The position numbers and the translations under genes were made by a program. The notes under the pieces were generated by a model. It had not been told where the DNA came from, made no database searches, and saw only the letters and a program-made list of their open reading frames with translations. A stretch of DNA of 64,000 bases from Candidatus Zhuqueibacterota bacterium. GTDB lineage: Bacteria > Zhuqueibacterota > Zhuqueibacteria > Zhuqueibacterales > Geothermadaptataceae. The DNA is taken from assembly GCA_030950365.1 (NCBI GenBank), contig JAUZRQ010000005.1, positions 1 through 64,000 of the forward strand, read 5' to 3'. This document shows, piece by piece, positions 1 to 64,000 of the stretch (position 1 is its first letter; every line of letters starts with the position of its first letter).

Positions 1-1068
1 GATCAGCTTTTGCAGTGCGGCCAGATAATCTTCAATTTTGCCGGGCTCCACCAAAAATCCCGACCGACCATCTTCAATAGCCTCGGCGATCTGTCCCAGC
101 CGCGAGGCCACCACGCATTTGCCGCAGGCCATGTACTCATATACTTTCACCGGTGAGTAGTAGAAAAACGGCAGCTTCGGATACGGCGCCAGCACGATGT
201 CCATCGCTGCGATGTGCCCGGGGACCTTTTCATGCGGTACATGGCCGGTCAAAATCACCCGGTGCTGCAATGTGTGCTTCCGGATGTAACCTTCAAGCGT
301 CGGTTTCAGCGGCCCGCCTTCCCCGACCAGCAAAAATTTCACATTGGCATTACGCTCCAGCACGGGCTTGAGCAGCGCAATCAGATTTTCCACGCCATGC
401 CAGCGATGAAAGCTGCCGATAAATCCGATTACAATATCGTTATTCAATGAAAACTTTGTCCGTACATCGTCCCCCGAAATCTGCGGATGAAACCGCTCGA
501 TATCCGCACCATTGGTGATCACCACATAGCCATCATCCCGTGGTTGCCGTTGCATGAAGTAGTCCGCCAGCACATTAGACACAACCACCGCCGCATCAGC
601 CCGGCGTAAATTGTATTTTTCGATGCTGTCCAGCACCCCGGGTAACGTCCAGTATTCCCTGTGAAACGTCCGTAATTCGTACGATACCGGGCTGTCGGCT
701 TCCAGCACCACCGGAATACCCATGCGTTTGGCCAGCCACATGGATGAAAACACGTAAGCGTCCAGCCGGGTGATCAGCACATCGGGGCGTTCGCGTTCTA
801 AAATGGCGCGCTCCTCCCGGATGAATTTCCAGTTGTACAGAATCTGGTTCGGCTCATGCAAATATTTTGCCAGATATTTTTTCAGGATTTCACGAGCCGT
901 CAGTCGCCCATTGACGCCCGGCCGCGCATTCGGATCGTCTTTGCGCCAGTATATTTTCACCTCGTGCCCGCAGTTCTCAATCGCCTCCATCAGCTTGATG
1001 CCCTTGATGGTTGAGCCGATGGATGCGCCCCACAGGTCATACAGATAATTGAAATACACGATTTTCAT
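1..1068 (-). CDS. Glycosyltransferase family 4 (C-terminus outside window)
   Basis: Cytoplasmic or membrane-peripheral GT-B glycosyltransferase that would add a sugar from a nucleotide donor to a lipid-linked glycan. Translation from the ATG at 1068 opens with MKIVYFNYLYDLWGAS and stays open for 356 codons to the window edge. The C-terminal Rossmann half is clear: GFIGSFHRWHGVENL, then LVGEGG and a donor-site stretch PYPKLPFFYYSPVKVYEYMACGK that carries the usual E of the EX7E motif. Its start overlaps the stop of the upstream GT39 gene by four bases (ATGA), so the two are translationally coupled. Sugar and acceptor cannot be read from sequence. The gene is incomplete only because the window ends. 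Confidence 0.9.
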   Translation of the reverse strand, partial: MKIVYFNYLYDLWGASIGSTIKGIKLMEAIENCGHEVKIYWRKDDPNARPGVNGRLTAREILKKYLAKYLHEPNQILYNWKFIREERAILERERPDVLITRLDAYVFSSMWLAKRMGIPVVLEADSPVSYELRTFHREYWTLPGVLDSIEKYNLRRADAAVVVSNVLADYFMQRQPRDDGYVVITNGADIERFHPQISGDDVRTKFSLNNDIVIGFIGSFHRWHGVENLIALLKPVLERNANVKFLLVGEGGPLKPTLEGYIRKHTLQHRVILTGHVPHEKVPGHIAAMDIVLAPYPKLPFFYYSPVKVYEYMACGKCVVASRLGQIAEAIEDGRSGFLVEPGKIEDYLAALQKLI

Positions 1069-2900
1069 GGTCTTGCCCCGTCGAGTCCTCGCTGTTGCAG
1101 TTCTTCCGCAGAAATGTGATAAACAAACAAGCTGTAACCGAGCACCGCCTCCGGCTTGAATTGCTGCAGCCACCGGTACGATGCACCAGGATACACGCCT
1201 TCGATATTTTGCAGGCAGGTCGCGCTGATGGCGATCCAGCCGTCGGTCGGACGGGTGTCCACAAAAGGATGCATGCGACGGTAATCGCTGAACGTCGCTG
1301 CGTCGATGCCCGGCAGCTTTTCGTGTCGGATGCCGTGATATTCCGGCACAGCGGTGCCGTTGTAACTCAGTTTAATGGCATCAATGCGATGTTGTTCCAT
1401 GTATTTTTTCAAATGCAGCAATTCCTGTCCCCAGTCGAGATTGGAGCTGAGCATGTAGCGGTAGCCCTGCGACGGCCCGCCGATAAATTCATTGAAATAG
1501 GCCAGATAGTGCGGATGAATCCACAAAGCCGAGCCGAGGTACCAGACCATGGCGACGGCTGCTGCAGCCGCCATACCTCTGCGTCGAAAATATGGCAATG
1601 TAGCCAGCCGCCCCACCAGAATGGCCCCCAGCGGCAACAGTGGCAAATTTACATAGCGGTAGGCGAAATCGTGAAATTTTAGCGTCATGCCCACCAGAAC
1701 CAGCGTCGGCGCCACAAAAAAAGCCAGGTACTGCCGGCTGGACGGAGGCAGTGTGGCCAGCGCCAGAAAAAGGGCCAGAATCAACGGGATCGGCGTTTTG
1801 ATCAGGAACGCCACATAGGTGAAGTACCAGAAACCTTTCGGATGCCGGTGCTCCATGAGATACTTGCCGCGCAGGAAGCTACCATTCTCGCCTTTGGTTC
1901 GCGGCGACATGCCAGCGAAGGCGGCCAGGGCCGTGAAATAGGTGCGCGCCGGGATGGGTATCTGCGTGCCTAGAAATTGCGCCGGTGCGTGGAGCGGACT
2001 CTGTTCCGAAATACCAAACCGGTTCAACAGGGCTTCCCACTTGGCCTGATCTTCGGGATCTTTGACCAGCGGTTCGGCCTGAAAGCCGTAATCGGCCATG
2101 ATGACCACCAGCGCCACGACCGACACCACCAGCGCCACGGCCAGGGGCGCCGTTATCACCCGCCATTTCGATACGTTTGATTTTGCATCACGGCCGGGCC
2201 AGAGGACCGCCGGCGACTGCCGCGTCCAGAATAAATGCAGCACCAGCAGCAGCGCTAAAATCGGCGCCAGCAGGATGGCGGTGAATTTGGTGCACAGCGC
2301 CAGGCCCACGGCAAGGCCCAGCAGCATCAACCGCCCCCATCCCGGTGCCTGCAGGTAGCGGTACATGGCATAAATCGACAGCACAAAAAACAGCACAAAG
2401 CCGATATCTGTGGTGACCAGGGTGGTGTGCGCCAGAACGTTGGGATTGAAAACATACACGGCCAGGGCCACCAGCGCGGCCGTTGGCCCAAACAGATCGC
2501 GCGTCCAGATGAAAATCAGCCAGCCCAATAGCGCGCCGAGCAGCAAAATCACGCTTCGCGCCAGGGTGAAGATGTTTTGCACGCCCACATGGCCGTTGGT
2601 GTAGTACAAAAATGCCTGTCCGAATTCGATGTGATCTTCGTTTTCCCAGTGCGGCGAGTCGAGCGGCAGCTTCAAATCTAGAAACAGCAGCGGCAGTGCC
2701 GCGAGCTGCTTCACCAGCGGCGGATTGGTGGCATACAACCGGTAATCGCCGGTTTTGAGATAGGAATAGCCGGCCGGCAAATGACCCACCTCGTCCCAGG
2801 TTGGCGCGATGTCGTCCAGCGCCAGAAAGCCCTGCAGCAAAAACAGCCCGATGAGCAGTAGCGCCAAAAGCCGATGTTGTCGTTCCATGAGTCGGAACAT
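1065..2900 (-). CDS. GT39-type membrane glycosyltransferase (ArnT/PMT-like)
   Basis: Polytopic inner-membrane protein of 611 aa with about a dozen hydrophobic helices. An acidic pair sits in the first periplasmic loop (TWDEVGHLPAGYSYL, about residues 34 to 48), which is the catalytic or metal-binding Asp-Glu of GT39 enzymes. These use polyprenyl-phosphate-linked sugars and act on the periplasmic face. The C-terminal loop has SSNLDWGQELLHLKKYM, a segment I associate with this family. It is the first of three GT39-type genes in the polysaccharide locus. The substrate is unknown; transfer to a lipid, glycan or protein acceptor is equally possible. Confidence 0.82.
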   Translation of the reverse strand: MFRLMERQHRLLALLLIGLFLLQGFLALDDIAPTWDEVGHLPAGYSYLKTGDYRLYATNPPLVKQLAALPLLFLDLKLPLDSPHWENEDHIEFGQAFLYYTNGHVGVQNIFTLARSVILLLGALLGWLIFIWTRDLFGPTAALVALAVYVFNPNVLAHTTLVTTDIGFVLFFVLSIYAMYRYLQAPGWGRLMLLGLAVGLALCTKFTAILLAPILALLLVLHLFWTRQSPAVLWPGRDAKSNVSKWRVITAPLAVALVVSVVALVVIMADYGFQAEPLVKDPEDQAKWEALLNRFGISEQSPLHAPAQFLGTQIPIPARTYFTALAAFAGMSPRTKGENGSFLRGKYLMEHRHPKGFWYFTYVAFLIKTPIPLILALFLALATLPPSSRQYLAFFVAPTLVLVGMTLKFHDFAYRYVNLPLLPLGAILVGRLATLPYFRRRGMAAAAAVAMVWYLGSALWIHPHYLAYFNEFIGGPSQGYRYMLSSNLDWGQELLHLKKYMEQHRIDAIKLSYNGTAVPEYHGIRHEKLPGIDAATFSDYRRMHPFVDTRPTDGWIAISATCLQNIEGVYPGASYRWLQQFKPEAVLGYSLFVYHISAEELQQRGLDGARP

Positions 2901-3240
2901 CCTGTTGCTGTTTACATCAATTCCTGTTAAATGGAGAATTGCCAGAATCTCCTACCCCCAGCTTGTTCCGTGCAATGAGATTCCAGTATTTTTCGTCAAT
3001 CCGCGTTGCCGATTGACGAAAAAAAACAGAATGACAAAATAGCTACAAACAATCAAAATCAAGCTGGATCGTCCTATTCTACTTGCTCCTTCTCAAGCTA
3101 AAACAGGCCAATGCTTCTCAAAGCCATGCAGCTCATGATCCGTATTCGATCCACGGTCATCCGTGGCTGTGAAATTCAATTCTCCTTGCAAGCCCAGATA
3201 CAATTTTGTTGCGAGCGCTCTTCTCCGTCACGATGGCGTC
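2901..3240. repeat. 340-bp gene gap with a 13-bp inverted repeat
   Basis: No gene is supported here. The gap holds a perfect inverted repeat, TTTTTCGTCAATC at 2989-3001 and GATTGACGAAAAA at 3011-3023, with a 9-base spacer. Read from either strand the stem has T before and A after it, so it is not a classical terminator. It lies 90 to 120 bases upstream of the GT39 start at 2900 and could be an operator or a dispersed palindrome. A short CCACGGTCATCCGTGG motif (about 3162-3177) resembles the periodic boxes seen at 4849-4880. Confidence 0.55.
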
Positions 3241-4629
3241 TCACGCTTTCTGTGCGCCGATGAACCGGGTGGCGCGCTCGGTGGCCTTCACCTGCCCATT
3301 GCCGCGTTTGGGCGGTCTCCCCGAAAGTTTGATGCGGCTCATCCCGACCAGGATGCCTGCAACCATATATATCATCATCAGCATGCTATGGTTGGAAATG
3401 TTTGGATGCACGGTGATCGAAATAAAAAAACCAGCCATGCCGGTCATCAGACCTAGCACGATGTTGTTCAAATAGGTGTGTGGTATTTTCAGCCCATGCC
3501 GTGCGCGCCAGAAAACCGCCCCAATAAACCACAGCCACAACAGCAACCCAACCCAGCCGGTTTCACTGGAAATGAGCAGATAGGAATTGTGCACCACCTG
3601 CATTAGCTCATAGAAAGAATATCGGAACTCTTTCTCCGCTTTGCGACCGTATTGCACAAAAAAGAACGACACGCGCCGGTAATTGCCCAGTCCCACACCG
3701 AAGACCGGATGCGCGTTGGTCATGGCAAAGGCCACGTAGTTCAGCGGCATGCGGATATCCGCGGCGCGCTTGCGGCCTTTTTCTTCGAACTGCTTCATAA
3801 TGGTGGGGAAATAGTGCACTAAAAACAGCGCACCGATGGCAATGATGGTGATGGCGGGGATTTTCACCCGTGGACGGAACCGGCGCAGCGGCAGGCTGTA
3901 CAGGGTCATCATGGCGACGGAACCCGCCAGCGCCACCCACTCGGCGCGGGAGTAGGTGCCGTAAAGGCCGCCTCCGGCCAGCAGCAGCACGCCGCCAAAG
4001 AAAATCGGCTGCCACTTTTTGGGGTGTTTCATGAACACAAAAAAGCGGATCAGCAGCGGCAGCAGTAAGATCAAATAGTCGGCATATAAACTGGGATGGC
4101 CGAAGGTGGCGCCAACGCGCCATCGAAAAAAGCGCTCGTTCAGAAACGTCAGACCGAGGGGGCCGAACCGCCACTGCCAGAAGCCCAGAAATGCCTCGAA
4201 GGCCAGTGTGCCGAACAGCGCCCATATAATGCCGTGGATGCGTTTAGGACTGGTGATGACGCTGGCCATGCACAGGAACAGGATATAGCCGCGCAAATGC
4301 CGCGTCCATTCGCTAATGGCCGTTCCAATCTCGTACCGAGCGTTGAACGCGGTGATCAGCACCCAGAGCAGCCAGAGCGTCGCCGGCACGAGCACCGATT
4401 TGGGAATGTTGCGGATACGCCCCTGCGCCAGCAGCATCCCGAACAGCGCCAGCATGGGGAAATCGATGAGGTAAATGCCGTTGTAGCGGTAGAAAATAAA
4501 GGCGATGGACAGCGGCGCAAAGGTGACGGTCAGCACCAGAAAGTACTGCAACTTGTCGCGCACGAAAAAGAAAACGACGCTCAGAACACCGGCCAGCGCG
4601 GCCAGAAAGATTAGTTTGGAAATATCCAT
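3241..4629 (-). CDS. O-antigen ligase / Wzy-type polymerase family membrane protein
   Basis: A 462-aa polytopic membrane protein with 10 to 12 predicted helices and one long periplasmic loop near residues 265 to 350. In that loop it has PVFGVGLGNYRRV, the usual glycine-rich signature of the Wzy_C (WaaL/Wzy) family, after a membrane stretch GATFGHPSLYADYLILLLPLL. Members either polymerise flipped repeat units or ligate glycan to a lipid anchor. With a Wzx-type flippase (12415-13869), an initiating transferase (33227-34684) and Wza/Wzc-like genes in the same locus, a role as polymerase is the better guess, but the family cannot be split by sequence alone. Confidence 0.85.
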   Translation of the reverse strand: MDISKLIFLAALAGVLSVVFFFVRDKLQYFLVLTVTFAPLSIAFIFYRYNGIYLIDFPMLALFGMLLAQGRIRNIPKSVLVPATLWLLWVLITAFNARYEIGTAISEWTRHLRGYILFLCMASVITSPKRIHGIIWALFGTLAFEAFLGFWQWRFGPLGLTFLNERFFRWRVGATFGHPSLYADYLILLLPLLIRFFVFMKHPKKWQPIFFGGVLLLAGGGLYGTYSRAEWVALAGSVAMMTLYSLPLRRFRPRVKIPAITIIAIGALFLVHYFPTIMKQFEEKGRKRAADIRMPLNYVAFAMTNAHPVFGVGLGNYRRVSFFFVQYGRKAEKEFRYSFYELMQVVHNSYLLISSETGWVGLLLWLWFIGAVFWRARHGLKIPHTYLNNIVLGLMTGMAGFFISITVHPNISNHSMLMMIYMVAGILVGMSRIKLSGRPPKRGNGQVKATERATRFIGAQKA

Positions 4630-4981
4630 AAACGGCGATGTATTTTGATGTTAACCAATGGCCAAAGTGAGTATTCAGCCTTTATTCGCTATGTTTCATT
4701 CCCCGACTTATTGTGCGGGGAGCACCCGATCTCTCGCTTTTTCAAAGAATAGAGAAAAAATTTCCCGCAGAAGCCGCGGAAATCGCGGAGGCCAGGTTCC
4801 ACATTCCGTAGGAACGTACCCGGGCGTTTAATCCTGCAAGCATATCTCATCCGCGTTCAATCTGCGTCAATCCGTGGCTCCCAAAATTTGAGGCCAGCCC
4901 CCCAAAATCCACTGTCTGCAGAATGCCGCACCCCTCCTGTGATCTTTCTCCCTTTCATGACGCAATCAAAATGTTCCGGCG
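4630..4981. repeat. 352-bp gene gap carrying three short repeat motifs
   Basis: No coding sequence is supported. The gap is a mosaic. It has a CCCCG...CGGGG hairpin (4701-4720), a box of roughly 9-base units built on CCGCAG/CGCGGA (4764-4791), and a GTTCC...GGAAC hairpin (4796-4815). A further box consists of three 10-base units, ATCCGCGTTC, AATCTGCGTC and AATCCGTGGC (4849-4878). The units resemble each other in rhythm rather than in exact sequence and recur in other gaps of the window. Their function is unknown. Confidence 0.6.
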
Positions 4982-6640
4982 TTATTTGTCCGATGGCGTG
5001 CGCTGCCAGCGATAGATTCGCACGGTTTTATAAGGATCTTCCCACACGCGCTGCAAGTGCTCATCGATATACCGGGCGATGGTCTGCGGCACGTAACGGT
5101 CGCGTTCGAAGCGGTAAATATCCACCACAATGTAGCCCACCTCATGCTTCTGAATCACGGCTTTCAGCTCTTCCACCGAGGTGATTGCCGGGACGCCGGA
5201 GTAATAATCCACCCGCGCCTCGCCGTTGCGCCAGTCCAGGGTCTCATCCAGATTGGCCATGTTCAAATTGTACTCCACATGGCCGAGATAGTAATGAATC
5301 GTCAGCGGCAGGGTGCTGACGATGACGCCATCGGCGGCGCCATTCTCGCGCAGCCAGTCCACGGCGGCGCGCCAGTTGAGGTGATCCACTGCGCCGTTCA
5401 TTCCGGTGGGCACCACATACGGCAGCTTCAGCGCGTACCGGAACCAGACCGTGAGCGGCAACCAACCGACGATGATCGCATACGCGAGCCAGCGCAGCCA
5501 GCGATCGGACAGCCGGAAGACCGCCCCGCGCAGTTTTTCTTTCAGGATGCCATATTCGGCCTCGAACAGGTTATCCAGCGCATAGGCTGCCAGCATCACG
5601 TAAAACGGATATACGTGGAAAATGTAGTTATGCACGCGGTACGAAAACACGAACGATAGCATGAACGCGGGCACGGCAAAATTGCACAGGGCAAAAAAAG
5701 CGTGTTTGTCCAGCCGGGTGACGGTCTGCAGCGCGCCGATGAGAAACAGCGCCGCAATGGGGAAATTGCTGCTTTTGGCCAGAAACCAGAAATAGTAATG
5801 CGTATCGGTCACCAGATTGTACCGGGCCCATGCCGGCCGGAAATGGATGGCGTATTCCAGAAACTCCTTGAGACCGAGGAGCGTCAGAGCGAGCAGGCCC
5901 AGAAGCACCGCGCCCAGGCTTACAAAGCCGTAGCGCAAGCGCACGGCCTCGCCCCAGCCGCGCTGCACACCGGCGATCACAAACAGCACCGCGCTGTACG
6001 CCCAGAGAGACGGCGCGAACAGCGCCGTGAGCTGGTGCACATGAAACGATAGCGCAAACACCCCCAGCGAGGCCACGATCCAGCGCAGGTCCACATCCAG
6101 AATCCGGTACCAGGCCGACGCTTCCGCCACATCCTGCCTGCGCTCGAAGCCGCGCCAGAACAGCCACACACCCAGCAAAAACAGCAACTGGAACAGGGTG
6201 TACATGCGCGAGGTCCGCGACCAGCCGATGGCGTTGTGCGAAAATGCCAGCAAAAATGCGGACAACAACGCGATGCGGGTGTTAAACAACGATCGCGCAA
6301 AAAAGAACACCACCACGATTGCCAGCAGACCAAACGCCACGCTGGGCAGCCTCGCCGCAAATTCATTCATCCCAAAAAGCTTGAACGAGATGGCCACCAT
6401 CCAGGAGTACAGCAGTGCACGCTCATTAAGATTACCGGACGGGAAGCGCGGCTCCTCGCCGTTCATCAGCGATTGCCCGGCATACACATGGTTGACTTCA
6501 TCCACCCACAAGCTGGGCACGCCCAGATTGATGAGCCGCACCGCGGCCGCGCCCAGCAAAATGAGCAGCAGCACGGCAAACGCAAAACGGTTGGTTGGCG
6601 ATTCGGTCGTTCTGGTCATGAACGGTTTAGTGCGTTTCAT
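4982..6640 (-). CDS. GT39-type membrane glycosyltransferase
   Basis: A 552-aa multi-spanning inner-membrane protein. After a first helix it carries PSLWVDEVNHVYAGQSLM (about residues 43 to 60), the periplasmic loop with the conserved Asp-Glu of the GT39/PMT_2 family, followed by alternating hydrophobic segments and a soluble C-terminal domain from about residue 425. The start at 6640 overlaps the upstream GT39 gene by 14 bases; a second in-frame ATG at 6619 would remove the overlap, and no strong ribosome-binding site decides between them. Two GT39 paralogues in tandem suggest successive or alternative sugar additions from polyprenyl-phosphate donors. Confidence 0.82.
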   Translation of the reverse strand: MKRTKPFMTRTTESPTNRFAFAVLLLILLGAAAVRLINLGVPSLWVDEVNHVYAGQSLMNGEEPRFPSGNLNERALLYSWMVAISFKLFGMNEFAARLPSVAFGLLAIVVVFFFARSLFNTRIALLSAFLLAFSHNAIGWSRTSRMYTLFQLLFLLGVWLFWRGFERRQDVAEASAWYRILDVDLRWIVASLGVFALSFHVHQLTALFAPSLWAYSAVLFVIAGVQRGWGEAVRLRYGFVSLGAVLLGLLALTLLGLKEFLEYAIHFRPAWARYNLVTDTHYYFWFLAKSSNFPIAALFLIGALQTVTRLDKHAFFALCNFAVPAFMLSFVFSYRVHNYIFHVYPFYVMLAAYALDNLFEAEYGILKEKLRGAVFRLSDRWLRWLAYAIIVGWLPLTVWFRYALKLPYVVPTGMNGAVDHLNWRAAVDWLRENGAADGVIVSTLPLTIHYYLGHVEYNLNMANLDETLDWRNGEARVDYYSGVPAITSVEELKAVIQKHEVGYIVVDIYRFERDRYVPQTIARYIDEHLQRVWEDPYKTVRIYRWQRTPSDK

Positions 6641-7889
6641 ATGGCCATTCGTTTCGATTCCGATTCAATGCCACCACGGCGCCGGCCGCGGCCAGAAACG
6701 CCATGAGTGGGATCAGCGGCATGCGATAGCGCGGCACCGGCAGGGTGGCCACGTGAATCAGGGTGTAATATCCAAACAACAGCAGCAAAAAGCCCCACTC
6801 GATGCGGCCGAGCGGCGCGCGGATGAATGCCAGCACGGTGAACAACAGCAGCACATAATGCGGCAATGCCAGCGCCGACCAGATCAGCCAGTTGCGCTGC
6901 CGTTTTTCCCCGCGGGGCACGTTTTCGTACACGCGAAACCAGTAGCGGAAAAATTTGCGCATCCACAGCCAGGCCGTCTCCACCGGATGCTTGAGAATGC
7001 CCTTTTTCGCCTCGGCCATCAAAATGCGATCGCGTTCGATGAGCGACGCCCCGCCCACCAGCTCTTTGATTTTCCGCTGCGTTTCCCGGTAGCGGAACTC
7101 ACCATCGAACGGCAGGTAATTGCCGGTCCAGAACACATCGCCGGCGCCGGTGGCAATGGGCACAAACGCATGAAACGTGGTGTAATTGCGCAAGGCCCAC
7201 GGCGCGATGGTCAGCGCCATGCCGGCGGTGAGCACAATCAGACCGATCGCCCGCCATTTCATTTCGTGCCGATAGACCAGCAGCAATAGAAACAGAAACA
7301 CCGGCAGGTAATACAGCGTACCGCGGCAGAGATTGGTCACGCCGAGCAAAATGCCGGCCAGTACAAACCGCCGCCAATCCGGCTGTTGCAGCGCGCGCAC
7401 AATGCTGATGAATGTACAAAGGGCTAGAAAAATAAACAGCGTTTCGGTATATAGAAACGCCGTGACGGCGATCATTTCCGGGTGAAAAGCAAAAATGACC
7501 GCACCGGCAAACGCCAGTCCCGGCCGTACGAACCGCCGTGCCAGGTCAAACACCAGGATGGTGCTGGCGCCGCCGATGATGGCCTGCACCAGTTTAATCG
7601 CCATCACACTTTTGCCGAACAGCGCCTGCAGCACGGCCAGAAAAGTGGGGTACAGCGGGGCGACGAATGTGGTCGGGCCACCGCCCAGCGCAAAACCGTT
7701 GCCTGCGAGCAAATTCTCGGCGATTTCCAAATAATTCTGCGCATCCATCGAGTTGGGATCGCCGATGGACCGCGCCAGGGTCACAAACGCCACGCGCACG
7801 CCGATGGCGGCCAGCGCCAGTCCCAAAAGCCACCGCCGCGACAACATGGCTTCCAGCGTGAGCAGATGCTGTTCAATCCGGTCTTTCAT
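6627..7889 (-). CDS. GT39-type membrane glycosyltransferase
   Basis: A 420-aa polytopic membrane protein related to ArnT/PMT_2. The first periplasmic loop reads GDPNSMDAQNYLEIAENL, and the following helices show the family pattern (TTFVAPLYPTFLAVLQALFG, then FLYTETLFIFLALC). It lacks the large soluble C-terminal domain of its two neighbours. The start codon overlaps the stop of the upstream DUF2304 gene (ATGA), so translation is coupled. Together with the DUF2304 protein and the GT2 at 8314 it forms a familiar set: a GT2 that charges the polyprenyl-phosphate carrier, a small membrane helper and a GT-C enzyme that uses the charged carrier. Confidence 0.8.
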   Translation of the reverse strand: MKDRIEQHLLTLEAMLSRRWLLGLALAAIGVRVAFVTLARSIGDPNSMDAQNYLEIAENLLAGNGFALGGGPTTFVAPLYPTFLAVLQALFGKSVMAIKLVQAIIGGASTILVFDLARRFVRPGLAFAGAVIFAFHPEMIAVTAFLYTETLFIFLALCTFISIVRALQQPDWRRFVLAGILLGVTNLCRGTLYYLPVFLFLLLLVYRHEMKWRAIGLIVLTAGMALTIAPWALRNYTTFHAFVPIATGAGDVFWTGNYLPFDGEFRYRETQRKIKELVGGASLIERDRILMAEAKKGILKHPVETAWLWMRKFFRYWFRVYENVPRGEKRQRNWLIWSALALPHYVLLLFTVLAFIRAPLGRIEWGFLLLLFGYYTLIHVATLPVPRYRMPLIPLMAFLAAAGAVVALNRNRNEWPYETH

Positions 7890-8311
7890 GCCACCCGATC
7901 GTTGGCGTTTTTCGATTCCACCGACTCCATGGCTGCCACAGGCTCAAACGGATCGCCCCGCCGGGCCTGCGTGTTTTTGCGAATCTCTTCCTGCAAAATG
8001 CTCAATTCCTGCGCCAGAATCTTATTTTGTTCCGTCAGCTTGGACAGCACCAGCGTAAAGTGCAGCGCCAGCAGCATGCCGAAAAATGCCGCGATGATAA
8101 ACAGCGCCGACGGCGCGTAGTACACGCCCAGAAAGGCCGCGGTCTTTTCCAGTAGCTCGCGCCACACGGAAAGAATGAGCAGGATGATGGCCGCCGTGAA
8201 CCAAAGCAACGAGTATTTCTCCTGCAACTTCCGCTTGCGAATGAGCTCGAAAATGATCGCCGCGACGATCAGGCTGCCGAGAACGGCAAAAATTTGAATG
8301 CGCATTTGCAT
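7886..8311 (-). CDS. DUF2304 small membrane protein
   Basis: A 141-aa protein with an N-terminal helix (IFAVLGSLIVAAIIFELI), a second helix (YSLLWFTAAIILLILSVW), a third (ALFIIAAFFGMLLALHFTLVL) and then a charged coiled-coil tail (KLTEQNKILAQELSILQEE). The sequence EKYSLLWF between helices is typical of DUF2304. Such genes are regularly found next to dolichyl-phosphate-mannose-synthase-like GT2 genes, as here (8314-9033, two bases upstream), and are thought to assist or anchor that enzyme or to take part in flipping; the precise role is not established. The start is at the first of two close ATG codons. Confidence 0.85.
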   Translation of the reverse strand: MQMRIQIFAVLGSLIVAAIIFELIRKRKLQEKYSLLWFTAAIILLILSVWRELLEKTAAFLGVYYAPSALFIIAAFFGMLLALHFTLVLSKLTEQNKILAQELSILQEEIRKNTQARRGDPFEPVAAMESVESKNANDRVA

Positions 8312-8313
8312 AG

Positions 8314-9033
8314 TCAGGCACTCACTTTTTGGTACGATTTGAACACGTCCACGAAAATGGCCAGCAGGACTTTCACCATGTAGTACACCGAGCGGAAGGC
8401 GTTGATGGACGACTCGCCCGCCGCCCGCGGCCGCATGCGTACCGGCACTTCTTTGATTTTGAAGCCGTTACGGCCCAGCACCACCACCGCCTCCGGCTCG
8501 GGATAGTCCGCCGGATAGTATTTGGCCAGGAACAAAATTGCCCGGCGGCTGAATGCGCGGAATCCCGACGTATTGTCGGTGATTTTCTGCCCCACCAGCG
8601 CCGAGTTCACGAAACTGAACACCAGCATGCCCAGGCGGCGCATGAGCGGAGTTTTGTAATCGGTCTCGGCCAGATAGCGCGATCCGATGGCCATGTCGGC
8701 CTCGCCGCCTTTCACCGGATCGAGAATCTTACGGATTTCCGCGGCCACGTGCTGGCCGTCGCCATCAAGCTGGATGGCGTACTCATAGCCGTGCCGGAGG
8801 GCATACTTGAAGCCGGTCTGCACCGCGCCGCCGATGCCCAGATTGAACGGCAGGTTGATGACCACCGCGCCGGCCTCGCGCGCCACCCGCGCCGTGGCAT
8901 CGGTGCTGCCGTCGTTAATGACAACCACATCCACGGGGTAGCCGGTGTCGCGGATCTCGCGAATCACCCGGCCAATGTTTTCCTGCTCATTGAAGGCCGG
9001 AATGATGATGAGCGTATCGTGCTGTCGATCCAT
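8314..9033 (-). CDS. GT2 polyprenyl-phosphate glycosyltransferase (DPM1-like)
   Basis: A 239-aa cytoplasmic GT-A enzyme. It has the family hallmarks: IIIPAFNEQENIGRVIREI at the N-terminus, VVINDGSTDAT for nucleotide binding, and the metal-binding DXD as QLDGDGQH near residue 95. The TSGFRAFSR motif follows near residue 155. The length and lack of membrane helices fit a soluble dolichyl/undecaprenyl-phosphate mannosyl- or glucosyltransferase. It probably charges the carrier that the adjacent GT39 proteins use. The ribosome-binding site GGGAGG lies only three bases from the ATG. The sugar is unknown. Confidence 0.88.
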   Translation of the reverse strand: MDRQHDTLIIIPAFNEQENIGRVIREIRDTGYPVDVVVINDGSTDATARVAREAGAVVINLPFNLGIGGAVQTGFKYALRHGYEYAIQLDGDGQHVAAEIRKILDPVKGGEADMAIGSRYLAETDYKTPLMRRLGMLVFSFVNSALVGQKITDNTSGFRAFSRRAILFLAKYYPADYPEPEAVVVLGRNGFKIKEVPVRMRPRAAGESSINAFRSVYYMVKVLLAIFVDVFKSYQKVSA

Positions 9034-9041
9034 GAACCTCC

Positions 9042-10193
9042 CTATTCGACTAAGGTGGTTTTTTCAGCCTCCCTGCCTCGCGAGGGCACGGATTGCTCCT
9101 GTTTCGCCAGCCGCCGAAACAGTTTTTCGTAGGCTTCGGTGATGCGATCCCAGGTATAAAATTTTTCGATGCGTTCCACCGCCCGGCGGCCGGCCGCTTC
9201 GACCTCCTCAGGATGATCGATTAAATATTGCAATTTCTCGGTCAGGTCACCTTCTTTGGTGGCATCGAAAAAGAAGCCGGCATCGCCAAGGACCTCGCGG
9301 TGCTCGGGCACGTCGTTGGCCAGTACGCAATTGCCGTGGCCCATGCCTTCCAGCAGCGCCGGATGCGTGCCGCCCACTTCCGTGGCCTGAATGTACACAT
9401 ACGCGTTCGACTGAAACTCGCGGTAGCCCCGGCCAAACACGTAGCCGGTGAAAATGATCCGCGGGTCCCGCGTGCTTTTGAGCTGCTTGATGTAATCGGT
9501 GGCGTACGGCGCATCGCCCACCATCACCAGTTTCATGTCGGTTTTGACGCTTTCAAACGCACTGACCACCACATGGGGATTGTTTTCCGGCTCGAAACGG
9601 CTCACATACAAGATGTATTTGCGCGGCTCAACGCCGAACTTTTTCAGTACGTCTTTGGTTTCCACCCGGCCCACCGGCGCGCCGTAAGGAATGAACGTAC
9701 TGCGTTTGCCATAGCGATCGAGGTAATACTTCTCAATCTCCCGCGCATCTGTGACGATCTCGTTGGGCAGAAACGTGGCCAGCCGTTCGGATAGTTTATA
9801 AAACGCTTTGCCGAGCGCGTTCCATTTATCGCGTTTCCACTCCAGTCCATCGACATTGAGGGCGACCGGCGTGCCCACCAGACGGGGAATCCATGAAAAA
9901 ATGGCATTGGCGCTGTTGCAGATCAAGATGACATCATAGCGCTCTTTCAGGGCATGCAGCACACAGAGAAACGTGTGCGCCACGGTATCGAAATATTTGT
10001 GCGCGATGGTCGGCAAGATGACCAGCCGCACGCCTTTGTAGTATTCGCCATCGTATTTGATGTTATTGGAGCGGCCATACACGGTGACCTCGTGCCCCAT
10101 GTTGACCAGCCGCGGCGCCAGCTCCTCGGCGAAGGTCTCAAAGCCGCCGTAGTTGGCCGGAATGCCGCGAATGCCCATGATTGCAATTTTCAT
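9042..10193 (-). CDS. GT4 glycosyltransferase with DUF1972 N-terminal domain
   Basis: A 383-aa GT-B glycosyltransferase. The N-terminus MKIAIMGIRGIPANYGGFETFAEEL is the DUF1972 signature found in rhamnosyl- and related transferases of capsule loci; the second half has the GT4 domain with YVSRFEPENNPHVVVSAF and the donor-site motif EVGGTHPALLEGMGHG (EX7E). I place the start at the ATG at 10193, not at an earlier in-frame ATG at 10223, because homology begins at MKIAIMG and an AGGA motif lies a little upstream. It is the first gene downstream of a 301-bp gap with repeat elements. Confidence 0.88.
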   Translation of the reverse strand: MKIAIMGIRGIPANYGGFETFAEELAPRLVNMGHEVTVYGRSNNIKYDGEYYKGVRLVILPTIAHKYFDTVAHTFLCVLHALKERYDVILICNSANAIFSWIPRLVGTPVALNVDGLEWKRDKWNALGKAFYKLSERLATFLPNEIVTDAREIEKYYLDRYGKRSTFIPYGAPVGRVETKDVLKKFGVEPRKYILYVSRFEPENNPHVVVSAFESVKTDMKLVMVGDAPYATDYIKQLKSTRDPRIIFTGYVFGRGYREFQSNAYVYIQATEVGGTHPALLEGMGHGNCVLANDVPEHREVLGDAGFFFDATKEGDLTEKLQYLIDHPEEVEAAGRRAVERIEKFYTWDRITEAYEKLFRRLAKQEQSVPSRGREAEKTTLVE

Positions 10194-10308
10194 CGTCGGT
10201 TCGGTCCTATTTTCGTTCCACATCCCATGCGGTTATCGAGCCATTTCATACACCAGGCACTAGATTTCAAACGTAACTATTCAGTTATTCCCGTTTAATG
10301 AAATCTTG

Positions 10309-10437
10309 CCCGTCATCGCGAGCAGCCGCCGCAAGGCGGATGCGCCTGTCCGATTGCTGGCGGACGGCGATCTCTTTGGAAATATAACAATGAGATCGCG
10401 TCGTCTCCGCCAGCTGGCGGATCCTCGCGATGACGGG
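10309..10437. repeat. 129-bp palindromic (REP/MITE-like) element
   Basis: The element is bounded by a perfect 14-bp inverted repeat, CCCGTCATCGCGAG at 10309-10322 and CTCGCGATGACGGG at 10424-10437. Inside it are further nested palindromes: GCCGCCGCAAGGCGG (10325-10339), TCCGCCAGCTGGCGGA (10406-10421) and the pair GCGATCTC / GAGATCGC (10367-10374, 10392-10399). It resembles the 'GTCATNGCGAG...' dispersed palindromes found between genes in many bacteria. It contains no ORF, so any mobility would need a transposase supplied from elsewhere. Confidence 0.75.
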
Positions 10438-10460
10438 TAGAAGACTGAACAGTTTCCTTC

Positions 10461-10493
10461 AAACGCCAGGCACCTTGAAGGTGCCTGGCGTTT
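10461..10493 (-). terminator. Perfect 16-bp hairpin directly after a stop codon
   Basis: A perfect inverted repeat with 16-bp arms around a single centre base covers 10461-10493; the core arms are GCCAGGCACCTT and AAGGTGCCTGGC. It starts two bases beyond the TAA of the deacetylase gene (stop at 10495-10497). On the minus strand only three T follow the G+C part of the stem, while on the plus strand six T follow, so it could act in both directions as a weak terminator or be a dispersed palindrome used as an mRNA 3' end. Confidence 0.55.
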
Positions 10494-10494
10494 T

Positions 10495-11364
10495 TTAGTT
10501 GATGTCTGGCTTTTCGAATTTTTCAGCGCACAATTGTTTAAGCGATACAAATTCAATCCATTCCTGCGATTTCACAAACTGCAAAAAGTCGATCAGCACC
10601 TGCCATTCCTCCTCGTGGCGCAGCGTCCAATGGTGCAGCATGATACCCACCACACGGGTGAACCGCATCGCCCGGCGAAAGTCGGCGATGAGCCGCGGCA
10701 ACGGTTTCGTGGGCCAATCGGCGAAATAGTCCCGCACCACATCCACCGAGGTCGAAAACTCGGCCACGCGGCCGTGCCTGTCCTCGTGCAAGCTGATTGG
10801 ATAATCGCGAAAGCGCGACCAGCCGCGCATCCGACCGAGATGAATGACCGCAAACTGCAGCCAGTTTTCCGCGAAGCCGGCCGACAGCCCGATAAACTTC
10901 AATTCATTAAGCACCCGGATGGTGTTCTCGTCGTACCGGTTCGACGGCGGCACAAAGATCGGCGTGAACGCCTCGCCTAAAGTCTGTTCGAGAAACGCTT
11001 TGCCGCGGGCAATATCCCAACGCTGTTGCTCATAGCTCCGGCAGGCGCCGAATTCCCGGCAGCCATGATTTTTATGCGTCCAGCCGTGTTGAGTTAGAGT
11101 GATGGCACAATCCCGGGCCACAGGTTTCAGCCAGTCGGCCAGCTTCGGATTCAAAAATACCGGGATCACGCCCAGGTCCAGCGGCAACCGCATTTTTTCG
11201 AACAGCTCCACCAAGCGCTGCAGCCGTTCCGGCACCGGATCACCGCACTGCTGGCCGGGCGCTTCATCGCTCAGCCGCTGCGCCGCGGCATAGGCATCTT
11301 CATCGGTGCCTACATCATCGTTGCGAAAGAACACGCGGATCGGGTTTTGACCGGGAGTTTTCAT
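10495..11364 (-). CDS. Polysaccharide deacetylase-like protein (NodB fold)
   Basis: A 289-aa protein with the NodB-type (beta/alpha) deacetylase motifs: RNDDVG near residue 14 gives the catalytic and metal-binding Asp pair, and LTQHGWTHKNHG gives the HxxxH metal ligands. A later stretch VPPSNRYDENT fits the third motif. No signal peptide or membrane helix is visible, which suggests action in the cytoplasm or on a lipid-linked intermediate. The open frame extends upstream to 11577, but the start at 11364 is chosen because its ATGA overlaps the stop of the upstream GT2 and the earlier part has no family resemblance. It may remove acetyl groups from an N-acetylhexosamine. Confidence 0.78.
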   Translation of the reverse strand: MKTPGQNPIRVFFRNDDVGTDEDAYAAAQRLSDEAPGQQCGDPVPERLQRLVELFEKMRLPLDLGVIPVFLNPKLADWLKPVARDCAITLTQHGWTHKNHGCREFGACRSYEQQRWDIARGKAFLEQTLGEAFTPIFVPPSNRYDENTIRVLNELKFIGLSAGFAENWLQFAVIHLGRMRGWSRFRDYPISLHEDRHGRVAEFSTSVDVVRDYFADWPTKPLPRLIADFRRAMRFTRVVGIMLHHWTLRHEEEWQVLIDFLQFVKSQEWIEFVSLKQLCAEKFEKPDIN

Positions 11365-12317
11365 TTCGCCGTCGTCCGCTTTCTGGGTTCGGAATTCACG
11401 CCGTACCATTCCGGAATCGGCCTGTCCTGTATGCCCTTCATAAAGCCATAGCTCCAGTAAATGCTGGCCAGAAAATACAGCGGCATGACGCTGAGAAACT
11501 TGACGTATTCCCACACGCTGGCCTTCACGATGCGCATCGAGGCGCGCAACCAGCGGATCGCCGGCAAAAACACGCACAGCCCGCGCCAGCGCAGCAGCAT
11601 GCGGCCGTAAAGGTTGCTCTCGCGCCGCGCCCGGCCGGAATACCAGCCCAGCACCACCTGGTGCCGCAGCATGGGCAGCAGCGCCGTTCGGTTGATGTGC
11701 GTCACCCGCACAAGCGGATCGAACAAAATCTTTTCGCCGCGCTGAACCAGTTCCCAGGCCAGCAGCGTATCTTCCGAAGCCACAAAATCGTTATAATACA
11801 CGCCGTGCCGTTCAAAGACTGATTTTCTGATCCCCAGATTCCCGCCCAAAAATATCTGCGAGAACCGCCGGCGGCTGCCGGGCAAAAATTCGTTGAATTC
11901 GATATAAAAGGCGGTCGTGCCGACCGGGTTCCATGGCGTGCCATTTTTCAGCGCGCCGTACACGATATTGACCCCGTGCTCCTCCATACTGCGCACGATC
12001 TGATCCAGCCAGTCGGGATCAGCCATGCAATCGGAATCGATGAAGGCCAACAGCTCGCCGCGCGCCCGGCGGATGCCCAGATTCCGCGCCGCGCCCGGCG
12101 GGGTTTTCTTTGCCAATTTGATAAGCTGCACCTCGGGAAATTCCGCGCGCACGATATCGGCCGTGGCATCATTGCCGCTATCAACCACAAACGTTTCATA
12201 CGTGCGCGCCGTCTGCAATTCCCGCAAACTCTGCAGGCATCGCCGGATTGTCTTTGCCGAGTTGTAGCTCGCGATGACAATGCTGGCGAACGGGGTCTCA
12301 TCCTTGAGGTATGGCAT
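11361..12317 (-). CDS. GT2 family glycosyltransferase
   Basis: A 318-aa GT-A transferase. It opens with FASIVIASYNSAKTIRRCLQSL and has VVDSGNDATADIV, the DXD as FIDSDCMADPDW near residue 115, and the acceptor-side ED motif in ASEDTLLAWELVQRG. A hydrophobic C-terminal segment (SVMPLYFLASIYWSYGFM) may bind the membrane. It is a clear paralogue of the GT2 at 13927-14901: both share IEFNE, the SEDTL...W stretch and an HINR/HMNR motif followed by LRHQ/FRHQ. The two flank the Wzx-type flippase and may add consecutive residues of the repeat unit. Confidence 0.88.
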   Translation of the reverse strand: MPYLKDETPFASIVIASYNSAKTIRRCLQSLRELQTARTYETFVVDSGNDATADIVRAEFPEVQLIKLAKKTPPGAARNLGIRRARGELLAFIDSDCMADPDWLDQIVRSMEEHGVNIVYGALKNGTPWNPVGTTAFYIEFNEFLPGSRRRFSQIFLGGNLGIRKSVFERHGVYYNDFVASEDTLLAWELVQRGEKILFDPLVRVTHINRTALLPMLRHQVVLGWYSGRARRESNLYGRMLLRWRGLCVFLPAIRWLRASMRIVKASVWEYVKFLSVMPLYFLASIYWSYGFMKGIQDRPIPEWYGVNSEPRKRTTAK

Positions 12318-12414
12318 TCAGCAATCCCACGATGCAAATCGGTCCCGGCAGCCAAGAACACCCGGGAAACGGTGAACGACTTTGCTGCAGTCCTTGATGG
12401 TTTGCCACGTCCTG

Positions 12415-13869
12415 TTATCGCGTTGCGGAGGCCCCGGCCCGCGCCGAGGCACCGGCAAAAATGTGCTTCACAACCTGCCAGTCGCTGGCATTCAATTCCC
12501 GTACCAGGATCAGCGCCAGGAAATACACGGCGGTGAAACCAGCGGCTTTGAGCAGCACGCCGACTGCATACACATTCCAGGGCAGCGTGGCCAGGTAGGC
12601 CAGCAAACAGGCCGCGCTGATCCGCAACAGGCTGAACAGATTCAGTCCGGCATGAAACCGCCGAAAGATGTAGATTCCGCCGCCGACCATGCCAACGGCC
12701 GATGCCAGTCCGGTGGCCATGGCCGCACCCACGGCGCCGTACCGCGGCACCCAGATCAGGTTCGCTGCGAGATCCACGATGCCCGCTCCGGCAGCGATCC
12801 ACAGCGCCAGACCGGGCTTTTTATCGGCGTTCAAAATGGTCGTGGCGATGTAAAACAGCGTGTACATGACCAGCGCCAGGGTGAGCACCGGCAGGATGCG
12901 CGCCGCCGGCAGGTACGTATCCGAGTAGAGCAGCCGGATCAGCGGCCCGGCATTCTGGCTGATAAACACCACCGTTGGCACCAGCAGAAAGAACAGAAAG
13001 CGCATCACCTGGCGAATCTGCTGCCGCGCCCGCTCGTGTTCGTTCTGGGCGATGGCGCGCGACAGCGTGGGCAGCAGGGTGAACGACAGCCCGATGAAGA
13101 TGAAATACGGAATCCGCGCCAGGGTGCCGGCCACGTGGTAAAAGCCCACGTCGGCATCGGTCAAATACTTTTTCACAAAGGCGATGTCCAGATACAACAG
13201 CAAATTCATGATGATCGTGTACACGATGATGGGCCGGGCGTAAGCCAGCAGCGTGCCGCGCTCGATGGCCGGACGGCTGTCATGCGCATTGAACTGCGTT
13301 TGCCAGAAGCGCAGTCCGATGAGCACGCCAACCAGCGATCCCAGCCAGTTGCCGATGAGCGCGCCTTTGACGTCCATGCCCAGCACCACCAGCGCCACCA
13401 CCGCCGCCAGTTTGCCCAGCGCATAAGCCGTGGTGGTGAGGGCCTGCCAGGCAAATTTGCGCCGCCCGCTGAGTATGCCCACGAACAGCCAGTACAGGCC
13501 GTAAATCACGATATCGATGGACGCAATCCAGAAAAAGACCGTCAGGCGGTCGTCGCGAAAGAAGCGGGCAAACACCGGTGCCAACGCCAGAAACAGCGCC
13601 CAAACGATCAGGCAGTACAGGCCCTGCAGCTTCACGCCCTGTTTGACGATCGAACGCGCGTCGTATTTGGCCTCCGGTAAAAAATGCTGCATGGCCGTGG
13701 GCACGCCGTTTATGACAAAGAGCTCCACCCAAACAAGAATGGCCAGAATGATGCCGAACAGCCCGAGTTCTTCCGGGCCCAGTCGTCGTGCCAGAAAGAT
13801 GTTCATCGCATAGCCCGATGCCATGAACACCATCTGGCCCATCATCAACAGCAGTGTGCCTCTGGCCAT
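12415..13869 (-). CDS. Wzx-type oligosaccharide flippase (MOP superfamily)
   Basis: A 484-aa membrane protein with about 14 predicted helices, the standard size and topology of polysaccharide-biosynthesis flippases. The N-terminus ARGTLLLMMGQMVFMASGYAMNIFLARRLGPEELGLFG is characteristic of the family (gene product moves undecaprenyl-PP-linked repeat units across the inner membrane). Another conserved segment is LPTLSRAIAQNEHERARQQ near the middle. The start has AGGA six bases upstream. It sits between two paralogous GT2 genes and supports a Wzx/Wzy-dependent rather than an ABC-transporter-dependent route for this locus. Confidence 0.9.
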   Translation of the reverse strand: MARGTLLLMMGQMVFMASGYAMNIFLARRLGPEELGLFGIILAILVWVELFVINGVPTAMQHFLPEAKYDARSIVKQGVKLQGLYCLIVWALFLALAPVFARFFRDDRLTVFFWIASIDIVIYGLYWLFVGILSGRRKFAWQALTTTAYALGKLAAVVALVVLGMDVKGALIGNWLGSLVGVLIGLRFWQTQFNAHDSRPAIERGTLLAYARPIIVYTIIMNLLLYLDIAFVKKYLTDADVGFYHVAGTLARIPYFIFIGLSFTLLPTLSRAIAQNEHERARQQIRQVMRFLFFLLVPTVVFISQNAGPLIRLLYSDTYLPAARILPVLTLALVMYTLFYIATTILNADKKPGLALWIAAGAGIVDLAANLIWVPRYGAVGAAMATGLASAVGMVGGGIYIFRRFHAGLNLFSLLRISAACLLAYLATLPWNVYAVGVLLKAAGFTAVYFLALILVRELNASDWQVVKHIFAGASARAGASATR

Positions 13870-13926
13870 TGCGATCCTGCCTTCCTTAGCGATGATTCAT
13901 CCGGCGGCGCTTTCCAAAGAGCGCGT

Positions 13927-14901
13927 TCATAGCGACTGCACGACCCGGGTATCCACTTCCTGCGCTTTATCGTTTGCAGGTGGCTGGAACGCGCCGCGGT
14001 CGTAATTCAGCGGCTTTCTGGAATTGAATCCCACGGCCCAGGCGGTCACCGCCGCCAGGTACAGCGGCGTGGTGAGCAGGAAAATGCCCAGCTTCGGGAG
14101 GTCTTTCCGCGCCAGCCGCGAAAAGGCGCGTACCCAGCGTGCAAACGGCAGCAAAAACGCCACCCTCGGTATCCGTGCGAACACATTGCCGGGCAAATCT
14201 TCGGTGCGCCGCGCTTCCGCCGACCACCGCCCCAGATTGTACTGGTGCCGGAACAGCTTTTTCAAATCCACGCGGTTCATGTGAATGACGCAGATTTTGG
14301 GATTGAAATAAATTTTGCCGCCCTTCTGAATCATGCGCCAGTTTTTTAGCGTGTCCTCCGAACCCAGGAAATCCGGATAATATTCTTCGAACTGCTCGTA
14401 GGTTTCTTTTTTATACACCAGATTGGCGCTCGGAATGTTAGTGACATATCCGGCCGGGGTGGTTTCGGTCCATTCGTTGAATTCAATCAGGTGATTCACC
14501 CACGCCGGGATCATCCACGGATAGCCGTTGATGATGCTGCCACCCACTGCGTCGGCTTCGACGCGGTCAAACGTCGCCACAATGTTTTCGATCCAATCCG
14601 GCTTCGGCTTGCAGTCGGTATCGGTGAAGGCAATATACCGCCCCCGGGCCTCGTGGATGCCGTAGTTACGCGCCGTGCCCGGAAAGGTCTGCTGCGACAG
14701 ATGAATAAATTTGACCTCGGGATATTCGTTGCGTACGATTTCCGGCGTCCGGTCGGTGGAGCTATCCACCACGATCACTTCGAAGGGGATATCGGTTTTC
14801 TGTTCACGCAGAGCATCAAGTGGAATGCGAATGACATTCTCCGAATTGTAGCTCGGAATCACGACCGAAACCAGCGGCTGTTCTGCTCTGTTTTCCGACA
14901 T
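13927..14901 (-). CDS. GT2 family glycosyltransferase
   Basis: A 324-aa GT-A transferase: VSVVIPSYNSENVIRIPLDAL, then VVDSSTDRTPEIV, the DXD as FTDTDCKPKPDW near residue 95, and the acceptor motif GSEDTLKNWRMIQKGG. A hydrophobic segment at about residues 275 to 295 suggests membrane contact. It is paralogous to the GT2 at 11361-12317 across nearly the full length. The nucleotide-sugar and linkage are not predictable. The gene is 36 bases downstream of the epimerase at 14938-15951 and is probably in the same transcript. Confidence 0.88.
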   Translation of the reverse strand: MSENRAEQPLVSVVIPSYNSENVIRIPLDALREQKTDIPFEVIVVDSSTDRTPEIVRNEYPEVKFIHLSQQTFPGTARNYGIHEARGRYIAFTDTDCKPKPDWIENIVATFDRVEADAVGGSIINGYPWMIPAWVNHLIEFNEWTETTPAGYVTNIPSANLVYKKETYEQFEEYYPDFLGSEDTLKNWRMIQKGGKIYFNPKICVIHMNRVDLKKLFRHQYNLGRWSAEARRTEDLPGNVFARIPRVAFLLPFARWVRAFSRLARKDLPKLGIFLLTTPLYLAAVTAWAVGFNSRKPLNYDRGAFQPPANDKAQEVDTRVVQSL

Positions 14902-14937
14902 GATCGCTTCACACGTCCTGTTTTTGGGTCCTTTAGG

Positions 14938-15951
14938 TCAATTGGTCTTTTTCAAATAGTCCGACAGGTGCTCGCGGTAAAACGCCACCGTGCGCTCGAT
15001 TCCGGAGCGCAAATCGTATTTGGGCGTCCAGCCCAGTTTTTCCTGAATTTTTTTGTACGTCACCACAAAGCGCTTGATATCGATACGCTCGCGGGTTTCC
15101 GGGAAGGGCACGTGCACGATCTCACCCTTGCCCACCGCGCGAACGATTTCTTTCACCATGTCCAGAAACACGGTTTCCACGCCGGAGCCGACGAAGAAAA
15201 TTTCGTTGTTGGCGGCATCGGAAATGCCGGCGCGCAGGAACGCATCCACCACATCGGCAATATACACGTAATCGCGCGTCTGCGAGCCATCGCCGTACAC
15301 CGTGATCGGCTTGTCGGTCATGGCGTTGGCGATGAACCAGTTGAGGATGCCGTAAAAGCCGTTGTGCATCTGGCAGCGCTCGCCGTACACGTTGTTCAGC
15401 CGCAGAGACACCACCGGCATACCGTACACATGGCTGTACAAAAACAGGTACTTCTCCGCCGCCAGCTTGTTGATGCCATATACATCGGTCGGCTCGCAGG
15501 GATGGTTCTCATCCACCGGCAAATACTGCGGCTCGCCGATCTGCCCGCGCGAACCGGCATACACGATTTTGGCAGTTGGATTCCAGCGCCGGCAAATTTC
15601 CAGCAAATTCAGCGTGCCGTTGCAGTTGATATCCGTATCCAGCTTCGGGGTCTCCATGGAGATTTCGCGCCCCACCTGCGCGGCCATGTGGTAAATCAGG
15701 TCCTTGCCTTCGACCACCTCTTTCAGCGCATCAAAGTCGCGAACATCGCCTTTGATGAACGTCACCCGGTCTTCGATCTGGCGGATGTTGGCCGGATTCC
15801 AGCCGTACGGATCGATGCAGGCGTCGAACAGGGTGACATTGGCCTTGTATTTGACCAGTTTGTGGGCAATGTTGCTGCCGATGAATCCCAGGCCGCCGGT
15901 AATCAGCACATTTTTGCCGGTAAATGCGGAGAAATCAATGTCGTGACTCAT
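14938..15951 (-). CDS. NAD-dependent nucleotide-sugar epimerase/dehydratase (extended SDR)
   Basis: A 337-aa extended short-chain dehydrogenase acting on a nucleotide sugar. The Rossmann motif is NVLITGGLGFIGSNIAHKL (about residues 14 to 32), the catalytic YxxxK is YGINK near residue 160, and TVYGDGSQTRDYVYIADVV is the usual substrate-domain motif. The context suggests it provides a precursor for the polysaccharide, but whether it is a 4-epimerase or a dehydratase is open. Its ATG lies within the end of the upstream GT4 gene (17-base overlap); a GAGGA about eight bases upstream supports this start. Confidence 0.88.
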   Translation of the reverse strand: MSHDIDFSAFTGKNVLITGGLGFIGSNIAHKLVKYKANVTLFDACIDPYGWNPANIRQIEDRVTFIKGDVRDFDALKEVVEGKDLIYHMAAQVGREISMETPKLDTDINCNGTLNLLEICRRWNPTAKIVYAGSRGQIGEPQYLPVDENHPCEPTDVYGINKLAAEKYLFLYSHVYGMPVVSLRLNNVYGERCQMHNGFYGILNWFIANAMTDKPITVYGDGSQTRDYVYIADVVDAFLRAGISDAANNEIFFVGSGVETVFLDMVKEIVRAVGKGEIVHVPFPETRERIDIKRFVVTYKKIQEKLGWTPKYDLRSGIERTVAFYREHLSDYLKKTN

Positions 15952-17020
15952 GAAGCATGTCCTCGATGATTCGTTTCAACCGATTTCGAAAAACCTCTTG
16001 CGTGCAATGTCGTTTGAAAGCCCGGTGTCCGTTTTCGCCGATCTTGCGCCGCAATTCGGCATCCTTTTTCAATTTCAAAATGGCTTCGGCGAGCGCGTCG
16101 GGATTGGCCCGCTCGATCAAAAGCGCGCTCTCGCCATCTTTGACCAGCTCCTGCACGGGCTCGTTTTTGGCCGAGATCAGCGGCCGCGCCACCGCCAGCG
16201 ATTCCACCACTTTGTTGGTGAGCACGCGCAAGGTGCGCGGATTCTCGCCAAAAATGCCAAGGCACACGTCGGCGCGCGACATGTAATCCGCCAGCGCCTC
16301 ATACTTCACGCGGTCGATGAACGTGATGTTGTCCACGCCGAGCTCTTCGGCCAGCTTGCGATCGCGCTCGTAAGTGATCCCGGTGCCGATAATCTGGAAC
16401 TTCACGCCCTGATCTTTGAGCTTGTGCGCCGCACGGATGATGTACTGCACGCCATGAAACGGCGCGTATTCGCCGTGGAAATGCACCAGAAACTCGCCGT
16501 TCTTGTTCTGCACCGGCTTCGGATGAATCAGCGAGTCGTCCACGGCCAAAAAGATGCGCTCAAATTTCTCCGGATCCAGCTTGAATTTTTTGCAATAGTC
16601 GTAGATATGATCCTGCGTTTCGAGAATGATCCGGTTGGCCATGTGCATGCTGATGGTGTCCGACAGCCAGTAGAGAAACGCCTTGAGCGAACGCGGTTTC
16701 GCCTTGCCGCGGTCGTGCACCATGGTATCGTATGTGGAGATGTACACATCGTACAGGATCGGCTTGCGCGGGAAGCGCGTGAACAGCCAGACGAACGGCA
16801 TCAGCAACTGGCCGTAAAAGCCGACGATCACCAGGTCCGGCCATTTGCGCCAGCGCCACATGGCGGCAATCAGTTTCGGATAGTGTTTGAACGACCGGTC
16901 GGGCGGCAGAATGGTTTTCAGCGTATAGCCGCTTGCCTCGAGCGCCCGGATCACGTTGTGTGTTCGCGAATAATTCGCCTCCCGTCCGGCGATGTAAAGG
17001 ATTTTGCTTCCTGCAGGCAT
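15935..17020 (-). CDS. GT4 family glycosyltransferase
   Basis: A 361-aa GT-B protein. The N-terminal domain has YIAGREANYSRTHNVIRAL; the C-terminal donor domain shows FHGEYAPFHGVQYIIRAAHKL, IIGTGITYERDRKLAEELG and the acidic donor motif as NKVVESLAVARPLIS. The central hydrophobic stretch (LVIVGFYGQLLMPFVWLFTRF) is likely the membrane-docking face common in polyprenyl-linked transferases. Donor and acceptor are not known. It ends inside the start of the epimerase gene and begins eight bases after the GT2 at 17029, so it is inside one operon. Confidence 0.86.
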   Translation of the reverse strand: MPAGSKILYIAGREANYSRTHNVIRALEASGYTLKTILPPDRSFKHYPKLIAAMWRWRKWPDLVIVGFYGQLLMPFVWLFTRFPRKPILYDVYISTYDTMVHDRGKAKPRSLKAFLYWLSDTISMHMANRIILETQDHIYDYCKKFKLDPEKFERIFLAVDDSLIHPKPVQNKNGEFLVHFHGEYAPFHGVQYIIRAAHKLKDQGVKFQIIGTGITYERDRKLAEELGVDNITFIDRVKYEALADYMSRADVCLGIFGENPRTLRVLTNKVVESLAVARPLISAKNEPVQELVKDGESALLIERANPDALAEAILKLKKDAELRRKIGENGHRAFKRHCTQEVFRNRLKRIIEDMLHESRH

Positions 17021-17028
17021 ATCGTTCC

Positions 17029-18054
17029 TTAGCTCGCCCTGGTTTTTCGGGTCCGCGGTTTCGAAGCCTTCTTCTTGCGCGCGTTGCCGTTCTGCATGCC
17101 GTGCAAATCGAGCAGGCTCAGCTCGAGTTTCTTCACGCGGTACAGCGTGTCTTCGGTCAGCCGCCGGTGGCCGGCGATCAGGTCCGCCAGCACGCCCAGC
17201 ACGCCGATCTGAAAGCCGAGCAACATGAGTACAGCGCTCAGGATCAACGACTGGATGTGGCCGGCGCCGCCATCGATGAAGAAGTAGAAGTACAGAAATC
17301 GCACCGAGATCAGAAATCCCATAAAAAACACCAGACCGCCGACGAGGGAAAACACGCGCAGCGGCTCGTACATGGTGTAAATGCGGAAGATGGTGCCGAT
17401 ACTGCGCTTCAAATAGGCCGGAATGCTGCCGAACAGCCGCGACTCGCGCAGCTTATCGTTGGTTTCCACGGGCACATGCGTCACGGCAATGTTGTTTTTG
17501 CCGGCCTGAATAATGGTTTCCAGGGTGTATGTGAATTTCGAAATCACATTCAGCCGTAGGGCCGCCTCGCGGCTGTATGCGCGGAAGCCGCTGGTGGCAT
17601 CCGGCACATCGGTGCCAGAGACCTGCCGCACCACCCAGGAACCCAACTTTTGCAGTTTTTTCTTCAGCGGCGAAAAATGCGGTACGTTATCCACCTGCCG
17701 GTCGCCGATCACCATATCGGCCTTGCCTTCGAGAATCGGATTGATGAGCTCGGCGATGTATTTACCCTTGTACTGATTGTCGCCGTCGGTGTTGACAATG
17801 ATGTCCGCGCCCAGCTTAAGGCAGGCGTCGATGCCGGTCATAAACGCTTCGGCCAGCCCCTTGCGGTTGGTCAGCCGCACGATGTGATTCACGCCGTGCT
17901 CGCGCGCCACTTCCACCGTGCGATCGGTGCTGCCGTCATCGATCACCAGGGTTTCGATCACATCCACGCCCGGGATGCTTTTGGGCAAATCCGCAAGGGT
18001 TATCGGCAGCGTCTTTTCCTCATTCAGGCAGGGAATTTGGATAATGAGTTTCAC
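17029..18054 (-). CDS. GT2 with C-terminal membrane helices and basic tail
   Basis: A 341-aa polyprenyl-phosphate GT2. It has IIQIPCLNEEKTLPITL, VIDDGSTDRTVEVA, an intact DXD in IIVNTDGDNQYKGKY near residue 92 and the TSGFRAYSREA motif. Two membrane helices follow at about residues 240 to 300 (VFSLVGGLVFFMGFLISVRFL and LILSAVLMLLGFQIGVLGVLA). The last 20 residues are rich in Lys and Arg (KKKASKPRTRKTRAS). The start overlaps the upstream GT2 stop by ATGA. It is the third of three adjacent DPM1/GtrB-like genes; it keeps all catalytic residues. Confidence 0.87.
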   Translation of the reverse strand: MKLIIQIPCLNEEKTLPITLADLPKSIPGVDVIETLVIDDGSTDRTVEVAREHGVNHIVRLTNRKGLAEAFMTGIDACLKLGADIIVNTDGDNQYKGKYIAELINPILEGKADMVIGDRQVDNVPHFSPLKKKLQKLGSWVVRQVSGTDVPDATSGFRAYSREAALRLNVISKFTYTLETIIQAGKNNIAVTHVPVETNDKLRESRLFGSIPAYLKRSIGTIFRIYTMYEPLRVFSLVGGLVFFMGFLISVRFLYFYFFIDGGAGHIQSLILSAVLMLLGFQIGVLGVLADLIAGHRRLTEDTLYRVKKLELSLLDLHGMQNGNARKKKASKPRTRKTRAS

Positions 18055-19103
18055 TCTCCTATCACCGTCTCTATGTTGTATTCCTTGATTTCACGTGCAT
18101 GCGTAAAAATAATCATTTCGCCGATGAGGCCGATGGAAATCATCTGCAGGCCGATCACCAGCAGCAAAATGCCGAGCAAAAGCAACGGCCGGCCGGCAAT
18201 GGGCCCAATGCCGAGAATGCGGTAAATGAACAGGTAAAAGCTCATCAACGCGCCGGCCAGGGTAAATATGGTGCCGACAAAGCCGAGAAAATGCAGCGGT
18301 TTTTTCGAGTATTTGGTCAGGAACACCACCGCGATGATGTCGAGAATGCGGTGGATGTATTCGCTGACGTATTTGGATTGCCGGAAACTGCCGGACAACT
18401 GCTCGATCTGTTCCTCGGTGACCTTGAATCCCTTGCCGGCGGCCAGAATCGGGATAAAAATATTCAAGTTGCCGTAAAACGTGATGTTTTCCAGCACGTA
18501 GCGGTGCGTGACGAACACGCTGGAGTTGATGTCGTGAAGCGTCAGTTTGGACAGCTTTTGAACCAACCTGTTGAACCACCGCGACACACGCTGATTCAGC
18601 GCCGAGTCCTGCCGCGGATGCCGCCAGGCCACCACCAGATCATGGCCATCATCCAGCTTTTGCAGCAGCTTTGGGATGTGCGCCAGATTGACGCGCACGC
18701 GCGCGGCGGCATAGATAATCTTTTCGCCCTGCGCATGCTTGAGGCCGGCATCGAACGCGCTCGACTCGCCGAAGGTGCTGCGCATACGCAGGAGCTTGAC
18801 CCTTTTATCTTTTTTCGCAACCGCCTGCAGTTCCTGCCAGGTGGCATCGGTGCTGGCGTCGTCCACGTACAGAATTTCATACGGCTGGCCGTACGCCTTC
18901 AGCCCCTCGGTGAGCGCCGCGTGCATTTGTGGCACATCCTCGGCCATGTTGCGAATGGGGATAATCACCGAAATGGCCGCTTTCACTCGCGCCCGCGGCT
19001 TGCTGGCAGCGCGTTTGCGCTTTTGCGTCGGCCGTTTCGGCTCGCTGTGATTCTCCTGATCGGAGAGCGTATCTACCGTCGATGTTGCCGTCACGTCTGC
19101 CAT
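18051..19103 (-). CDS. GT2-like membrane protein lacking the DXD motif
   Basis: A 350-aa protein homologous to the ArnC/GtrB-type GT2 at 19285 over its whole length, with the same two C-terminal helices (FLGFVGTIFTLAGALMSFYLF and LLLLGILLLVIGLQMISIGL). The early nucleotide-binding part is fine (ISVIIPIRNMAEDV, YVDDASTDATWQEL). Where the paralogue has M-D-G-D-L, this protein has A-A-A-R-V (residues 132 to 136), so the metal-binding DXD is missing; the later D-T-G-C-S stretch is also changed to D-I-N-S-S. It is probably not a classical metal-dependent transferase and may be a regulatory or scaffold partner. A basic tail of about 40 residues precedes the domain. The frame is intact, so it is not a pseudogene. 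Confidence 0.82.
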   Translation of the reverse strand: MADVTATSTVDTLSDQENHSEPKRPTQKRKRAASKPRARVKAAISVIIPIRNMAEDVPQMHAALTEGLKAYGQPYEILYVDDASTDATWQELQAVAKKDKRVKLLRMRSTFGESSAFDAGLKHAQGEKIIYAAARVRVNLAHIPKLLQKLDDGHDLVVAWRHPRQDSALNQRVSRWFNRLVQKLSKLTLHDINSSVFVTHRYVLENITFYGNLNIFIPILAAGKGFKVTEEQIEQLSGSFRQSKYVSEYIHRILDIIAVVFLTKYSKKPLHFLGFVGTIFTLAGALMSFYLFIYRILGIGPIAGRPLLLLGILLLVIGLQMISIGLIGEMIIFTHAREIKEYNIETVIGE

Positions 19104-19244
19104 CGTTCGCTGCTCGTCCTTTCTGCTATGGGGTTGATCCGTTCACTTCGTCCATATCCAAAGAAAACGGCGATTGGATGATTTTCAATTCACAAACCGA
19201 TAAATCTCGCAGAATCTATCAGACACAAATGCATTTTAATTTTT

Positions 19245-19271
19245 CTTTGTGTTCTTTGTGACTTTGTGGTT
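19245..19271. repeat. Short periodic intergenic box (CTTTGTG units)
   Basis: Three successive units start with CTTTGTG (CTTTGTGTT, CTTTGTGA, CTTTGTGGTT). Read on the minus strand this is the ACCACAAAGTCACAAAG motif, which matches the CACCACAAAGGCACAAA boxes at 24049 and 24144 and the related box at 51447. It sits in the 181-bp gap between the GT2 genes at 18051-19103 and 19285-20280. No gene or terminator is supported in this gap. Confidence 0.55.
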
Positions 19272-19284
19272 CTATAAAATTCAG

Positions 19285-20280
19285 CTAACTTGTGTTTCCT
19301 TGAAAATCATACAACCGGTCATCGCGTTTTTCGCCGGTGCGCACCACCATGTGGGCAATCAAGCCGAAAAATAGAAAGCTCACACCGGAAGCCAGCAGCA
19401 AAAATACCAGCGACATTTGAATGTTCAGCACATCCGGCGTCACGCCGCCCTGCAGCCAGTTGAACAGCAGCGCCATGAAAATGAAAAGCCCGAGGCTGTT
19501 CAGCACGATCGACAATCGGCCGAAAAAGTGCACCGGATTGGTCAGGTATTTCAGCAAAAGATTCAGGGTGGTCAGATCCATCATCACCCGGAACGTGCGC
19601 GTGATGTTGTATTTGGATTGCCCGAACCGGCGCTCGTGATGGTTCACTACCATTTCGGAGATGCGAGCGCCTTCGATGCGCCCCAGCGCCGGGATGAACC
19701 GGTGCATTTCGCCATATAGCCGAATTTTGCGCATCAAATCACCGCGGTAGGCTTTCAATGAGCAACCAGTATCATGGATATCGATGCCGGTGGTTTTTCG
19801 GATCAGCCAGTTGGCCAGTTTGCTGGGCACCTTGCGGATGATCAGCTTGTCCTTGCGGTTTTTGCGCCAGCCGCTGACCACGTCGTAGCCTTCTTCCAGC
19901 TTCTCGACGATACGCGGAATGTCCTGCGGATCGTTTTGCAGATCGCCATCCATGGTGACGATGACCTCGCCACGCGCGGCCTCGAAGCCGGCGGCCATGG
20001 CTGCGGACTGTCCGAAATTGCGGCGGAACTTGATCACGCGCAGATGCGGACCCTCCGCTGCGAGCTCGCGCAAAATATCAAACGTGCGGTCGGTGCTGCC
20101 ATCATCGACGATCACCACCTCGTAGGTGCGGCCCCATGCCTGCATCACATCACGGATCTGCTCATGCAGTAGCCGCACGTTTTCTTCTTCGTTCATCACA
20201 GGAATAACGATGGACACCGACGGCCGTTTGGCTTTCGCGGTGCGGCGTTTCCGTTTGGGTTTTGCTCCGTTTTCGGCCAT
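19285..20280 (-). CDS. GT2 polyprenyl-phosphate glycosyltransferase (ArnC/GtrB-like)
   Basis: A 331-aa enzyme expected to transfer a sugar from a nucleotide donor to undecaprenyl phosphate at the inner face of the membrane. Motifs: SIVIPVMNEEENVRLLHEQI, IVDDGSTDRTFDIL, NFGQSAAMAAGFEAARG, the DXD as TMDGDLQNDPQDIPR (DGD at residues 111 to 113) and DTGCSLKAYRGD. Two membrane helices lie at about residues 245 to 310. The first 20 residues are Lys/Arg-rich (KPKRKRRTAKAKRP). It is the intact counterpart of the DXD-less protein encoded next to it. The start is one base after the upstream stop. Confidence 0.9.
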   Translation of the reverse strand: MAENGAKPKRKRRTAKAKRPSVSIVIPVMNEEENVRLLHEQIRDVMQAWGRTYEVVIVDDGSTDRTFDILRELAAEGPHLRVIKFRRNFGQSAAMAAGFEAARGEVIVTMDGDLQNDPQDIPRIVEKLEEGYDVVSGWRKNRKDKLIIRKVPSKLANWLIRKTTGIDIHDTGCSLKAYRGDLMRKIRLYGEMHRFIPALGRIEGARISEMVVNHHERRFGQSKYNITRTFRVMMDLTTLNLLLKYLTNPVHFFGRLSIVLNSLGLFIFMALLFNWLQGGVTPDVLNIQMSLVFLLLASGVSFLFFGLIAHMVVRTGEKRDDRLYDFQGNTS

Positions 20281-20281
20281 G

Positions 20282-20956
20282 TTAGCGTTTCGGTTTCAGT
20301 TTTTTTCGCGTTTCGCTCACTTCCACATACACCGGCGCGCCTTCTGCGCGTTGCCGAAGATATTTCACTTTGGCCAGCCGCAAGGTCACGGATTTTCGCG
20401 GCGACCGGCTCCGGCGCCATTTGTTGTAAAAATAGGTTCCCGCGGCCAGCGGGCCCATCAACAATAGCTCTCGCAAAGCCACCCAGAAGTTATGCATGGT
20501 GAACAAGCTCTGAAAAAAGGTGCTTGAGTCCGATGATTTATGCACCGAGGCGAACAGCGCCACGGGCGACATGTAATAGGTCGAATCCAGCGGCCAGAAT
20601 AGCATCACGCCGTAGGGGGCGCGCATGTCCTGGTTGAAAAAGTCGAGAATCAGATGCGAGTAATAGGTCGCCGCGATGAGCCCGAAATAGGGCCAGAACC
20701 GGCCATGGCGGCGCCGGAAATACAGCGCGCCAAAAAGTCCAACGGCCACCGCCGCACCCAGCGAGTGCACAAAACCGTGATGAAACCGATTCGGATTGCC
20801 CAGCAAAAATCCGGGCAAAAAATCAATATCGGGCAGATTGGCCAGCACGGCGAAAAACAACAGCGTCTGCCACGGCTTATCGAAAAAGCGCAACCGATCG
20901 CGATTGCCCTCGCAAATAGCGTATGCAGCGAGAGTATGTCCCACAGGTAACGGCAT
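20282..20956 (-). CDS. YdjM-family membrane-bound metal-dependent hydrolase
   Basis: A 224-aa membrane protein of the YdjM (DUF457) family. The conserved ligands are visible: GHTLAAYAI at the N-terminus, NLPDIDFLPG near residue 40, HHGFVHSLG near residue 58 and YYSHLILDFFNQD near residue 100; these His and Asp residues are proposed to bind metal in helices facing the membrane. The biochemical role of the family is not settled. The C-terminal 45 residues are basic. It is immediately upstream of the GT2 at 19285 and so belongs to the polysaccharide transcript, where a lipid-linked substrate is plausible. Confidence 0.82.
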   Translation of the reverse strand: MPLPVGHTLAAYAICEGNRDRLRFFDKPWQTLLFFAVLANLPDIDFLPGFLLGNPNRFHHGFVHSLGAAVAVGLFGALYFRRRHGRFWPYFGLIAATYYSHLILDFFNQDMRAPYGVMLFWPLDSTYYMSPVALFASVHKSSDSSTFFQSLFTMHNFWVALRELLLMGPLAAGTYFYNKWRRSRSPRKSVTLRLAKVKYLRQRAEGAPVYVEVSETRKKLKPKR

Positions 20957-21040
20957 AATAGGTTTGCTCCGTTCTCAATCGCTTTTTCTCTATTGCATCG
21001 GCGAAAAGCCCTGAAATATCAAGGCTACGTGCTTACTCGC

Positions 21041-22045
21041 CTAACGTTCCACCGATGACGCTTCCGATACCGGCGCCGCGGCGCCTTCCGCGGATTCCGT
21101 TTGCGGCGCGAAATCGCCCAGCAGATACAGCACCCCGCCGATCAGCGCCACGAAAATCATTTGCGCAAACAGAAGCAGCGAAAGCGACAGCGCCTGTTCC
21201 TCGGTGGCGCCCAGCGGCGTGAAAAAGAACACAAACGAGCCTTCACGAATGCCGATGCCGGCGATGGACAGCGGTAGAATAGTGATGGCCATGATCAGCG
21301 GTACGTAAATAAAATAATACGTCAACCCGATATCGATGTGCAGGCTGCGGCCCACCAGATAGATCACGTAGATACCCATCACCTGAAACAGCACCGACAC
21401 GGCCAGCAACCTGAGCATGAGCGCCCGGTTCTGGTGCAAAAACTGCGCGCCTTTTTGAAACTGGCCGATTTTATCGGCGATGCCGCTAAGCCCGAACTTC
21501 AGCAACAGCGGCCGGAACCAGCCCAGCACGCGCTCGCTCATCACCATCCACACCGCCACCATGAAGCCGAAAAACAGGCCAAGCACCAGCCAGAACAGCA
21601 GCGGGTTGCCGGTTTGATACGCCACCGGCACTGCCACCAGAAGCGCGATGGCAAAAAACACGATGTAGCCGACCACCCGGCTGATGAACATCGACGTGGC
21701 CGCATCCATGCCCTTTTTCATATACCGCGAAAGACTGAACGCGCGGACGATGTCCATGCCGATGCTGGTGGGCATGAACACGCCAAAAAACGTCCCCATA
21801 AAGTGCACTTTCAGCACGGTGGCAAACGGCACGTCGCTCTTCTGCGCATCCAGGAGCATCTGCCAGCTATACGCAATGATCGCCTGCTGCAGGAAAAACA
21901 GCGCCGTGGCCAGTATGAATATGCCCGGTTGCACTGCCATGAACGTGGCGCGCAGGCCCTCAAGGTCGATCTTCCACAGGACAGCGGCCATCAGCAACAC
22001 ACTGATGCCGCCGCGCAGCAGCGTTTTCTGAATTGTCTTTTTCAT
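21041..22045 (-). CDS. Lysylphosphatidylglycerol-synthase-type (AglD/UPF0104) membrane protein
   Basis: A 334-aa polytopic inner-membrane protein of the flippase-like domain family shared by AglD and the N-terminus of MprF. Marks are FMGTFFGVFMPTSIGMDIVRAFSLSRY (about residues 80 to 108), DAATSMFISRVVGY, and the late LPLSIAGIGIREGSFVFFF, all strongly conserved in the family. Such proteins are thought to move lipid-linked sugars or aminoacyl-lipids. It starts two bases after the stop of the asparagine-synthetase-like gene at 22048, so the two proteins are probably made together and may share a lipid-linked substrate. Confidence 0.86.
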   Translation of the reverse strand: MKKTIQKTLLRGGISVLLMAAVLWKIDLEGLRATFMAVQPGIFILATALFFLQQAIIAYSWQMLLDAQKSDVPFATVLKVHFMGTFFGVFMPTSIGMDIVRAFSLSRYMKKGMDAATSMFISRVVGYIVFFAIALLVAVPVAYQTGNPLLFWLVLGLFFGFMVAVWMVMSERVLGWFRPLLLKFGLSGIADKIGQFQKGAQFLHQNRALMLRLLAVSVLFQVMGIYVIYLVGRSLHIDIGLTYYFIYVPLIMAITILPLSIAGIGIREGSFVFFFTPLGATEEQALSLSLLLFAQMIFVALIGGVLYLLGDFAPQTESAEGAAAPVSEASSVER

Positions 22046-22047
22046 GC

Positions 22048-23964
22048 TCAGGCCACATCTTTCTGTGGCGTTTCTACTTTTTCACGTCGGTCCAGGTGTT
22101 TCTGGCACCACAGCTCCAACACCAGAATGGCCCATAGCCGGTGACTGTGGTTGTCGGCCTTGCTCAGGTGCCGCTGCAGCAGGGTTTGCACGAATTGCGG
22201 ATTGACCCAGCCGCGCTTTTTAAGTGTCTCTTCGGACAGCACCTGCTGCATCAGCTCGCGCACCTGCGGCGAGTTGCGCAGCCAGTTTTTGAACGGCACG
22301 CTGTGACCCAGCTTGTCCTTGCGGAACACGATCTCATCGGGCAGCACCCCGGCCATCACCTGATGAAAGATGTATTTGGTCGCGCCCGACGCGTCGATTT
22401 TTAGATTGGACGGGATGTGCGCGGTGTATTCCACCAGCCGGTGATCGAGCAGCGGGAAACGGCCCTCGAGGCCGAACCGGCGCACCAGTTCCATTCGGCG
22501 CAGGTAAAAGCCCACCACCGTGTAGTAATCGCCGTACAGCGATTTGGATAGATAATCCTCGCCATCGGCCTCGGAATACAGCGACAAAATCTCAGCCAGC
22601 GGGTCCTCTTTTTCGGCCGCTGCTTTCCAGTCGCCGGTGAGGAGCTGCTGCAATTCTTGCGGTGTGTAGTAGATGCGCCAGCGGTTACTGTACAGCGCCG
22701 CCGGGAACTGCACACTGTAGGAAAACCGCTTTGCCTTCACCGGCAGGCTCTTTTTCTGATCCGTATCCGGCAGCTTCTGCAGGAGTTGCGTCAGCGGCTT
22801 GCGGATAAACGCCGGAATTTTCTCGAATTTGCTGGCCATGCGATCGGCAAGGTACACCGGATGCCCGCCGAACAGCTCATCGCCGCCGTCGCCGGTGAGC
22901 ACGTAATCCACCACGCCGGAGGCCTTTTCCGCCAGCAGATAGGATGCCACCTCGATGCCGATGTCGGAAAACGGCTCCTGCGCATGCTCAACGAGTTCCA
23001 CGATGCGCTCCACGTCGGCGGCTTCATATGGCACCTCGTGATGCTGGGTCTGATAGCGCTCGCTCATCAGCCGGGCATAGGCCGATTCATCATAACTCTT
23101 GCCTCGGCAGCGGAACGAAAACGTGTGCAGCGGTCCCTTCACCATCGGCCGCATCAGGCCGACGACGGTGGAGCTATCCATGCCGCCGCTCAGATACGCG
23201 CCGGTGCGGAAGCGATCGGCATCCAGCCGGATGCGAATGGCATCGCGGAACAGCTCCAGCAGCTCCTGCCGGTAGGTGTCGATATCCTTTTCGAACTGTT
23301 CTTTGAAGGAGATGTACCAGTATGGCGTTAGCATCATGCGGTCGTTTTCGATGCGCAGCACATAGCCCGGCCGCAGTTTGTAGATGTCTTTGAAAAACGT
23401 ATCTAGCGCGGGGTTGTAGTTAAACAGGAAATAGCGCAATATGGCCGTGGGATTCAAATCTGCCTGAATGCGCGGATGATGCGCCAGTTGGTTTAGATTC
23501 GAGCTGAAATACAGCATGGACTCTTTGCGGTAATAGTAAAGTGATTCCACGCCGAGGTGATCGCGGGCGATCCAGAAGCGGTTCTGCCCCGGGTCGTGAA
23601 TGGCGAGTACAAAATTGCCGTTGGCGCGCAGGAATAGATCGGTGCCCCACTTCACATAGCCGGTGACCAGAATATCTCCGGCTGCGGCAGCGGATTTACC
23701 ATTGGTTTCGAGGCCGAGCGCTTCGGAAAGCTCGTGGTAGTTGAAAATATTGCCGTACAGCGCCACGGTAATGTTGCGGTCGCGGTCGGTGTGGAGCAGG
23801 TGTCCGGCATCATGGCTGGCGGCACCGGACAAGGTCAGGGCCAGAAAGGCCTGTTGATCAAGGAAATGGGGGGGCGCATCCTGCGGTTCGAGGCCCCAGT
23901 CCTGCCATGCGATTCCGTTCTCCTGATACTGCCCCGTTGCCTTGCCAAAGCTGCCAAAAATCAT
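22048..23964 (-). CDS. Asparagine-synthetase-like protein with inactive glutaminase domain
   Basis: A 638-aa protein with the two-domain plan of AsnB. The C-terminal half keeps the ATP-pyrophosphatase loop (YLSGGMDSSTVVGL, SGGMDS at residues 259 to 264) and later LTGDGGDELFGGHP and RFPLLDHRLVEY. The N-terminal class II amidotransferase fold is recognisable (ALYGNIFNYHEL, FWIARDHLGVESLYYY), but the protein begins MIFGSFGK: Cys2, the essential nucleophile, is missing, as is the HRGPD motif. An in-frame TGA two codons upstream rules out a longer start. It may use free ammonia or an amine, or receive ammonia from a partner. It may amidate a sugar carboxylate instead of making asparagine. Confidence 0.85.
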   Translation of the reverse strand: MIFGSFGKATGQYQENGIAWQDWGLEPQDAPPHFLDQQAFLALTLSGAASHDAGHLLHTDRDRNITVALYGNIFNYHELSEALGLETNGKSAAAAGDILVTGYVKWGTDLFLRANGNFVLAIHDPGQNRFWIARDHLGVESLYYYRKESMLYFSSNLNQLAHHPRIQADLNPTAILRYFLFNYNPALDTFFKDIYKLRPGYVLRIENDRMMLTPYWYISFKEQFEKDIDTYRQELLELFRDAIRIRLDADRFRTGAYLSGGMDSSTVVGLMRPMVKGPLHTFSFRCRGKSYDESAYARLMSERYQTQHHEVPYEAADVERIVELVEHAQEPFSDIGIEVASYLLAEKASGVVDYVLTGDGGDELFGGHPVYLADRMASKFEKIPAFIRKPLTQLLQKLPDTDQKKSLPVKAKRFSYSVQFPAALYSNRWRIYYTPQELQQLLTGDWKAAAEKEDPLAEILSLYSEADGEDYLSKSLYGDYYTVVGFYLRRMELVRRFGLEGRFPLLDHRLVEYTAHIPSNLKIDASGATKYIFHQVMAGVLPDEIVFRKDKLGHSVPFKNWLRNSPQVRELMQQVLSEETLKKRGWVNPQFVQTLLQRHLSKADNHSHRLWAILVLELWCQKHLDRREKVETPQKDVA

Positions 23965-24317
23965 AGGTCATCCCAATGCGTTTCGGTTCCTGAATGCTGT
24001 GGTTTTGAACGTCCCTGTCGTTCGTCGATGCTGCTTTAAGGTGAAATTCACCACAAAGGCACAAAAAATATAGATATCCATCCGGATATACACCCGATCT
24101 AACACCGTCTCCGGTGGTGTTTTTCATAGTTATGAAAGGCGATCACCACAAAGGCACAAAGCGCACTAAGATAAGCACATCTTAAAATTCATCAATTTTA
24201 AATCAGTGCCAATTAGTGCAATCTGTGGTTTTGTTGGCATTTCCTACTGGAATCAATCGACCTAACACCGTCTCCGACGATGTTTTGAAAAGCCCAAAAA
24301 GGCGACCACCACCCAAT
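23965..24317. repeat. 353-bp gene gap built of nested short repeats
   Basis: No gene is supported. The gap contains CACCACAAAGGCACAAA twice (24049-24065 and 24144-24160) and CTAACACCGTCTCCG twice (24099-24113 and 24262-24276). Each second motif opens a small hairpin (7-bp stem, 3-base loop). The stretch 24144-24230, ending CAGTGCCAATTAGTGCAATC plus TGTGGTT, has a counterpart at 51447-51535. The gap separates the polysaccharide deacetylase stop from the asparagine-synthetase-like start, so any transcript crossing it carries these structures in its leader. Confidence 0.7.
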
Positions 24318-25595
24318 TCACAAACTCTGCCGCAGCCGCTGCTTGAAAAGTGGCAGGTTCTGCAGGAATTTGTCTTTCAACAAATCCGTCAGCGGTTTGC
24401 GGCCTGCGCCCGGCAACCGGTACACATACCGGTCTTCGAGGCGCACGATGCGCAGCGGATCACTGCCCGGACGGTTGGCGCGCACATCCCGCCGCAGGCC
24501 CCAGTACAGGGCCTCGTAGCCGGCTTCCTGTGCGGCCTGCATTGCGGCGTCCGAGCCGATAAACCACGGAAAACAAAAGTGCCGCACGCGTTTGCCCGGC
24601 AGCCGCTCCTCGATGTACGCGCGGCACTGACGCAGGTCGTCCAGCATGGCCTGGTAGGCCTCCCGCTGGCTTTCGAATCGGCCATCGCCGTGCCGTTTGC
24701 GCTGGTCTCGAAAGAACTGCACCAGCTCGCGGCGCCAGTGCGGCTGCTCGAAAAAATGCATTCCGCCTGACTCCTGTACGAACCGTACGCAGGCTTCGCG
24801 CACCGTTTCGTTGTCAAAGTACTGCGGCCGACCACTCATGCGCGGCTCGGCGCGATACACCGGCGTGCCCAGCGGCTCGTTGCGCCGGTAATTGGGCCGG
24901 CCGTTGTGGTAATACAGCGGCACGTGAATGTTCGCATAAAAATAAAAATCGTAATTCGGATGCAAAAAGTCCACGAGCTGCGGCGACACGTGAATCAAAT
25001 GATGATACATCGTGTGCGCCTGAAAATCGATGACGTCGCTGTCGTGCATCTTCCGGATTTCCTGCCACGAGCACAGCGGGAAATCGCCGCGCTCGCGTTC
25101 AAGCAGGGCCTGCCGGGAAATCTGCCCGTGTTCGTACAGGCCGTAATCCGGCGCCGGCGGGGCTTCATCGGGGACACAGCCAGGAATTAAAAAACTGATC
25201 GCCCGAAAGCCGTATTTTTTCAGCAGCGGATACGCTACCGAATACAGACTCGCCGTGCCGTCATCAAACGTGAGCACCACGGCGTTGTCGGGCAGCGGTT
25301 GTTCCTTTTTCAAAACGGCCAGCAGCTCGTCCCCATTCAGGGTGACATAACCGTTGTTTTTCAAAAACGTCAGTTGCGCCTCGAAGCTCACTGGCTCGAC
25401 GGAGTGAAACACGAACACCGGGATCACCCCGTCCAGACTCTTCGGGTGCTCGGCGAACACAAACGGCGGATAATAGCGCGCCAGCAAGCCAACGACATCC
25501 GGCCAGTTTTTGCGGAAACTCCACCGCAGCTTATTGGCAATCGTGGCCCACATCATGTCGGTTGTTCCAGCTCCCGTTTCACAAAACCGCCTCAT
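24318..25595 (-). CDS. Polysaccharide deacetylase family protein
   Basis: A 425-aa carbohydrate esterase 4-type protein. The NodB domain shows VFVFHSVEP, the Asp pair in VVLTFDDGTASLYSVAYPLL (about residues 107 to 126), the fold segment RAISFLIPG and the metal His motif FQAHTMYHHLIH; a late FCFPWFIGSD fits motif 3. A long insertion with many aromatic residues lies between motifs 2 and 3. No signal peptide is evident, so it may act in the cytoplasm on an activated or lipid-linked N-acetyl sugar. Its ATG overlaps the upstream GT4 stop (ATGA). It is a second deacetylase, only distantly similar to the one at 10495. Confidence 0.84.
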   Translation of the reverse strand: MRRFCETGAGTTDMMWATIANKLRWSFRKNWPDVVGLLARYYPPFVFAEHPKSLDGVIPVFVFHSVEPVSFEAQLTFLKNNGYVTLNGDELLAVLKKEQPLPDNAVVLTFDDGTASLYSVAYPLLKKYGFRAISFLIPGCVPDEAPPAPDYGLYEHGQISRQALLERERGDFPLCSWQEIRKMHDSDVIDFQAHTMYHHLIHVSPQLVDFLHPNYDFYFYANIHVPLYYHNGRPNYRRNEPLGTPVYRAEPRMSGRPQYFDNETVREACVRFVQESGGMHFFEQPHWRRELVQFFRDQRKRHGDGRFESQREAYQAMLDDLRQCRAYIEERLPGKRVRHFCFPWFIGSDAAMQAAQEAGYEALYWGLRRDVRANRPGSDPLRIVRLEDRYVYRLPGAGRKPLTDLLKDKFLQNLPLFKQRLRQSL

Positions 25596-26767
25596 GCCTC
25601 GACCGCGGCCAGCGATGCCGATTCCGAATGTCGCTGCGATCGGTGATTCTCATACAACTCGGTGTACAGCGCTTCCAGCGCGGCCACATTGGCCTCGATG
25701 CTGAACGCCGAACTGGCCTCTCGCGCCGCACGCGCCAGCCGTTCGCGCAAGTCGCCGTCGGTAAGCAGCCGTTCCATCGCCGCCGCCAGCGCACCGACAT
25801 CCGCGGGCGGCACCAGCAGCGCGCTTTTATCGTGCTCCGCCAGCTCCGCCAGTCCACCGACGTTGCTGGCCACCACGGGTTTGCCGGCGGCCATGGCCTC
25901 GGCCAGCGCCAGCCCAAAACCCTCGCGCAGGGACGGCATGGCCACGATATCCAACGCGGCCAGCGCCGGCGGCACTTCGGCCACAAAGCCGGCAAAAATC
26001 ACCCGGTCGTGCACGCCGAGCCGCCGGGACAGCGTCTCGAGCTCCTTGCGCAGCGGCCCATCACCAATAAGTACGTAATAGGCCTGCGGGAATGTGGACC
26101 GCAATTGCGACGCCGCTTCGATGAAATAGCGGTTGCCCTTCTCCTCGCGCAGGCGCGTCACCGTGCCGATGACCGTGGCATCGTCGGGCAGGTTGAGCCG
26201 CTCGCGGAAGGCCCGCACTTTTTCGGCGTCGATGTTCTGAAACGCTTTCAGCGGCACGCCGTTCCAGATCACCCGGATTTTGTGCTCCGGCACCGATCGG
26301 CCTTTCATCAAAAATTCCTTCACCGCGCGCGAAACCGCCACCGCCACATCGGTCTTGTGGCGCAGCAGCCAGTCGATCACAAACTGGTGCGGCAGCACTT
26401 TCAGCACCGCATGCTCGTGCATGACCGACGGAATGCCCAGCCGCCGCGCGGCAATGCGTCCGAAATTGGCCGAGCTGTAGCCGTGCAGGTGCAACAGGTC
26501 GTACTGGCCCTCTCCGGCCAGTTGCTCGATGGCACGAATGTTCTTCGGCGAAAATTTGCCCTCGGTGATGTAATACACCCGGATGCCCTGTTTTTCCAGA
26601 TACTCGCCAGCCGCGTCGCGCGGCCGCAAGCCGGCCACATCCACCTGAAATCGGGCCGGATCATGCTTGGGAATCCACTCGGCGAACAGGCGCGAGCAAC
26701 TGCTCGGATTCACCCCGTCCATGGTGAATTTATCGATCACGTGCAATATGCGAATCGGCCGTGCCAT
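25592..26767 (-). CDS. GT4 family glycosyltransferase
   Basis: A 391-aa GT-B transferase: ILHVIDKFTMDGVNPSSCSRLFAEWI, LLHLHGYSSANFGRIAARRLG, then the C-terminal domain with GTVTRLREEKGNRYFIEAASQL, LIGDGPLRKELETL and the EX7E donor motif in PSLREGFGLALAEAMAAGKPVV (written here in part). A longer open frame starts at 26965, but the ATG at 26767 is chosen because homology starts there, an AGGAGAG lies upstream and the upstream acetyltransferase stops 17 bases before it. It probably adds a hexose or deoxyhexose to the lipid-linked chain. Confidence 0.88.
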   Translation of the reverse strand: MARPIRILHVIDKFTMDGVNPSSCSRLFAEWIPKHDPARFQVDVAGLRPRDAAGEYLEKQGIRVYYITEGKFSPKNIRAIEQLAGEGQYDLLHLHGYSSANFGRIAARRLGIPSVMHEHAVLKVLPHQFVIDWLLRHKTDVAVAVSRAVKEFLMKGRSVPEHKIRVIWNGVPLKAFQNIDAEKVRAFRERLNLPDDATVIGTVTRLREEKGNRYFIEAASQLRSTFPQAYYVLIGDGPLRKELETLSRRLGVHDRVIFAGFVAEVPPALAALDIVAMPSLREGFGLALAEAMAAGKPVVASNVGGLAELAEHDKSALLVPPADVGALAAAMERLLTDGDLRERLARAAREASSAFSIEANVAALEALYTELYENHRSQRHSESASLAAVEA

Positions 26768-26784
26768 CCTGCTTTTGCTCTCCT

Positions 26785-27570
26785 TTATACTTGCTGCATT
26801 TCCTGCTCGTCCTTCAGCTTGCGGCGGTCCTTCACCGGTTTGGCGGGAATGCCCACGGCAATCTGCCAGTCCGGGATATCGCTGTTCACCACGGCGCCGG
26901 CGCCGATGACGCATTCCTTGCCGACCCGCGTGCCGTCGAACACCACCACGTGCGCGCCCAACCATGCGTTATCGCCGATTTCGATGCCGCGCGCTTCGCG
27001 CTCCTGGTACAGCATCGGGATGTCGGTGCGTGAAAAGGTGTGCGTACCGCCGACCAGATAGCAGTACGCGGCCATCAGCACGTTTTTGCCCACGCGCACG
27101 CGGTTGGCGGAAAAGATTTCGCAATTGAAGCTCAGATTGGCGTTGTCATCGAGAATGATGTCGCCGTTTTTACAGCTCAAAATGGTGTTGCGGCCCACAA
27201 ACACGCCGTTGCCGATCACCAGTCCCCGGTTGTCTTTGCCCTTGGCGTCGAGCACCACGTTGTCATCGATCACCACGTTGTCGCCGATGAAAATCTTGTG
27301 CGGGTGCCGTAATACGACGTTGGTCCCGAACGTGACGTTGCGACCCACCCGGCCCAGTAGCTTCGGATACAGCTTGCTGCGCAGCAATAGCCCGAGCGCC
27401 CCGGGAATGGCGCTGCAGAACGTGATGATGAGTTCGTACTTGATCAGGTTCCACAGCCCCTTGCGGCCGATGATCAGCTCCATGTATTTGGACAGCTTCG
27501 AGGTCTTCTCGCTGAACAACTCCTTCTGGATCTCGACCGTTTCCTTTTTTACGCCGTTGGTTTCCGCCAT
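26785..27570 (-). CDS. Left-handed beta-helix acyltransferase (hexapeptide family)
   Basis: A 261-aa protein likely to acetylate a sugar of the polysaccharide. From about residue 90 it has repeated hexapeptide turns: VGRNVTFGTNVVL, IFIGDNVVIDDNVVLDA, LVIGNGVFVGRNTILS, VRVGKNVLMAAYCYLVGG, IEIGDNAWLGAHVVVFDG, and the closing VIGAGAVVNSDIPDWQIAVG with the family ending GIPAKPVK. The loop THTFSRTDIPM contains the catalytic-type His. The ATG at 27570 has AGGA eight bases upstream; an earlier in-frame start at 27648 gives a poorly conserved extension. Confidence 0.87.
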   Translation of the reverse strand: MAETNGVKKETVEIQKELFSEKTSKLSKYMELIIGRKGLWNLIKYELIITFCSAIPGALGLLLRSKLYPKLLGRVGRNVTFGTNVVLRHPHKIFIGDNVVIDDNVVLDAKGKDNRGLVIGNGVFVGRNTILSCKNGDIILDDNANLSFNCEIFSANRVRVGKNVLMAAYCYLVGGTHTFSRTDIPMLYQEREARGIEIGDNAWLGAHVVVFDGTRVGKECVIGAGAVVNSDIPDWQIAVGIPAKPVKDRRKLKDEQEMQQV

Positions 27571-27661
27571 GATTGCGTCCTGAAATCCGGGTTTGAAGTT
27601 TGTTTTTATCTTGATTGGCACATCCTGTTTGCTTCGCGAACCGCACACCGTGGGCGCGGGC

Positions 27662-28648
27662 TCACTGATCCAGCCAGCCCTGCTGTTTGTACCAATCCGC
27701 AGTGATTTTCAGCCCCTCATCGAGCGACACCCGCGGCTCGTAGCCGAGCAACCGTTTGGCTTTGGAAATATCGAACGCGCGGTCTTTGATGAAGAAGTCC
27801 ACGCGCCTCCGGAAGATCGGCGGTTCCAGGCCCAGCGGCTTGAAGGTCAGCTCGCAGAGCAGTCCGGCGAACCACACCGGCCAAACCGGAATGCGCGTCT
27901 TTGGCACCGGCCGATCCAGAATGCGGGCAATTTTCTCCACCAGCTCGTTCAGGGTCGCATACTCGTTACCGCCGATGGTGAAAATCTCGCCCAGCGCTTC
28001 CTGTTTTTCACCGGCCAGCGCAATGCCGGCCACCAGGTCTTCGACATAGGTCAGGTGGTACAGCACCTTGCCGCTACCAATCATGCGGAACTTGCCGTTG
28101 TAGATGTATTTGAACAGCTTGAGAAAGCGCGTGTCGCCCGGGCCGTAAATGCCCACCGGCCGCACCACCGTGCCCGGCAGGTTTTCCTTCTTGAAAAAGT
28201 TGAGGGCCAGCAGCTCGCCCTCCATTTTCGATTCCTGATAATAATCGCCCGGATTGTACGGGTCTTCTTCTTTAGCGGGCGGATTTTTGATTTCGCCCTG
28301 TACGCCGACCGTGCTGCAGTGCACAAACCGCTTCACGCCGGCCTTTTTAGCGGCTTGTAGCAGCTTGCGCGTGCCCTCCACATTCACCGCCCAGAACATC
28401 CTTTTGGGCACGTTTTCCGCGCGGTACAGCGCGGCAATGTGAAACACCACATCCACGCCGGCCACGGCATCCTCCACCGGATCATCGGCCGCCAGATCGG
28501 CGTAAGCGTATTCCACCGGCAGGCCCTCAAGCGTGCTCAGATTCGAATTCTTGCGGACGAGAACGCGGACGTCGTATCCTTTGTTCAGCAGATGTTTGGT
28601 GAGATAACTTCCGGTAAATCCGTTCGCTCCAGTAACCAGTGCTTTCAT
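27662..28648 (-). CDS. NAD(P)-dependent epimerase/dehydratase (extended SDR)
   Basis: A 328-aa SDR protein. The cofactor motif is KALVTGANGFTGSYLTKHLLN at the very start, the catalytic Ser is in FVHCSTVGVQGE and the YxxxK is YYQESKMEGE near residue 145. VVRPVGIYGPGDTRFLKLF is the usual substrate-binding segment, and the C-terminal DISKAKRLLGYEPRVSLDEGLK is typical of nucleotide-sugar epimerases and dihydroflavonol-reductase-like enzymes. It lies one base downstream of asnB. The precise sugar cannot be inferred; it is less like GalE than the genes at 14938 and 34742. Confidence 0.84.
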   Translation of the reverse strand: MKALVTGANGFTGSYLTKHLLNKGYDVRVLVRKNSNLSTLEGLPVEYAYADLAADDPVEDAVAGVDVVFHIAALYRAENVPKRMFWAVNVEGTRKLLQAAKKAGVKRFVHCSTVGVQGEIKNPPAKEEDPYNPGDYYQESKMEGELLALNFFKKENLPGTVVRPVGIYGPGDTRFLKLFKYIYNGKFRMIGSGKVLYHLTYVEDLVAGIALAGEKQEALGEIFTIGGNEYATLNELVEKIARILDRPVPKTRIPVWPVWFAGLLCELTFKPLGLEPPIFRRRVDFFIKDRAFDISKAKRLLGYEPRVSLDEGLKITADWYKQQGWLDQ

Positions 28649-28649
28649 C

Positions 28650-30539
28650 CTAATGCCTGTCGAGATAGATGCTTTTCCAGATGTGAAACACCATCAGCGC
28701 CCAGAGGCGATGACTGTGATTCTCCCTGTTGGCCAGATGTTCGTCGATCAGCCGCTGCACGTACGGCGGATTGAACAGCCGGTCGCGCTTGATCGTATCC
28801 GGGCTGAGCACATCCAGCATCAGCGGTTTCAGTTCCTTTTTGATCCAGTTCTTGATCGGGATGCTGAAGCCTTCCTTGCCGCGATGGATGATTTCCGGCG
28901 GCAGAAGCTCTTTCAGCGCTTCTTTCAAAAGGATTTTGGTACGGTTTTTATTGAGCTTGTATTCGCCTGGCACGCGCGCTGAAAACTCCACCACGCGGTG
29001 ATCCAGAAACGGCACACGCGCCTCCAGCGAAACGGCCATGCTCATGCGATCCACTTTGACCAGAATATCATCCACCAGATAGGTTTTGATGTCCACGTAC
29101 AGTTGCCGGTTCAGCGGATCGCGCGTGGTGGCCTTGCGGAAATACTGGCGCATGAAATCATACGCCGTGCGGCCGTTGCGGGCCCTCACCACGTCTTCGC
29201 TGTAAAATTTGGCTTTTTCTTCCTCGGCGAGGAAGGTCATCCAGCGCGTGTGTTCGAGGTCCTCCGGCAGGTGGCTGCCCTCGACGAACCGCTTGACCCG
29301 GTTGATGAGCCCCTTCTTCTTTTCAGTGGGCGGCAGCCAGGCGGCAATGGGGGCGACCATCTTCTCGCGCACCACCTCCGGCACCATCCGGCGGTAGGCG
29401 CGGTCGGTCCAGTCGGCAATATACGTATCGTAGCCGCCGAACAGCTCGTCGCCGCCGTCGCCGGAGAGCACAACCTTCACGTGCTCGCGCGCCATTTTCG
29501 ACACCAGATATGTGGGGAAAATCGAAAAATCGCCGAACGGCTCGTCCAGCATGTACACCAGCTTTTCCGTCCATTCCAGCGCATTCGGCTGGATGATCAG
29601 TTCGTGGTGCTCGGTATTGAAATGTTTGGCAATAGTGCGCGCGTAATCGAGCTCGTTGTACGTCTGATTCTCGAAGCCGATGGAAAACGTTTTGACTGGC
29701 TGGTCCATCACCCGGCTCATTAGCGCGACGATGGTACTGGAATCGATGCCACCGCTCAGAAACGCGCCCAGTGGCACATCGCTGATCAGCCGCTTTTTCA
29801 CCGAGTCCTGCAGAATTTCCAGCAGTTCCTGTTTGTATTCATCAAAGCTGCGGCCGTTTTCCTGGAAATGCACGTCCCAGTACTGATGCGTTTCGATCCG
29901 GCCCTCTTTGGCCAGCAGCAAATGCCCCGGCGGCAGTTTGTGGATGTTTTTCAAAATGCTGTACGGCGCCGGGATGTATTCATAGGTCAAAAACAAATCC
30001 AGCGCTTCGAGATTCAGCTCGCGCGGCACCGTGGGCAGTTGCACAATGGATTTCAGCTCGCTGCCGAACACCAGCCGGTGCTCGTCGAAATAGTAATACA
30101 GCGGCTTGATGCCGATGCGATCGCGGGCGAGGAACAGTTGCTTGCGGCGATCGTCCCAGATGGCGAAGGCAAACATGCCGTTAAAATGATTGGGACATTC
30201 GGCGCCCCATTCCTCATACGCATGCACAATGGTTTCGGTATCGGTTTTGGTGCGGAACCGGTGTCCTTTGGCCTCGAGCTCCTGCCGCAGCTCGGGAAAA
30301 TTGTAAATCTCGCCGTTGTACACGATCCAGATGGACTTGTCCTCATTGGCGATGGGCTGGCGGCCGGTCTGGAGGTCGATGATGCTGAGGCGACGCATGC
30401 CCAGCGCCACGTTGTCGTGCACAAAATAGCCGTCTTCATCCGGGCCACGGTGCACGATCACATCGCACATGCGCCGGATGTCTGGCTCGCGGGCGAAGTC
30501 GTCCTTATCGAAGTTGATATATCCGCAAATTCCGCACAT
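28650..30539 (-). CDS. asnB: Glutamine-hydrolysing asparagine synthetase family protein
   Basis: A 629-aa class II amidotransferase with both domains complete. It begins MCGICGYINF, so Cys2 becomes the N-terminal nucleophile, followed by VHRGPDEDGYF, VYNGEIYNF and LARDRIGIKPLYYY in the glutaminase half. The synthetase half has LSGGIDSSTIVALM (SGGIDS at residues 262 to 267) and VLSGDGGDELFGGYDTYI. It could make asparagine, but AsnB-type proteins in polysaccharide loci (such as WbpS of Pseudomonas aeruginosa O6) can amidate uronic acids, and the position between sugar-modifying genes fits that. Start and upstream stop overlap as TGATG. Confidence 0.88.
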   Translation of the reverse strand: MCGICGYINFDKDDFAREPDIRRMCDVIVHRGPDEDGYFVHDNVALGMRRLSIIDLQTGRQPIANEDKSIWIVYNGEIYNFPELRQELEAKGHRFRTKTDTETIVHAYEEWGAECPNHFNGMFAFAIWDDRRKQLFLARDRIGIKPLYYYFDEHRLVFGSELKSIVQLPTVPRELNLEALDLFLTYEYIPAPYSILKNIHKLPPGHLLLAKEGRIETHQYWDVHFQENGRSFDEYKQELLEILQDSVKKRLISDVPLGAFLSGGIDSSTIVALMSRVMDQPVKTFSIGFENQTYNELDYARTIAKHFNTEHHELIIQPNALEWTEKLVYMLDEPFGDFSIFPTYLVSKMAREHVKVVLSGDGGDELFGGYDTYIADWTDRAYRRMVPEVVREKMVAPIAAWLPPTEKKKGLINRVKRFVEGSHLPEDLEHTRWMTFLAEEEKAKFYSEDVVRARNGRTAYDFMRQYFRKATTRDPLNRQLYVDIKTYLVDDILVKVDRMSMAVSLEARVPFLDHRVVEFSARVPGEYKLNKNRTKILLKEALKELLPPEIIHRGKEGFSIPIKNWIKKELKPLMLDVLSPDTIKRDRLFNPPYVQRLIDEHLANRENHSHRLWALMVFHIWKSIYLDRH

Positions 30540-31732
30540 CAGTTCGGTCTCGATTTGGATTTGAGCAACGATTCCAGATATTCGTACACCTCGCGCGTCT
30601 TCTGCAAATAGGCCTCGTAGCTGTACTCCCTTTCCGCCAGCTCACGCGCCTTTTGCGACAGCCGCTGCGCAAAGGACGGGTCTTGCAGCACTCTCAAAAT
30701 GCCGGCCGCGAAATCCTGCGGCTTCAGGTCGGTCAGCACCGCCACGTCGGGGTTCAGCACCTGCGTGTGCGTAATGTGCCGCGTCGCGACGATGGGCACG
30801 CCGGACCGCAAATAGGCGTAAATCTTGAGCGGCGTGTTGGTGCCTTCCACTCGCGGCGAAACCAGAATGTTCGCCTTTTGCAAATACACCGGAATTTCTT
30901 CCGGCGGACGCTGGCCGGCGAAAATGAAATACGGCTCGAGATTCAGCGCCTTCACTTTCTGGCGGTAGGTTTCCACCTGCTCCGGCTTGCCACCCACGAT
31001 AAGGAACCGCACATCCTGCTGCTGTTGCACCACGTCTTTTGCGGCCTCGATCAGCAAATCCAGGCCCTGATACGGCTCGAACGTGCCGGTGTACAGGATC
31101 ACGGTTTCGCCGTTGAGGTTGATTTGGCGAAAAATCTCGGGATCGGCCTTTTGCTCACCGAACACCAGGCTGTTGTCCGCCACGTTTTCGATGAGCTTAT
31201 TGAATTTGCCCGGATATTTGTCGTTGACGTATTTCCACAGCTCCGGGCAAATGGTGATCACCGCCTGCGCCGACTCGATGGTCTTGCGTTCCAGGGTTTC
31301 GAACAGATTCACCAGCAATTTGTTGCTGGAGTATTTGAAATTATGCAACTGCTGCGGCAGGCTGCTGTGCATGTCGTACAGATGAAGTAGGCCGAACCGC
31401 TTCGCCAGCCGGATGCCCATGAAGCCGGCTTCCTCATGCGTATGCAGCAAATCGTAGCGGTTGGCCTTGAGCATGGCCACCGCCTTGCGGTACAGCAACA
31501 CATCCAGCATCAGCTTGGTTTTCGATGGCCCGATGGCAATGTTGTTTACACCTGGCAGGTTCGCTGAGCGAAAAATCCGTACGCCATCGATTTCCACATT
31601 CTGACCGATCGGATACGTCAACAAATCGATCGGATACCCTAATTGGGACAGTGCCTTCAGCCGGTGCAACACGCTGAAAGGCGTTCCCCGGGGCTGAAAA
31701 AACGGCTGCGGTGCAATCATCAGGGTTTTCAT
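30539..31732 (-). CDS. GT4 family glycosyltransferase
   Basis: A 397-aa GT-B enzyme: TLMIAPQPFFQPRGTPFSVLHRLKAL (N-terminal acceptor domain, shown in part), LLHTHEEAGFMGIRLAKRFG, then ILYTGTFEPYQGLDLLIEAAKDV and LVIVGG-type turns, with the donor loop SPRVEGTNTPLKIYAYLRSGVPIV supplying the acidic residue. I use the ATG at 31732, which has GAGGA upstream and clears the stop of ugd at 31747; an earlier ATG at 31762 would overlap ugd. The gene sits between ugd and asnB. A role in adding the uronic acid made by Ugd is possible but only inferred from position. Confidence 0.87.
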   Translation of the reverse strand: MKTLMIAPQPFFQPRGTPFSVLHRLKALSQLGYPIDLLTYPIGQNVEIDGVRIFRSANLPGVNNIAIGPSKTKLMLDVLLYRKAVAMLKANRYDLLHTHEEAGFMGIRLAKRFGLLHLYDMHSSLPQQLHNFKYSSNKLLVNLFETLERKTIESAQAVITICPELWKYVNDKYPGKFNKLIENVADNSLVFGEQKADPEIFRQINLNGETVILYTGTFEPYQGLDLLIEAAKDVVQQQQDVRFLIVGGKPEQVETYRQKVKALNLEPYFIFAGQRPPEEIPVYLQKANILVSPRVEGTNTPLKIYAYLRSGVPIVATRHITHTQVLNPDVAVLTDLKPQDFAAGILRVLQDPSFAQRLSQKARELAEREYSYEAYLQKTREVYEYLESLLKSKSRPN

Positions 31733-31746
31733 GGTCGCGGTCTTCC

Positions 31747-33045
31747 TCATCGCCCGACGCACACATATTTGAAGCCTTTTTCGCGCATCTTCGGCGGTTC
31801 GTAAATGTTACGCAGGTCGATTATCACCGGCTGTTTCATCAAGGATTTCAGCTTATCCAGGTCCAGGCTGCGGAACTGGTTCCACTCGGTAATGAATACC
31901 AGTGCATCCACATCTTTTGCCGCATCGTAGGTGTCCTTGACATACTCAATGTCTGGAAGTACATTTTTGGCCTCGTCCATGGCCACCGGATCGAACGCTT
32001 TCACATGCGCGCCGTTTTTCTGCAGTCCTTTGATGATATCGATGGCCGGCGCTTCACGCATATCGTCGGTATTCGGCTTGAACGATAGCCCTAGCACGCC
32101 GATGGTCTTTCCTTTCAGATCACCAATGGCGCTTTTGATTTTCTTCAGCATCAACTGCCGCTGCTCGTCGTTCACGCGCACCGCCGCATCGACGATTTTG
32201 AATTTGTAGTCGAATTGTTTGCCGATGGCCAATAGCGCCTTGGTATCTTTCGGGAAGCAGGAGCCGCCGTAGCCCGGTCCTGCATGCAGGAACTTCTTGC
32301 CGATGCGATTATCGAGGCCCATGCCTTTGGCCACATCGTGCACATCAGCGCCAACGCGTTCGCAAATGCGAGCGATTTCATTGATGAAGGAGATTTTCAC
32401 GGCCAGAAACGCATTGGCCGCATATTTGATCAGCTCGGCGCTTTCCAGATTGGTGAGTACGATGGGGGTTTCGATGAGATACAACGGTGAATACAGATCT
32501 TTCATGATCGCCATGGCTTCGCTGTCTTCAGTGCCGATCACCACGCGGTCCGGGCGCATAAAATCTTCAATGGCCGATCCCTCGCGCAGAAATTCGGGAT
32601 TGGATGCCACGCTGAAATGAATGGGGCGCGTCAGATTTTCCTGAATGATTTTTTTGATGTGCTTGGCGGCTCCCACCGGCACCGTGCTCTTGTTGACGAT
32701 GACCTTGTAGCCGTTCATATATTTGGCGATGTCCTTGGCCACCGCTTCCACATAGCGCATATCGGCGGAGCCGTCTTCTTTCGGGGGCGTGCCCACGGCG
32801 ATAAAAATCACCAGCGCATCTTCCACAGCAGCTTTCAGGTCGGTGGTGAACTTCAATCGCCCCTCTTTCACGTTCTTCGCCACCAGCACATCCAGTCCGG
32901 GCTCATAAATCGGGATGATGCCCTTCTTTAGTTTGCTGATCTTCTCTTCATCGATGTCCACACAGGTCACGTAATTTCCAAAATCGGCGAAACAGGTGCC
33001 CGTCACCAGACCGACGTATCCTGTACCAATCATACAAATATTCAT
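31747..33045 (-). CDS. ugd: UDP-glucose 6-dehydrogenase
   Basis: A 432-aa cytoplasmic enzyme that oxidises UDP-glucose to UDP-glucuronate with two NAD. The N-terminal Rossmann motif is MIGTGYVGLVTGTCFADFG, the catalytic Cys is in GPGYGGSCFPKDTKAL (about residue 260), and STVPVGAAKHIKKII and VLGLSFKPNTDDMREAP are family landmarks. The length is normal. The product is the parent of glucuronic and galacturonic acid units, and an epimerase that could use it is encoded at 34742. This makes an acidic, uronate-containing polysaccharide likely. The 181-bp gap upstream of its ATG shows no recognisable signal. Confidence 0.95.
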   Translation of the reverse strand: MNICMIGTGYVGLVTGTCFADFGNYVTCVDIDEEKISKLKKGIIPIYEPGLDVLVAKNVKEGRLKFTTDLKAAVEDALVIFIAVGTPPKEDGSADMRYVEAVAKDIAKYMNGYKVIVNKSTVPVGAAKHIKKIIQENLTRPIHFSVASNPEFLREGSAIEDFMRPDRVVIGTEDSEAMAIMKDLYSPLYLIETPIVLTNLESAELIKYAANAFLAVKISFINEIARICERVGADVHDVAKGMGLDNRIGKKFLHAGPGYGGSCFPKDTKALLAIGKQFDYKFKIVDAAVRVNDEQRQLMLKKIKSAIGDLKGKTIGVLGLSFKPNTDDMREAPAIDIIKGLQKNGAHVKAFDPVAMDEAKNVLPDIEYVKDTYDAAKDVDALVFITEWNQFRSLDLDKLKSLMKQPVIIDLRNIYEPPKMREKGFKYVCVGR

Positions 33046-33226
33046 TCTCGTCCTCCAGTTCTAAGATGATGCAACTCAAACATGGATCACTCGCCCCAAA
33101 TCCATTCCAGGGCGTGGGCCAGGTGCCAAATCGAACTCCACAGCTTCTGTCTGCTGCGATGGATTTTCGGAGCCGAAGCATGGATAGAATCCGGTCGATT
33201 TCGATCATAGTTAAATATCGACCGGC

Positions 33227-34684
33227 TCAACTTGCTCCATAACCGGTGAGAACAACAAAAAACGTTTTGAAAATAATTTTAATATCCAGCCAGAGGGACC
33301 AGTTGTCGATGTATTCGAGGTCCATTTCCATCCATTTTTCGAACTTGATTTTGTTGCGGCCGCTCACCTGCCAAATGCAGGTCAATCCGGGTTTCAGCGA
33401 CAGCCGCCGCCGTTGCCAGAGCTGGTACAGTTCTACTTCCACCGGTAACGGTGGGCGCGGCCCGACAATACTCATATCTCCTTTGAGCACGTTGAATAAC
33501 TGTGGCAATTCGTCGATGCTGAATTTACGTAAAATTCGGCCCAGCGGGGTGATGCGCGGATCGCGCTGCATCTTAAACACCGGACCATCCATCTCGTTCA
33601 TCTTTTCCAGTTCACGCTTTTTCATCTCTGCGCCCACCACCATGGTGCGGAATTTGTACAGGGTGAAATGTCGGCCGTTCAATCCGCAGCGCACCTGCTT
33701 GAACAACACCGGACCATTGGAGGTGAGCTTGATCAAAATCGCCACGATCAACATCAGCGGCGACAACAGAATCAGCAGAGACAACGATAGCGCAATGTCC
33801 ATTAGCCGTTTAACGAACAGCTGCCACTCGCGCGCGTGGAATGTCTCGAATTCGAGCAACGGGAAGCCGCCAAAATCGGTCTGCCGTACCTTGGCGATGC
33901 GCAGGTTATATAGATCCATGGAGATGCTGGTAGCGATGCCTTCGCGCTCACAGGCCAGAATGGCCTCATCGATGCGATTGAGCCACAACCGCGGCACCAC
34001 AAAAATCACTCGGTCGATCACCTTACGGTGAATGATGAACGGGATATCCTGAATGCGGCCGAGCACGCGGTAGCCTTCAATTTCCTTGCCGAACATCCCG
34101 TGGTCGTCATCGATCAGGCCAATAATATTGAGTCCCCAGTTTGAGTGTTTCTTCACCGTCCGGATGAATTGTCGGGCGCGCTTGCCCGTACCCACAATCA
34201 GCAGGTTGATCTGATTATAACCGAGCTTGTGCATGTAATCGAGGATGTAGCTCAAAAGCACCTTTTCAATGATCAGGAAAATCGCCGTGATGACGATATA
34301 CGTACCGATGAACAGACGACTGGTCAGGGTCATTTTGAACAGAAAGATCTCGGTGCCGAGAATGAGCAGGGAGATTAGCGAGGTCTTAATGATGGTGGCG
34401 ATCATGGTCAGGAACCGGCGTGTGCGGATATCCTGATACATTCCCTGCATCGACAGCACCAACACATAGGCGGGAATGTAGATCACCCAAAGCACCGCCG
34501 TGTTCTGAAAAAAGTGCATGAAACCTTCCAGGTCCTGCGACACAGCAAAGGCCATCTCACCCAGTTCGAAAAGATCCCGAATGTAAAAACTGACAAAGTA
34601 TGAGACGAAGAAGGCGACTAAAATCACCCCCATGTCAATCAATTTGATGAGACTTTGCAAAAAAGCCTCTTTTTCCCTGACCAT
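33227..34684 (-). CDS. Polyprenyl glycosylphosphotransferase (WcaJ/WbaP-like initiating enzyme)
   Basis: A 485-aa inner-membrane enzyme that transfers a sugar-1-phosphate to undecaprenyl phosphate and so starts the repeat unit. It has four N-terminal helices, a central nucleotide-binding-like domain (LLIVGTGKRARQFIRTVKKH), a fifth hydrophobic segment (KRLMDIALSLSLLILLSPLM) and the catalytic C-terminal domain. That domain carries KFRTMVVGAE, RKFSIDELPQLFNVLKGDMS, VGPRPPLPVEV and PGLTCIWQVSGRN, which are the signature stretches of bacterial sugar transferases. Its place next to ugd and the Wzc-like gene marks the core of the locus. The likely substrate is UDP-glucose or UDP-galactose. Confidence 0.93.
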   Translation of the reverse strand: MVREKEAFLQSLIKLIDMGVILVAFFVSYFVSFYIRDLFELGEMAFAVSQDLEGFMHFFQNTAVLWVIYIPAYVLVLSMQGMYQDIRTRRFLTMIATIIKTSLISLLILGTEIFLFKMTLTSRLFIGTYIVITAIFLIIEKVLLSYILDYMHKLGYNQINLLIVGTGKRARQFIRTVKKHSNWGLNIIGLIDDDHGMFGKEIEGYRVLGRIQDIPFIIHRKVIDRVIFVVPRLWLNRIDEAILACEREGIATSISMDLYNLRIAKVRQTDFGGFPLLEFETFHAREWQLFVKRLMDIALSLSLLILLSPLMLIVAILIKLTSNGPVLFKQVRCGLNGRHFTLYKFRTMVVGAEMKKRELEKMNEMDGPVFKMQRDPRITPLGRILRKFSIDELPQLFNVLKGDMSIVGPRPPLPVEVELYQLWQRRRLSLKPGLTCIWQVSGRNKIKFEKWMEMDLEYIDNWSLWLDIKIIFKTFFVVLTGYGAS

Positions 34685-34741
34685 GTTTGCCTCTTGTCCC
34701 TGCTATAGTCGAACATTTCCTAAAAATATCGGCAACACCGA

Positions 34742-35704
34742 TCACACCTGCGAACACACATAGGTAGCCTTGAACCATTTCACAAACTCGCGCACGCCAT
34801 CGGCCACATCCACCTGCGGGTCGTAGCCTAGCTCCAATTTTGCGCGCGAAATGTCGGCGTAGGTCGTCTGAACATCTCCCGGCTGCATCGGTAATTGGCG
34901 AATCTCCGCCTTTTTGCCGTAAGCCTCCTCGATGAGCTGAATCAGATCGCGCAACCGGATGGTGCGGGACTCGCCAAGATTGTATATGTGATATCCCTCA
35001 CAATGCAGAAGACTTTTGTAAACCCCATCCAAAATGTCGGTAATATAGGTGTAATCGCGCTGAGTGCTGCCATCTCCGTACATGGGGATTGGCTCGCCTC
35101 TGGCGATCAGTGCCGTGAATTTATGAATAGCCATATCCGGCCGCTGCCGCGGACCATACACGGTGAAAAACCGCAAACAGGTGATATCCAGATCATACAG
35201 GTGATGGTACGTGTAAGCGATCAATTCACAAGCTTTTTTGGTAGCCGCATACGGTGAAATCGGGTGATCGACCGGATCGCTCTCAGAGAATGGCACTTTT
35301 TTATTGTTGCCATACACCGAAGACGATGAGGCTACCACGATTTTCTTCACGCCGTGTTTTTGCGCCTGCTCTAAAATTTCGATGGTACCCTGCACATTCA
35401 CGCGTTCGTAAAGCTTTGGCTGTCGCAGCGAGGGCCGCACACCGGCGCGTGCAGCCAGGTGCACCACCGCATCAAAATGATGCTGTGCAAACAGCCGCTC
35501 CAGCAGTTCCGCATCGAGAATGTCGCCTTCCACCAGTTCGGCGTCCTTCCGCCGGGCAAAGGACTCCACGTTTCGACGCTTGATCTCCGGATCGTAATAA
35601 TCGTTGAAATTATCCAGCGCCACCACTTTGTGCTCGCGATCGAGCAAATACTCGCAAAAGTGCGATCCGATAAACCCGGCACCGCCTGTGACCAGTACTT
35701 TCAT
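34742..35704 (-). CDS. UDP-glucuronate 4-epimerase-like protein
   Basis: A 320-aa extended SDR. MKVLVTGGAGFIGSHFCEYL is the NAD site; DNFNDYYDPEIKRRN and the following LAARAGVRPSL are typical of UDP-glucuronate 4-epimerases rather than plain GalE. Ser-Ser in VASSSSVYG and YAATKKACE (YxxxK) are catalytic, and MYGDGSTQRDYTYITDI is conserved. The likely reaction is UDP-glucuronate to UDP-galacturonate, using the product of ugd. I place the start at the ATG at 35704, with AGGTGG eight bases upstream; a GTG four codons earlier is less likely. It starts 15 bases after the Wzc-like gene. Confidence 0.87.
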   Translation of the reverse strand: MKVLVTGGAGFIGSHFCEYLLDREHKVVALDNFNDYYDPEIKRRNVESFARRKDAELVEGDILDAELLERLFAQHHFDAVVHLAARAGVRPSLRQPKLYERVNVQGTIEILEQAQKHGVKKIVVASSSSVYGNNKKVPFSESDPVDHPISPYAATKKACELIAYTYHHLYDLDITCLRFFTVYGPRQRPDMAIHKFTALIARGEPIPMYGDGSTQRDYTYITDILDGVYKSLLHCEGYHIYNLGESRTIRLRDLIQLIEEAYGKKAEIRQLPMQPGDVQTTYADISRAKLELGYDPQVDVADGVREFVKWFKATYVCSQV

Positions 35705-35719
35705 CCTGAAATCCACCTC

Positions 35720-38059
35720 TCAATAATGGTAATAGCTGTATCCCTCATGCGCCAGATCTGGGGTGGTGCCGTTCAGCACCACGCCGATCACCTTTGCCGG
35801 TACGTGTTCGTAAAGTTCCAGTTTTTGTTTAGCCGTATCCCGATTGGTTTTGCCTGCGCGCACCACGATGATGGTGGCGTCCACCTGCGTACCGATGACC
35901 ACCGCATCGGTGGCCGCATTGAGCGGCGGCGTGTCGAAAATGACGATGTCGAACCGGCGCCGCACTTCATCCAAAAACCGCTTCATCTGGTGCGAGCCCA
36001 GTAGCTCCGACGGATTTGGAATCAGCGATCCGCAGCTCAACAAAGATAGATTGGGAATATGCGTCTCGTTGACCAACTCCGCAATCGGGATGCTGCTGGT
36101 AAGATAGTTGCTGAATCCCGGCTCTTTGGGCACACCGAAGGTATTATGCAGCACACCGCGCCGAAGATCGGTATCCACTAGCAATGTATTGCTCTTTTGC
36201 TGCGCGAAGGTAATCGCCAGGTTCGCCGAAGTGAACGACTTGCCGTCGCCCGGTTCCATGCTGGTGATCACCAGCGTCTGAATACGGCCGACATTTTTGG
36301 AAAACATGATGCTGGTGCGCAACGAGCGATAGGCTTCGCCGATGGGCGTCGGCGAATAGTCATGCGTCACCAGTTGCTGGTCGATCATCTTTAATTTTTC
36401 GCTATCCTGGAAATCGAACACGTCTTCGAAATCCACGCGCGGAATGGTGCCCAGCACATTCAGTCGCAGGTGCTTTTTGATATCGTGCGGCGTCTTGATC
36501 GATTTGTTTAGTGCCTCAGTCAGCAACACTAAGCCGAGCCCGAACATCAGCGCACCGATCACCCCGGCAATGGCCTTGATCTTCTTGTTGCTGTTCACCG
36601 GCCGGTCGGGCTCGATTGCCGGATCGAGAATTTTGATCTCTTCAGTTTCGGCCACGGCGGAAAGCTGCGCCTGCTGATACTTGGCGAGGGTTTCCTGATA
36701 AATTGCCACCAGTTTTTCGTTTTTGCGCGTCAGCTCGGCGTATTCCATCTGCTTGCCCGGTAGCCGCGCCAATTTCGCTTCCAACGAACGAATTTTATTA
36801 TTAAGCTTGCGAATCTCCTGGTCGATCTTGCGGATTTCACCCTCGGCGGTCTGATAAATCTCCTGGTGCAGCGCATCTAGCTCGGCGGCCAGCTTCAACG
36901 CTTCAGGGTTCACCGTGGACAGGCTGGCGGCTTTTTCATAGCGTGCGTCCAGGTCTTCCAGCCGCGATTTCAGCACCAGCATCTTGGGGTTGTCTTTGAA
37001 CCATTCCAGCCGGACGAAATCCTTAAAGAACAGCCGCTTTTCTAGGGAGAGTTGCTGTTCGTCTTCGGCGCCCGTACCGCTGAGCAATTTTTGTGCTTCA
37101 TCCAGAAGCAGTCGGATGGTCTTTTTTTCTTCTTCCAAAGTTTCCTTTTTCTGCTCGGCATTGGCCAGATCAGTGTTTTGCCGCGTAGCCGCCGCATCCA
37201 GATCCACGGCGTTGCGGCGACGAAAATCCGCCAACTCACGGTTGGAAATCGCAAGCTCCTTTTCGGCCTGTTCGAGCTGGGCTTTCAAAATTTGCAATTG
37301 CGCCCGGGTCTTCTCGCCTTTCAGAGAAATGCTCTCGCGCACGTAAATTTCCGCCAGACGATTGGTCATTAGCGCAGCCAAAAACGGATCGGTATCCTGG
37401 AGCTTTATGGTCATCAATGTGCCGGGGGGCTGGTAATCCACCCGGATGCGCTGCTGGAAATCCTTCACGGTCTTGCGGAAATCCTTGATATGAAAACGCA
37501 CCTCCTCCGGTAAGGCCTGGTCATCGGCCGCCAGTAAAAACTCGAAACCATTCACACGTACGGTGTCTTTCTGCGCTTCGGCGATCTTCCCGGCATACAC
37601 CTTTTCTCGCTTCTTACCTTCGTCATCGAGAAGGCGATACAGTATGAAGTCGTCCTCGGTGAAACGGATGACGTATGTGCCTAGCACGGGCCGTCGGCTG
37701 GCCGAAAAATGCCGGAAAATTTCTTTCCGGCTCAAGGGGACATCTTCTTCCAGCGGATCCATTTCCATCACCAGGCCAAGCTCCTGCACCACCTTCTCGG
37801 CGAACGTACGGCTGGTCAGCTTTTGAATACGTGACTCCAGAAGCCCCCAGTCCACGCCCTCATAGCTCTTGAACTGGATGACCGCCTGCGCCTCATAAAT
37901 GGGTTTCTCGTTTTTCACATACATGAGCCACGGCCCGGCGATCAGCACGGTAATCCCCATCCACAGCCACCATTTCTTAACGATGGCGTTGATGTACCGT
38001 TTTATATCGATGGAACTCTCGGTTTGCTGCGGTTCCTCTTCAAAATAAAAGTCGTCCAT
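35720..38059 (-). CDS. Wzc-like polysaccharide co-polymerase and tyrosine autokinase
   Basis: A 779-aa inner-membrane protein that controls chain length and couples polymerisation to export. Order of parts: a first membrane helix at about residues 35 to 50, a Wzz-type periplasmic region with long coiled coils (about 245 to 480), a second helix near 515 (AGVIGALMFGLGLVLLTEAL), and a cytoplasmic BY-kinase. The kinase has Walker A TSMEPGDGKSFTSANLA, Walker A' LLVDTDLRRG and Walker B IVIFDTPPL. The C-terminus ends YSYYHY, a short tyrosine cluster for autophosphorylation. The fused kinase resembles the proteobacterial/FCB arrangement, not the split Gram-positive one. No separate phosphatase gene is seen nearby. 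Confidence 0.93.
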   Translation of the reverse strand: MDDFYFEEEPQQTESSIDIKRYINAIVKKWWLWMGITVLIAGPWLMYVKNEKPIYEAQAVIQFKSYEGVDWGLLESRIQKLTSRTFAEKVVQELGLVMEMDPLEEDVPLSRKEIFRHFSASRRPVLGTYVIRFTEDDFILYRLLDDEGKKREKVYAGKIAEAQKDTVRVNGFEFLLAADDQALPEEVRFHIKDFRKTVKDFQQRIRVDYQPPGTLMTIKLQDTDPFLAALMTNRLAEIYVRESISLKGEKTRAQLQILKAQLEQAEKELAISNRELADFRRRNAVDLDAAATRQNTDLANAEQKKETLEEEKKTIRLLLDEAQKLLSGTGAEDEQQLSLEKRLFFKDFVRLEWFKDNPKMLVLKSRLEDLDARYEKAASLSTVNPEALKLAAELDALHQEIYQTAEGEIRKIDQEIRKLNNKIRSLEAKLARLPGKQMEYAELTRKNEKLVAIYQETLAKYQQAQLSAVAETEEIKILDPAIEPDRPVNSNKKIKAIAGVIGALMFGLGLVLLTEALNKSIKTPHDIKKHLRLNVLGTIPRVDFEDVFDFQDSEKLKMIDQQLVTHDYSPTPIGEAYRSLRTSIMFSKNVGRIQTLVITSMEPGDGKSFTSANLAITFAQQKSNTLLVDTDLRRGVLHNTFGVPKEPGFSNYLTSSIPIAELVNETHIPNLSLLSCGSLIPNPSELLGSHQMKRFLDEVRRRFDIVIFDTPPLNAATDAVVIGTQVDATIIVVRAGKTNRDTAKQKLELYEHVPAKVIGVVLNGTTPDLAHEGYSYYHY

Positions 38060-38156
38060 GGCGAATCGTACTCCATCAATAATCTGGTGGAATCGAATTG
38101 TGCAGGACCCGCCTCAGGTCCCACTTAGAAATCGACTGTGGCCCCAAATTCTGGAA

Positions 38157-38858
38157 TTACTGCTGCGCCCGCTGGATTTGTAAATACAACACGGCCAGCG
38201 AGATTAGAAAACCGCCATAGTCTAGAATATCCCGAAACGTGAAGCCACGGTATGGAGGAATGACAAGCTGGTCGCCCGATTTCACTCCAATTTCCTTCAG
38301 CGTATAGGCTTTCTCATACACTTCGAGCAGATTCTCGGCTACCTTTTTTCCGGATCGGGATAGATAGATTTTGCGTAAATCGGCATCCGGTTTCGGCCCG
38401 CCAGCTTTGTTAATCGCCTGCCAGAGAGAAGCGGTGGTCTCAACCAGGTACGATCCCGGTTGATTCACCGCTCCCAGGATGGTTAGTCGCATGAGGGGTT
38501 TGCATACGAAATAGAGGCCAGAGATAAAACGGCGATAGCGTTCGCTCAGCGTATCTGCCAGAGCTTCCTTGCTCAGCCCCACAGCGCGCACTTCACCGAT
38601 CAGAGGCAACAGGATGGTGCCTCGCCGGTCGATGATATAATCATCGCTAATACCCAGGCGATCGATGTTCAGATTCGATGCGGTGATGCTATTTGGGTCC
38701 TGCCATACAATAACACGGACGGCGTCTCCGGGATAAAAATCCCCGCGATACCGTGATTGCCCGAACGCGTCCGCCATAAAAAACGTTCCGTTTTGAAAGA
38801 ACAGAGCAAGAATCGATGCAACCATTAGAATTATTTTCTTGTAAATCACCGTCCTCAT
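38157..38858 (-). CDS. Wza-like polysaccharide export protein
   Basis: A 233-aa exported protein. The hydrophobic N-terminus (IILMVASILALFF) acts as a signal, followed by the Poly_export domain (YRGDFYPGDAVRVIVWQDP, IDRRGTILLPLIGEV, ALADTLSERYRRFI) and one SLBB domain (LGAVNQPGSYLVETTASLWQAINKAGG). A hydrophobic helix at about residues 213 to 229 ends the protein. Full-length Wza of E. coli has about 380 aa and a lipid anchor; this protein is shorter and has no Cys lipobox, so it may form a smaller channel or need a partner in the outer membrane. AAAGGA eight bases upstream supports the start. Confidence 0.88.
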   Translation of the reverse strand: MRTVIYKKIILMVASILALFFQNGTFFMADAFGQSRYRGDFYPGDAVRVIVWQDPNSITASNLNIDRLGISDDYIIDRRGTILLPLIGEVRAVGLSKEALADTLSERYRRFISGLYFVCKPLMRLTILGAVNQPGSYLVETTASLWQAINKAGGPKPDADLRKIYLSRSGKKVAENLLEVYEKAYTLKEIGVKSGDQLVIPPYRGFTFRDILDYGGFLISLAVLYLQIQRAQQ

Positions 38859-38974
38859 GAGTTGTTCCTTTCGCCAGCTACTCCTGTTTCTGCGTTTGTT
38901 TTATCTGCCAACAACCGCACGAGAGGATGCATTTGTCAGCAGCCCTTCCACCGATCCTCGCAACCTTGAACGCA

Positions 38975-39691
38975 CTATCGAGATCGATAAAAGCGAAAGC
39001 GCTTCTCTTTGGTGTCTAAATTGAGTTTTCGGAGCAATTTATAAATTTTAAAGATACTAACCCGCGTGTTGCCGAATCGTTCCGTATTCAGCGCCTTTTT
39101 GATTTTCCACGCGCCCTGTCTTGGATCATCGATGACGATGGTTTTAATTTTTTCACTTAGCGGCAACAGCTTTTCTTCCACTTTGGGCTTGGCAAAAGCC
39201 GCCCGCCGGAACTTGCTGGCCTGGCCATCGCGCGGCCGCATGGATGGCTTCGGCGGGGCCACAGCCTCGAGCTGTGCATTGCCATTTTCCGACCGATATG
39301 ATCGGCTCACACTTTTGGTAATATCCAAACCGATAGAAAGATCAAAATCATCAATCGCCTCCTCGATGCTCTCGTAGCAATCCAGGATGCGATTGAATTC
39401 CAGCATTTCAAAAATTTCATACACTTCCGGCAGCATCTGCACAATTTTCAAATCGCCGCCATTCTCGCGGATACCTTTGATCTCCCCAACAAACACCCCC
39501 CAGCCGGCCGAGCTTACATAGTGCACCTGGCTCATGTCCACAATGATGTGGTACAGGCCTTCATTCATCACTCCGGTAATTTCGTGCAACATATACCCGC
39601 AAGTTTGCGTATCGATGTAGCCTTTTACGCGAATGAGCGCAATGTCACGTCTTGCCCCGACCCGGCTTTTGCTAACCTGAATTCCTTCCAT
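38975..39691 (-). CDS. STAS-domain protein with C-terminal putative HTH
   Basis: A 238-aa protein at the head of the polysaccharide locus. Residues 10 to 115 form an anti-sigma-factor-antagonist (STAS) domain; the stretch IIVDMSQVHYVSSAGWGVFVG (in part) has the conserved phosphorylatable Ser near residues 60 and 61. A basic, proline-containing linker follows. Residues 180 to 225 (IDDPRQGAWKIKKAL, TRVSIFKIYKLLRKLNL) look like the winged or simple HTH of transposase-type DNA-binding domains, and the end is strongly basic. A phospho-switch linked directly to DNA binding, or to a partner kinase, may control the genes downstream. The HTH call is by eye and should be treated as tentative. Confidence 0.75.
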   Translation of the reverse strand: MEGIQVSKSRVGARRDIALIRVKGYIDTQTCGYMLHEITGVMNEGLYHIIVDMSQVHYVSSAGWGVFVGEIKGIRENGGDLKIVQMLPEVYEIFEMLEFNRILDCYESIEEAIDDFDLSIGLDITKSVSRSYRSENGNAQLEAVAPPKPSMRPRDGQASKFRRAAFAKPKVEEKLLPLSEKIKTIVIDDPRQGAWKIKKALNTERFGNTRVSIFKIYKLLRKLNLDTKEKRFRFYRSR

Positions 39692-39728
39692 TGCTTTCTC
39701 TTTCCGTTAATTGGCTCAGATAGTGGAA

Positions 39729-39747
39729 TGCCACAAAATTTGTGCCA
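39729..39747 (-). promoter_or_regulatory. Quasi-palindrome ahead of the STAS gene, possibly an operator or -24/-12 element
   Basis: On the minus strand the site reads TGGCACAAATTTTGTGGCA, an inverted repeat with one mismatch between the arms, 38 bases before the STAS ATG at 39691. It also resembles the sigma-54 pattern TGGCAC-N5-TTGC, with TTGT in place of TTGC. Either reading would place control at the head of the 39-kb locus. The evidence is only sequence symmetry and position. Confidence 0.28.
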
Positions 39748-40033
39748 ATTCGAAACAAAATATCGTTTATTCTTGCCCGTTGTTTATTATGTACTTAACA
39801 TCAAACCAATTTGCAGCACGGAAAACCAAATTGAATACAATTGTGTAATCGGGAAACATTGTTGCTTTCTGAAACAGATGTGAACGTTTTATTGCAAACA
39901 GATGAACGAAATCGCTACAGCCATTCCATGGCCTCAGGTTGGTTGCCTAAGAGAATCGGCCGTCATGATGCAAAATAGAACAGACCGGTCTCCTACTCGG
40001 GAACAGCAGCCATCTTATGCAGCTCTCAACAGC

Positions 40034-40079
40034 GCAAAAAAAGAAACGCATGGCTTTTGGTGATTCGAAACCATGCGCT
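40034..40079 (-). terminator. Rho-independent terminator
   Basis: On the minus strand a stem CGCATGG / CCATGCG (plus positions 40071-40077 and 40047-40053) with a loop of 17 bases is followed by TTTCTTTTTTT. It lies about 30 to 70 bases after the stop of the GT5 gene at 40106. This is the clearest terminator in the window and separates the housekeeping transcript from the polysaccharide locus. Confidence 0.85.
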
Positions 40080-40105
40080 TTCACGGCTGTGCGGAAAAGC
40101 CTGAA

Positions 40106-41590
40106 TTATTTTTTTTGAGTTGCGATTTTTTGATAGAGTTTGGAAAACCGTGTGGCGACAGTTTCCCAGGAGTGGTTTTCTTTCAGCGCATTGCGAATGA
40201 GCTTTTGCCATTTTTTAGCGTCCCTGTAAATAGCCACCGCACTTTGCACGGCTTTCACCAGTGCCGCGGCGGTATTGTCCTTAAATAAAAACCCCGCCCC
40301 CTGCTCGGCCTCGGCATCGAAATGGATAATGCTGTCTTTATATACGCCTGATGCATGTGCCACGGGGATGGTACCATATCGCAAGCAGCGAAAGGCTTCG
40401 GAGCCCAGGCGTTCATGTTTGGCGGGGAACAACGCGATATCCGCACCGGCAAGCAAGAGGTGCTTCATCTCTGCCGATTTGGGAGCTAAAGCCATCTGGC
40501 GGGCATGTTTTTTGGCTTTCTTTTCAAATTCTTTCTTCAGCGAACCATCGCCCTCATCCAGAACCACCAACTGGCATTTCAGTTTGAGCAGATCATCGAT
40601 CGCCTTTAACACCACGTCGGCGCCTTTTTCCGTGCTATAGCCGGAGTGATAGCTCAGCAGCGGAACACCTTCCGCATACGGCAAACCGACCTTGTCCAGC
40701 AGGATTTTCTTGTTTTCGACCTTCCGGGTAACCGAACGGCCGTTGTAATTCATGGCCAGATACTTGTCGGTCTCCGGGTCCCATGTTTTATAATTGATGC
40801 CGCTGACCATGCCAACCAGTTTGCTCTTGTTGGTCTGCAGCAATGATTTCACGTCGTCCGGCAAAATATCCTCTTCCATCATTTCCTGCGCCAGACTCTC
40901 GCTGCCCACGAGCACGAGATCGCTATAGGCGATGCCGGCCTTCAACGCATTAAATTTTTTGCCGGTAAACAGCTCAGTTGCTTGCTCGACCAGATATTCG
41001 GACAACCCGATCTTCTGCGGCGTTTCTGAAGAAAATTCAGCCAACGGCGAATAGCCGTTGAACGTGAAAATAAATTTGGTTTTGGCGAAAAACTCTTCAT
41101 CTGCAAACACGGTTTTTAGATACAGTGGTAGCAAACCAGCGGGCCAATCGAAACAGTGAATGACGTCCGGCTGCCAATGCAACACTCTCAGGGTTTGAAG
41201 GCAGCCTAAACAAAAGGCGGCAAAGCGTTCGGCATTATCGGGGAAGGGTTTTCCGGTGGCCGGATCGATATAAATGCCCGGCCGGCCGAAATAGGATTTG
41301 TTGTCCAGGAAATATACCTGTACCTTGGAATCGGGCAGGAAAGACGATTTGGCGCTGATTTTAATTTCCTGATCGCCGAGATTCATGCTCATGTCACGAA
41401 GTCGGATCACATCACGGAGCACAAATTTTCGCTCATTCACGCTTTTGTAATTTGGCATCATCACGCGAACATCATGTCCGATCTCCTTCAGCGCGATTGG
41501 AAGCTGCGCGGCAATTTCAGCCATTTCGGCCTGCTGCACAAACGGGGCAATCTGAGGGGATACGAAGCAAATCGATAGCGGATTTTTCAT
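40106..41590 (-). CDS. Divergent glycogen/starch-synthase-like GT5 protein
   Basis: A 494-aa GT-B protein with the layout of GlgA: a GT5 N-terminal domain (ICFVSPQIAPF, VMMPNYKSVNE, DVIHCFDWPAGLLPLYLK) and a GT1/4-type C-terminal domain (SGINYKTWDPETDKYL, LLSYHSGYSTEKGADVVLKAI, ALFPAKHERLGSEAFRCLRYG). Key family residues are changed: the KTGGL ADP-glucose motif is replaced by VQQAEMAEIA at residues 18 to 27, and the second glycine-rich GGL loop is ASGVYKDSI. The donor-site Glu of the EPCG motif is kept as ERLG. It may use another donor or act on another alpha-glucan. It is 123 bases downstream of galT and ends at a strong terminator. Confidence 0.8.
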   Translation of the reverse strand: MKNPLSICFVSPQIAPFVQQAEMAEIAAQLPIALKEIGHDVRVMMPNYKSVNERKFVLRDVIRLRDMSMNLGDQEIKISAKSSFLPDSKVQVYFLDNKSYFGRPGIYIDPATGKPFPDNAERFAAFCLGCLQTLRVLHWQPDVIHCFDWPAGLLPLYLKTVFADEEFFAKTKFIFTFNGYSPLAEFSSETPQKIGLSEYLVEQATELFTGKKFNALKAGIAYSDLVLVGSESLAQEMMEEDILPDDVKSLLQTNKSKLVGMVSGINYKTWDPETDKYLAMNYNGRSVTRKVENKKILLDKVGLPYAEGVPLLSYHSGYSTEKGADVVLKAIDDLLKLKCQLVVLDEGDGSLKKEFEKKAKKHARQMALAPKSAEMKHLLLAGADIALFPAKHERLGSEAFRCLRYGTIPVAHASGVYKDSIIHFDAEAEQGAGFLFKDNTAAALVKAVQSAVAIYRDAKKWQKLIRNALKENHSWETVATRFSKLYQKIATQKK

Positions 41591-41601
41591 CGTTTACATC
41601 C

Positions 41602-41615
41602 TAACACTTGTGTTA
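41602..41615. promoter_or_regulatory. Palindrome TAACAC-TT-GTGTTA in the leader of the GT5 gene
   Basis: A perfect 6-bp inverted repeat with a 2-base spacer lies 12 bases upstream of the GT5 ATG at 41590. The hexamer GTTTAC occurs three times around it (41592, 41624 and 41652), spaced 32 and 28 bases, close to three helical turns. This arrangement would suit a dimeric repressor or carbohydrate-responsive regulator, but no regulator gene is nearby. Confidence 0.35.
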
Positions 41616-41713
41616 AACTCACCGTTTACAAAAATACCATGGGTTTATTTTGTTTACGAATTTATTATGGCCGCGCCCCCCTCCACCGGAACCGTGCCGG
41701 GCGCCACAAGACA

Positions 41714-42706
41714 TTAGCCGTGGGCCAGATGAGCCGCTGCATCTTCCGGTGGAACTGGATTGATATAAAACCCGGATCCCCACTCAAAGCCGGCAATACG
41801 ACTGAGCTTGGGAATAATCTCCATGTGCCAGTGGTACTCGGGCACGTCGGACCGTTGAATGGGGGACGAATGGATGATGAAATTGTATGGGGGAGCATCC
41901 AGGGTTCGTTGGATTCGCTGCAACACGTCTTTCAAAACCTCAGCAAAGCGATTGTAGTGAGCATCTTCCATTCGTTCATAGTGCGAGGCATGTTCCTTGG
42001 GCAATATCCAGGTTTCATAAGGAAAGCGTGATGCAAATGGAGCGATGGCGAGATACTTATCGGTTTCCAGGATGATGCGCTTTTTCGAGTCCATCTCCTG
42101 ATGGATGATATCGCAATAAATGCACCGCTCTTTGAGCTGGTAATGCTTGTTGGCGCCCTCGAGTTCCTCGGCGACCCGCTTGGGCAAAATAGGGGTCGCG
42201 ATCAGTTGGGAGTGCGAATGCTCCAACGAAGCGCCCGCGGTCCCGCCGTGGTTTTTAAAAACCAGAATGTATTGAAATCGCAGGTCGTTGCGCAAATCCA
42301 CCATCCGGTCACGAAACGCTCGCAAAATGCTCTCGATGTGCAGCACGTCCAGATCGGCTAACTCCTTTTCATGATCGGGGGTTTCGATAATCACTTCGTG
42401 CGCACCGATACCATTCATCAAATCGTAGAGGCCTTCACCCCGGCGGTTGAGCTCTCCTTCGATTTGCAAAGCAGGAAACTTGTTCGGAACCACGCGCACT
42501 TGCCAATCCGAGGCGTCGGCCTGTGAAGCCCCATCCCGCACCACCAGAATCTCTGGCGGCGTCTTGTCTTCGTTGCCCGGACAGAACGGACAAAAACCGC
42601 CCTTGCGACTTCTCGCCTCGAAAGCCCAGTCTGAAGGTCTCTTGCCTCGCTCGGTCGAAATAATCACCCACCGCCCGACAACCGGATCCTTGCGCAGTTC
42701 TGGCAT
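41714..42706 (-). CDS. galT: Galactose-1-phosphate uridylyltransferase
   Basis: A 330-aa HIT-superfamily enzyme exchanging UDP between UDP-glucose and galactose-1-phosphate. It has the N-terminal ELRKDPVVGRWVIISTERG, the zinc-type cysteines FCPFCPGNE and CIYCDI, and the catalytic His motif GASLEHSHSQLIATP (HxHxQ, about residues 170 to 175), then the second half with ILPKEHASHYERM and EYHWHMEIIPKL. The length is normal for the short bacterial type. No galK is in the window. With the GT5 downstream it suggests sugar-phosphate and glucan metabolism; it could also supply UDP-galactose for the polysaccharide. Confidence 0.93.
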   Translation of the reverse strand: MPELRKDPVVGRWVIISTERGKRPSDWAFEARSRKGGFCPFCPGNEDKTPPEILVVRDGASQADASDWQVRVVPNKFPALQIEGELNRRGEGLYDLMNGIGAHEVIIETPDHEKELADLDVLHIESILRAFRDRMVDLRNDLRFQYILVFKNHGGTAGASLEHSHSQLIATPILPKRVAEELEGANKHYQLKERCIYCDIIHQEMDSKKRIILETDKYLAIAPFASRFPYETWILPKEHASHYERMEDAHYNRFAEVLKDVLQRIQRTLDAPPYNFIIHSSPIQRSDVPEYHWHMEIIPKLSRIAGFEWGSGFYINPVPPEDAAAHLAHG

Positions 42707-42726
42707 TCGATTTCCTGCGGAAAAGC

Positions 42727-43575
42727 TTACTGCAACTTTCGCAAGTAGGACTGTGCCATGCTCACGAATTCACTTTTCGGATAAGTGGCAATCAATTGCT
42801 CGAACTGTGCGCGTGCGGACTCACGATCGCCCATCTTCAAATATGTCACGCCGAGTTTCAGCAGGGCGGCATCGGCCTTGTTGCTGTTCGGATAGGCAAA
42901 TACTTTTTCGAATTCGGCGATGGCCTGTTCATAGTTGCCGAGTCCGTAATAACTCTCGCCGATCCAGTACTGACAGTTATCCGAAAGGGGGTGGTTGGGA
43001 TTTTCAGCCAGCAATGCGGAGAAGGCTTCAATCGCCTGACGGTATTTTTTGTTGTAGTAAAGCTGTAGCGCGGCTTTGTAGCGTTCGCGGAACGAACCCG
43101 TAGGGGATACCGACGGCGCGGCTGGTGCCGACAACTTGGATGTACGCATGGCCGTGGCTTGTTGCTGCAATTCCTCAAGTCGGCGATCCTTTTCTTCCAG
43201 ATCGCGGCGTAAGTCTTGAATCAGCCGCTCTTTTTCTTTCAATTCGCTCTCCAGTTTCTGCACTTCGGCGCGAAGCGACTCGATATCGGCTCCCTCAGTC
43301 TGGCCAGTGGCCGGATCGCTCTTCTGTTCTTCAGAAGAAATTCCGAGAAGGCGCAGCACTTCGTCTTCTTCCGGATTCCTGGCCGCTTCTTCTTCCTGCT
43401 GCTTTTGTTCGGATTCGATGCCAAGCAGTTGGTCGATACTTACATCACCCTCGTCTGACACGCTTTCATTCTTGCCTCCGCCACATGCCAGAAATAGCAG
43501 TGTCAACAGAAGTACAGCGTACGTAGCGAAAGAGCGGGAATGAATCCTAAATTTACGAATTCCTGGCATCAACAT
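42727..43575 (-). CDS. CpoB/YbgF-like TPR lipoprotein
   Basis: A 282-aa envelope protein. After a basic N-terminus and a hydrophobic stretch (YAVLLLTLLFLAC) a Cys at residue 31 suggests lipid attachment, though the -3 position is Phe instead of the usual Leu. Residues 85 to 135 form a coiled coil (LRAEVQKLESELKEKERLIQ), and the last 125 residues hold three TPR-like repeats (YKAALQLYYNKKYRQAIEAF, YWIGESYYGLGNYEQAIAEF, LLKLGVTYLKMGDRESARAQ), as in YbgF/CpoB. No tolQRAB or pal gene is nearby. The ATG at 43575 has GGAGG seven bases upstream; the open frame reaches 43695 but that part is not conserved. Confidence 0.82.
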   Translation of the reverse strand: MLMPGIRKFRIHSRSFATYAVLLLTLLFLACGGGKNESVSDEGDVSIDQLLGIESEQKQQEEEAARNPEEDEVLRLLGISSEEQKSDPATGQTEGADIESLRAEVQKLESELKEKERLIQDLRRDLEEKDRRLEELQQQATAMRTSKLSAPAAPSVSPTGSFRERYKAALQLYYNKKYRQAIEAFSALLAENPNHPLSDNCQYWIGESYYGLGNYEQAIAEFEKVFAYPNSNKADAALLKLGVTYLKMGDRESARAQFEQLIATYPKSEFVSMAQSYLRKLQ

Positions 43576-44079
43576 CCTGCATCCTCCAATACGATATTGA
43601 AAATTGTATCCATTAAAATAATACAACCTCTCTTGTTCAGGCCAACCGTGAGGCGCTGTTGGGGTGTGGCTACATCCTACGATTCGACTGGTCATCCGCT
43701 GGCCACAGTGGGATCATAGCCAGACACATCCGCTGTTTTGTGATTTCACCCTCTTTTACCCCCCTTAGATTTAGCAATTTCAAACTGTAAGGCGATTTCA
43801 AATTGTTAAAAAAATGCCCATTAATATATGTTTAAAATAAATTTACTAAAACGCCCCCTAAAATGCAAGTTGTATTTTGGAATTCATAAAAATGCTCGAA
43901 GCACACAACAACGCAATTTGCAAGCACCAACATAGTTAAAACAAAGGTCTCTTTATAGTATTCCCACCATCGTTGCAATACGTTTCATCGTTCCATGCCC
44001 AGCACAGTCGCATAAATAGGGTTTTAGACCGGCTCTCTTCAAAGGGCCGGGCGCTCAGACTATCGGTTTGGCACCGGTA
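43576..44079. other. 504-bp A+T-rich gap between rodA and the CpoB-like gene
   Basis: No ORF, tRNA or clear terminator is supported. The middle is markedly A+T-rich. It holds a direct repeat, GCAATTTCAAACTG at 43774 and GCGATTTCAAATTG at 43792 (18-base period), and the promoter candidate at 43840-43868. A weak hairpin CCGG...CCGG (44029-44050) lies 30 bases after rodA but lacks a T tract. Confidence 0.5.
43840..43868 (-). promoter_or_regulatory. Candidate sigma-70-type promoter for the CpoB-like gene
   Basis: On the minus strand TTGCAT (-35, 43863-43868) and TAAATT (-10, 43840-43845) are separated by 17 bases. Each box matches four of six consensus bases. It lies about 265 bases before the ATG at 43575 in the most A+T-rich part of the gap, so the leader would be long. 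Low certainty. Confidence 0.25.
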
Positions 44080-45309
44080 TCATAAATACTGAAACCGCCG
44101 GCGACCGGCATTCAGGATCAGACCCACCAAAATCATGTTGCTGATTAACGCTGAACCACCGTAGCTCAGAAACGGTAGCGGTAAACCGGTCACCGGCATG
44201 ATGCCCACCGTCATGCCAGTGTTGATGATCACATGAAAGGCGATGATGACCACCGCGCCTACCACCACCAGGCTGGAAAACTTGCTGCGGCACTCGATGG
44301 CAATATTAAACGACCGCCACAACAGAAAAAAGAAGGCGAGCAATACGAGACTCACGCCCAGAAAGCCGAACTCTTCTCCCACCACCGAAAAAATGAAATC
44401 GGTGTGCTGCTCCGGCAGGAAACGCAACTGAGTCTGCGTGCCGTGCGTCCAGCCTTTGCCCCACAGGCCTCCTGAACCAATGGCCACCTTGGATTGCAGC
44501 ACCTGATAGCCGAGTCCCTGCGGATCCTGCTTTAGACCGAGGAAAGTCAAAATGCGGTTCTGCTGGTATTCATGCAGATGATTCCACAAAATCGGCGTGA
44601 CAATGCCCACCATGATGTTGAACAGGAAATTGGGAATGATGATTTTGGGCCCACGTTTGGACAGGAACAACACCGCGGTGATGAACAGCATGGTGATGGT
44701 AAACGACCAGAACGAAAACGCCGACACCAGCGTCAGTACGGGAGCAATAAACAGGAACACGCTGAGCAGCGACAGCCCGGCCCAGAACATCATCGGCAGG
44801 ACCAGTGCGGCGAACACCAGCGCCGTGCCGAGGTCCGGCTCTTTGGCCACCAGCGCCATGGGAATCGCCGCAATGGCCAGCGCCATCAGCACATCTTTGG
44901 GATTGGCGAAATCGCGCTGCTCCTCCGACAGGTAGCGCGCCAGCGCGAACACGGTGGCGATCTTGGCAATTTCTGACGGTTGGAAACGGATCGGGCCGAT
45001 GACGAACCAGCGGTGCACGGCGCCCTGCCCTTTGCCAAACAATAGCACCAGCACCAGCAAACCCAAAGAGAAAAGATAAACCAAATAGGCGTACTGTTTG
45101 AACCACTTCATCGGCATCGTCATAACAATGGATAGCACGATGGTACCGAAAAACACCCAGACGATTTGTTTTACAAAGTTGTTGGCCAACGCTGGACTGC
45201 TGGACTGCGTGGCACTGTAAACCGCCACCAGCCCGGCGATGAGCAAAAAACTCACGGTGAAAACGATGCCAAAATCGACCCGTTTCAGTTCCTGCGAATC
45301 CCAGGGCAT
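44080..45309 (-). CDS. rodA: Peptidoglycan glycosyltransferase RodA
   Basis: A 409-aa SEDS-family membrane protein with 10 predicted helices; it polymerises lipid II during side-wall growth together with PBP2. Family motifs seen: FVKQIVWVFFGTIVLSIV, HRWFVIGPIRFQPSEIAKIATVFALARYL (in parts), AKEPDLGTALVFAALVLPM and the late GMTVGIMPVTGLPLPFLSYGGSAL. The catalytic Asp is the one in EPDLG. The stop codon is followed by a 504-bp gap, so it is probably the last gene of the mre operon. The length is about 40 aa more than in E. coli. Confidence 0.96.
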   Translation of the reverse strand: MPWDSQELKRVDFGIVFTVSFLLIAGLVAVYSATQSSSPALANNFVKQIVWVFFGTIVLSIVMTMPMKWFKQYAYLVYLFSLGLLVLVLLFGKGQGAVHRWFVIGPIRFQPSEIAKIATVFALARYLSEEQRDFANPKDVLMALAIAAIPMALVAKEPDLGTALVFAALVLPMMFWAGLSLLSVFLFIAPVLTLVSAFSFWSFTITMLFITAVLFLSKRGPKIIIPNFLFNIMVGIVTPILWNHLHEYQQNRILTFLGLKQDPQGLGYQVLQSKVAIGSGGLWGKGWTHGTQTQLRFLPEQHTDFIFSVVGEEFGFLGVSLVLLAFFFLLWRSFNIAIECRSKFSSLVVVGAVVIIAFHVIINTGMTVGIMPVTGLPLPFLSYGGSALISNMILVGLILNAGRRRFQYL

Positions 45310-45456
45310 GCTAAAGCCTGTTGTTTTGATTTGCGATTAAACGATAGCCTCAATGCAAAAAATTGCCATCAAATCCCGGCCGCTGCGACCTGCCTGAAAC
45401 CATGGATGCGGTTCTCTTCTTGCCACTGGCCATTTCCAGCGCTTCCGGACCACCCG

Positions 45457-47265
45457 CTAATCCATGCGCAACCGCATGGCATCGGGAATCCGAATTTTCT
45501 GATTGCGCAGCAACAACCGCAAAATCCCGCGGGCAATGGGCGCGGCCTTTGCGCTGCCGCTGCCGCCGTTTTCAATGAAAATGGCAAACGCCACCTGCGG
45601 ATCCTCGAACGGTGCGAAACCGATGAACCATGCATGATCATCGCCGTGGGGATTTTGCGCCGTACCGGTTTTTCCGGCCACGTGAATGCGACCGGGATTG
45701 GCCAGTTTGGCCGTGCCATGCTCGCCGTTCACCACGCGAAACATGCCTTCGTGGAGGAAATCCCAGGTGCGGCTGCTGATGCCACGCACCCATACCGTGT
45801 CCGGAGCGATATATTGCTCATCGCCGGTAATCGGATCTTCGATCATCCGGCCCAGATGAGGACGAAAGCCAATGCCGCGGTTGGCGAGCAGCATGGCAAA
45901 GGCAGCCATTTGCAACGGCGTGACCAGCAAGTCACCCTGCCCCACAGATAGATTCAAGAACTGACCGCGGCTCCAATTGCCCTTGCCATAGCGATTGTTA
46001 AAATACGTAGAATCCGGCACCAGCCCGTCCTTTTCGCCGAACAGATCGATACCGGTTTTCCTCCCAAAATGGAATTTACGTGAAAATTCCACCCACGGAT
46101 TCAGGCCGACTTTCTGAATCAGTCGGAAGAAATACACATTGCACGATTGCTCGATAGCCTGCAACAAATTAACACTACCATGGCCGCTCTTTTTCCAGCA
46201 CTCGAATTTACGGATGCCCAGCCGCAGGTATCCCGGACAATATACTGTTTCGTCTGGATCCACCAGACCTTTTTCCAGCGCGGCCGCCGCCAGCACCAAT
46301 TTGTATGTCGAACCAGGCGGATACATGCTTTGGATCATGCGGTCGTATAGCGGATGGCCTGGATCGTTCAGAAGGGCTTCCCACACCGTTTTCGGAATGG
46401 GCCTGGTAAAGATTTCCGGATTATAATCCGGTTTGGACACCATGGCAATGACCTCGCCGTTTTTGCAATTCAACACCACGGCCGCGCCGCGTTTATCAGC
46501 CATAACAGTCTCCAGAAACCGCTGCAGCTGCGCATCGATGGCGAGGTAGAGATTCTTTCCCGGCCGGGGCAATTTTTCGCCCAGCTCCTTCAGCACCCGC
46601 ACTTCGCGGCCGAGTGCGTCCACCTCGACATAGTGATAGCCCTTTTCTCCGCGAAGGATGGGTTCGTAGATGCGCTCCAGTCCCTTCTTGCCAATGATAT
46701 CGCCTTTTTCATAACCCTGGTCCCGGTACATCTCCAGCTCGGTTTCGGTGATTTCGCCGAGGTAGCCAAACACATGCGGCGCCTTGATGCCCGCTGGGTA
46801 AAATCGCCGCGGCTCCACATCGAACACGATGCCGGGCAACTCCATTTTGCGCTCTTCCAGGCGCGCCAGCAGAGGCAGTTCAACATAGCGAGCCAGCTTC
46901 ACGCGCTGAAACGGCCCGCGGCGCTCCCGGCGGTAGATCCGCCGCAGATCATCGGCCGGACGCTGTAACAGGTTAGCCAGAACGGCAAACACCGAATCGC
47001 GCGCCTTCATTTCATTGGGAATGGCATAGATGGAATAAGCCGGCAGATTATCGACCAGAATTTCGCCATAACGATCCAGAATCAAACCTCGCGGTGCAGC
47101 CAGGGTCACCTGGCGCAGCCGGTTCTTGTTGCTGGCCTGAAAATAGCGCTCCTGGTCAATGATTTGAACATAAAAAAACCGGCTGAGCAATCCGAGAAAA
47201 GCAAAGATCAAAAGCGCGCGGAATATGACCACGCGCCGGGATACCATGTGTAGCCATTTCGCCAT
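45457..47265 (-). CDS. mrdA: Penicillin-binding protein 2 (peptidoglycan transpeptidase)
   Basis: A 602-aa class B PBP. A single N-terminal membrane helix (VVIFRALLIFAFLGLLSRFFYV) is followed by the dimerisation/pedestal domain and the transpeptidase domain. The three active-site motifs are present: STYK in MYPPGSTYKLVLAAA, SCN in IEQSCNVYFFRL, and KTGT in VAGKTGTAQNP. It crosslinks the glycan made by RodA, its partner encoded 147 bases downstream. A five-base gap separates it from mreD. The order mreB-C-D-mrdA-rodA is the canonical elongasome operon. Confidence 0.96.
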   Translation of the reverse strand: MAKWLHMVSRRVVIFRALLIFAFLGLLSRFFYVQIIDQERYFQASNKNRLRQVTLAAPRGLILDRYGEILVDNLPAYSIYAIPNEMKARDSVFAVLANLLQRPADDLRRIYRRERRGPFQRVKLARYVELPLLARLEERKMELPGIVFDVEPRRFYPAGIKAPHVFGYLGEITETELEMYRDQGYEKGDIIGKKGLERIYEPILRGEKGYHYVEVDALGREVRVLKELGEKLPRPGKNLYLAIDAQLQRFLETVMADKRGAAVVLNCKNGEVIAMVSKPDYNPEIFTRPIPKTVWEALLNDPGHPLYDRMIQSMYPPGSTYKLVLAAAALEKGLVDPDETVYCPGYLRLGIRKFECWKKSGHGSVNLLQAIEQSCNVYFFRLIQKVGLNPWVEFSRKFHFGRKTGIDLFGEKDGLVPDSTYFNNRYGKGNWSRGQFLNLSVGQGDLLVTPLQMAAFAMLLANRGIGFRPHLGRMIEDPITGDEQYIAPDTVWVRGISSRTWDFLHEGMFRVVNGEHGTAKLANPGRIHVAGKTGTAQNPHGDDHAWFIGFAPFEDPQVAFAIFIENGGSGSAKAAPIARGILRLLLRNQKIRIPDAMRLRMD

Positions 47266-47270
47266 GCGCC

Positions 47271-47744
47271 TTACCTCCAGAAGCCGCGAGGCAACAGAAA
47301 ATGCGTGATAACCACTAGCACCAGCGTGTAAAGGGCGCCGGGCAAAGAGAAGCGGAAAATGAGCTGGGCGAGGTTCAGTTTCTGATCGAGCATGAACAAG
47401 GAGTAATAAATCAACTGAAAGCTGAACAATATGATGAATAGATACATGGATTGAATCTGGAAGCTCAGTTTTTCGCGAAATTTCAACAGGACGCCGGCAA
47501 GAAACGATGCCACCACATAGCTCAACATATAGGCACCCAAAAAGTGCGAGGTAAATGCATCTCGAAAGAAGCCGACCGCCAGCGCTGTCAACATAGCCGC
47601 CACGCCGCCCTGGTGAATCGCCAGATAAATGAGCCCGATTAGCACCGCATCCGGCACGATATCGAAAACCGAAAAGAATGGCAGCACCACGATTTGAAAA
47701 ATCAGCAGAACGGCAAACAGGCCTGTGTATTGAACAATTTTCAT
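47271..47744 (-). CDS. mreD: Rod shape-determining protein MreD
   Basis: A 157-aa membrane protein with five or six helices (IVQYTGLFAVLLIFQIVVL, AVLIGLIYLAIHQGGVAAMLT, AYMLSYVVASFLAGVLLKF, then two more). Size, helix pattern and the location between mreC and mrdA identify it, since MreD is poorly conserved. The ATG at 47744 is four bases after the mreC stop; an earlier start at 47831 would place 29 extra residues inside mreC and is not supported. Confidence 0.88.
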   Translation of the reverse strand: MKIVQYTGLFAVLLIFQIVVLPFFSVFDIVPDAVLIGLIYLAIHQGGVAAMLTALAVGFFRDAFTSHFLGAYMLSYVVASFLAGVLLKFREKLSFQIQSMYLFIILFSFQLIYYSLFMLDQKLNLAQLIFRFSLPGALYTLVLVVITHFLLPRGFWR

Positions 47745-47748
47745 GATG

Positions 47749-48573
47749 TCAATTGGCGATTGACTGGTGCGGTGATATGATAACGAACACTTCTTCCAGT
47801 GTATCAAAGTCCACGACGGGCTCAACTTCAATATCCAGAAACAGAGTTGAACTGCTGCGCTTGATTTTCTTCACTACGCCGACGATGATACCGGTGGGAA
47901 ACAGGCCGCTCATTTCGGACGTGACCACCACATCGCCGATCTTCACATCGGCATTTTTGGGCACCTGGGTAAGGCGGCAGGTCCGGCCATCTTCATATAC
48001 CAGAATGCCATTGATGCGGCTGCGCTGAATCTTGCACGCCGCTCGGAAATTATGATCCAGCACCAGTTGCGCTTCCGACGTGTTTCCAGATACGGCGAGA
48101 ATTTTGCCCACCAGTCCTGCCGGCGCGATCACTGGCATGTTTTTTTGCACCCCATGCCGGGTGCCCACATCCAGCGTCAACGTTTTCACAAAATGCTCGG
48201 CGCTGCGGGCCAGCACACGCGAGCTGACCAGGTCGAAGGCACTCCTCTGTTTGAACTCCAGCATGGCACGCAGGCGGGCGTTTTCCAGAGCGGCCTCACG
48301 CAACTGGCTGTTTTCCAGGAGCAAACGGGTAGCGCGCGCCCGTAGGCGGGATAGTTCTTCCTGCATGTCCTGCATGGACTGGAACCAGGTGATGGTCCTC
48401 AGGCCGTAGCCCCACGCTCCAATCACCAGCGTACGCAGCCGCTCCACCTGTGGATTATGGTTGGCAAACAGAAACACGAATGAAATTGCCAGACTGACCA
48501 GCAGTGTAAAATACTCCTGGCGCGTGACGGTAAGAAAGGGGTTCTGCGTAAATCGTAATTCTTTCACTGGCAA
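47749..48573 (-). CDS. mreC: Rod shape-determining protein MreC
   Basis: A 274-aa bitopic protein of the elongasome. One N-terminal helix (YFTLLVSLAISFVFLFANH, about residues 21 to 39) is followed by a periplasmic coiled coil (about 65 to 110, MQEELSRLRARATRLLLENS) and the paired beta-barrel domain (VITLDVG-like stretch VKTLTLDVGTRHGVQKNMPV, then APAGLVGKILAVSGNTSEAQL). It links MreB to PBP2 and RodA. There are 17 bases between its start and the mreB stop. Confidence 0.94.
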   Translation of the reverse strand: MPVKELRFTQNPFLTVTRQEYFTLLVSLAISFVFLFANHNPQVERLRTLVIGAWGYGLRTITWFQSMQDMQEELSRLRARATRLLLENSQLREAALENARLRAMLEFKQRSAFDLVSSRVLARSAEHFVKTLTLDVGTRHGVQKNMPVIAPAGLVGKILAVSGNTSEAQLVLDHNFRAACKIQRSRINGILVYEDGRTCRLTQVPKNADVKIGDVVVTSEMSGLFPTGIIVGVVKKIKRSSSTLFLDIEVEPVVDFDTLEEVFVIISPHQSIAN

Positions 48574-48590
48574 TCACGGGGTTCGATCGG

Positions 48591-49637
<1,047 letters not shown>

Positions 49638-49650
49638 TTAATAAATCCTT

Positions 49651-49670
49651 AATAAGTAATAATAAGTAAT
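49651..49670. repeat. Tandem 10-base repeat in the mreB leader
   Basis: AATAAGTAAT occurs twice head to tail, and the next bases toward the ATG (ATAAATCCTTA) are a decayed third copy. It is 28 bases upstream of the mreB ATG and would make an unstructured A+U-rich leader. The 228-bp gap between purH and mreB otherwise shows no clear signal. Confidence 0.5.
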
Positions 49671-49850
49671 TTATCCAGCCAACTTCCTGAATTATTCAAT
49701 TTCTGTCACGATACAGTCATTCTCCGATCATTTGTGAGTTAGGCTTTGCATTAACCCTAAATGGCAATAAAAACGAAATGACAAAGTTGCAAGATTGTTC
49801 ATCCTCAAATCGCTTGACCATTATTATCGATTCCCAATTGGCCTATCATG

Positions 49851-51401
49851 CTAATGCCGAAAATGTCGTACATGGGTGAACACCATGGCGAGGCCGGCGC
49901 GGTCCGCCGCTTCGATCACCTCATTGTCGCGGATTGATCCTCCGGGCTGGATAACCGCCGTGGCTCCCGCCTCGGCCGCGGCTTCCACGCCGTCTGGAAA
50001 TGGGAAAAAGGCATCGGAAGCCACCACCGAACCGTTCAGCTCGAGACCAGCCCGGCGGGCTTTTTCCACAGCCAGGATCGACGCATCCACGCGGGACATC
50101 TGTCCGGCGCCGATGCCGACGGTCTGTTCGTTTTTGGCGTAAACGATGGCGTTGGATTTGACCCAGCGGACGACTCTCCAGCCAAAGAGCAGATCCTTCC
50201 ATTCCTGATCTGTGGGCTTGCGACGGGAGACAATGTCAAATTTGGTATCGTCGTCCGGCCGTAAATCTTTATCCTGCAACAGGAGTCCACCGGTCAGGTG
50301 GCGCACTTCCATTTCCGGCAAAATCGGCTCGGAAATCGCCGGACATTCCAGCAGGCGCAGGTTCTTTTTCTGCCGCAAAATCTCCAGCGCCGCCTCGCTG
50401 AACGCCGGCGCGATGACGACTTCGGTAAAAATATCCGCGATCTGCCTAGCCGTATCCGCATCCAGCTCACGGTTCACTCCCACGATGCCGCCAAAGGCCG
50501 ATTGCCGGTCGGTGGACAGCGCCCGTGCATAGGCCTCGGGCAGGGTTCTGGCCACGGCCACGCCACAGGGGTTGGCGTGTTTGATGATCACCGCGGCGGG
50601 TTGCCTGAAGCCGCGCACGATTTGAAAGGCCGCGTCGGCATCCATGTAATTATTGTACGACAGCGCTTTGCCGTGCAACTGCTTTGCCGACAGCACGCCG
50701 CCTGCGCCGCCGAGGAGATGGCGGTACAGCGCCGCTTGCTGGTGGGGATTTTCGCCGTAGCGTAGATCGGCGATTTTCTCCAGCGGTAGTACAAGCCGTT
50801 CCGGCAGCGCTTCGAATTCCGGCGCCCGCTGCCAGAAAAAGTTGTGAATCTGCGCATCGTACGCGGCAGAGGTGGCGAAGGCCTGCACGGCCAGCCGGTA
50901 GCGCGTTTCATTCGAGAGTGCACCGTTCCGCTCGATTTCGCCGCGGATGGCTGCGTACTGCGCGGGGCTCGTTACCACGGCCACGTGTTTGTGATTTTTG
51001 GCCGCCGCGCGGATCAGCGTCACGCCGCCAATGTCGATTTGCTCTATCGCCTCGGCAAGAGTGACGTCTTTGCGCGACACGGTTTCCGCAAACGCGTACA
51101 GGTTGACAACCACCATGTCGAACAGCGGGATGCCATGCTTATCGGCTTCGGCCACGTGCGCGGATACATCCCGGTTGGCGAGAATGCCGCCGAACACCTT
51201 TGGATGCAGGGTCTTCACCCGGCCATCCATGATTTCCGGGAAGCCGGTCAAATCCGCGATGTCGGTTACAGCAAGCCCGGCCTCACGCAGCAATCTGGCC
51301 GTGCCGCCGGTGGAATAAATCCGATATCCCTGCTGGATGAGAAAACCGGTAAAATCGGCAATGCCGGTTTTGTCGGTAACACTGATGAGTGCGTTCTTCA
51401 T
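49851..51401 (-). CDS. purH: Bifunctional AICAR formyltransferase/IMP cyclohydrolase
   Basis: A 516-aa cytoplasmic enzyme for the last two steps of IMP synthesis. The N-terminal IMP cyclohydrolase domain shows [33 protein letters not shown] and [16 protein letters not shown]. The AICAR formyltransferase part carries [23 protein letters not shown] following IKHA, and the C-terminal [23 protein letters not shown] and [12 protein letters not shown]. Length and motifs are standard. purN is the upstream gene, separated by a 278-bp repeat-bearing gap. Together with purF at 59421, three purine genes lie scattered among envelope genes here. Confidence 0.96.
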
Positions 51402-51446
51402 GAATTCCCGTTGGGTTTCAAAGATTCGTTATTGAAAGAATGAGTT

Positions 51447-51535
51447 CACCACAAAAGCACCAAAGAGCACAAAAATAAGCGCATTCTGAAATTCATCAAT
51501 TGTAAAATCAGTGCCAATCAGTGCAATCTGTGGTT
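51447..51535. repeat. Intergenic repeat, related to 24144-24230
   Basis: The stretch starts CACCACAAAAGCACCAAAG and ends CAGTGCCAATCAGTGCAATC plus TGTGGTT. The copy at 24144-24230 has the same order of motifs (CACCACAAAGGCACAAAG ... ATTCATCAATTTTAAATCAG ... TGTGGTT) with scattered differences and one or two small indels. The adjacent bases 51572-51588 hold a related hairpin. It lies 45 bases before the purH ATG on the minus strand. Confidence 0.75.
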
Positions 51536-51571
51536 CAATTGCAGTGTCCGAACCACTTGCACCCGAAACAG

Positions 51572-51588
51572 CACCGTTTTCAACGATG
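51572..51588. repeat. Hairpin CACCGTT-TTC-AACGATG, related to 24266-24282
   Basis: A 7-bp stem with a 3-base loop. The copy at 24266-24282 is CACCGTC-TCC-GACGATG; the loop-closing pair has changed from C-G to T-A while pairing is kept. A third copy at 24103-24119 (CACCGTC-TCC-GGTGGTG) pairs throughout if G-T wobbles are allowed. A shared tail, GCGAYCACCAC or GTGACCACCAC, follows each copy about 20 to 30 bases later. Confidence 0.6.
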
Positions 51589-51679
51589 TTTGTACAACCA
51601 ATAAAAAGTGACCACCACGAAAAACATGAAGAGATGAAATCCGTTTTTTTTCAAAATACCAGGAAACCTTCACCCCACC

Positions 51680-52327
51680 TCACGCCTGGCGGATGAATAC
51701 CCGCTGCCCGCGCACGCCCACCAGCCCGCGGGCGAACAGATCCACGGCGCGGGGCAGTAGCTCGTGCTCCACCTCCAGCACCCGCCGGGCCAGCGTGTCC
51801 GGCGTATCATCTTCCAGCACCGGCACGCATTTTTGCAGCACCGGCGGTCCGGCATCATACTCCTGCGTGACGATGTGCACGGTGGCACCAGACACCTTGC
51901 AGCCGTACTCCAGCACCGCTTCATGCACGCGCCGGCCGTACATGCCCTTGCCCCCGAACGCCGGCAACAGCGCCGGATGGATATTGATCATCCGACCGGC
52001 AAACGCTTCGACCACCGCATCGGGCACTTTTTTCAAAAAACCGGCCAGCACCACCAGTTGCACATCGTGCCGCCTGAGCCGATCCAAAAGCGTGCTGGCA
52101 AAAGCGCTCTCGTTTTTCATCGTCTCCGCAGGCAGTACATACGTCGGAATGCCGTGCTCACGAGCGTACACCAGTCCCTGCGCATTCTCACGGCTGCTGA
52201 TAACGCAGACAATGCGCCCCGCAATGCGGCCTTCCCGCTGCATCCGATGAATTTGCATGAAATTGCTTCCCCGTCCGGAAATCAACACGCCGACGGGGAA
52301 ATCGGCCGGTTGATAGGTTATAGACAA
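51680..52327 (-). CDS. purN: Phosphoribosylglycinamide formyltransferase
   Basis: A 215-aa enzyme that transfers formyl from 10-formyl-tetrahydrofolate to GAR. The N-terminal VGVLISGRGSNFMQIH binds the phosphate, VVLAGFLKKVPDAVVEAF and MINIHPALLPAFGGKGMYG contain the catalytic Asn and His (NIHPALLP), and SGATVHIVTQEYDAGP carries the catalytic Asp. All core residues are present. The upstream gap to the LD-carboxypeptidase is 194 bases without visible signals. Confidence 0.95.
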   Translation of the reverse strand: MSITYQPADFPVGVLISGRGSNFMQIHRMQREGRIAGRIVCVISSRENAQGLVYAREHGIPTYVLPAETMKNESAFASTLLDRLRRHDVQLVVLAGFLKKVPDAVVEAFAGRMINIHPALLPAFGGKGMYGRRVHEAVLEYGCKVSGATVHIVTQEYDAGPPVLQKCVPVLEDDTPDTLARRVLEVEHELLPRAVDLFARGLVGVRGQRVFIRQA

Positions 52328-52521
52328 AGGTCTTTCCCTTTAAAAAGTTCTCTTGCTGCAGGAGCCTCCTGCCGCAATCGTCCATCCCGAGCATCATTGA
52401 AGGCAATCCGGGCCGGCACCGGGTCAATGCAATATGCCGACGCAAATTCGCTGGCATTGCTTGAATCAATTAATTTAATGGATGCTGTGCGCTTTTTCAA
52501 GCGCTGCGTTGCCAAATCATC

Positions 52522-53469
52522 TCAGGCATCGGAAAAAACGGGCTCGGCAAGCTCCAGCCTGTACGGGTCCTTCCGCATTCGGACTGGCAGGCCAATGGGA
52601 AGGGTGTGCTTGATTTTGCCATGGCCGTAGTCAAACTGGTATATCAGCGGAATGGCCAGCGGTTCGAAATAATCCTCCAGCACCTGCTGCAGCGAGAGCG
52701 ACGGGCGATCGGGTTTGGGCACGCAGTCCTCGAACCGACCCAGCACTGCGCCGCGAATGCGCTGCAAAATGCCGGCATTACGCAAATGCGCCAGATAGCC
52801 GTCGATGCGGTACGGCTCCTCGCCCACATCTTCGATCAGCAGGATCGCCCCCTCGAAGGATGGCACGTACGGCGTGCCCAGCACCGCCGCCACCAGCGAC
52901 AAACATCCTCCGATCAGCGGGCCGGTTACCTCCTGCGGGATGGTGGCCTGCCAGCCGTCTTCCTGCAGCGGCAAAAATTCCACCGCCGCCGGATCGCCAG
53001 TGAGCATGCGCCAGAACCGCTCCTCGGTGCGCGGATCGAACGCCTCATCGGCCAGCTCCACGGCCACCATCGGCCCGGTGAAGGTCACCAGCCCGGCGTT
53101 TTTGAGCAGCGCCAGTTGCAGCGCGGTGATGTCGCTGTATCCCACCAGGATTTTCGGATGCTGTCGGATGAGATCGTAGTCAAGCAAGGGCAACAACCTC
53201 GGGGTTCCATAGCCGCCGCGCACGCAAAAAATCGCATCGATATCCGGACGCTCAAACATGCGCATCAGGTCACGGGCGCGGTGGTCGTCCGGGCCAGCAA
53301 GGTGGCCGCGCTGCTGGTGCACGCTCGTGCCGATTTCAACGCGATAGCCCTGCTTTTCCAGGTAACGAACACCTCGTTCCAGCTTTTCGGGGTTCATCGG
53401 ACTGGCCGGGGCCACAATGCCGATGGTTGCATGCGGTCGCAGCTTTGAGGGCTTGATTACCGGGGGCAT
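52522..53469 (-). CDS. LD-carboxypeptidase (peptidase family S66)
   Basis: A 315-aa serine peptidase related to LdcA/MccF, removing the terminal D-alanine from muropeptides. IGIVAPASPMNPEKLERGV is the N-terminal signature; the nucleophile Ser lies in LVGYSDITALQLALL (about residue 115); the Glu is in LLIEDVGEEPYRIDGYL and the His in YGHGKIKHTLPIG. No signal peptide is seen, so it is the cytoplasmic recycling type. It starts 24 bases after the GWxTD gene stop and belongs to the same row of co-oriented genes. Confidence 0.92.
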   Translation of the reverse strand: MPPVIKPSKLRPHATIGIVAPASPMNPEKLERGVRYLEKQGYRVEIGTSVHQQRGHLAGPDDHRARDLMRMFERPDIDAIFCVRGGYGTPRLLPLLDYDLIRQHPKILVGYSDITALQLALLKNAGLVTFTGPMVAVELADEAFDPRTEERFWRMLTGDPAAVEFLPLQEDGWQATIPQEVTGPLIGGCLSLVAAVLGTPYVPSFEGAILLIEDVGEEPYRIDGYLAHLRNAGILQRIRGAVLGRFEDCVPKPDRPSLSLQQVLEDYFEPLAIPLIYQFDYGHGKIKHTLPIGLPVRMRKDPYRLELAEPVFSDA

Positions 53470-53493
53470 CCGTTCTCCATGGTTTGTTATGCC

Positions 53494-54807
53494 TCAGTAG
53501 CGAAAGATGTTGTACAGGTCATCCAGCGCCTGCGGATTTTCCAGACGGAAATCACCAAACCCGTTTTCATCCACAAAAATAAAATAGCGGTTCAAATCGT
53601 AATAATGCCAGACCTCCCAGGCCTTGATCGGCCGTTCGGTGAAAAACGACGGTATGTAGCTGCGCGTCATCGGATTGCGTTCCACGTCGTTGGGCGGACC
53701 GAGCATGATGTACACCATGCCCATATCGGTTTTCCAGCCTTCGCGCATGCCGCTAAAATGTTCGTTGGCGTACTGCACGCGGCGGTAGTACTCTTCCATC
53801 AGCTCGTTGCGCTCCGTTCCTGGCGTGGGATCGCGCCGTTTCCAGAAATCCAGAAACGCGCGCATCTGATCTTCCGGCCGCGCCTTTTTGATCTTTTTCA
53901 TATCTTTGCCGTGCGCGATGTATTGCAACTGCTGAATCGCCTTTTCCAGATCGGTGGTGGTCACCGGCATGCCCTGCCAGTGAATCAGGAAACGGGTTTC
54001 GAGCTTGGCCTTTTGCTTTTTGGCTTTCACCTCGATCTGCATCGCATACTGGCCGTGGGCAAGCTGGCTGTCCGGCACGGAGAACACGATGGGGGTGGCC
54101 ATCCCGACGCGCGGAAACTGGCGCGTATCCTGAAACACCTTTTTGCGCTTGGCATTGCGGATGATCAGCCGCACCGAATACGGCCCGAGATCCTTTTTGG
54201 AGTACACGTAAAACAGGCCGTACAGACTGCCGGCGCGCCGCCGGGGCGTGTTCACGTGCGGAAACGCCTTTACCGCACCATCCGGCGTGACGTGCACCGA
54301 ATCGGCAAACAGTACATCGCTGATAGTCAGCTTATGATTATCGAAATCCCGCAGTTCCAGCTTGGTTTTCTGCGTCAGGGTTTTGCGGGTATCCATGTCC
54401 ATCAGTCCGACCGTGACCCGATAGGTACCGGGATCGAGGTCAAACGACGTGTGCGAATAGCTATAGCGCGTGCGCAAGCTGGTTTCCGCAAACGAGCCGA
54501 CGGTCACGGCGCGCTGCCAGGTTTTGCCATCGGCCTGGAAGTCATCTTCATCGAAAATCACCACGGTCACTTCGTATTTGGCGCGAAAGCTATCGCTCGG
54601 CGTTTTCAAAAACTGCAGCTCATCGTAGGGCACTTTGATGTACACATCCAGCCGGCTCTGGTTCGGCTTGTCGCTGCGGACATTGACCATGTCGAGATAA
54701 TAGTTGGGCAGGTCTTCGTGGATAATCGGTGGGATTTCGACCTGAGCATACCCCCATCCGGCCAGGAGCAACAAAACAGCGGCCGACCACGACATTTTTT
54801 TAAACAT
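53494..54807 (-). CDS. GWxTD-domain secreted protein
   Basis: A 437-aa exported protein. The N-terminus has a Sec signal (MSWSAAVLLLLAGWGYAQ, cleavage near residue 22). The middle is beta-rich, and the C-terminal 120 residues carry the GWxTD domain, with the name-giving motif in REGWKTDMGMVYIMLGPPNDV and the later WEVWHYYDLNRYFIFVDENGFGDF. The domain is typical of FCB-group and acidobacterial genomes; its function is unknown. The start at 54807 is favoured over 54816 by GGAGGTG six to seven bases upstream. It overlaps the rimO stop by eight bases. Confidence 0.88.
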   Translation of the reverse strand: MFKKMSWSAAVLLLLAGWGYAQVEIPPIIHEDLPNYYLDMVNVRSDKPNQSRLDVYIKVPYDELQFLKTPSDSFRAKYEVTVVIFDEDDFQADGKTWQRAVTVGSFAETSLRTRYSYSHTSFDLDPGTYRVTVGLMDMDTRKTLTQKTKLELRDFDNHKLTISDVLFADSVHVTPDGAVKAFPHVNTPRRRAGSLYGLFYVYSKKDLGPYSVRLIIRNAKRKKVFQDTRQFPRVGMATPIVFSVPDSQLAHGQYAMQIEVKAKKQKAKLETRFLIHWQGMPVTTTDLEKAIQQLQYIAHGKDMKKIKKARPEDQMRAFLDFWKRRDPTPGTERNELMEEYYRRVQYANEHFSGMREGWKTDMGMVYIMLGPPNDVERNPMTRSYIPSFFTERPIKAWEVWHYYDLNRYFIFVDENGFGDFRLENPQALDDLYNIFRY

Positions 54808-56158
54808 CCTTGGCACCTCCCGCGAAGGCCACAGGAATCATCATATTGGTTCCCGGGTCGCGCGCTTGATTGTCTTTCTCCAAAATTTTGCCCTGCAATT
54901 CGTGCGCCGTGGCGCCGGTGATGCGCACACGGTAAAACGCTCCAATCCGGCAGGGCCGGGTTAACAACACCTCCTGATCGATCTCCGGGCAATCGCCCTC
55001 CGTCCTGGCGCGGTACACCTGCAGCTCGGAATCAAACTCATCCACAAGCACGCGCATTTCCTGTCCGATCAGACGGGCATTCTTATCTTCCATCACATCG
55101 TCCTGCGCCTGAATAAGCTCATCCTGGCGCTGGCGCATCACGTCCTCGGGCACGGCGTCTGGATAACGGGCGGCCGGCGTGCCTTCCTCCGCCGAATAGG
55201 TGAACACGCCCAGCCGGTCGAAATGCCCTTCGGACACGTAATCCAGCAACTCCCGAAAATCGTCTTCGGTTTCGCCCGGGAAGCCCACAATCACCGACGT
55301 TCGGAGCACCAGATCGGCAATGCGATCGCGCATTTTCCGAATCAACGCGTGCTGCTGTTTGGCGGTCACGCGCCGCGCCATGCGCTTCAGCAGCCGGTTG
55401 CTCACATGCTGCACCGGCATATCCACGTAATGGCACACGCGCTCCAGCCCGGCGATGGCGTCGATGATGTCATCGGTCATGTGATAGGGATACGCATACA
55501 TCAACCGAATCCATTCAATTCCATCGACGCGGTTGAGCTGCCGCAGCAGCTCCGGCAGCCGCTGCTCGCCGTACCGATCCAGGCCGTATTGCGTGGTGTC
55601 CTGCGCGATTAAAATCAGCTCTTTCACTCCCTGCCCGGCCAGACGGCGCGCCTCGGCCACCAGATGTTCTATGGGCTGGCTGCGGAAGCGCCCGCGAATG
55701 GACGGGATGGCGCAGAACGTGCACGGATGCTCGCAGCCCTCAGAAATTTTCAAATAAGCATAGTGCTTCGGCGTCAACAGTTGCCGCTCACCGATGAGTT
55801 CGCGGCGCAAATCAAGTTGTTGAGCGATTTCCTTTACAATCCGTTCAAGGTGCCGGTTGCCAAAAATGCCGTCGATCTCCGGAATTTCCTTACGCAGCTC
55901 GGCGCCATAGCGTTCCGTGAGGCAGCCCATCACGAACAATTTCCGATCCCGGCCCTGTTTCTTCCACTCCACGGCCTCCAGGATGGTTTCAATGGATTCC
56001 TCTTTGGCCGAATCGATGAAGCCGCAGGTATTGATGATCATGGCGTCGGCGTTGTCATCGTGGGTGAACAGCACCCCGGCGTTTTGCAGCCCTCCGGCCA
56101 CGACTTCGGAATCGACCACGTTTTTCGGACACCCCAGGGTGATCAGCTTGATTTTCAT
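54800..56158 (-). CDS. rimO: Ribosomal protein S12 methylthiotransferase RimO
   Basis: A 452-aa radical-SAM enzyme that methylthiolates an aspartate of ribosomal protein S12. The N-terminal UPF0004 domain has ITLGCPKNVVDSEVVAG (the LGCxKNxVDSE form that separates RimO from MiaB), INTCGFIDSAKEESIETI and VMGCLTERYG, giving three cluster cysteines. The radical-SAM motif CEHPCTFCAIPSIRGRFRS supplies CxxxCxxC. A TRAM domain closes the protein (MRVLVDEFDSELQVYRARTEGD in part). Start and ftsY stop overlap (ATGA). Confidence 0.95.
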   Translation of the reverse strand: MKIKLITLGCPKNVVDSEVVAGGLQNAGVLFTHDDNADAMIINTCGFIDSAKEESIETILEAVEWKKQGRDRKLFVMGCLTERYGAELRKEIPEIDGIFGNRHLERIVKEIAQQLDLRRELIGERQLLTPKHYAYLKISEGCEHPCTFCAIPSIRGRFRSQPIEHLVAEARRLAGQGVKELILIAQDTTQYGLDRYGEQRLPELLRQLNRVDGIEWIRLMYAYPYHMTDDIIDAIAGLERVCHYVDMPVQHVSNRLLKRMARRVTAKQQHALIRKMRDRIADLVLRTSVIVGFPGETEDDFRELLDYVSEGHFDRLGVFTYSAEEGTPAARYPDAVPEDVMRQRQDELIQAQDDVMEDKNARLIGQEMRVLVDEFDSELQVYRARTEGDCPEIDQEVLLTRPCRIGAFYRVRITGATAHELQGKILEKDNQARDPGTNMMIPVAFAGGAKDV

Positions 56159-57075
56159 GCAAACAGAGCCTCAACGTAGGTTTCGGGATCGAACGGCTGC
56201 AGGTCGTCGATTTGCTCGCCCACGCCGACGAACAGCACGGGCAACTGCAACTCTTCCTGAATGGCGAACACGATGCCCCCCTTGGCGGTGCCGTCGAGCT
56301 TGGTCAGAACGATGCCGGTGACCTGAACGGCCTCGTGGAACTGTTTGGCCTGTGCCAGGCCGTTCTGTCCGGTGGTGGCATCCAGCACCAGAAGCACCTC
56401 ATGCGGCGCGCCGGGCTGCTTGCGCTCAATCACCCGCCGGATCTTCTTCAATTCTTCCATGAGATTGGACCGCGTGTGCAGCCGGCCGGCGGTGTCGATG
56501 AGCACCACATCCGCGCCCCGGCTCTGCGCGGCGGAGACGGTATCGAAGGCGACCGAGGCCGGATCGGCGCCGGGTTTGTTGCGCACCAGGGCCACCTGCG
56601 CGCGCTCCGCCCAGATGGCCAGTTGCTCCTGCGCCGCGGCGCGGAAGGTATCCGCTGCGCCCAGAATCACGCTTTTGCCCTCCATTTTATAGAGGTGCGC
56701 CAGTTTGCCGATGGTGGTGGTTTTTCCGACGCCATTGACGCCCACCACCATGATCACGTATGGCTTCTCGGACGCCTCCGGCTGCGTGGCCGCGCCGTTG
56801 ACGCGCTGCAATCGCTGCAGCAAATCGTCTTTGATCACATCGAACACGGCGGATGGGTCATCGCGGTCACGGTGATCCAGTTTTTCTCGCAACACGTCGA
56901 TAACCGCCATCGCTGTGTTGACGCCCATGTCAGCGGCAATCAGCCGCTCTTCAATGATTTCAAGCAGGTCTTCGTCGAGCCGCACCCTGCCGGTGATGGC
57001 TTTGCCGATGCCATCCACCAGGCTCGATCGCGTGCGGCTCAGTCCATTGCGTATTTTTTGAACCAGACTTTTCAT
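56155..57075 (-). CDS. ftsY: Signal recognition particle receptor FtsY
   Basis: A 306-aa SRP GTPase that docks ribosome-nascent-chain complexes at the membrane. It has an N domain and the G domain with G1 VVGVNGVGKTTTIGKLA, the insertion-box DTFRAAAQEQLAIW, VVLIDTAGRLHTRSNLMEELKKI (in part), LVLDATTGQNGL, LTKLDGTAKGG and the closing VGVGEQIDDLQPFDPETYVEALF. The acidic A domain of enterobacterial FtsY is missing, as is common outside that group. Confidence 0.96.
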   Translation of the reverse strand: MKSLVQKIRNGLSRTRSSLVDGIGKAITGRVRLDEDLLEIIEERLIAADMGVNTAMAVIDVLREKLDHRDRDDPSAVFDVIKDDLLQRLQRVNGAATQPEASEKPYVIMVVGVNGVGKTTTIGKLAHLYKMEGKSVILGAADTFRAAAQEQLAIWAERAQVALVRNKPGADPASVAFDTVSAAQSRGADVVLIDTAGRLHTRSNLMEELKKIRRVIERKQPGAPHEVLLVLDATTGQNGLAQAKQFHEAVQVTGIVLTKLDGTAKGGIVFAIQEELQLPVLFVGVGEQIDDLQPFDPETYVEALFA

Positions 57076-57124
57076 GGCGTTGGAATCTCAGTGATAATGT
57101 ATGATTCCAGTTTTCATCGCGGTC

Positions 57125-57721
57125 TTATTCCGCCGATGGCGTTTCTTTTATCAGACGGATAAATCGGACCAGATAGCTCCAACTGGATAAGACGATAAAA
57201 ATCAGCGAAAGATACAGCGCCCATAAATTCCACGGTGATGCGTTTAGGGTGTACAGCACGAACACCAGCGCAATCACGGTCACAGCGATTTTGCCGTACC
57301 AGTTGCTCTCCGGGATGGCGCGGATGCGCTTCATCATGATCGGCGCAAGACATAAAATAGCCAAATCTCGCCCGATTAGCAAGGCGAAAAACCACACCGG
57401 CATGCCGCGGGTTTGCATCAGCACATAAGCCACCGCGGCCACGGCGATTTTATCGGCAAGGGGATCAATGACGCGGCCGACGTCGCTGCGCTGGTGAAAC
57501 TTGCGTGCGAAAAAACCATCCAAAAAATCCGTAGCGATACCGAACAGCATCAGATACAGGGCATAAAGGCTACTTTGCGGCGTGTTCCGCTGTAGTTGCA
57601 CTACAATGGGCCAGACCACCAGAATCCGCAAGAAGCTGAAAAAATTAGCGATGGTAAACACTTGACCTTTCAACACATCCCTTTCCAGTTTGTGACCAAT
57701 CAGCCATACACAGCAAACCAA
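57125..57721 (-). CDS. pgsA: CDP-diacylglycerol-glycerol-3-phosphate 3-phosphatidyltransferase
   Basis: A CDP-alcohol phosphatidyltransferase with about six helices, making phosphatidylglycerol phosphate. The full signature is present: TDFLDGFFARKFHQRSDVG followed by RVIDPLADK. The frame opens with TTG at 57721 (198 aa), but family resemblance starts at VFTIANFFSFLRIL; a GTG at 57661 with AAAGG four bases upstream would give 178 aa and is a good alternative. The start is therefore not fixed. It lies 49 bases upstream of ftsY. Confidence 0.9.
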   Translation of the reverse strand: MVCCVWLIGHKLERDVLKGQVFTIANFFSFLRILVVWPIVVQLQRNTPQSSLYALYLMLFGIATDFLDGFFARKFHQRSDVGRVIDPLADKIAVAAVAYVLMQTRGMPVWFFALLIGRDLAILCLAPIMMKRIRAIPESNWYGKIAVTVIALVFVLYTLNASPWNLWALYLSLIFIVLSSWSYLVRFIRLIKETPSAE

Positions 57722-58182
57722 TAATCGCTCCTCATTGCGGAACCCCTTGTATCTGGAATAATGTAAACTAATCTTCGCAACGGCTCAATTTTCTACAATG
57801 GTGCCCGCAAAGCAAAAGACGTGATAGTTGAACCATCGTTTCGCGGCCATGAACTAGCGGTCGCAATGCACGGTCATTGCCCTGCGAAACCGGTCAAATG
57901 AACATTGTCTGCAATCGCAGTGAGCTCGCTAAGAAATTAAACGGATTCCGGCCCCTTTTCATCCTAACACCAAAACGCGCACCAGACGCATAATCAACGA
58001 TGGCCTTTGCATGAAATCTTTTTAAAGCGGTACCCCCCTTGATCTTTTGCAAGAAGAACCCAAACGTTTAGTTTTTGCTATTTTTTGTTTTTCAGGCCTT
58101 ATTCATTCAAAAACCGCCAGACTCACGAAGTTGGCTGAAGGGCCATTGCAATGCGGCCCTGTCTGCCATGCAGCCCTTCCGA
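57722..58182. other. 461-bp gene gap between ubiA-like gene and pgsA
   Basis: No gene is supported on either strand. Nothing resembles a tRNA. A palindrome AGGGCC...GGCCCT (58139-58160) with an inner CATTG/CAATG lies 22 bases after the UbiA-family stop and could end that transcript, but no T run follows it on the minus strand. The rest is mixed sequence without repeats that I recognise. Confidence 0.45.
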
Positions 58183-59211
58183 TCATGACTCATCCACCTT
58201 CAAGCTGGGGTAGTGCAGCCCGAAGCGCTTCCAGTAATACCATTTGGCCAGGGCGTAGGTACCGGCAAACAGCAGCAGCAAGATCGGATAATAAAAGCAC
58301 ACCGCAAACGCCAGCAGCAGGATCGGAAATTTAATGGCCCGGATCACATTAGCGGTGCGTGGCCGCCAGGCGGCATACACGAAAAACGGCGCCGATATGA
58401 GGGCAGGCAAGAACATCACCGGATCGCGCAGGGCCGCTGCCGAAGCCAGAGCCAGCATTTCCAGCGCCGCGCCGGAGTAAATCGTGGCCACATCGCCGAA
58501 GCGCACCGCAAACGTTTCTTTGCCGAACTGGCCATCGCCGGGCTTATCGGGCAGAGTGGTGAACAGGAACACCGCGCCCACGGCGGCCATGTATGGAACG
58601 CCATGCACTGCCGCCAGCCAGTCCGCCTGGCCTGCGGTCCAGAATCCGGCGGTAAAAATCAGCATGGCGCCAAACATGTTGGCCAGCAATCCGGCCACGG
58701 GGCGATCTTTCCAGCAAAACGGCGGCAGGCTGTAGCCCACCCCGGTCACGAAATAAATCACCAGAAACAGCGCCCCCACCGTCAGATCCACGCGAAACGC
58801 CAGCCAGGTGGAGACAAAGAACAGCATGATGGACTCGAAATAGGCCAGGTAAAGCGGCACATGGCCATCGGCCAGCAAAAATAGCTTGCGGTTCTGCCGG
58901 TCAATCGGAATATCGATGATCTGATTCAGAATGAAGGCGCTGCCCATGAGCAGCGTAAGCGCCAGCCCCAGAAGCCAGAAATCCGTGCCCTCCCAGAAGG
59001 TCCAGCTCCATGCGTTTTGATGGCGCCACTGCGCGACTGCAAAGCCGGCAGCGTACACCACCCACACCGGGAAAAACAGCGTCGGCCGGAGGATGAACAA
59101 AAAATCGAGCCCGCGCAGCAACTTCTGCATCAAGCTCCATCGGATGGGTTCATCGGCCGGTCTCGCGGCCTGCGTCAACGTGCGATTGGCTTGCTTTCCC
59201 ACGGCTGCCAT
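58183..59211 (-). CDS. UbiA-family prenyltransferase
   Basis: A 342-aa membrane protein with about eight helices. The two Asp-rich metal motifs are ILNQIIDIPIDRQNRK (NxxxDxxxD, about residue 95) and TTLPDKPGDGQFGKETFAV (about residue 220). It transfers a polyprenyl chain to an acceptor, as in menaquinone, ubiquinone or related lipid synthesis. The neighbours give no pathway (pgsA, purF), so the acceptor is open. An AAAGGA lies very close to the ATG, which leaves the start slightly uncertain. Confidence 0.87.
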   Translation of the reverse strand: MAAVGKQANRTLTQAARPADEPIRWSLMQKLLRGLDFLFILRPTLFFPVWVVYAAGFAVAQWRHQNAWSWTFWEGTDFWLLGLALTLLMGSAFILNQIIDIPIDRQNRKLFLLADGHVPLYLAYFESIMLFFVSTWLAFRVDLTVGALFLVIYFVTGVGYSLPPFCWKDRPVAGLLANMFGAMLIFTAGFWTAGQADWLAAVHGVPYMAAVGAVFLFTTLPDKPGDGQFGKETFAVRFGDVATIYSGAALEMLALASAAALRDPVMFLPALISAPFFVYAAWRPRTANVIRAIKFPILLLAFAVCFYYPILLLLFAGTYALAKWYYWKRFGLHYPSLKVDES

Positions 59212-59320
59212 TTCCTTTGCTTGAATGTTCCATCCCTGGAGGGCAGACGGATTAGATCATTGCAGTTGCTCAGCTTTTATTGGGCGATGAGCATGTTTTG
59301 GCAAAATGGCGACATTTGCA

Positions 59321-59335
59321 GCCGTCAGGGACGGC
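59321..59335. repeat. Perfect 6-bp hairpin GCCGTC-AGG-GACGGC
   Basis: Short hairpin in the 209-bp gap between the purF stop and the UbiA-family start. No T run follows on the minus strand, so it is not a standard terminator. A second inverted repeat, AAAATCC (59409-59415) with GGATTTT (59425-59431), overlaps the purF stop codon and is A+T-rich. Confidence 0.45.
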
Positions 59336-59420
59336 CTCTAACCTCGAAAAACGTTTTTATTGGCCCAAAGCGGTCCCTGATCACCATTCCTGGATATCTG
59401 CAAAGGTCAAAATCCATATA

Positions 59421-60866
59421 TCAGGGATTTTCAAGATCGTTTTTGCTGCGAATGGTCTCCGGCGGGATCGGATACTCGCCGGTGAAACAGGCCGTGCAGT
59501 AGCTTATGTCTTTGGGCACAGAATCAAGCATACCCTTGAGCGACAAATATTGCAGACTGTCGGCCCCCAGATATTCGCGGATTTCCTCGGTGCTCATGTT
59601 GTTGGCGATGAGCTCCTCGTGCGTCGGGAAATCCATGCCGTAATAGCACGGCGCCTTGATGGGCGGCGAACTCACGCGCACGTGCACTTCTTTGGCGCCG
59701 GCCTTGCGGATCATCTTAATGAGCTGGCGAAGGGTTGTGCCACGCACAATGGAGTCATCGACCACCACCACCTTGCGGCCCTTGAGCACCCCTTTCACTG
59801 TATTGAACTTCACCCGCACTTTGAAATCGCGGATGCCCTGGCCGGGCTGAATGAACGTGCGGCCGACGTAATGGTTGCGGATCAGCCCCAGCTCGAACTT
59901 GATGCCACTGCGGCGCGAAAAGCCCACTGCCGCGGTGTTGGAACTGTCCGGCACGGAAATCACGATATCGGCGTCGAGCGGGCCGTTCTTTTTGCTTTCC
60001 AGCGCCAGATTTTTGCCCAGCCGGCGCCGCGCGCGATCCACGTTTTCGTTGAAAATCCGGCTGTCGGGCCGCGAGAAATACACGAATTCAAAGATGCAAG
60101 CGTGGTGGCCGTTGCTCGGCCTGCTGGAAAGCCGGTATGACCGCACCCCGCTGTCGTTGATGGCCACGATCTCGCCCGGCTCGATGTCGCGAAGGTACTT
60201 GCCACCGATCAGGTCCAGCGCGCAGGACTCCGAGGCGACAATGTGCGTAAACCGTTTGCGGCCCAGGCACAGCGGCCGGAAGCCATGCGGATCGCGCACC
60301 GCGTACAGGGTATCCCGGGTGAGCAGGGTTATGGAATAGGCGCCCTGAATGCGGCTGAATGCCTCGCGCAATTTATCGATCATGGTTGCGGCGCGCGAAC
60401 GGGCCAGCAAATGCAGCACAATCTCGGTATCGGATGTGGTCTGAAAAATCGCGCCCTCGCGCTCCAGCTCCTTGCGCAGGGTGCGCGCATTCACAAAATT
60501 GCCGTTGTGCGAAATGGCAATCGGGCCATCGATGGAATTGACCAGCAGCGGTTGCGCGTTGATCAGCACCGTGGAGCCGGTGGTGGAATAGCGGTTGTGC
60601 CCGATAGCCATGCGGCCCGGCAGTTGCTCCATGATTTTCGGATCGGAAAACACATCGGCGACCAGCCCCATGCCCACGTGGCGATACATGCGCACGCCAT
60701 CGGTGGTCACGATGCCGGCGCTTTCCTGCCCGCGATGCTGCAGGGCATATAGACTCAAATAAGCCAGAGTGGCGGCTTCCTTGTGGCCGTAAATGCCCAC
60801 CACTCCGCAATTGCTTTTGGGTTTATCCAGTTGCGGCTTGCTCTGAGACGAATCCATGTCGGACAA
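59421..60866 (-). CDS. purF: Amidophosphoribosyltransferase ([4Fe-4S] type)
   Basis: A 481-aa enzyme for the first step of purine synthesis. A 19-residue leader precedes Cys20 (KSNCGVVGIYG), so a propeptide must be removed to expose the glutaminase nucleophile. LQHRGQESAG and SHNGNFVNA belong to that domain. The PRPP site is VVVVDDSIVRGTTLRQL. Cysteines in HACIFEF, KAPCYYG and YCTACF match the four iron-sulphur ligands of the Bacillus-type enzyme. The first codon is TTG at 60866, with GGAGG seven bases upstream; the ATG three codons later has worse spacing. Confidence 0.96.
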   Translation of the reverse strand: MSDMDSSQSKPQLDKPKSNCGVVGIYGHKEAATLAYLSLYALQHRGQESAGIVTTDGVRMYRHVGMGLVADVFSDPKIMEQLPGRMAIGHNRYSTTGSTVLINAQPLLVNSIDGPIAISHNGNFVNARTLRKELEREGAIFQTTSDTEIVLHLLARSRAATMIDKLREAFSRIQGAYSITLLTRDTLYAVRDPHGFRPLCLGRKRFTHIVASESCALDLIGGKYLRDIEPGEIVAINDSGVRSYRLSSRPSNGHHACIFEFVYFSRPDSRIFNENVDRARRRLGKNLALESKKNGPLDADIVISVPDSSNTAAVGFSRRSGIKFELGLIRNHYVGRTFIQPGQGIRDFKVRVKFNTVKGVLKGRKVVVVDDSIVRGTTLRQLIKMIRKAGAKEVHVRVSSPPIKAPCYYGMDFPTHEELIANNMSTEEIREYLGADSLQYLSLKGMLDSVPKDISYCTACFTGEYPIPPETIRSKNDLENP

Positions 60867-60879
60867 TCGAACACCTCCG

Positions 60880-61290
60880 TCAATCCATCATAAACAGCAA
60901 ACTGCCCAGCGCGATTCCCAGCAAATCGGCGGCGAGGTCTTTGAAACTCGCCTGTCCCCGGCCGGACACGCCGTCGTAAATCTCCTTGCCGATGCCAATC
61001 ACGGCCGTGCCGGTGACGGCCAGTCCCAGCGCCCGGCGTTCGTCCAGCCCAAGAGGTTGCTGGTAAATATACATCTGCGCGCCAAGCAAGTAAGCGCTTA
61101 AAGCAATGTGTTTGAATTTGTCGGCGCCGAGCCACGGATCCGCCGGCTGCACACGGCTGGAATCGTGCACCGTGCTGTCTGCAACGACGGGCGAACCGGT
61201 ACGTTCCTGCGCCGTCACCGTATCAGACGACATCATCGGCCCGGCGATCAATGAAATTATAAAGATAAGCCAACAGGAGCAATATCGCAA
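60880..61290 (-). CDS. YfiM/DUF2279-like envelope protein
   Basis: A 136-aa protein with an N-terminal hydrophobic segment (CWLIFIISLIAG) that acts as a signal or anchor, then a linker and a domain with GADKFKHIALSAYLLGAQ, GKEIYDGVSGRGQASFKDLAADLLGIALG (in part). The DK.KH, KE..D and DL.AD positions match the YfiM/DUF2279 pattern, a small membrane-associated fold of unknown role. The frame opens with TTG two codons after an in-frame stop and has no good ribosome-binding site; the start is uncertain. It is 13 bases upstream of purF. Confidence 0.72.
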   Translation of the reverse strand: MRYCSCWLIFIISLIAGPMMSSDTVTAQERTGSPVVADSTVHDSSRVQPADPWLGADKFKHIALSAYLLGAQMYIYQQPLGLDERRALGLAVTGTAVIGIGKEIYDGVSGRGQASFKDLAADLLGIALGSLLFMMD

Positions 61291-61538
61291 GGTTATTCAC
61301 CGATTGTTGGATTTTTGGGATTTATGCATCGAGGCGGCAAATGACAGCGATTTATGAACCGGTTCCTAATCGGCGGCCGCTGGCAAGGACTGTAGCCCGG
61401 GCAGCCTGCCTGTGCATGATTCCCCAACCCGCGCATCAAAACAACGATGCCCAGGCATGCTGCCAGTTCAACGGGGCCTTCCCCGCTCATCAAGAACGAG
61501 CAAGGTGCTTGCTCTATATAGCTCATCCAGTGGATCGT

Positions 61539-62051
61539 TCAATCCAGCGGCCATGCGACGCGCAGCCGGACCGCGCCATCGGTTTCCGGCATCACCGAGA
61601 CCACCGTTGGCGATTCATCGAAATCGGCCAGATGCGCATCGATATAAGCATCCAGCATGCTGAGCAATTTGGCCGCCAGTAACCACCAGAACTGCAAATT
61701 GCGTTGATCCTGCCAGAATTCACGCTCGTCCTGCCGCGTGCTTTTGACCACCTTCTGATTCAGCCGCACGGCATTGGCAACCAGTCCCACCTCCACGGCA
61801 AACACCAGCGCCGCTTTCCACTTTTTGCCGTTGTACCACTGTCCCCAACCGGGGAACACCGCCGACCGGATCATCGCGCCGGTAGGATTTTTGCCCATGG
61901 TGGTGTCCCGATCGGCCGAAACCGGTTGGGGAGCCGCTAATGCAGCCGCCGAAAAGCGCTGTGGTCTGCCCACCGGATGCGCTGCGGCAACAGCAGCGGC
62001 CACCAGTAAGGCCAGAATCAGCATCCCATGTGAGAAGCGCAGCGGGGTCAT
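61539..62051 (-). CDS. DUF5683-domain membrane protein
   Basis: A 170-aa protein. A signal-like segment (MLILALLVAAAVAAAHP) is followed by KNPTGAMIRSAVFPGWGQWYNGKKWKAAL (in part), the hallmark of DUF5683, in which a PGxGQxYN motif precedes a membrane helix (ALVFAVEVGLVANAV). The rest is WWLLAAKLLSMLDAYIDAHL and a short beta tail. The function is unknown. The family is common in Bacteroidota and relatives. The start overlaps the ridA stop (ATGA). The 248-bp gap downstream has no recognised signal. Confidence 0.82.
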   Translation of the reverse strand: MTPLRFSHGMLILALLVAAAVAAAHPVGRPQRFSAAALAAPQPVSADRDTTMGKNPTGAMIRSAVFPGWGQWYNGKKWKAALVFAVEVGLVANAVRLNQKVVKSTRQDEREFWQDQRNLQFWWLLAAKLLSMLDAYIDAHLADFDESPTVVSVMPETDGAVRLRVAWPLD

Positions 62052-62437
62052 TTGCGCACAGCAGCAATGGCTTCGATTTCGATCCGGGCGCCTTTGGGCA
62101 GCGCGGCCACCTGCACGGCGCTGCGCGACGGCGGATTGCTGCCGAAAAAGCGCGCATATACCTCGTTCATGGCCGCAAATTCCGAAAGATCGGTCATGAA
62201 CACCGTGATCTTGATCACGTCATCCATCGAAGCGCCGGCCGCGGTGAGGATGGCTTCGACATTGCGCAGAACCTGTTCGGTGGCTTCCTCGATGGTGTCA
62301 TTTTTCATTTCGCCGGTTGCTGGATCGATGGGAATCTGACCGGCGGTGTAAATCAGTGCCGACGCGCTGGTGATCACGCCCTGACTATACGGGCCAATCG
62401 CGCCCGGCGCATTCGGAGTGGATACGATGTTTTTCAT
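62048..62437 (-). CDS. ridA: RidA family enamine/imine deaminase
   Basis: A 129-aa trimeric enzyme that hydrolyses reactive 2-aminoacrylate-type intermediates. PGAIGPYSQGVITSA, YTAGQIPIDPATGE, TKITVFMTDLSEF-like stretch IKITVFMTDLSEF, NPPSRSAVQVAALPKGA (with the substrate-binding Arg) and the final IEIEAIAAV are all in place. GGAGGAAGT directly before the ATG is a strong ribosome-binding site. The following gene overlaps it by ATGA. Confidence 0.94.
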   Translation of the reverse strand: MKNIVSTPNAPGAIGPYSQGVITSASALIYTAGQIPIDPATGEMKNDTIEEATEQVLRNVEAILTAAGASMDDVIKITVFMTDLSEFAAMNEVYARFFGSNPPSRSAVQVAALPKGARIEIEAIAAVRK

Positions 62438-62577
62438 ACTTCCTCCGTTAACGATTCACATCGGGATGGTTCATGTTTTATTATGCTACTGCTCAGCATG
62501 TGCTGTTATTTGTCATTCCAGCTTTCAACGGCAACCGCAAGGGAGACGCAGAAATGCCGAAATCTCAAATTTTTAAT

Positions 62578-62682
62578 CTATTCAGGAAAGGAGAGTCCGG
62601 TATCCGCCAGTAGTCGGACACGTCCGCCAGCTGGAGGAACCGGAATGCCAATTAAAATGTCCAAATTGTTGATACGGCTCAT
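62578..62682 (-). CDS. Possible 34-codon ORF with strong ribosome-binding site
   Basis: On the minus strand AAGGAGGT lies seven bases before an ATG at 62682. The frame reads MSRINNLDILIGIPVPPAGG and then RVRLLADTGLSFPE before TAG. The ribosome-binding site overlaps the right arm of a perfect hairpin (62694-62718). I do not recognise the peptide; it has no membrane helix. The coding part also contains a TCCGCCAGCTGG motif shared with the palindromic element at 10309-10437, so it could be a repeat that merely looks coding. Confidence 0.35.
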   Translation of the reverse strand: MSRINNLDILIGIPVPPAGGRVRLLADTGLSFPE

Positions 62683-62693
62683 AGTTACGACCT

Positions 62694-62718
62694 CCTTCCC
62701 AAGTTAAACTTGGGAAGG
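62694..62718. repeat. Perfect 11-bp hairpin CCTTCCCAAGT-TAA-ACTTGGGAAGG
   Basis: Inverted repeat with a 3-base loop in the 301-bp gap between the PhoU-like gene and ridA. On the minus strand it follows the PhoU-like stop by about 20 bases and its end merges into AAGGAGGT ahead of the small ORF. No T tract follows. It may be an mRNA-stabilising 3' structure, a translational switch or a dispersed palindrome. Confidence 0.7.
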
Positions 62719-62738
62719 AATCCGTGGCTCAAACCATT

Positions 62739-63413
62739 TCATTTGCCTTCTGCCACAAAGCCGATTTGCTCGAAGGGATTGACCACGCTCGAGGCGATAT
62801 TCAAAAGATGCGCAGCGATGCGTTTCAAATAGCGCGTGTACAACGCCCGAGAGGCTGCTTCTTTCAACGTGTTGCCACGGTTTTCCTCCTGGAAGAAGAA
62901 ATCCACAATTTCATCGCAGCGTTTTAACACCCAGTAGGTGTCGTGAATCAGTTGCGACGCAGCCTCTTTATCCGATTTCTTCAAAATCGGAATGAGCTTT
63001 TTAAAGATTTCGGTGACCGTTTTTTCGATTTTCTGAAAATCCTCTTCGAACTCACCACCAAACAACCGCTTTGGATGGTTGATGGCCAGATCGGTGATGT
63101 TCTTGGTATAATCGCCGATGCGTTCGATATCGATCACAATACTGGTGAGCACCAGTCCGGGAATGATATTCACACCGCCGGTCACCGCCAGGTATTTCAT
63201 CACCTTTTTGCGCACCTCTTTAACGAACTGATTCACCACATGATCGCTTTCGTAAACATTGAGCTTCAACTCCCCATCGTCGCTCTGCCGCAGCGACCGC
63301 ACGGACTCCTGAAACATCTCGAAGGTTTTATCCAGCATGATGTGCGAGTCGTTGATGGCCTGGGTGAGCGAATTGTCCGCCCGCCACAAATCATATAATT
63401 CTTTAAACAGCAT
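62739..63413 (-). CDS. PhoU-like protein
   Basis: A 224-aa all-helical cytoplasmic protein of the PhoU family. The first PhoU repeat ends with IVIDIERIGDYTKNITDLA, which has the metal-binding ERIGD motif. The second is less exact (YTRYLKRIAAHLLNIASSVV). Its gene follows a Na/Pi cotransporter by nine bases, so it is more likely a regulator of that transporter than of a Pst ABC system, since no pst or pho genes are here. Confidence 0.87.
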   Translation of the reverse strand: MLFKELYDLWRADNSLTQAINDSHIMLDKTFEMFQESVRSLRQSDDGELKLNVYESDHVVNQFVKEVRKKVMKYLAVTGGVNIIPGLVLTSIVIDIERIGDYTKNITDLAINHPKRLFGGEFEEDFQKIEKTVTEIFKKLIPILKKSDKEAASQLIHDTYWVLKRCDEIVDFFFQEENRGNTLKEAASRALYTRYLKRIAAHLLNIASSVVNPFEQIGFVAEGK

Positions 63414-63422
63414 GATGTTGCC

Positions 63423-64000
63423 TCACCGCAAAAAGAAAATGAAGGTTACCGGAATTATAAAAAACACACAAACAATATAGACCAGCGGGATCAGCCGGTT
63501 TTTGATAGCCAGATCGGCCAGCTTTTCAGCAAGCCAGATGGGAAATTCCTTCACCGGCCAAATCAGGATGATGCCTAGCATATTAAACATCAGATGGGCA
63601 AAAGCGGTGGCCACGGCAATGGGGTTGGCCGTAACCATCGACGCCAGGATGGCGGTGATGGTGGTACCAATATTGGCGCCAAGCGTGTACGGGAAAATCT
63701 GCCGCAGGGAAAATATACCCGTGCTTGCCAGAGGTACAGCTAATGAGGTAGTGATAGAACTGCTTTGCACCATCACAGTCAATATCAGGCCGATGACAAA
63801 AGACCGAAAGGCATTCTTAAACAATGTCTCGTTAAAGAACGTCTCCACTCGGCCGATCACCAGGGCTTTTAAAGTAACAACGATATAGCGCAACGAGATT
63901 AATAAAAAAACCACTGCAATAATGAGCATTATCCATCCAGATGCAGAGACAATTTGTTTAATCAGATCCACAGCCGGAGCCGTCGCCATTTTCAGCGGAT
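63423..64000 (-). CDS. Na/Pi cotransporter family protein (N-terminus outside window)
   Basis: The visible part is the second inverted half of a PNaS-type (NptA) transporter: VMVQSSSITTSLAVPLAS and GANIGTTITAILASMV are the QSSS and GANIGTT motifs, with about four helices. A typical protein has two such halves. An ATG at 63989 begins inside the visible sequence, but the frame is open to the window edge and the first half is missing, so the true start lies beyond 64000. It imports phosphate with sodium. Confidence 0.88.
   Translation of the reverse strand, partial: PLKMATAPAVDLIKQIVSASGWIMLIIAVVFLLISLRYIVVTLKALVIGRVETFFNETLFKNAFRSFVIGLILTVMVQSSSITTSLAVPLASTGIFSLRQIFPYTLGANIGTTITAILASMVTANPIAVATAFAHLMFNMLGIILIWPVKEFPIWLAEKLADLAIKNRLIPLVYIVCVFFIIPVTFIFFLR

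Follow-up and report, generated by a model that had tools for sequence, protein, structure and literature searches.

What is left for an asparagine-synthetase homologue to do once its glutaminase has gone is the question raised by a surface-glycan locus of Candidatus Zhuqueibacterota bacterium, which lies in a stretch of 64,000 nucleotides that was analysed whole and that we call the window. Two members of the AsnB family are encoded there, one canonical, with an MCG start, and one that has no cysteine at its start, to which we refer as the Cys-less protein. The two copies, and the parts of the second that bear on its function, are as follows.

28650..30539, minus strand: canonical MCG AsnB-family amidotransferase P0002, WbpS/TIGR03108-like, in the same locus
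22048..23964, minus strand: Cys-less AsnB-family synthetase P0001, 638 aa, start MIFGSFGK
23290..23964, minus strand: degenerate glutaminase-like domain (Ntn fold), residues 1-225
22051..23289, minus strand: intact synthetase domain, residues 226-638
23173..23190, minus strand: SGGMDS PP-loop, residues 259-264, S-G-G-x-D-S being invariant in 44/44 sequences
22861..22863, minus strand: codon of His368, which replaces the Tyr of a catalytic dyad

The open reading frame at 22048-23964, which the earlier note had reported with no strand, lies on the minus strand, and its translation does begin with MIFGSFGK and not with MCG. The in-frame TGA that was said to stand two codons 5' of the ATG is there (...TGA-CCT-ATG, read as 'ALG*PM'), so that a missed start is excluded. 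It is equally correct that this protein lacks HRGPD and has SGGMDSS, and that the second homologue, at 28650-30539, keeps Cys2, with a start of MCGICG and HRGPD present. Within the window, the two copies are 34% identical over 572 aligned columns. The Cys-less protein has both of the features by which the AsnB superfamily is recognised, the SGGxDS PP-loop and a PF00733 domain (254 bits against a Pfam cut-off of 21, E 4e-75), and its match to GATase_7 is weak (E 2e-19) and begins only at residue 59. Its AlphaFold model, built with 29 sequences, has a pLDDT of 90 and is confident along almost all of the chain; the solved structures closest to it in fold are TsnB9, AsnB, beta-lactam synthetase and carbapenam synthetase, and the canonical partner returned the same list.

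Of 82 genomes of the phylum that were searched with a profile, 45 carry the Cys-less gene; a first search had given 32 of 60 genomes, the window's own included, at an identity of at least 42%. The 44 Cys-less sequences that were long enough to align, on which the alignment and the tree are based, form one clade with a support of 100, and the survey of homologues that the earlier note had called for thus does recover a conserved Cys-less clade, separate from the 36 canonical partners and the 28 other AsnB paralogues in the same tree. Because this is a quick tree with long branches, the placement of the clade relative to other AsnB groups is unsure; the clade itself points to one origin, and to an ancient one. 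Cysteine is residue 2 in none of the 44 aligned orthologues, and the column of the mature Cys1 of E. coli AsnB never holds a Cys. Most of the starts read M-[I/M]-x-G, and in two sequences of family f19, which start MWCG, the Cys is residue 3 and would not be exposed by removal of Met. One of two AsnB copies has probably shed its nucleophile on more than one occasion, since the phylum also has, at other loci, tandem pairs with MEG beside MCG (L124:353-4108, L132:802-4576) or MSG beside MCG (L125:549-4407, L126:581-4418), and their MEG and MSG copies fall outside the Cys-less clade in the tree. One further candidate for a Cys-lacking copy, L127, was rejected, as it starts MCA and has its Cys. 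In genome G043, the canonical AsnB is found in two frames (L058:2282-4191), through either a frameshift or a sequencing error.

There is a negligible chance that the Cys-less protein stems from faulty sequencing or assembly, or from a pseudogene in decay. The window's genome is a draft of 5.0 Mb in 136 contigs, which favours such an explanation, but the same start and the same losses recur in all 44 orthologues, which excludes a sequencing error; the open frames are full-length, and both halves of the protein are under purifying selection, with computable dN/dS values that lie at 0.04-0.24 in the N domain and at 0.02-0.09 in the C domain, several pairs giving no value and others being near saturation. 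The two findings that the earlier note had named as fatal to its own reading, a sequencing error in the start region and close homologues that all have Cys2, have therefore both failed to appear. Outside the phylum, a scan of the genome collection with one protein gave only AsnB relatives of 26% identity, from Lachnospiraceae and other Clostridia, a plasmid search gave matches of about 30% at best, and a literature search found no description of the clade. The Cys-less protein is a real, conserved and new variant within the AsnB superfamily, and an MIxG start, GGH or AGH in place of GGY, FRC and GHS together offer a sequence signature by which such enzymes may be spotted.

Class II amidotransferases are defined by an N-terminal Cys nucleophile that is freed by removal of Met, and the MIFG start supplies none. 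The loss reaches well beyond this residue: matched by alignment, the equivalents of Cys1, Arg49, Asn74, Glu76 and Asp98 (mature numbering of E. coli AsnB) are gone together with HRGPD, and within the glutamine-binding and oxyanion set of Arg49, Asn74, Gly75, Glu76 and Asp98, only Gly75 is kept, the other positions being variable. In AsnH of L. casei, the change C2S abolishes the glutaminase, and the corresponding residues of the synthetase site are given as essential (PMC3885529). Since the whole glutamine site is gone in the clade, hydrolysis of glutamine by the Cys-less protein's own domain seems very unlikely, and the N domain would so be a folded structural remnant, judging by its residues and by the predicted model.

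The synthetase half has been kept and, at the same time, remodelled. The equivalents of E. coli Ser234, Gly235, Gly236, Asp238, Ser239, Gly347, Asp351, Glu352 and Lys449 have been preserved by every one of the 44 sequences, as have the synthetase-site residues Lys551, Asp359, Asp362 and Glu363, and the region of the second essential Lys (Lys530) is also retained in the clade. When 31 Cys-less and 27 canonical sequences are compared column by column, 35 columns are conserved in the Cys-less clade only and 24 are conserved in both clades but different; 52 of these 59 distinguishing columns fall in the synthetase half, where FRC, DES, DIG, HPVY and GHS are invariant and specific to the clade. The Glu-Tyr dyad (Glu352-Tyr357 in E. 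coli AsnB, Glu363-Tyr368 in PesC) is not retained: the Cys-less copies have His368 (44/44, as GGH or AGH), and the canonical copies have Tyr (36/36, as GGY). The dyad is a trait of canonical members and not of the AsnB superfamily as a whole. From motif spacing, we infer that His368 occupies the position of PesC Tyr368, where the equivalent Tyr-to-Phe change abolished activity (PMC13060819), and the His could also mean that catalysis is altered or lost. The kept residues make ATP-dependent activation of a carboxyl group likely, and the residue pattern, the dN/dS values and the predicted structure together suggest a remnant N domain attached to a C domain that looks like a functioning but altered synthetase.

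What such a synthetase might act on is suggested by its neighbours, the relevant ones in the window being the following.

31747..33045, minus strand: nucleotide-sugar 6-dehydrogenase (TIGR03026, near TuaD), a source of uronic acid
27662..28648, minus strand: NAD-dependent sugar epimerase/dehydratase (SDR)
26785..27648, minus strand: hexapeptide acyltransferase, fused to LPG_synthase_TM in other families
24318..25595, minus strand: polysaccharide deacetylase (PF01522), immediately upstream of the Cys-less gene
21041..22045, minus strand: LPG_synthase_TM or flippase-like membrane protein (PF03706, TIGR00374)
20282..20956, minus strand: YdjM-type membrane protein, a conserved downstream neighbour
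19285..20280, minus strand: GT2 glycosyltransferase of the polyprenyl-phosphate type, a conserved downstream neighbour

The gene order of this glycan locus is strongly conserved across the phylum: Wzc, epimerase, sugar transferase, nucleotide-sugar dehydrogenase, GT4 and MCG-AsnB, followed by (radical SAM, methyltransferase, GlpD-like), SDR, hexapeptide acyltransferase and (GT4, deacetylase), and then by the Cys-less AsnB, (LPG_synthase_TM, ProC, GNAT), YdjM and three GT2. Wherever contigs allow, the Cys-less gene shares the locus with a canonical MCG copy. The earlier note had placed a membrane-protein gene two bases downstream of the Cys-less stop, where it indeed lies (spacer 22046-22047), and had suggested that the Cys-less protein may work with this AglD-type protein. 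A specific partner it is not, because LPG_synthase_TM, found in 25 of the 32 loci that carry the Cys-less gene, is also encoded in each of the 17 complete loci that lack it. More specific to Cys-less loci is the deacetylase, with 21 of 32 loci that have the gene against 0 of 17 complete loci that do not, and it is missing from 11 of the 32 (families f5, f7 and others); the loci behind these counts, 32 with the gene and 17 complete ones without, are not phylogenetically independent. L115, L116 and L160, in which only the canonical copy passed the bit cut-off, are not counted as carriers, and L119, whose contig ends before the site, is left out of the locus counts. In families such as f5 and f7, LPG_synthase_TM is fused to or adjoins the hexapeptide acyltransferase, and the fusions (L050:8029-9840, L060:7565-9442, L070:13908-15653, L071:2291-4069) are found both in loci that have the Cys-less AsnB and in loci that do not.

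A polysaccharide pyruvyl transferase (PF04230) shows the opposite distribution, occurring in 13 of the 17 complete loci that lack the Cys-less gene but in not one of the 32 that carry it, and a genome-wide search agrees. Its place, confined to loci that have no Cys-less AsnB, is between the SDR and the fused acyltransferase, at the following positions.

L071:4125-5303: polysaccharide pyruvyl transferase
L143-L146, L150-L152, L154-L157, L159, L161: polysaccharide pyruvyl transferase

This exclusion is largely one switch, because only two changes map to the canonical AsnB tree, on which a test of independent pairs is powerless.

The best explanation that we can offer is that the Cys-less protein is an active amide synthetase, independent of glutamine, that serves the surface-glycan precursor of the locus, a proposal in which catalysis, substrate and product are all inferred and to which we give an even chance. 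Because the glutaminase half is lost and the ATP-using half is kept and remodelled, the enzyme probably joins some amine other than that drawn from glutamine to an amino acid or a sugar. The C-terminal domain would adenylate a carboxylate with ATP, and an external amine would attack the activated carboxylate, leaving an amide on the precursor. An amino sugar suggests itself as the source of the amine, because the deacetylase associates with the Cys-less gene and would expose a free amino group, and the activated acid may be an amino acid or a uronic acid; against this stands the absence of the deacetylase from 11 of the 32 loci. In its most specific form, that of a dedicated ligase that works throughout this T9SS-bearing phylum and forms amides between an amino acid or a uronate and an amino sugar whose acceptor amine is exposed by the neighbouring deacetylase, the proposal is doubtful.

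The main rival, which we consider possible but well short of probable, is a plain amide synthetase whose nitrogen donor is ammonia, free or passed through a channel from the MCG partner, and whose product is a uronamide or a similar primary amide. Loss of the glutaminase is compatible with plain amidation, because AsnB-family enzymes can use free ammonia, and PesC does accept it (PMC13060819); 42 of the 45 genomes that carry the Cys-less gene also have the MCG partner, and the remaining three are drafts with a completeness of 70-82%. The tandem pairs of L124, L125, L126 and L132, in which an MSG or MEG copy stands beside MCG, are independent instances of such an association. However, the MCG copy persists throughout families f3, f6, f8, f10 and f12, which have no Cys-less gene, and hence has a job of its own, the two genes are not adjacent, and the pocket and the dyad have changed more than a new source of ammonia would need. 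These same changes, together with the acyltransferase and deacetylase genes nearby, would suit an acyl-decoration enzyme that activates a carboxylate and then passes it to a nucleophile other than an amine, to a hydroxyl, for example, to give an ester. The confinement of pyruvyl transferase to loci without the gene hints in this direction, at an interchange of carboxyl or acyl tailoring, but it largely reflects one evolutionary switch, and the AsnB-family products described in the literature cited here are amides, lactams or nitriles, so that we regard transfer to a non-amine as unlikely.

Quite unlikely, too, is a pseudo-synthetase that has a regulatory or scaffolding role and modulates the MCG enzyme or an assembly complex. 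Its glutaminase site is dead and its catalytic Tyr is His, and pseudo-enzymes regulate their partners in related pathways (PMC13060819), but the residues of the ATP site are all invariant in 44 of 44 sequences, and it is the C domain that has the lower dN/dS. ProC, which lies beside the Cys-less gene in f1, f2 and some f7, was considered as a clue to a proline-type amine and rejected; as the only ProC of those genomes, it is a housekeeping gene. Such a sole ProC is found inside the glycan operon at L040:4095-4946, L043:14073-14888 and L060:4757-5575, and the ProC of the window's genome is on another contig.

Among known systems, beta-lactam synthetase, carbapenam synthetase and lasso-peptide cyclase have lost the Cys, and the Cys-less protein is predicted to resemble them in using an AsnB fold to adenylate a carboxyl group without glutamine. 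The first two, which form an amide within one amino acid substrate, are among its nearest solved folds, a likeness of fold only, and with the lasso cyclase model NF033535 it scores 211 against a cut-off of 525. Unlike these enzymes, which belong to peptide and antibiotic clusters, it is encoded in a glycan locus, and no lasso-type neighbours, such as a precursor peptide and a leader protease, are seen among the annotated genes around it, a set without short open reading frames. The best match among solved structures, by both sequence and fold, is the hydroxyamidotransferase TsnB9 (7ylz), which belongs to a different pathway and is 19% identical. With E. coli AsnB (1ct9), the protein has the two-domain fold and the ATP/PPi site in common, but it lacks the glutaminase residues, has His for the dyad Tyr, and is 17% identical in a structural alignment. 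The best NCBIfam match of both window copies is the WbpS/WbqG/TIGR03108 group of XrtA/PEP-CTERM amidotransferases (eps_aminotran_1/WbpS), whose cut-off is 816.9; P0002 scores 700.8 bits, and the Cys-less protein, which unlike this group is without Cys2 and the glutamine site, scores 329, matching only from residue 59.

Like the locus in the window, members of the TIGR03108 group lie in glycan loci with a deacetylase and glycosyltransferases (PMC7468200). In P. gingivalis and T. forsythia, the linking sugar of proteins that leave by type IX secretion bears a serine or a glycine, and the pathway proposed for it consists of the TIGR03108 AsnB-family protein WbpS (in P. gingivalis only), the deacetylase VimE and the aminoacyl transferase VimA, the proposed product of the P. 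gingivalis set being a uronamide sugar decorated with an amino acid (PMC7468200). The Wbp/Vim pathway resembles the locus in the window in combining an AsnB-family amidotransferase with a deacetylase and genes for a uronic acid, and in the presence of type IX secretion (T9SS) in the phylum, but it differs in that the aminoacyl step is assigned to the GNAT-like VimA and that no Cys-less AsnB is described there in the literature cited here. T9SS sorting domains occur in 82 of 82 genomes of the phylum and PorU is over cut-off in 73 of 82, so that, by analogy, a similar decorated sugar is plausible here, its link to T9SS being putative. If the Cys-less protein does form amides in this way, it would open a new enzymatic path to surface sugars decorated with amino acids, its product would possibly be the linking sugar that anchors secreted proteins, and glycan tailoring would join the jobs taken up by those relatives of asparagine synthetase that have given up glutamine. 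The protein would then offer a concrete and testable candidate for the decoration of surface sugars in a little-studied phylum with type IX secretion.

T9SS was rejected as a discriminator, being universal in the phylum with or without the Cys-less gene, and so was a link to exosortase and PEP-CTERM, because just 7 of 82 genomes have an exosortase that passes the cut-off. The window's genome has about 98 matches to T9SS type A sorting domains at E <= 0.001, and one exosortase (G000:C97) that is absent from most of its relatives. Two exact copies of the 17-mer CACCACAAAGGCACAAA lie in the gap that precedes the Cys-less gene on its 5' side, at 24049-24065 and 24144-24160 of the window, against a chance expectation of 0.01, and two imperfect copies of it are found at 19255 and 51447.
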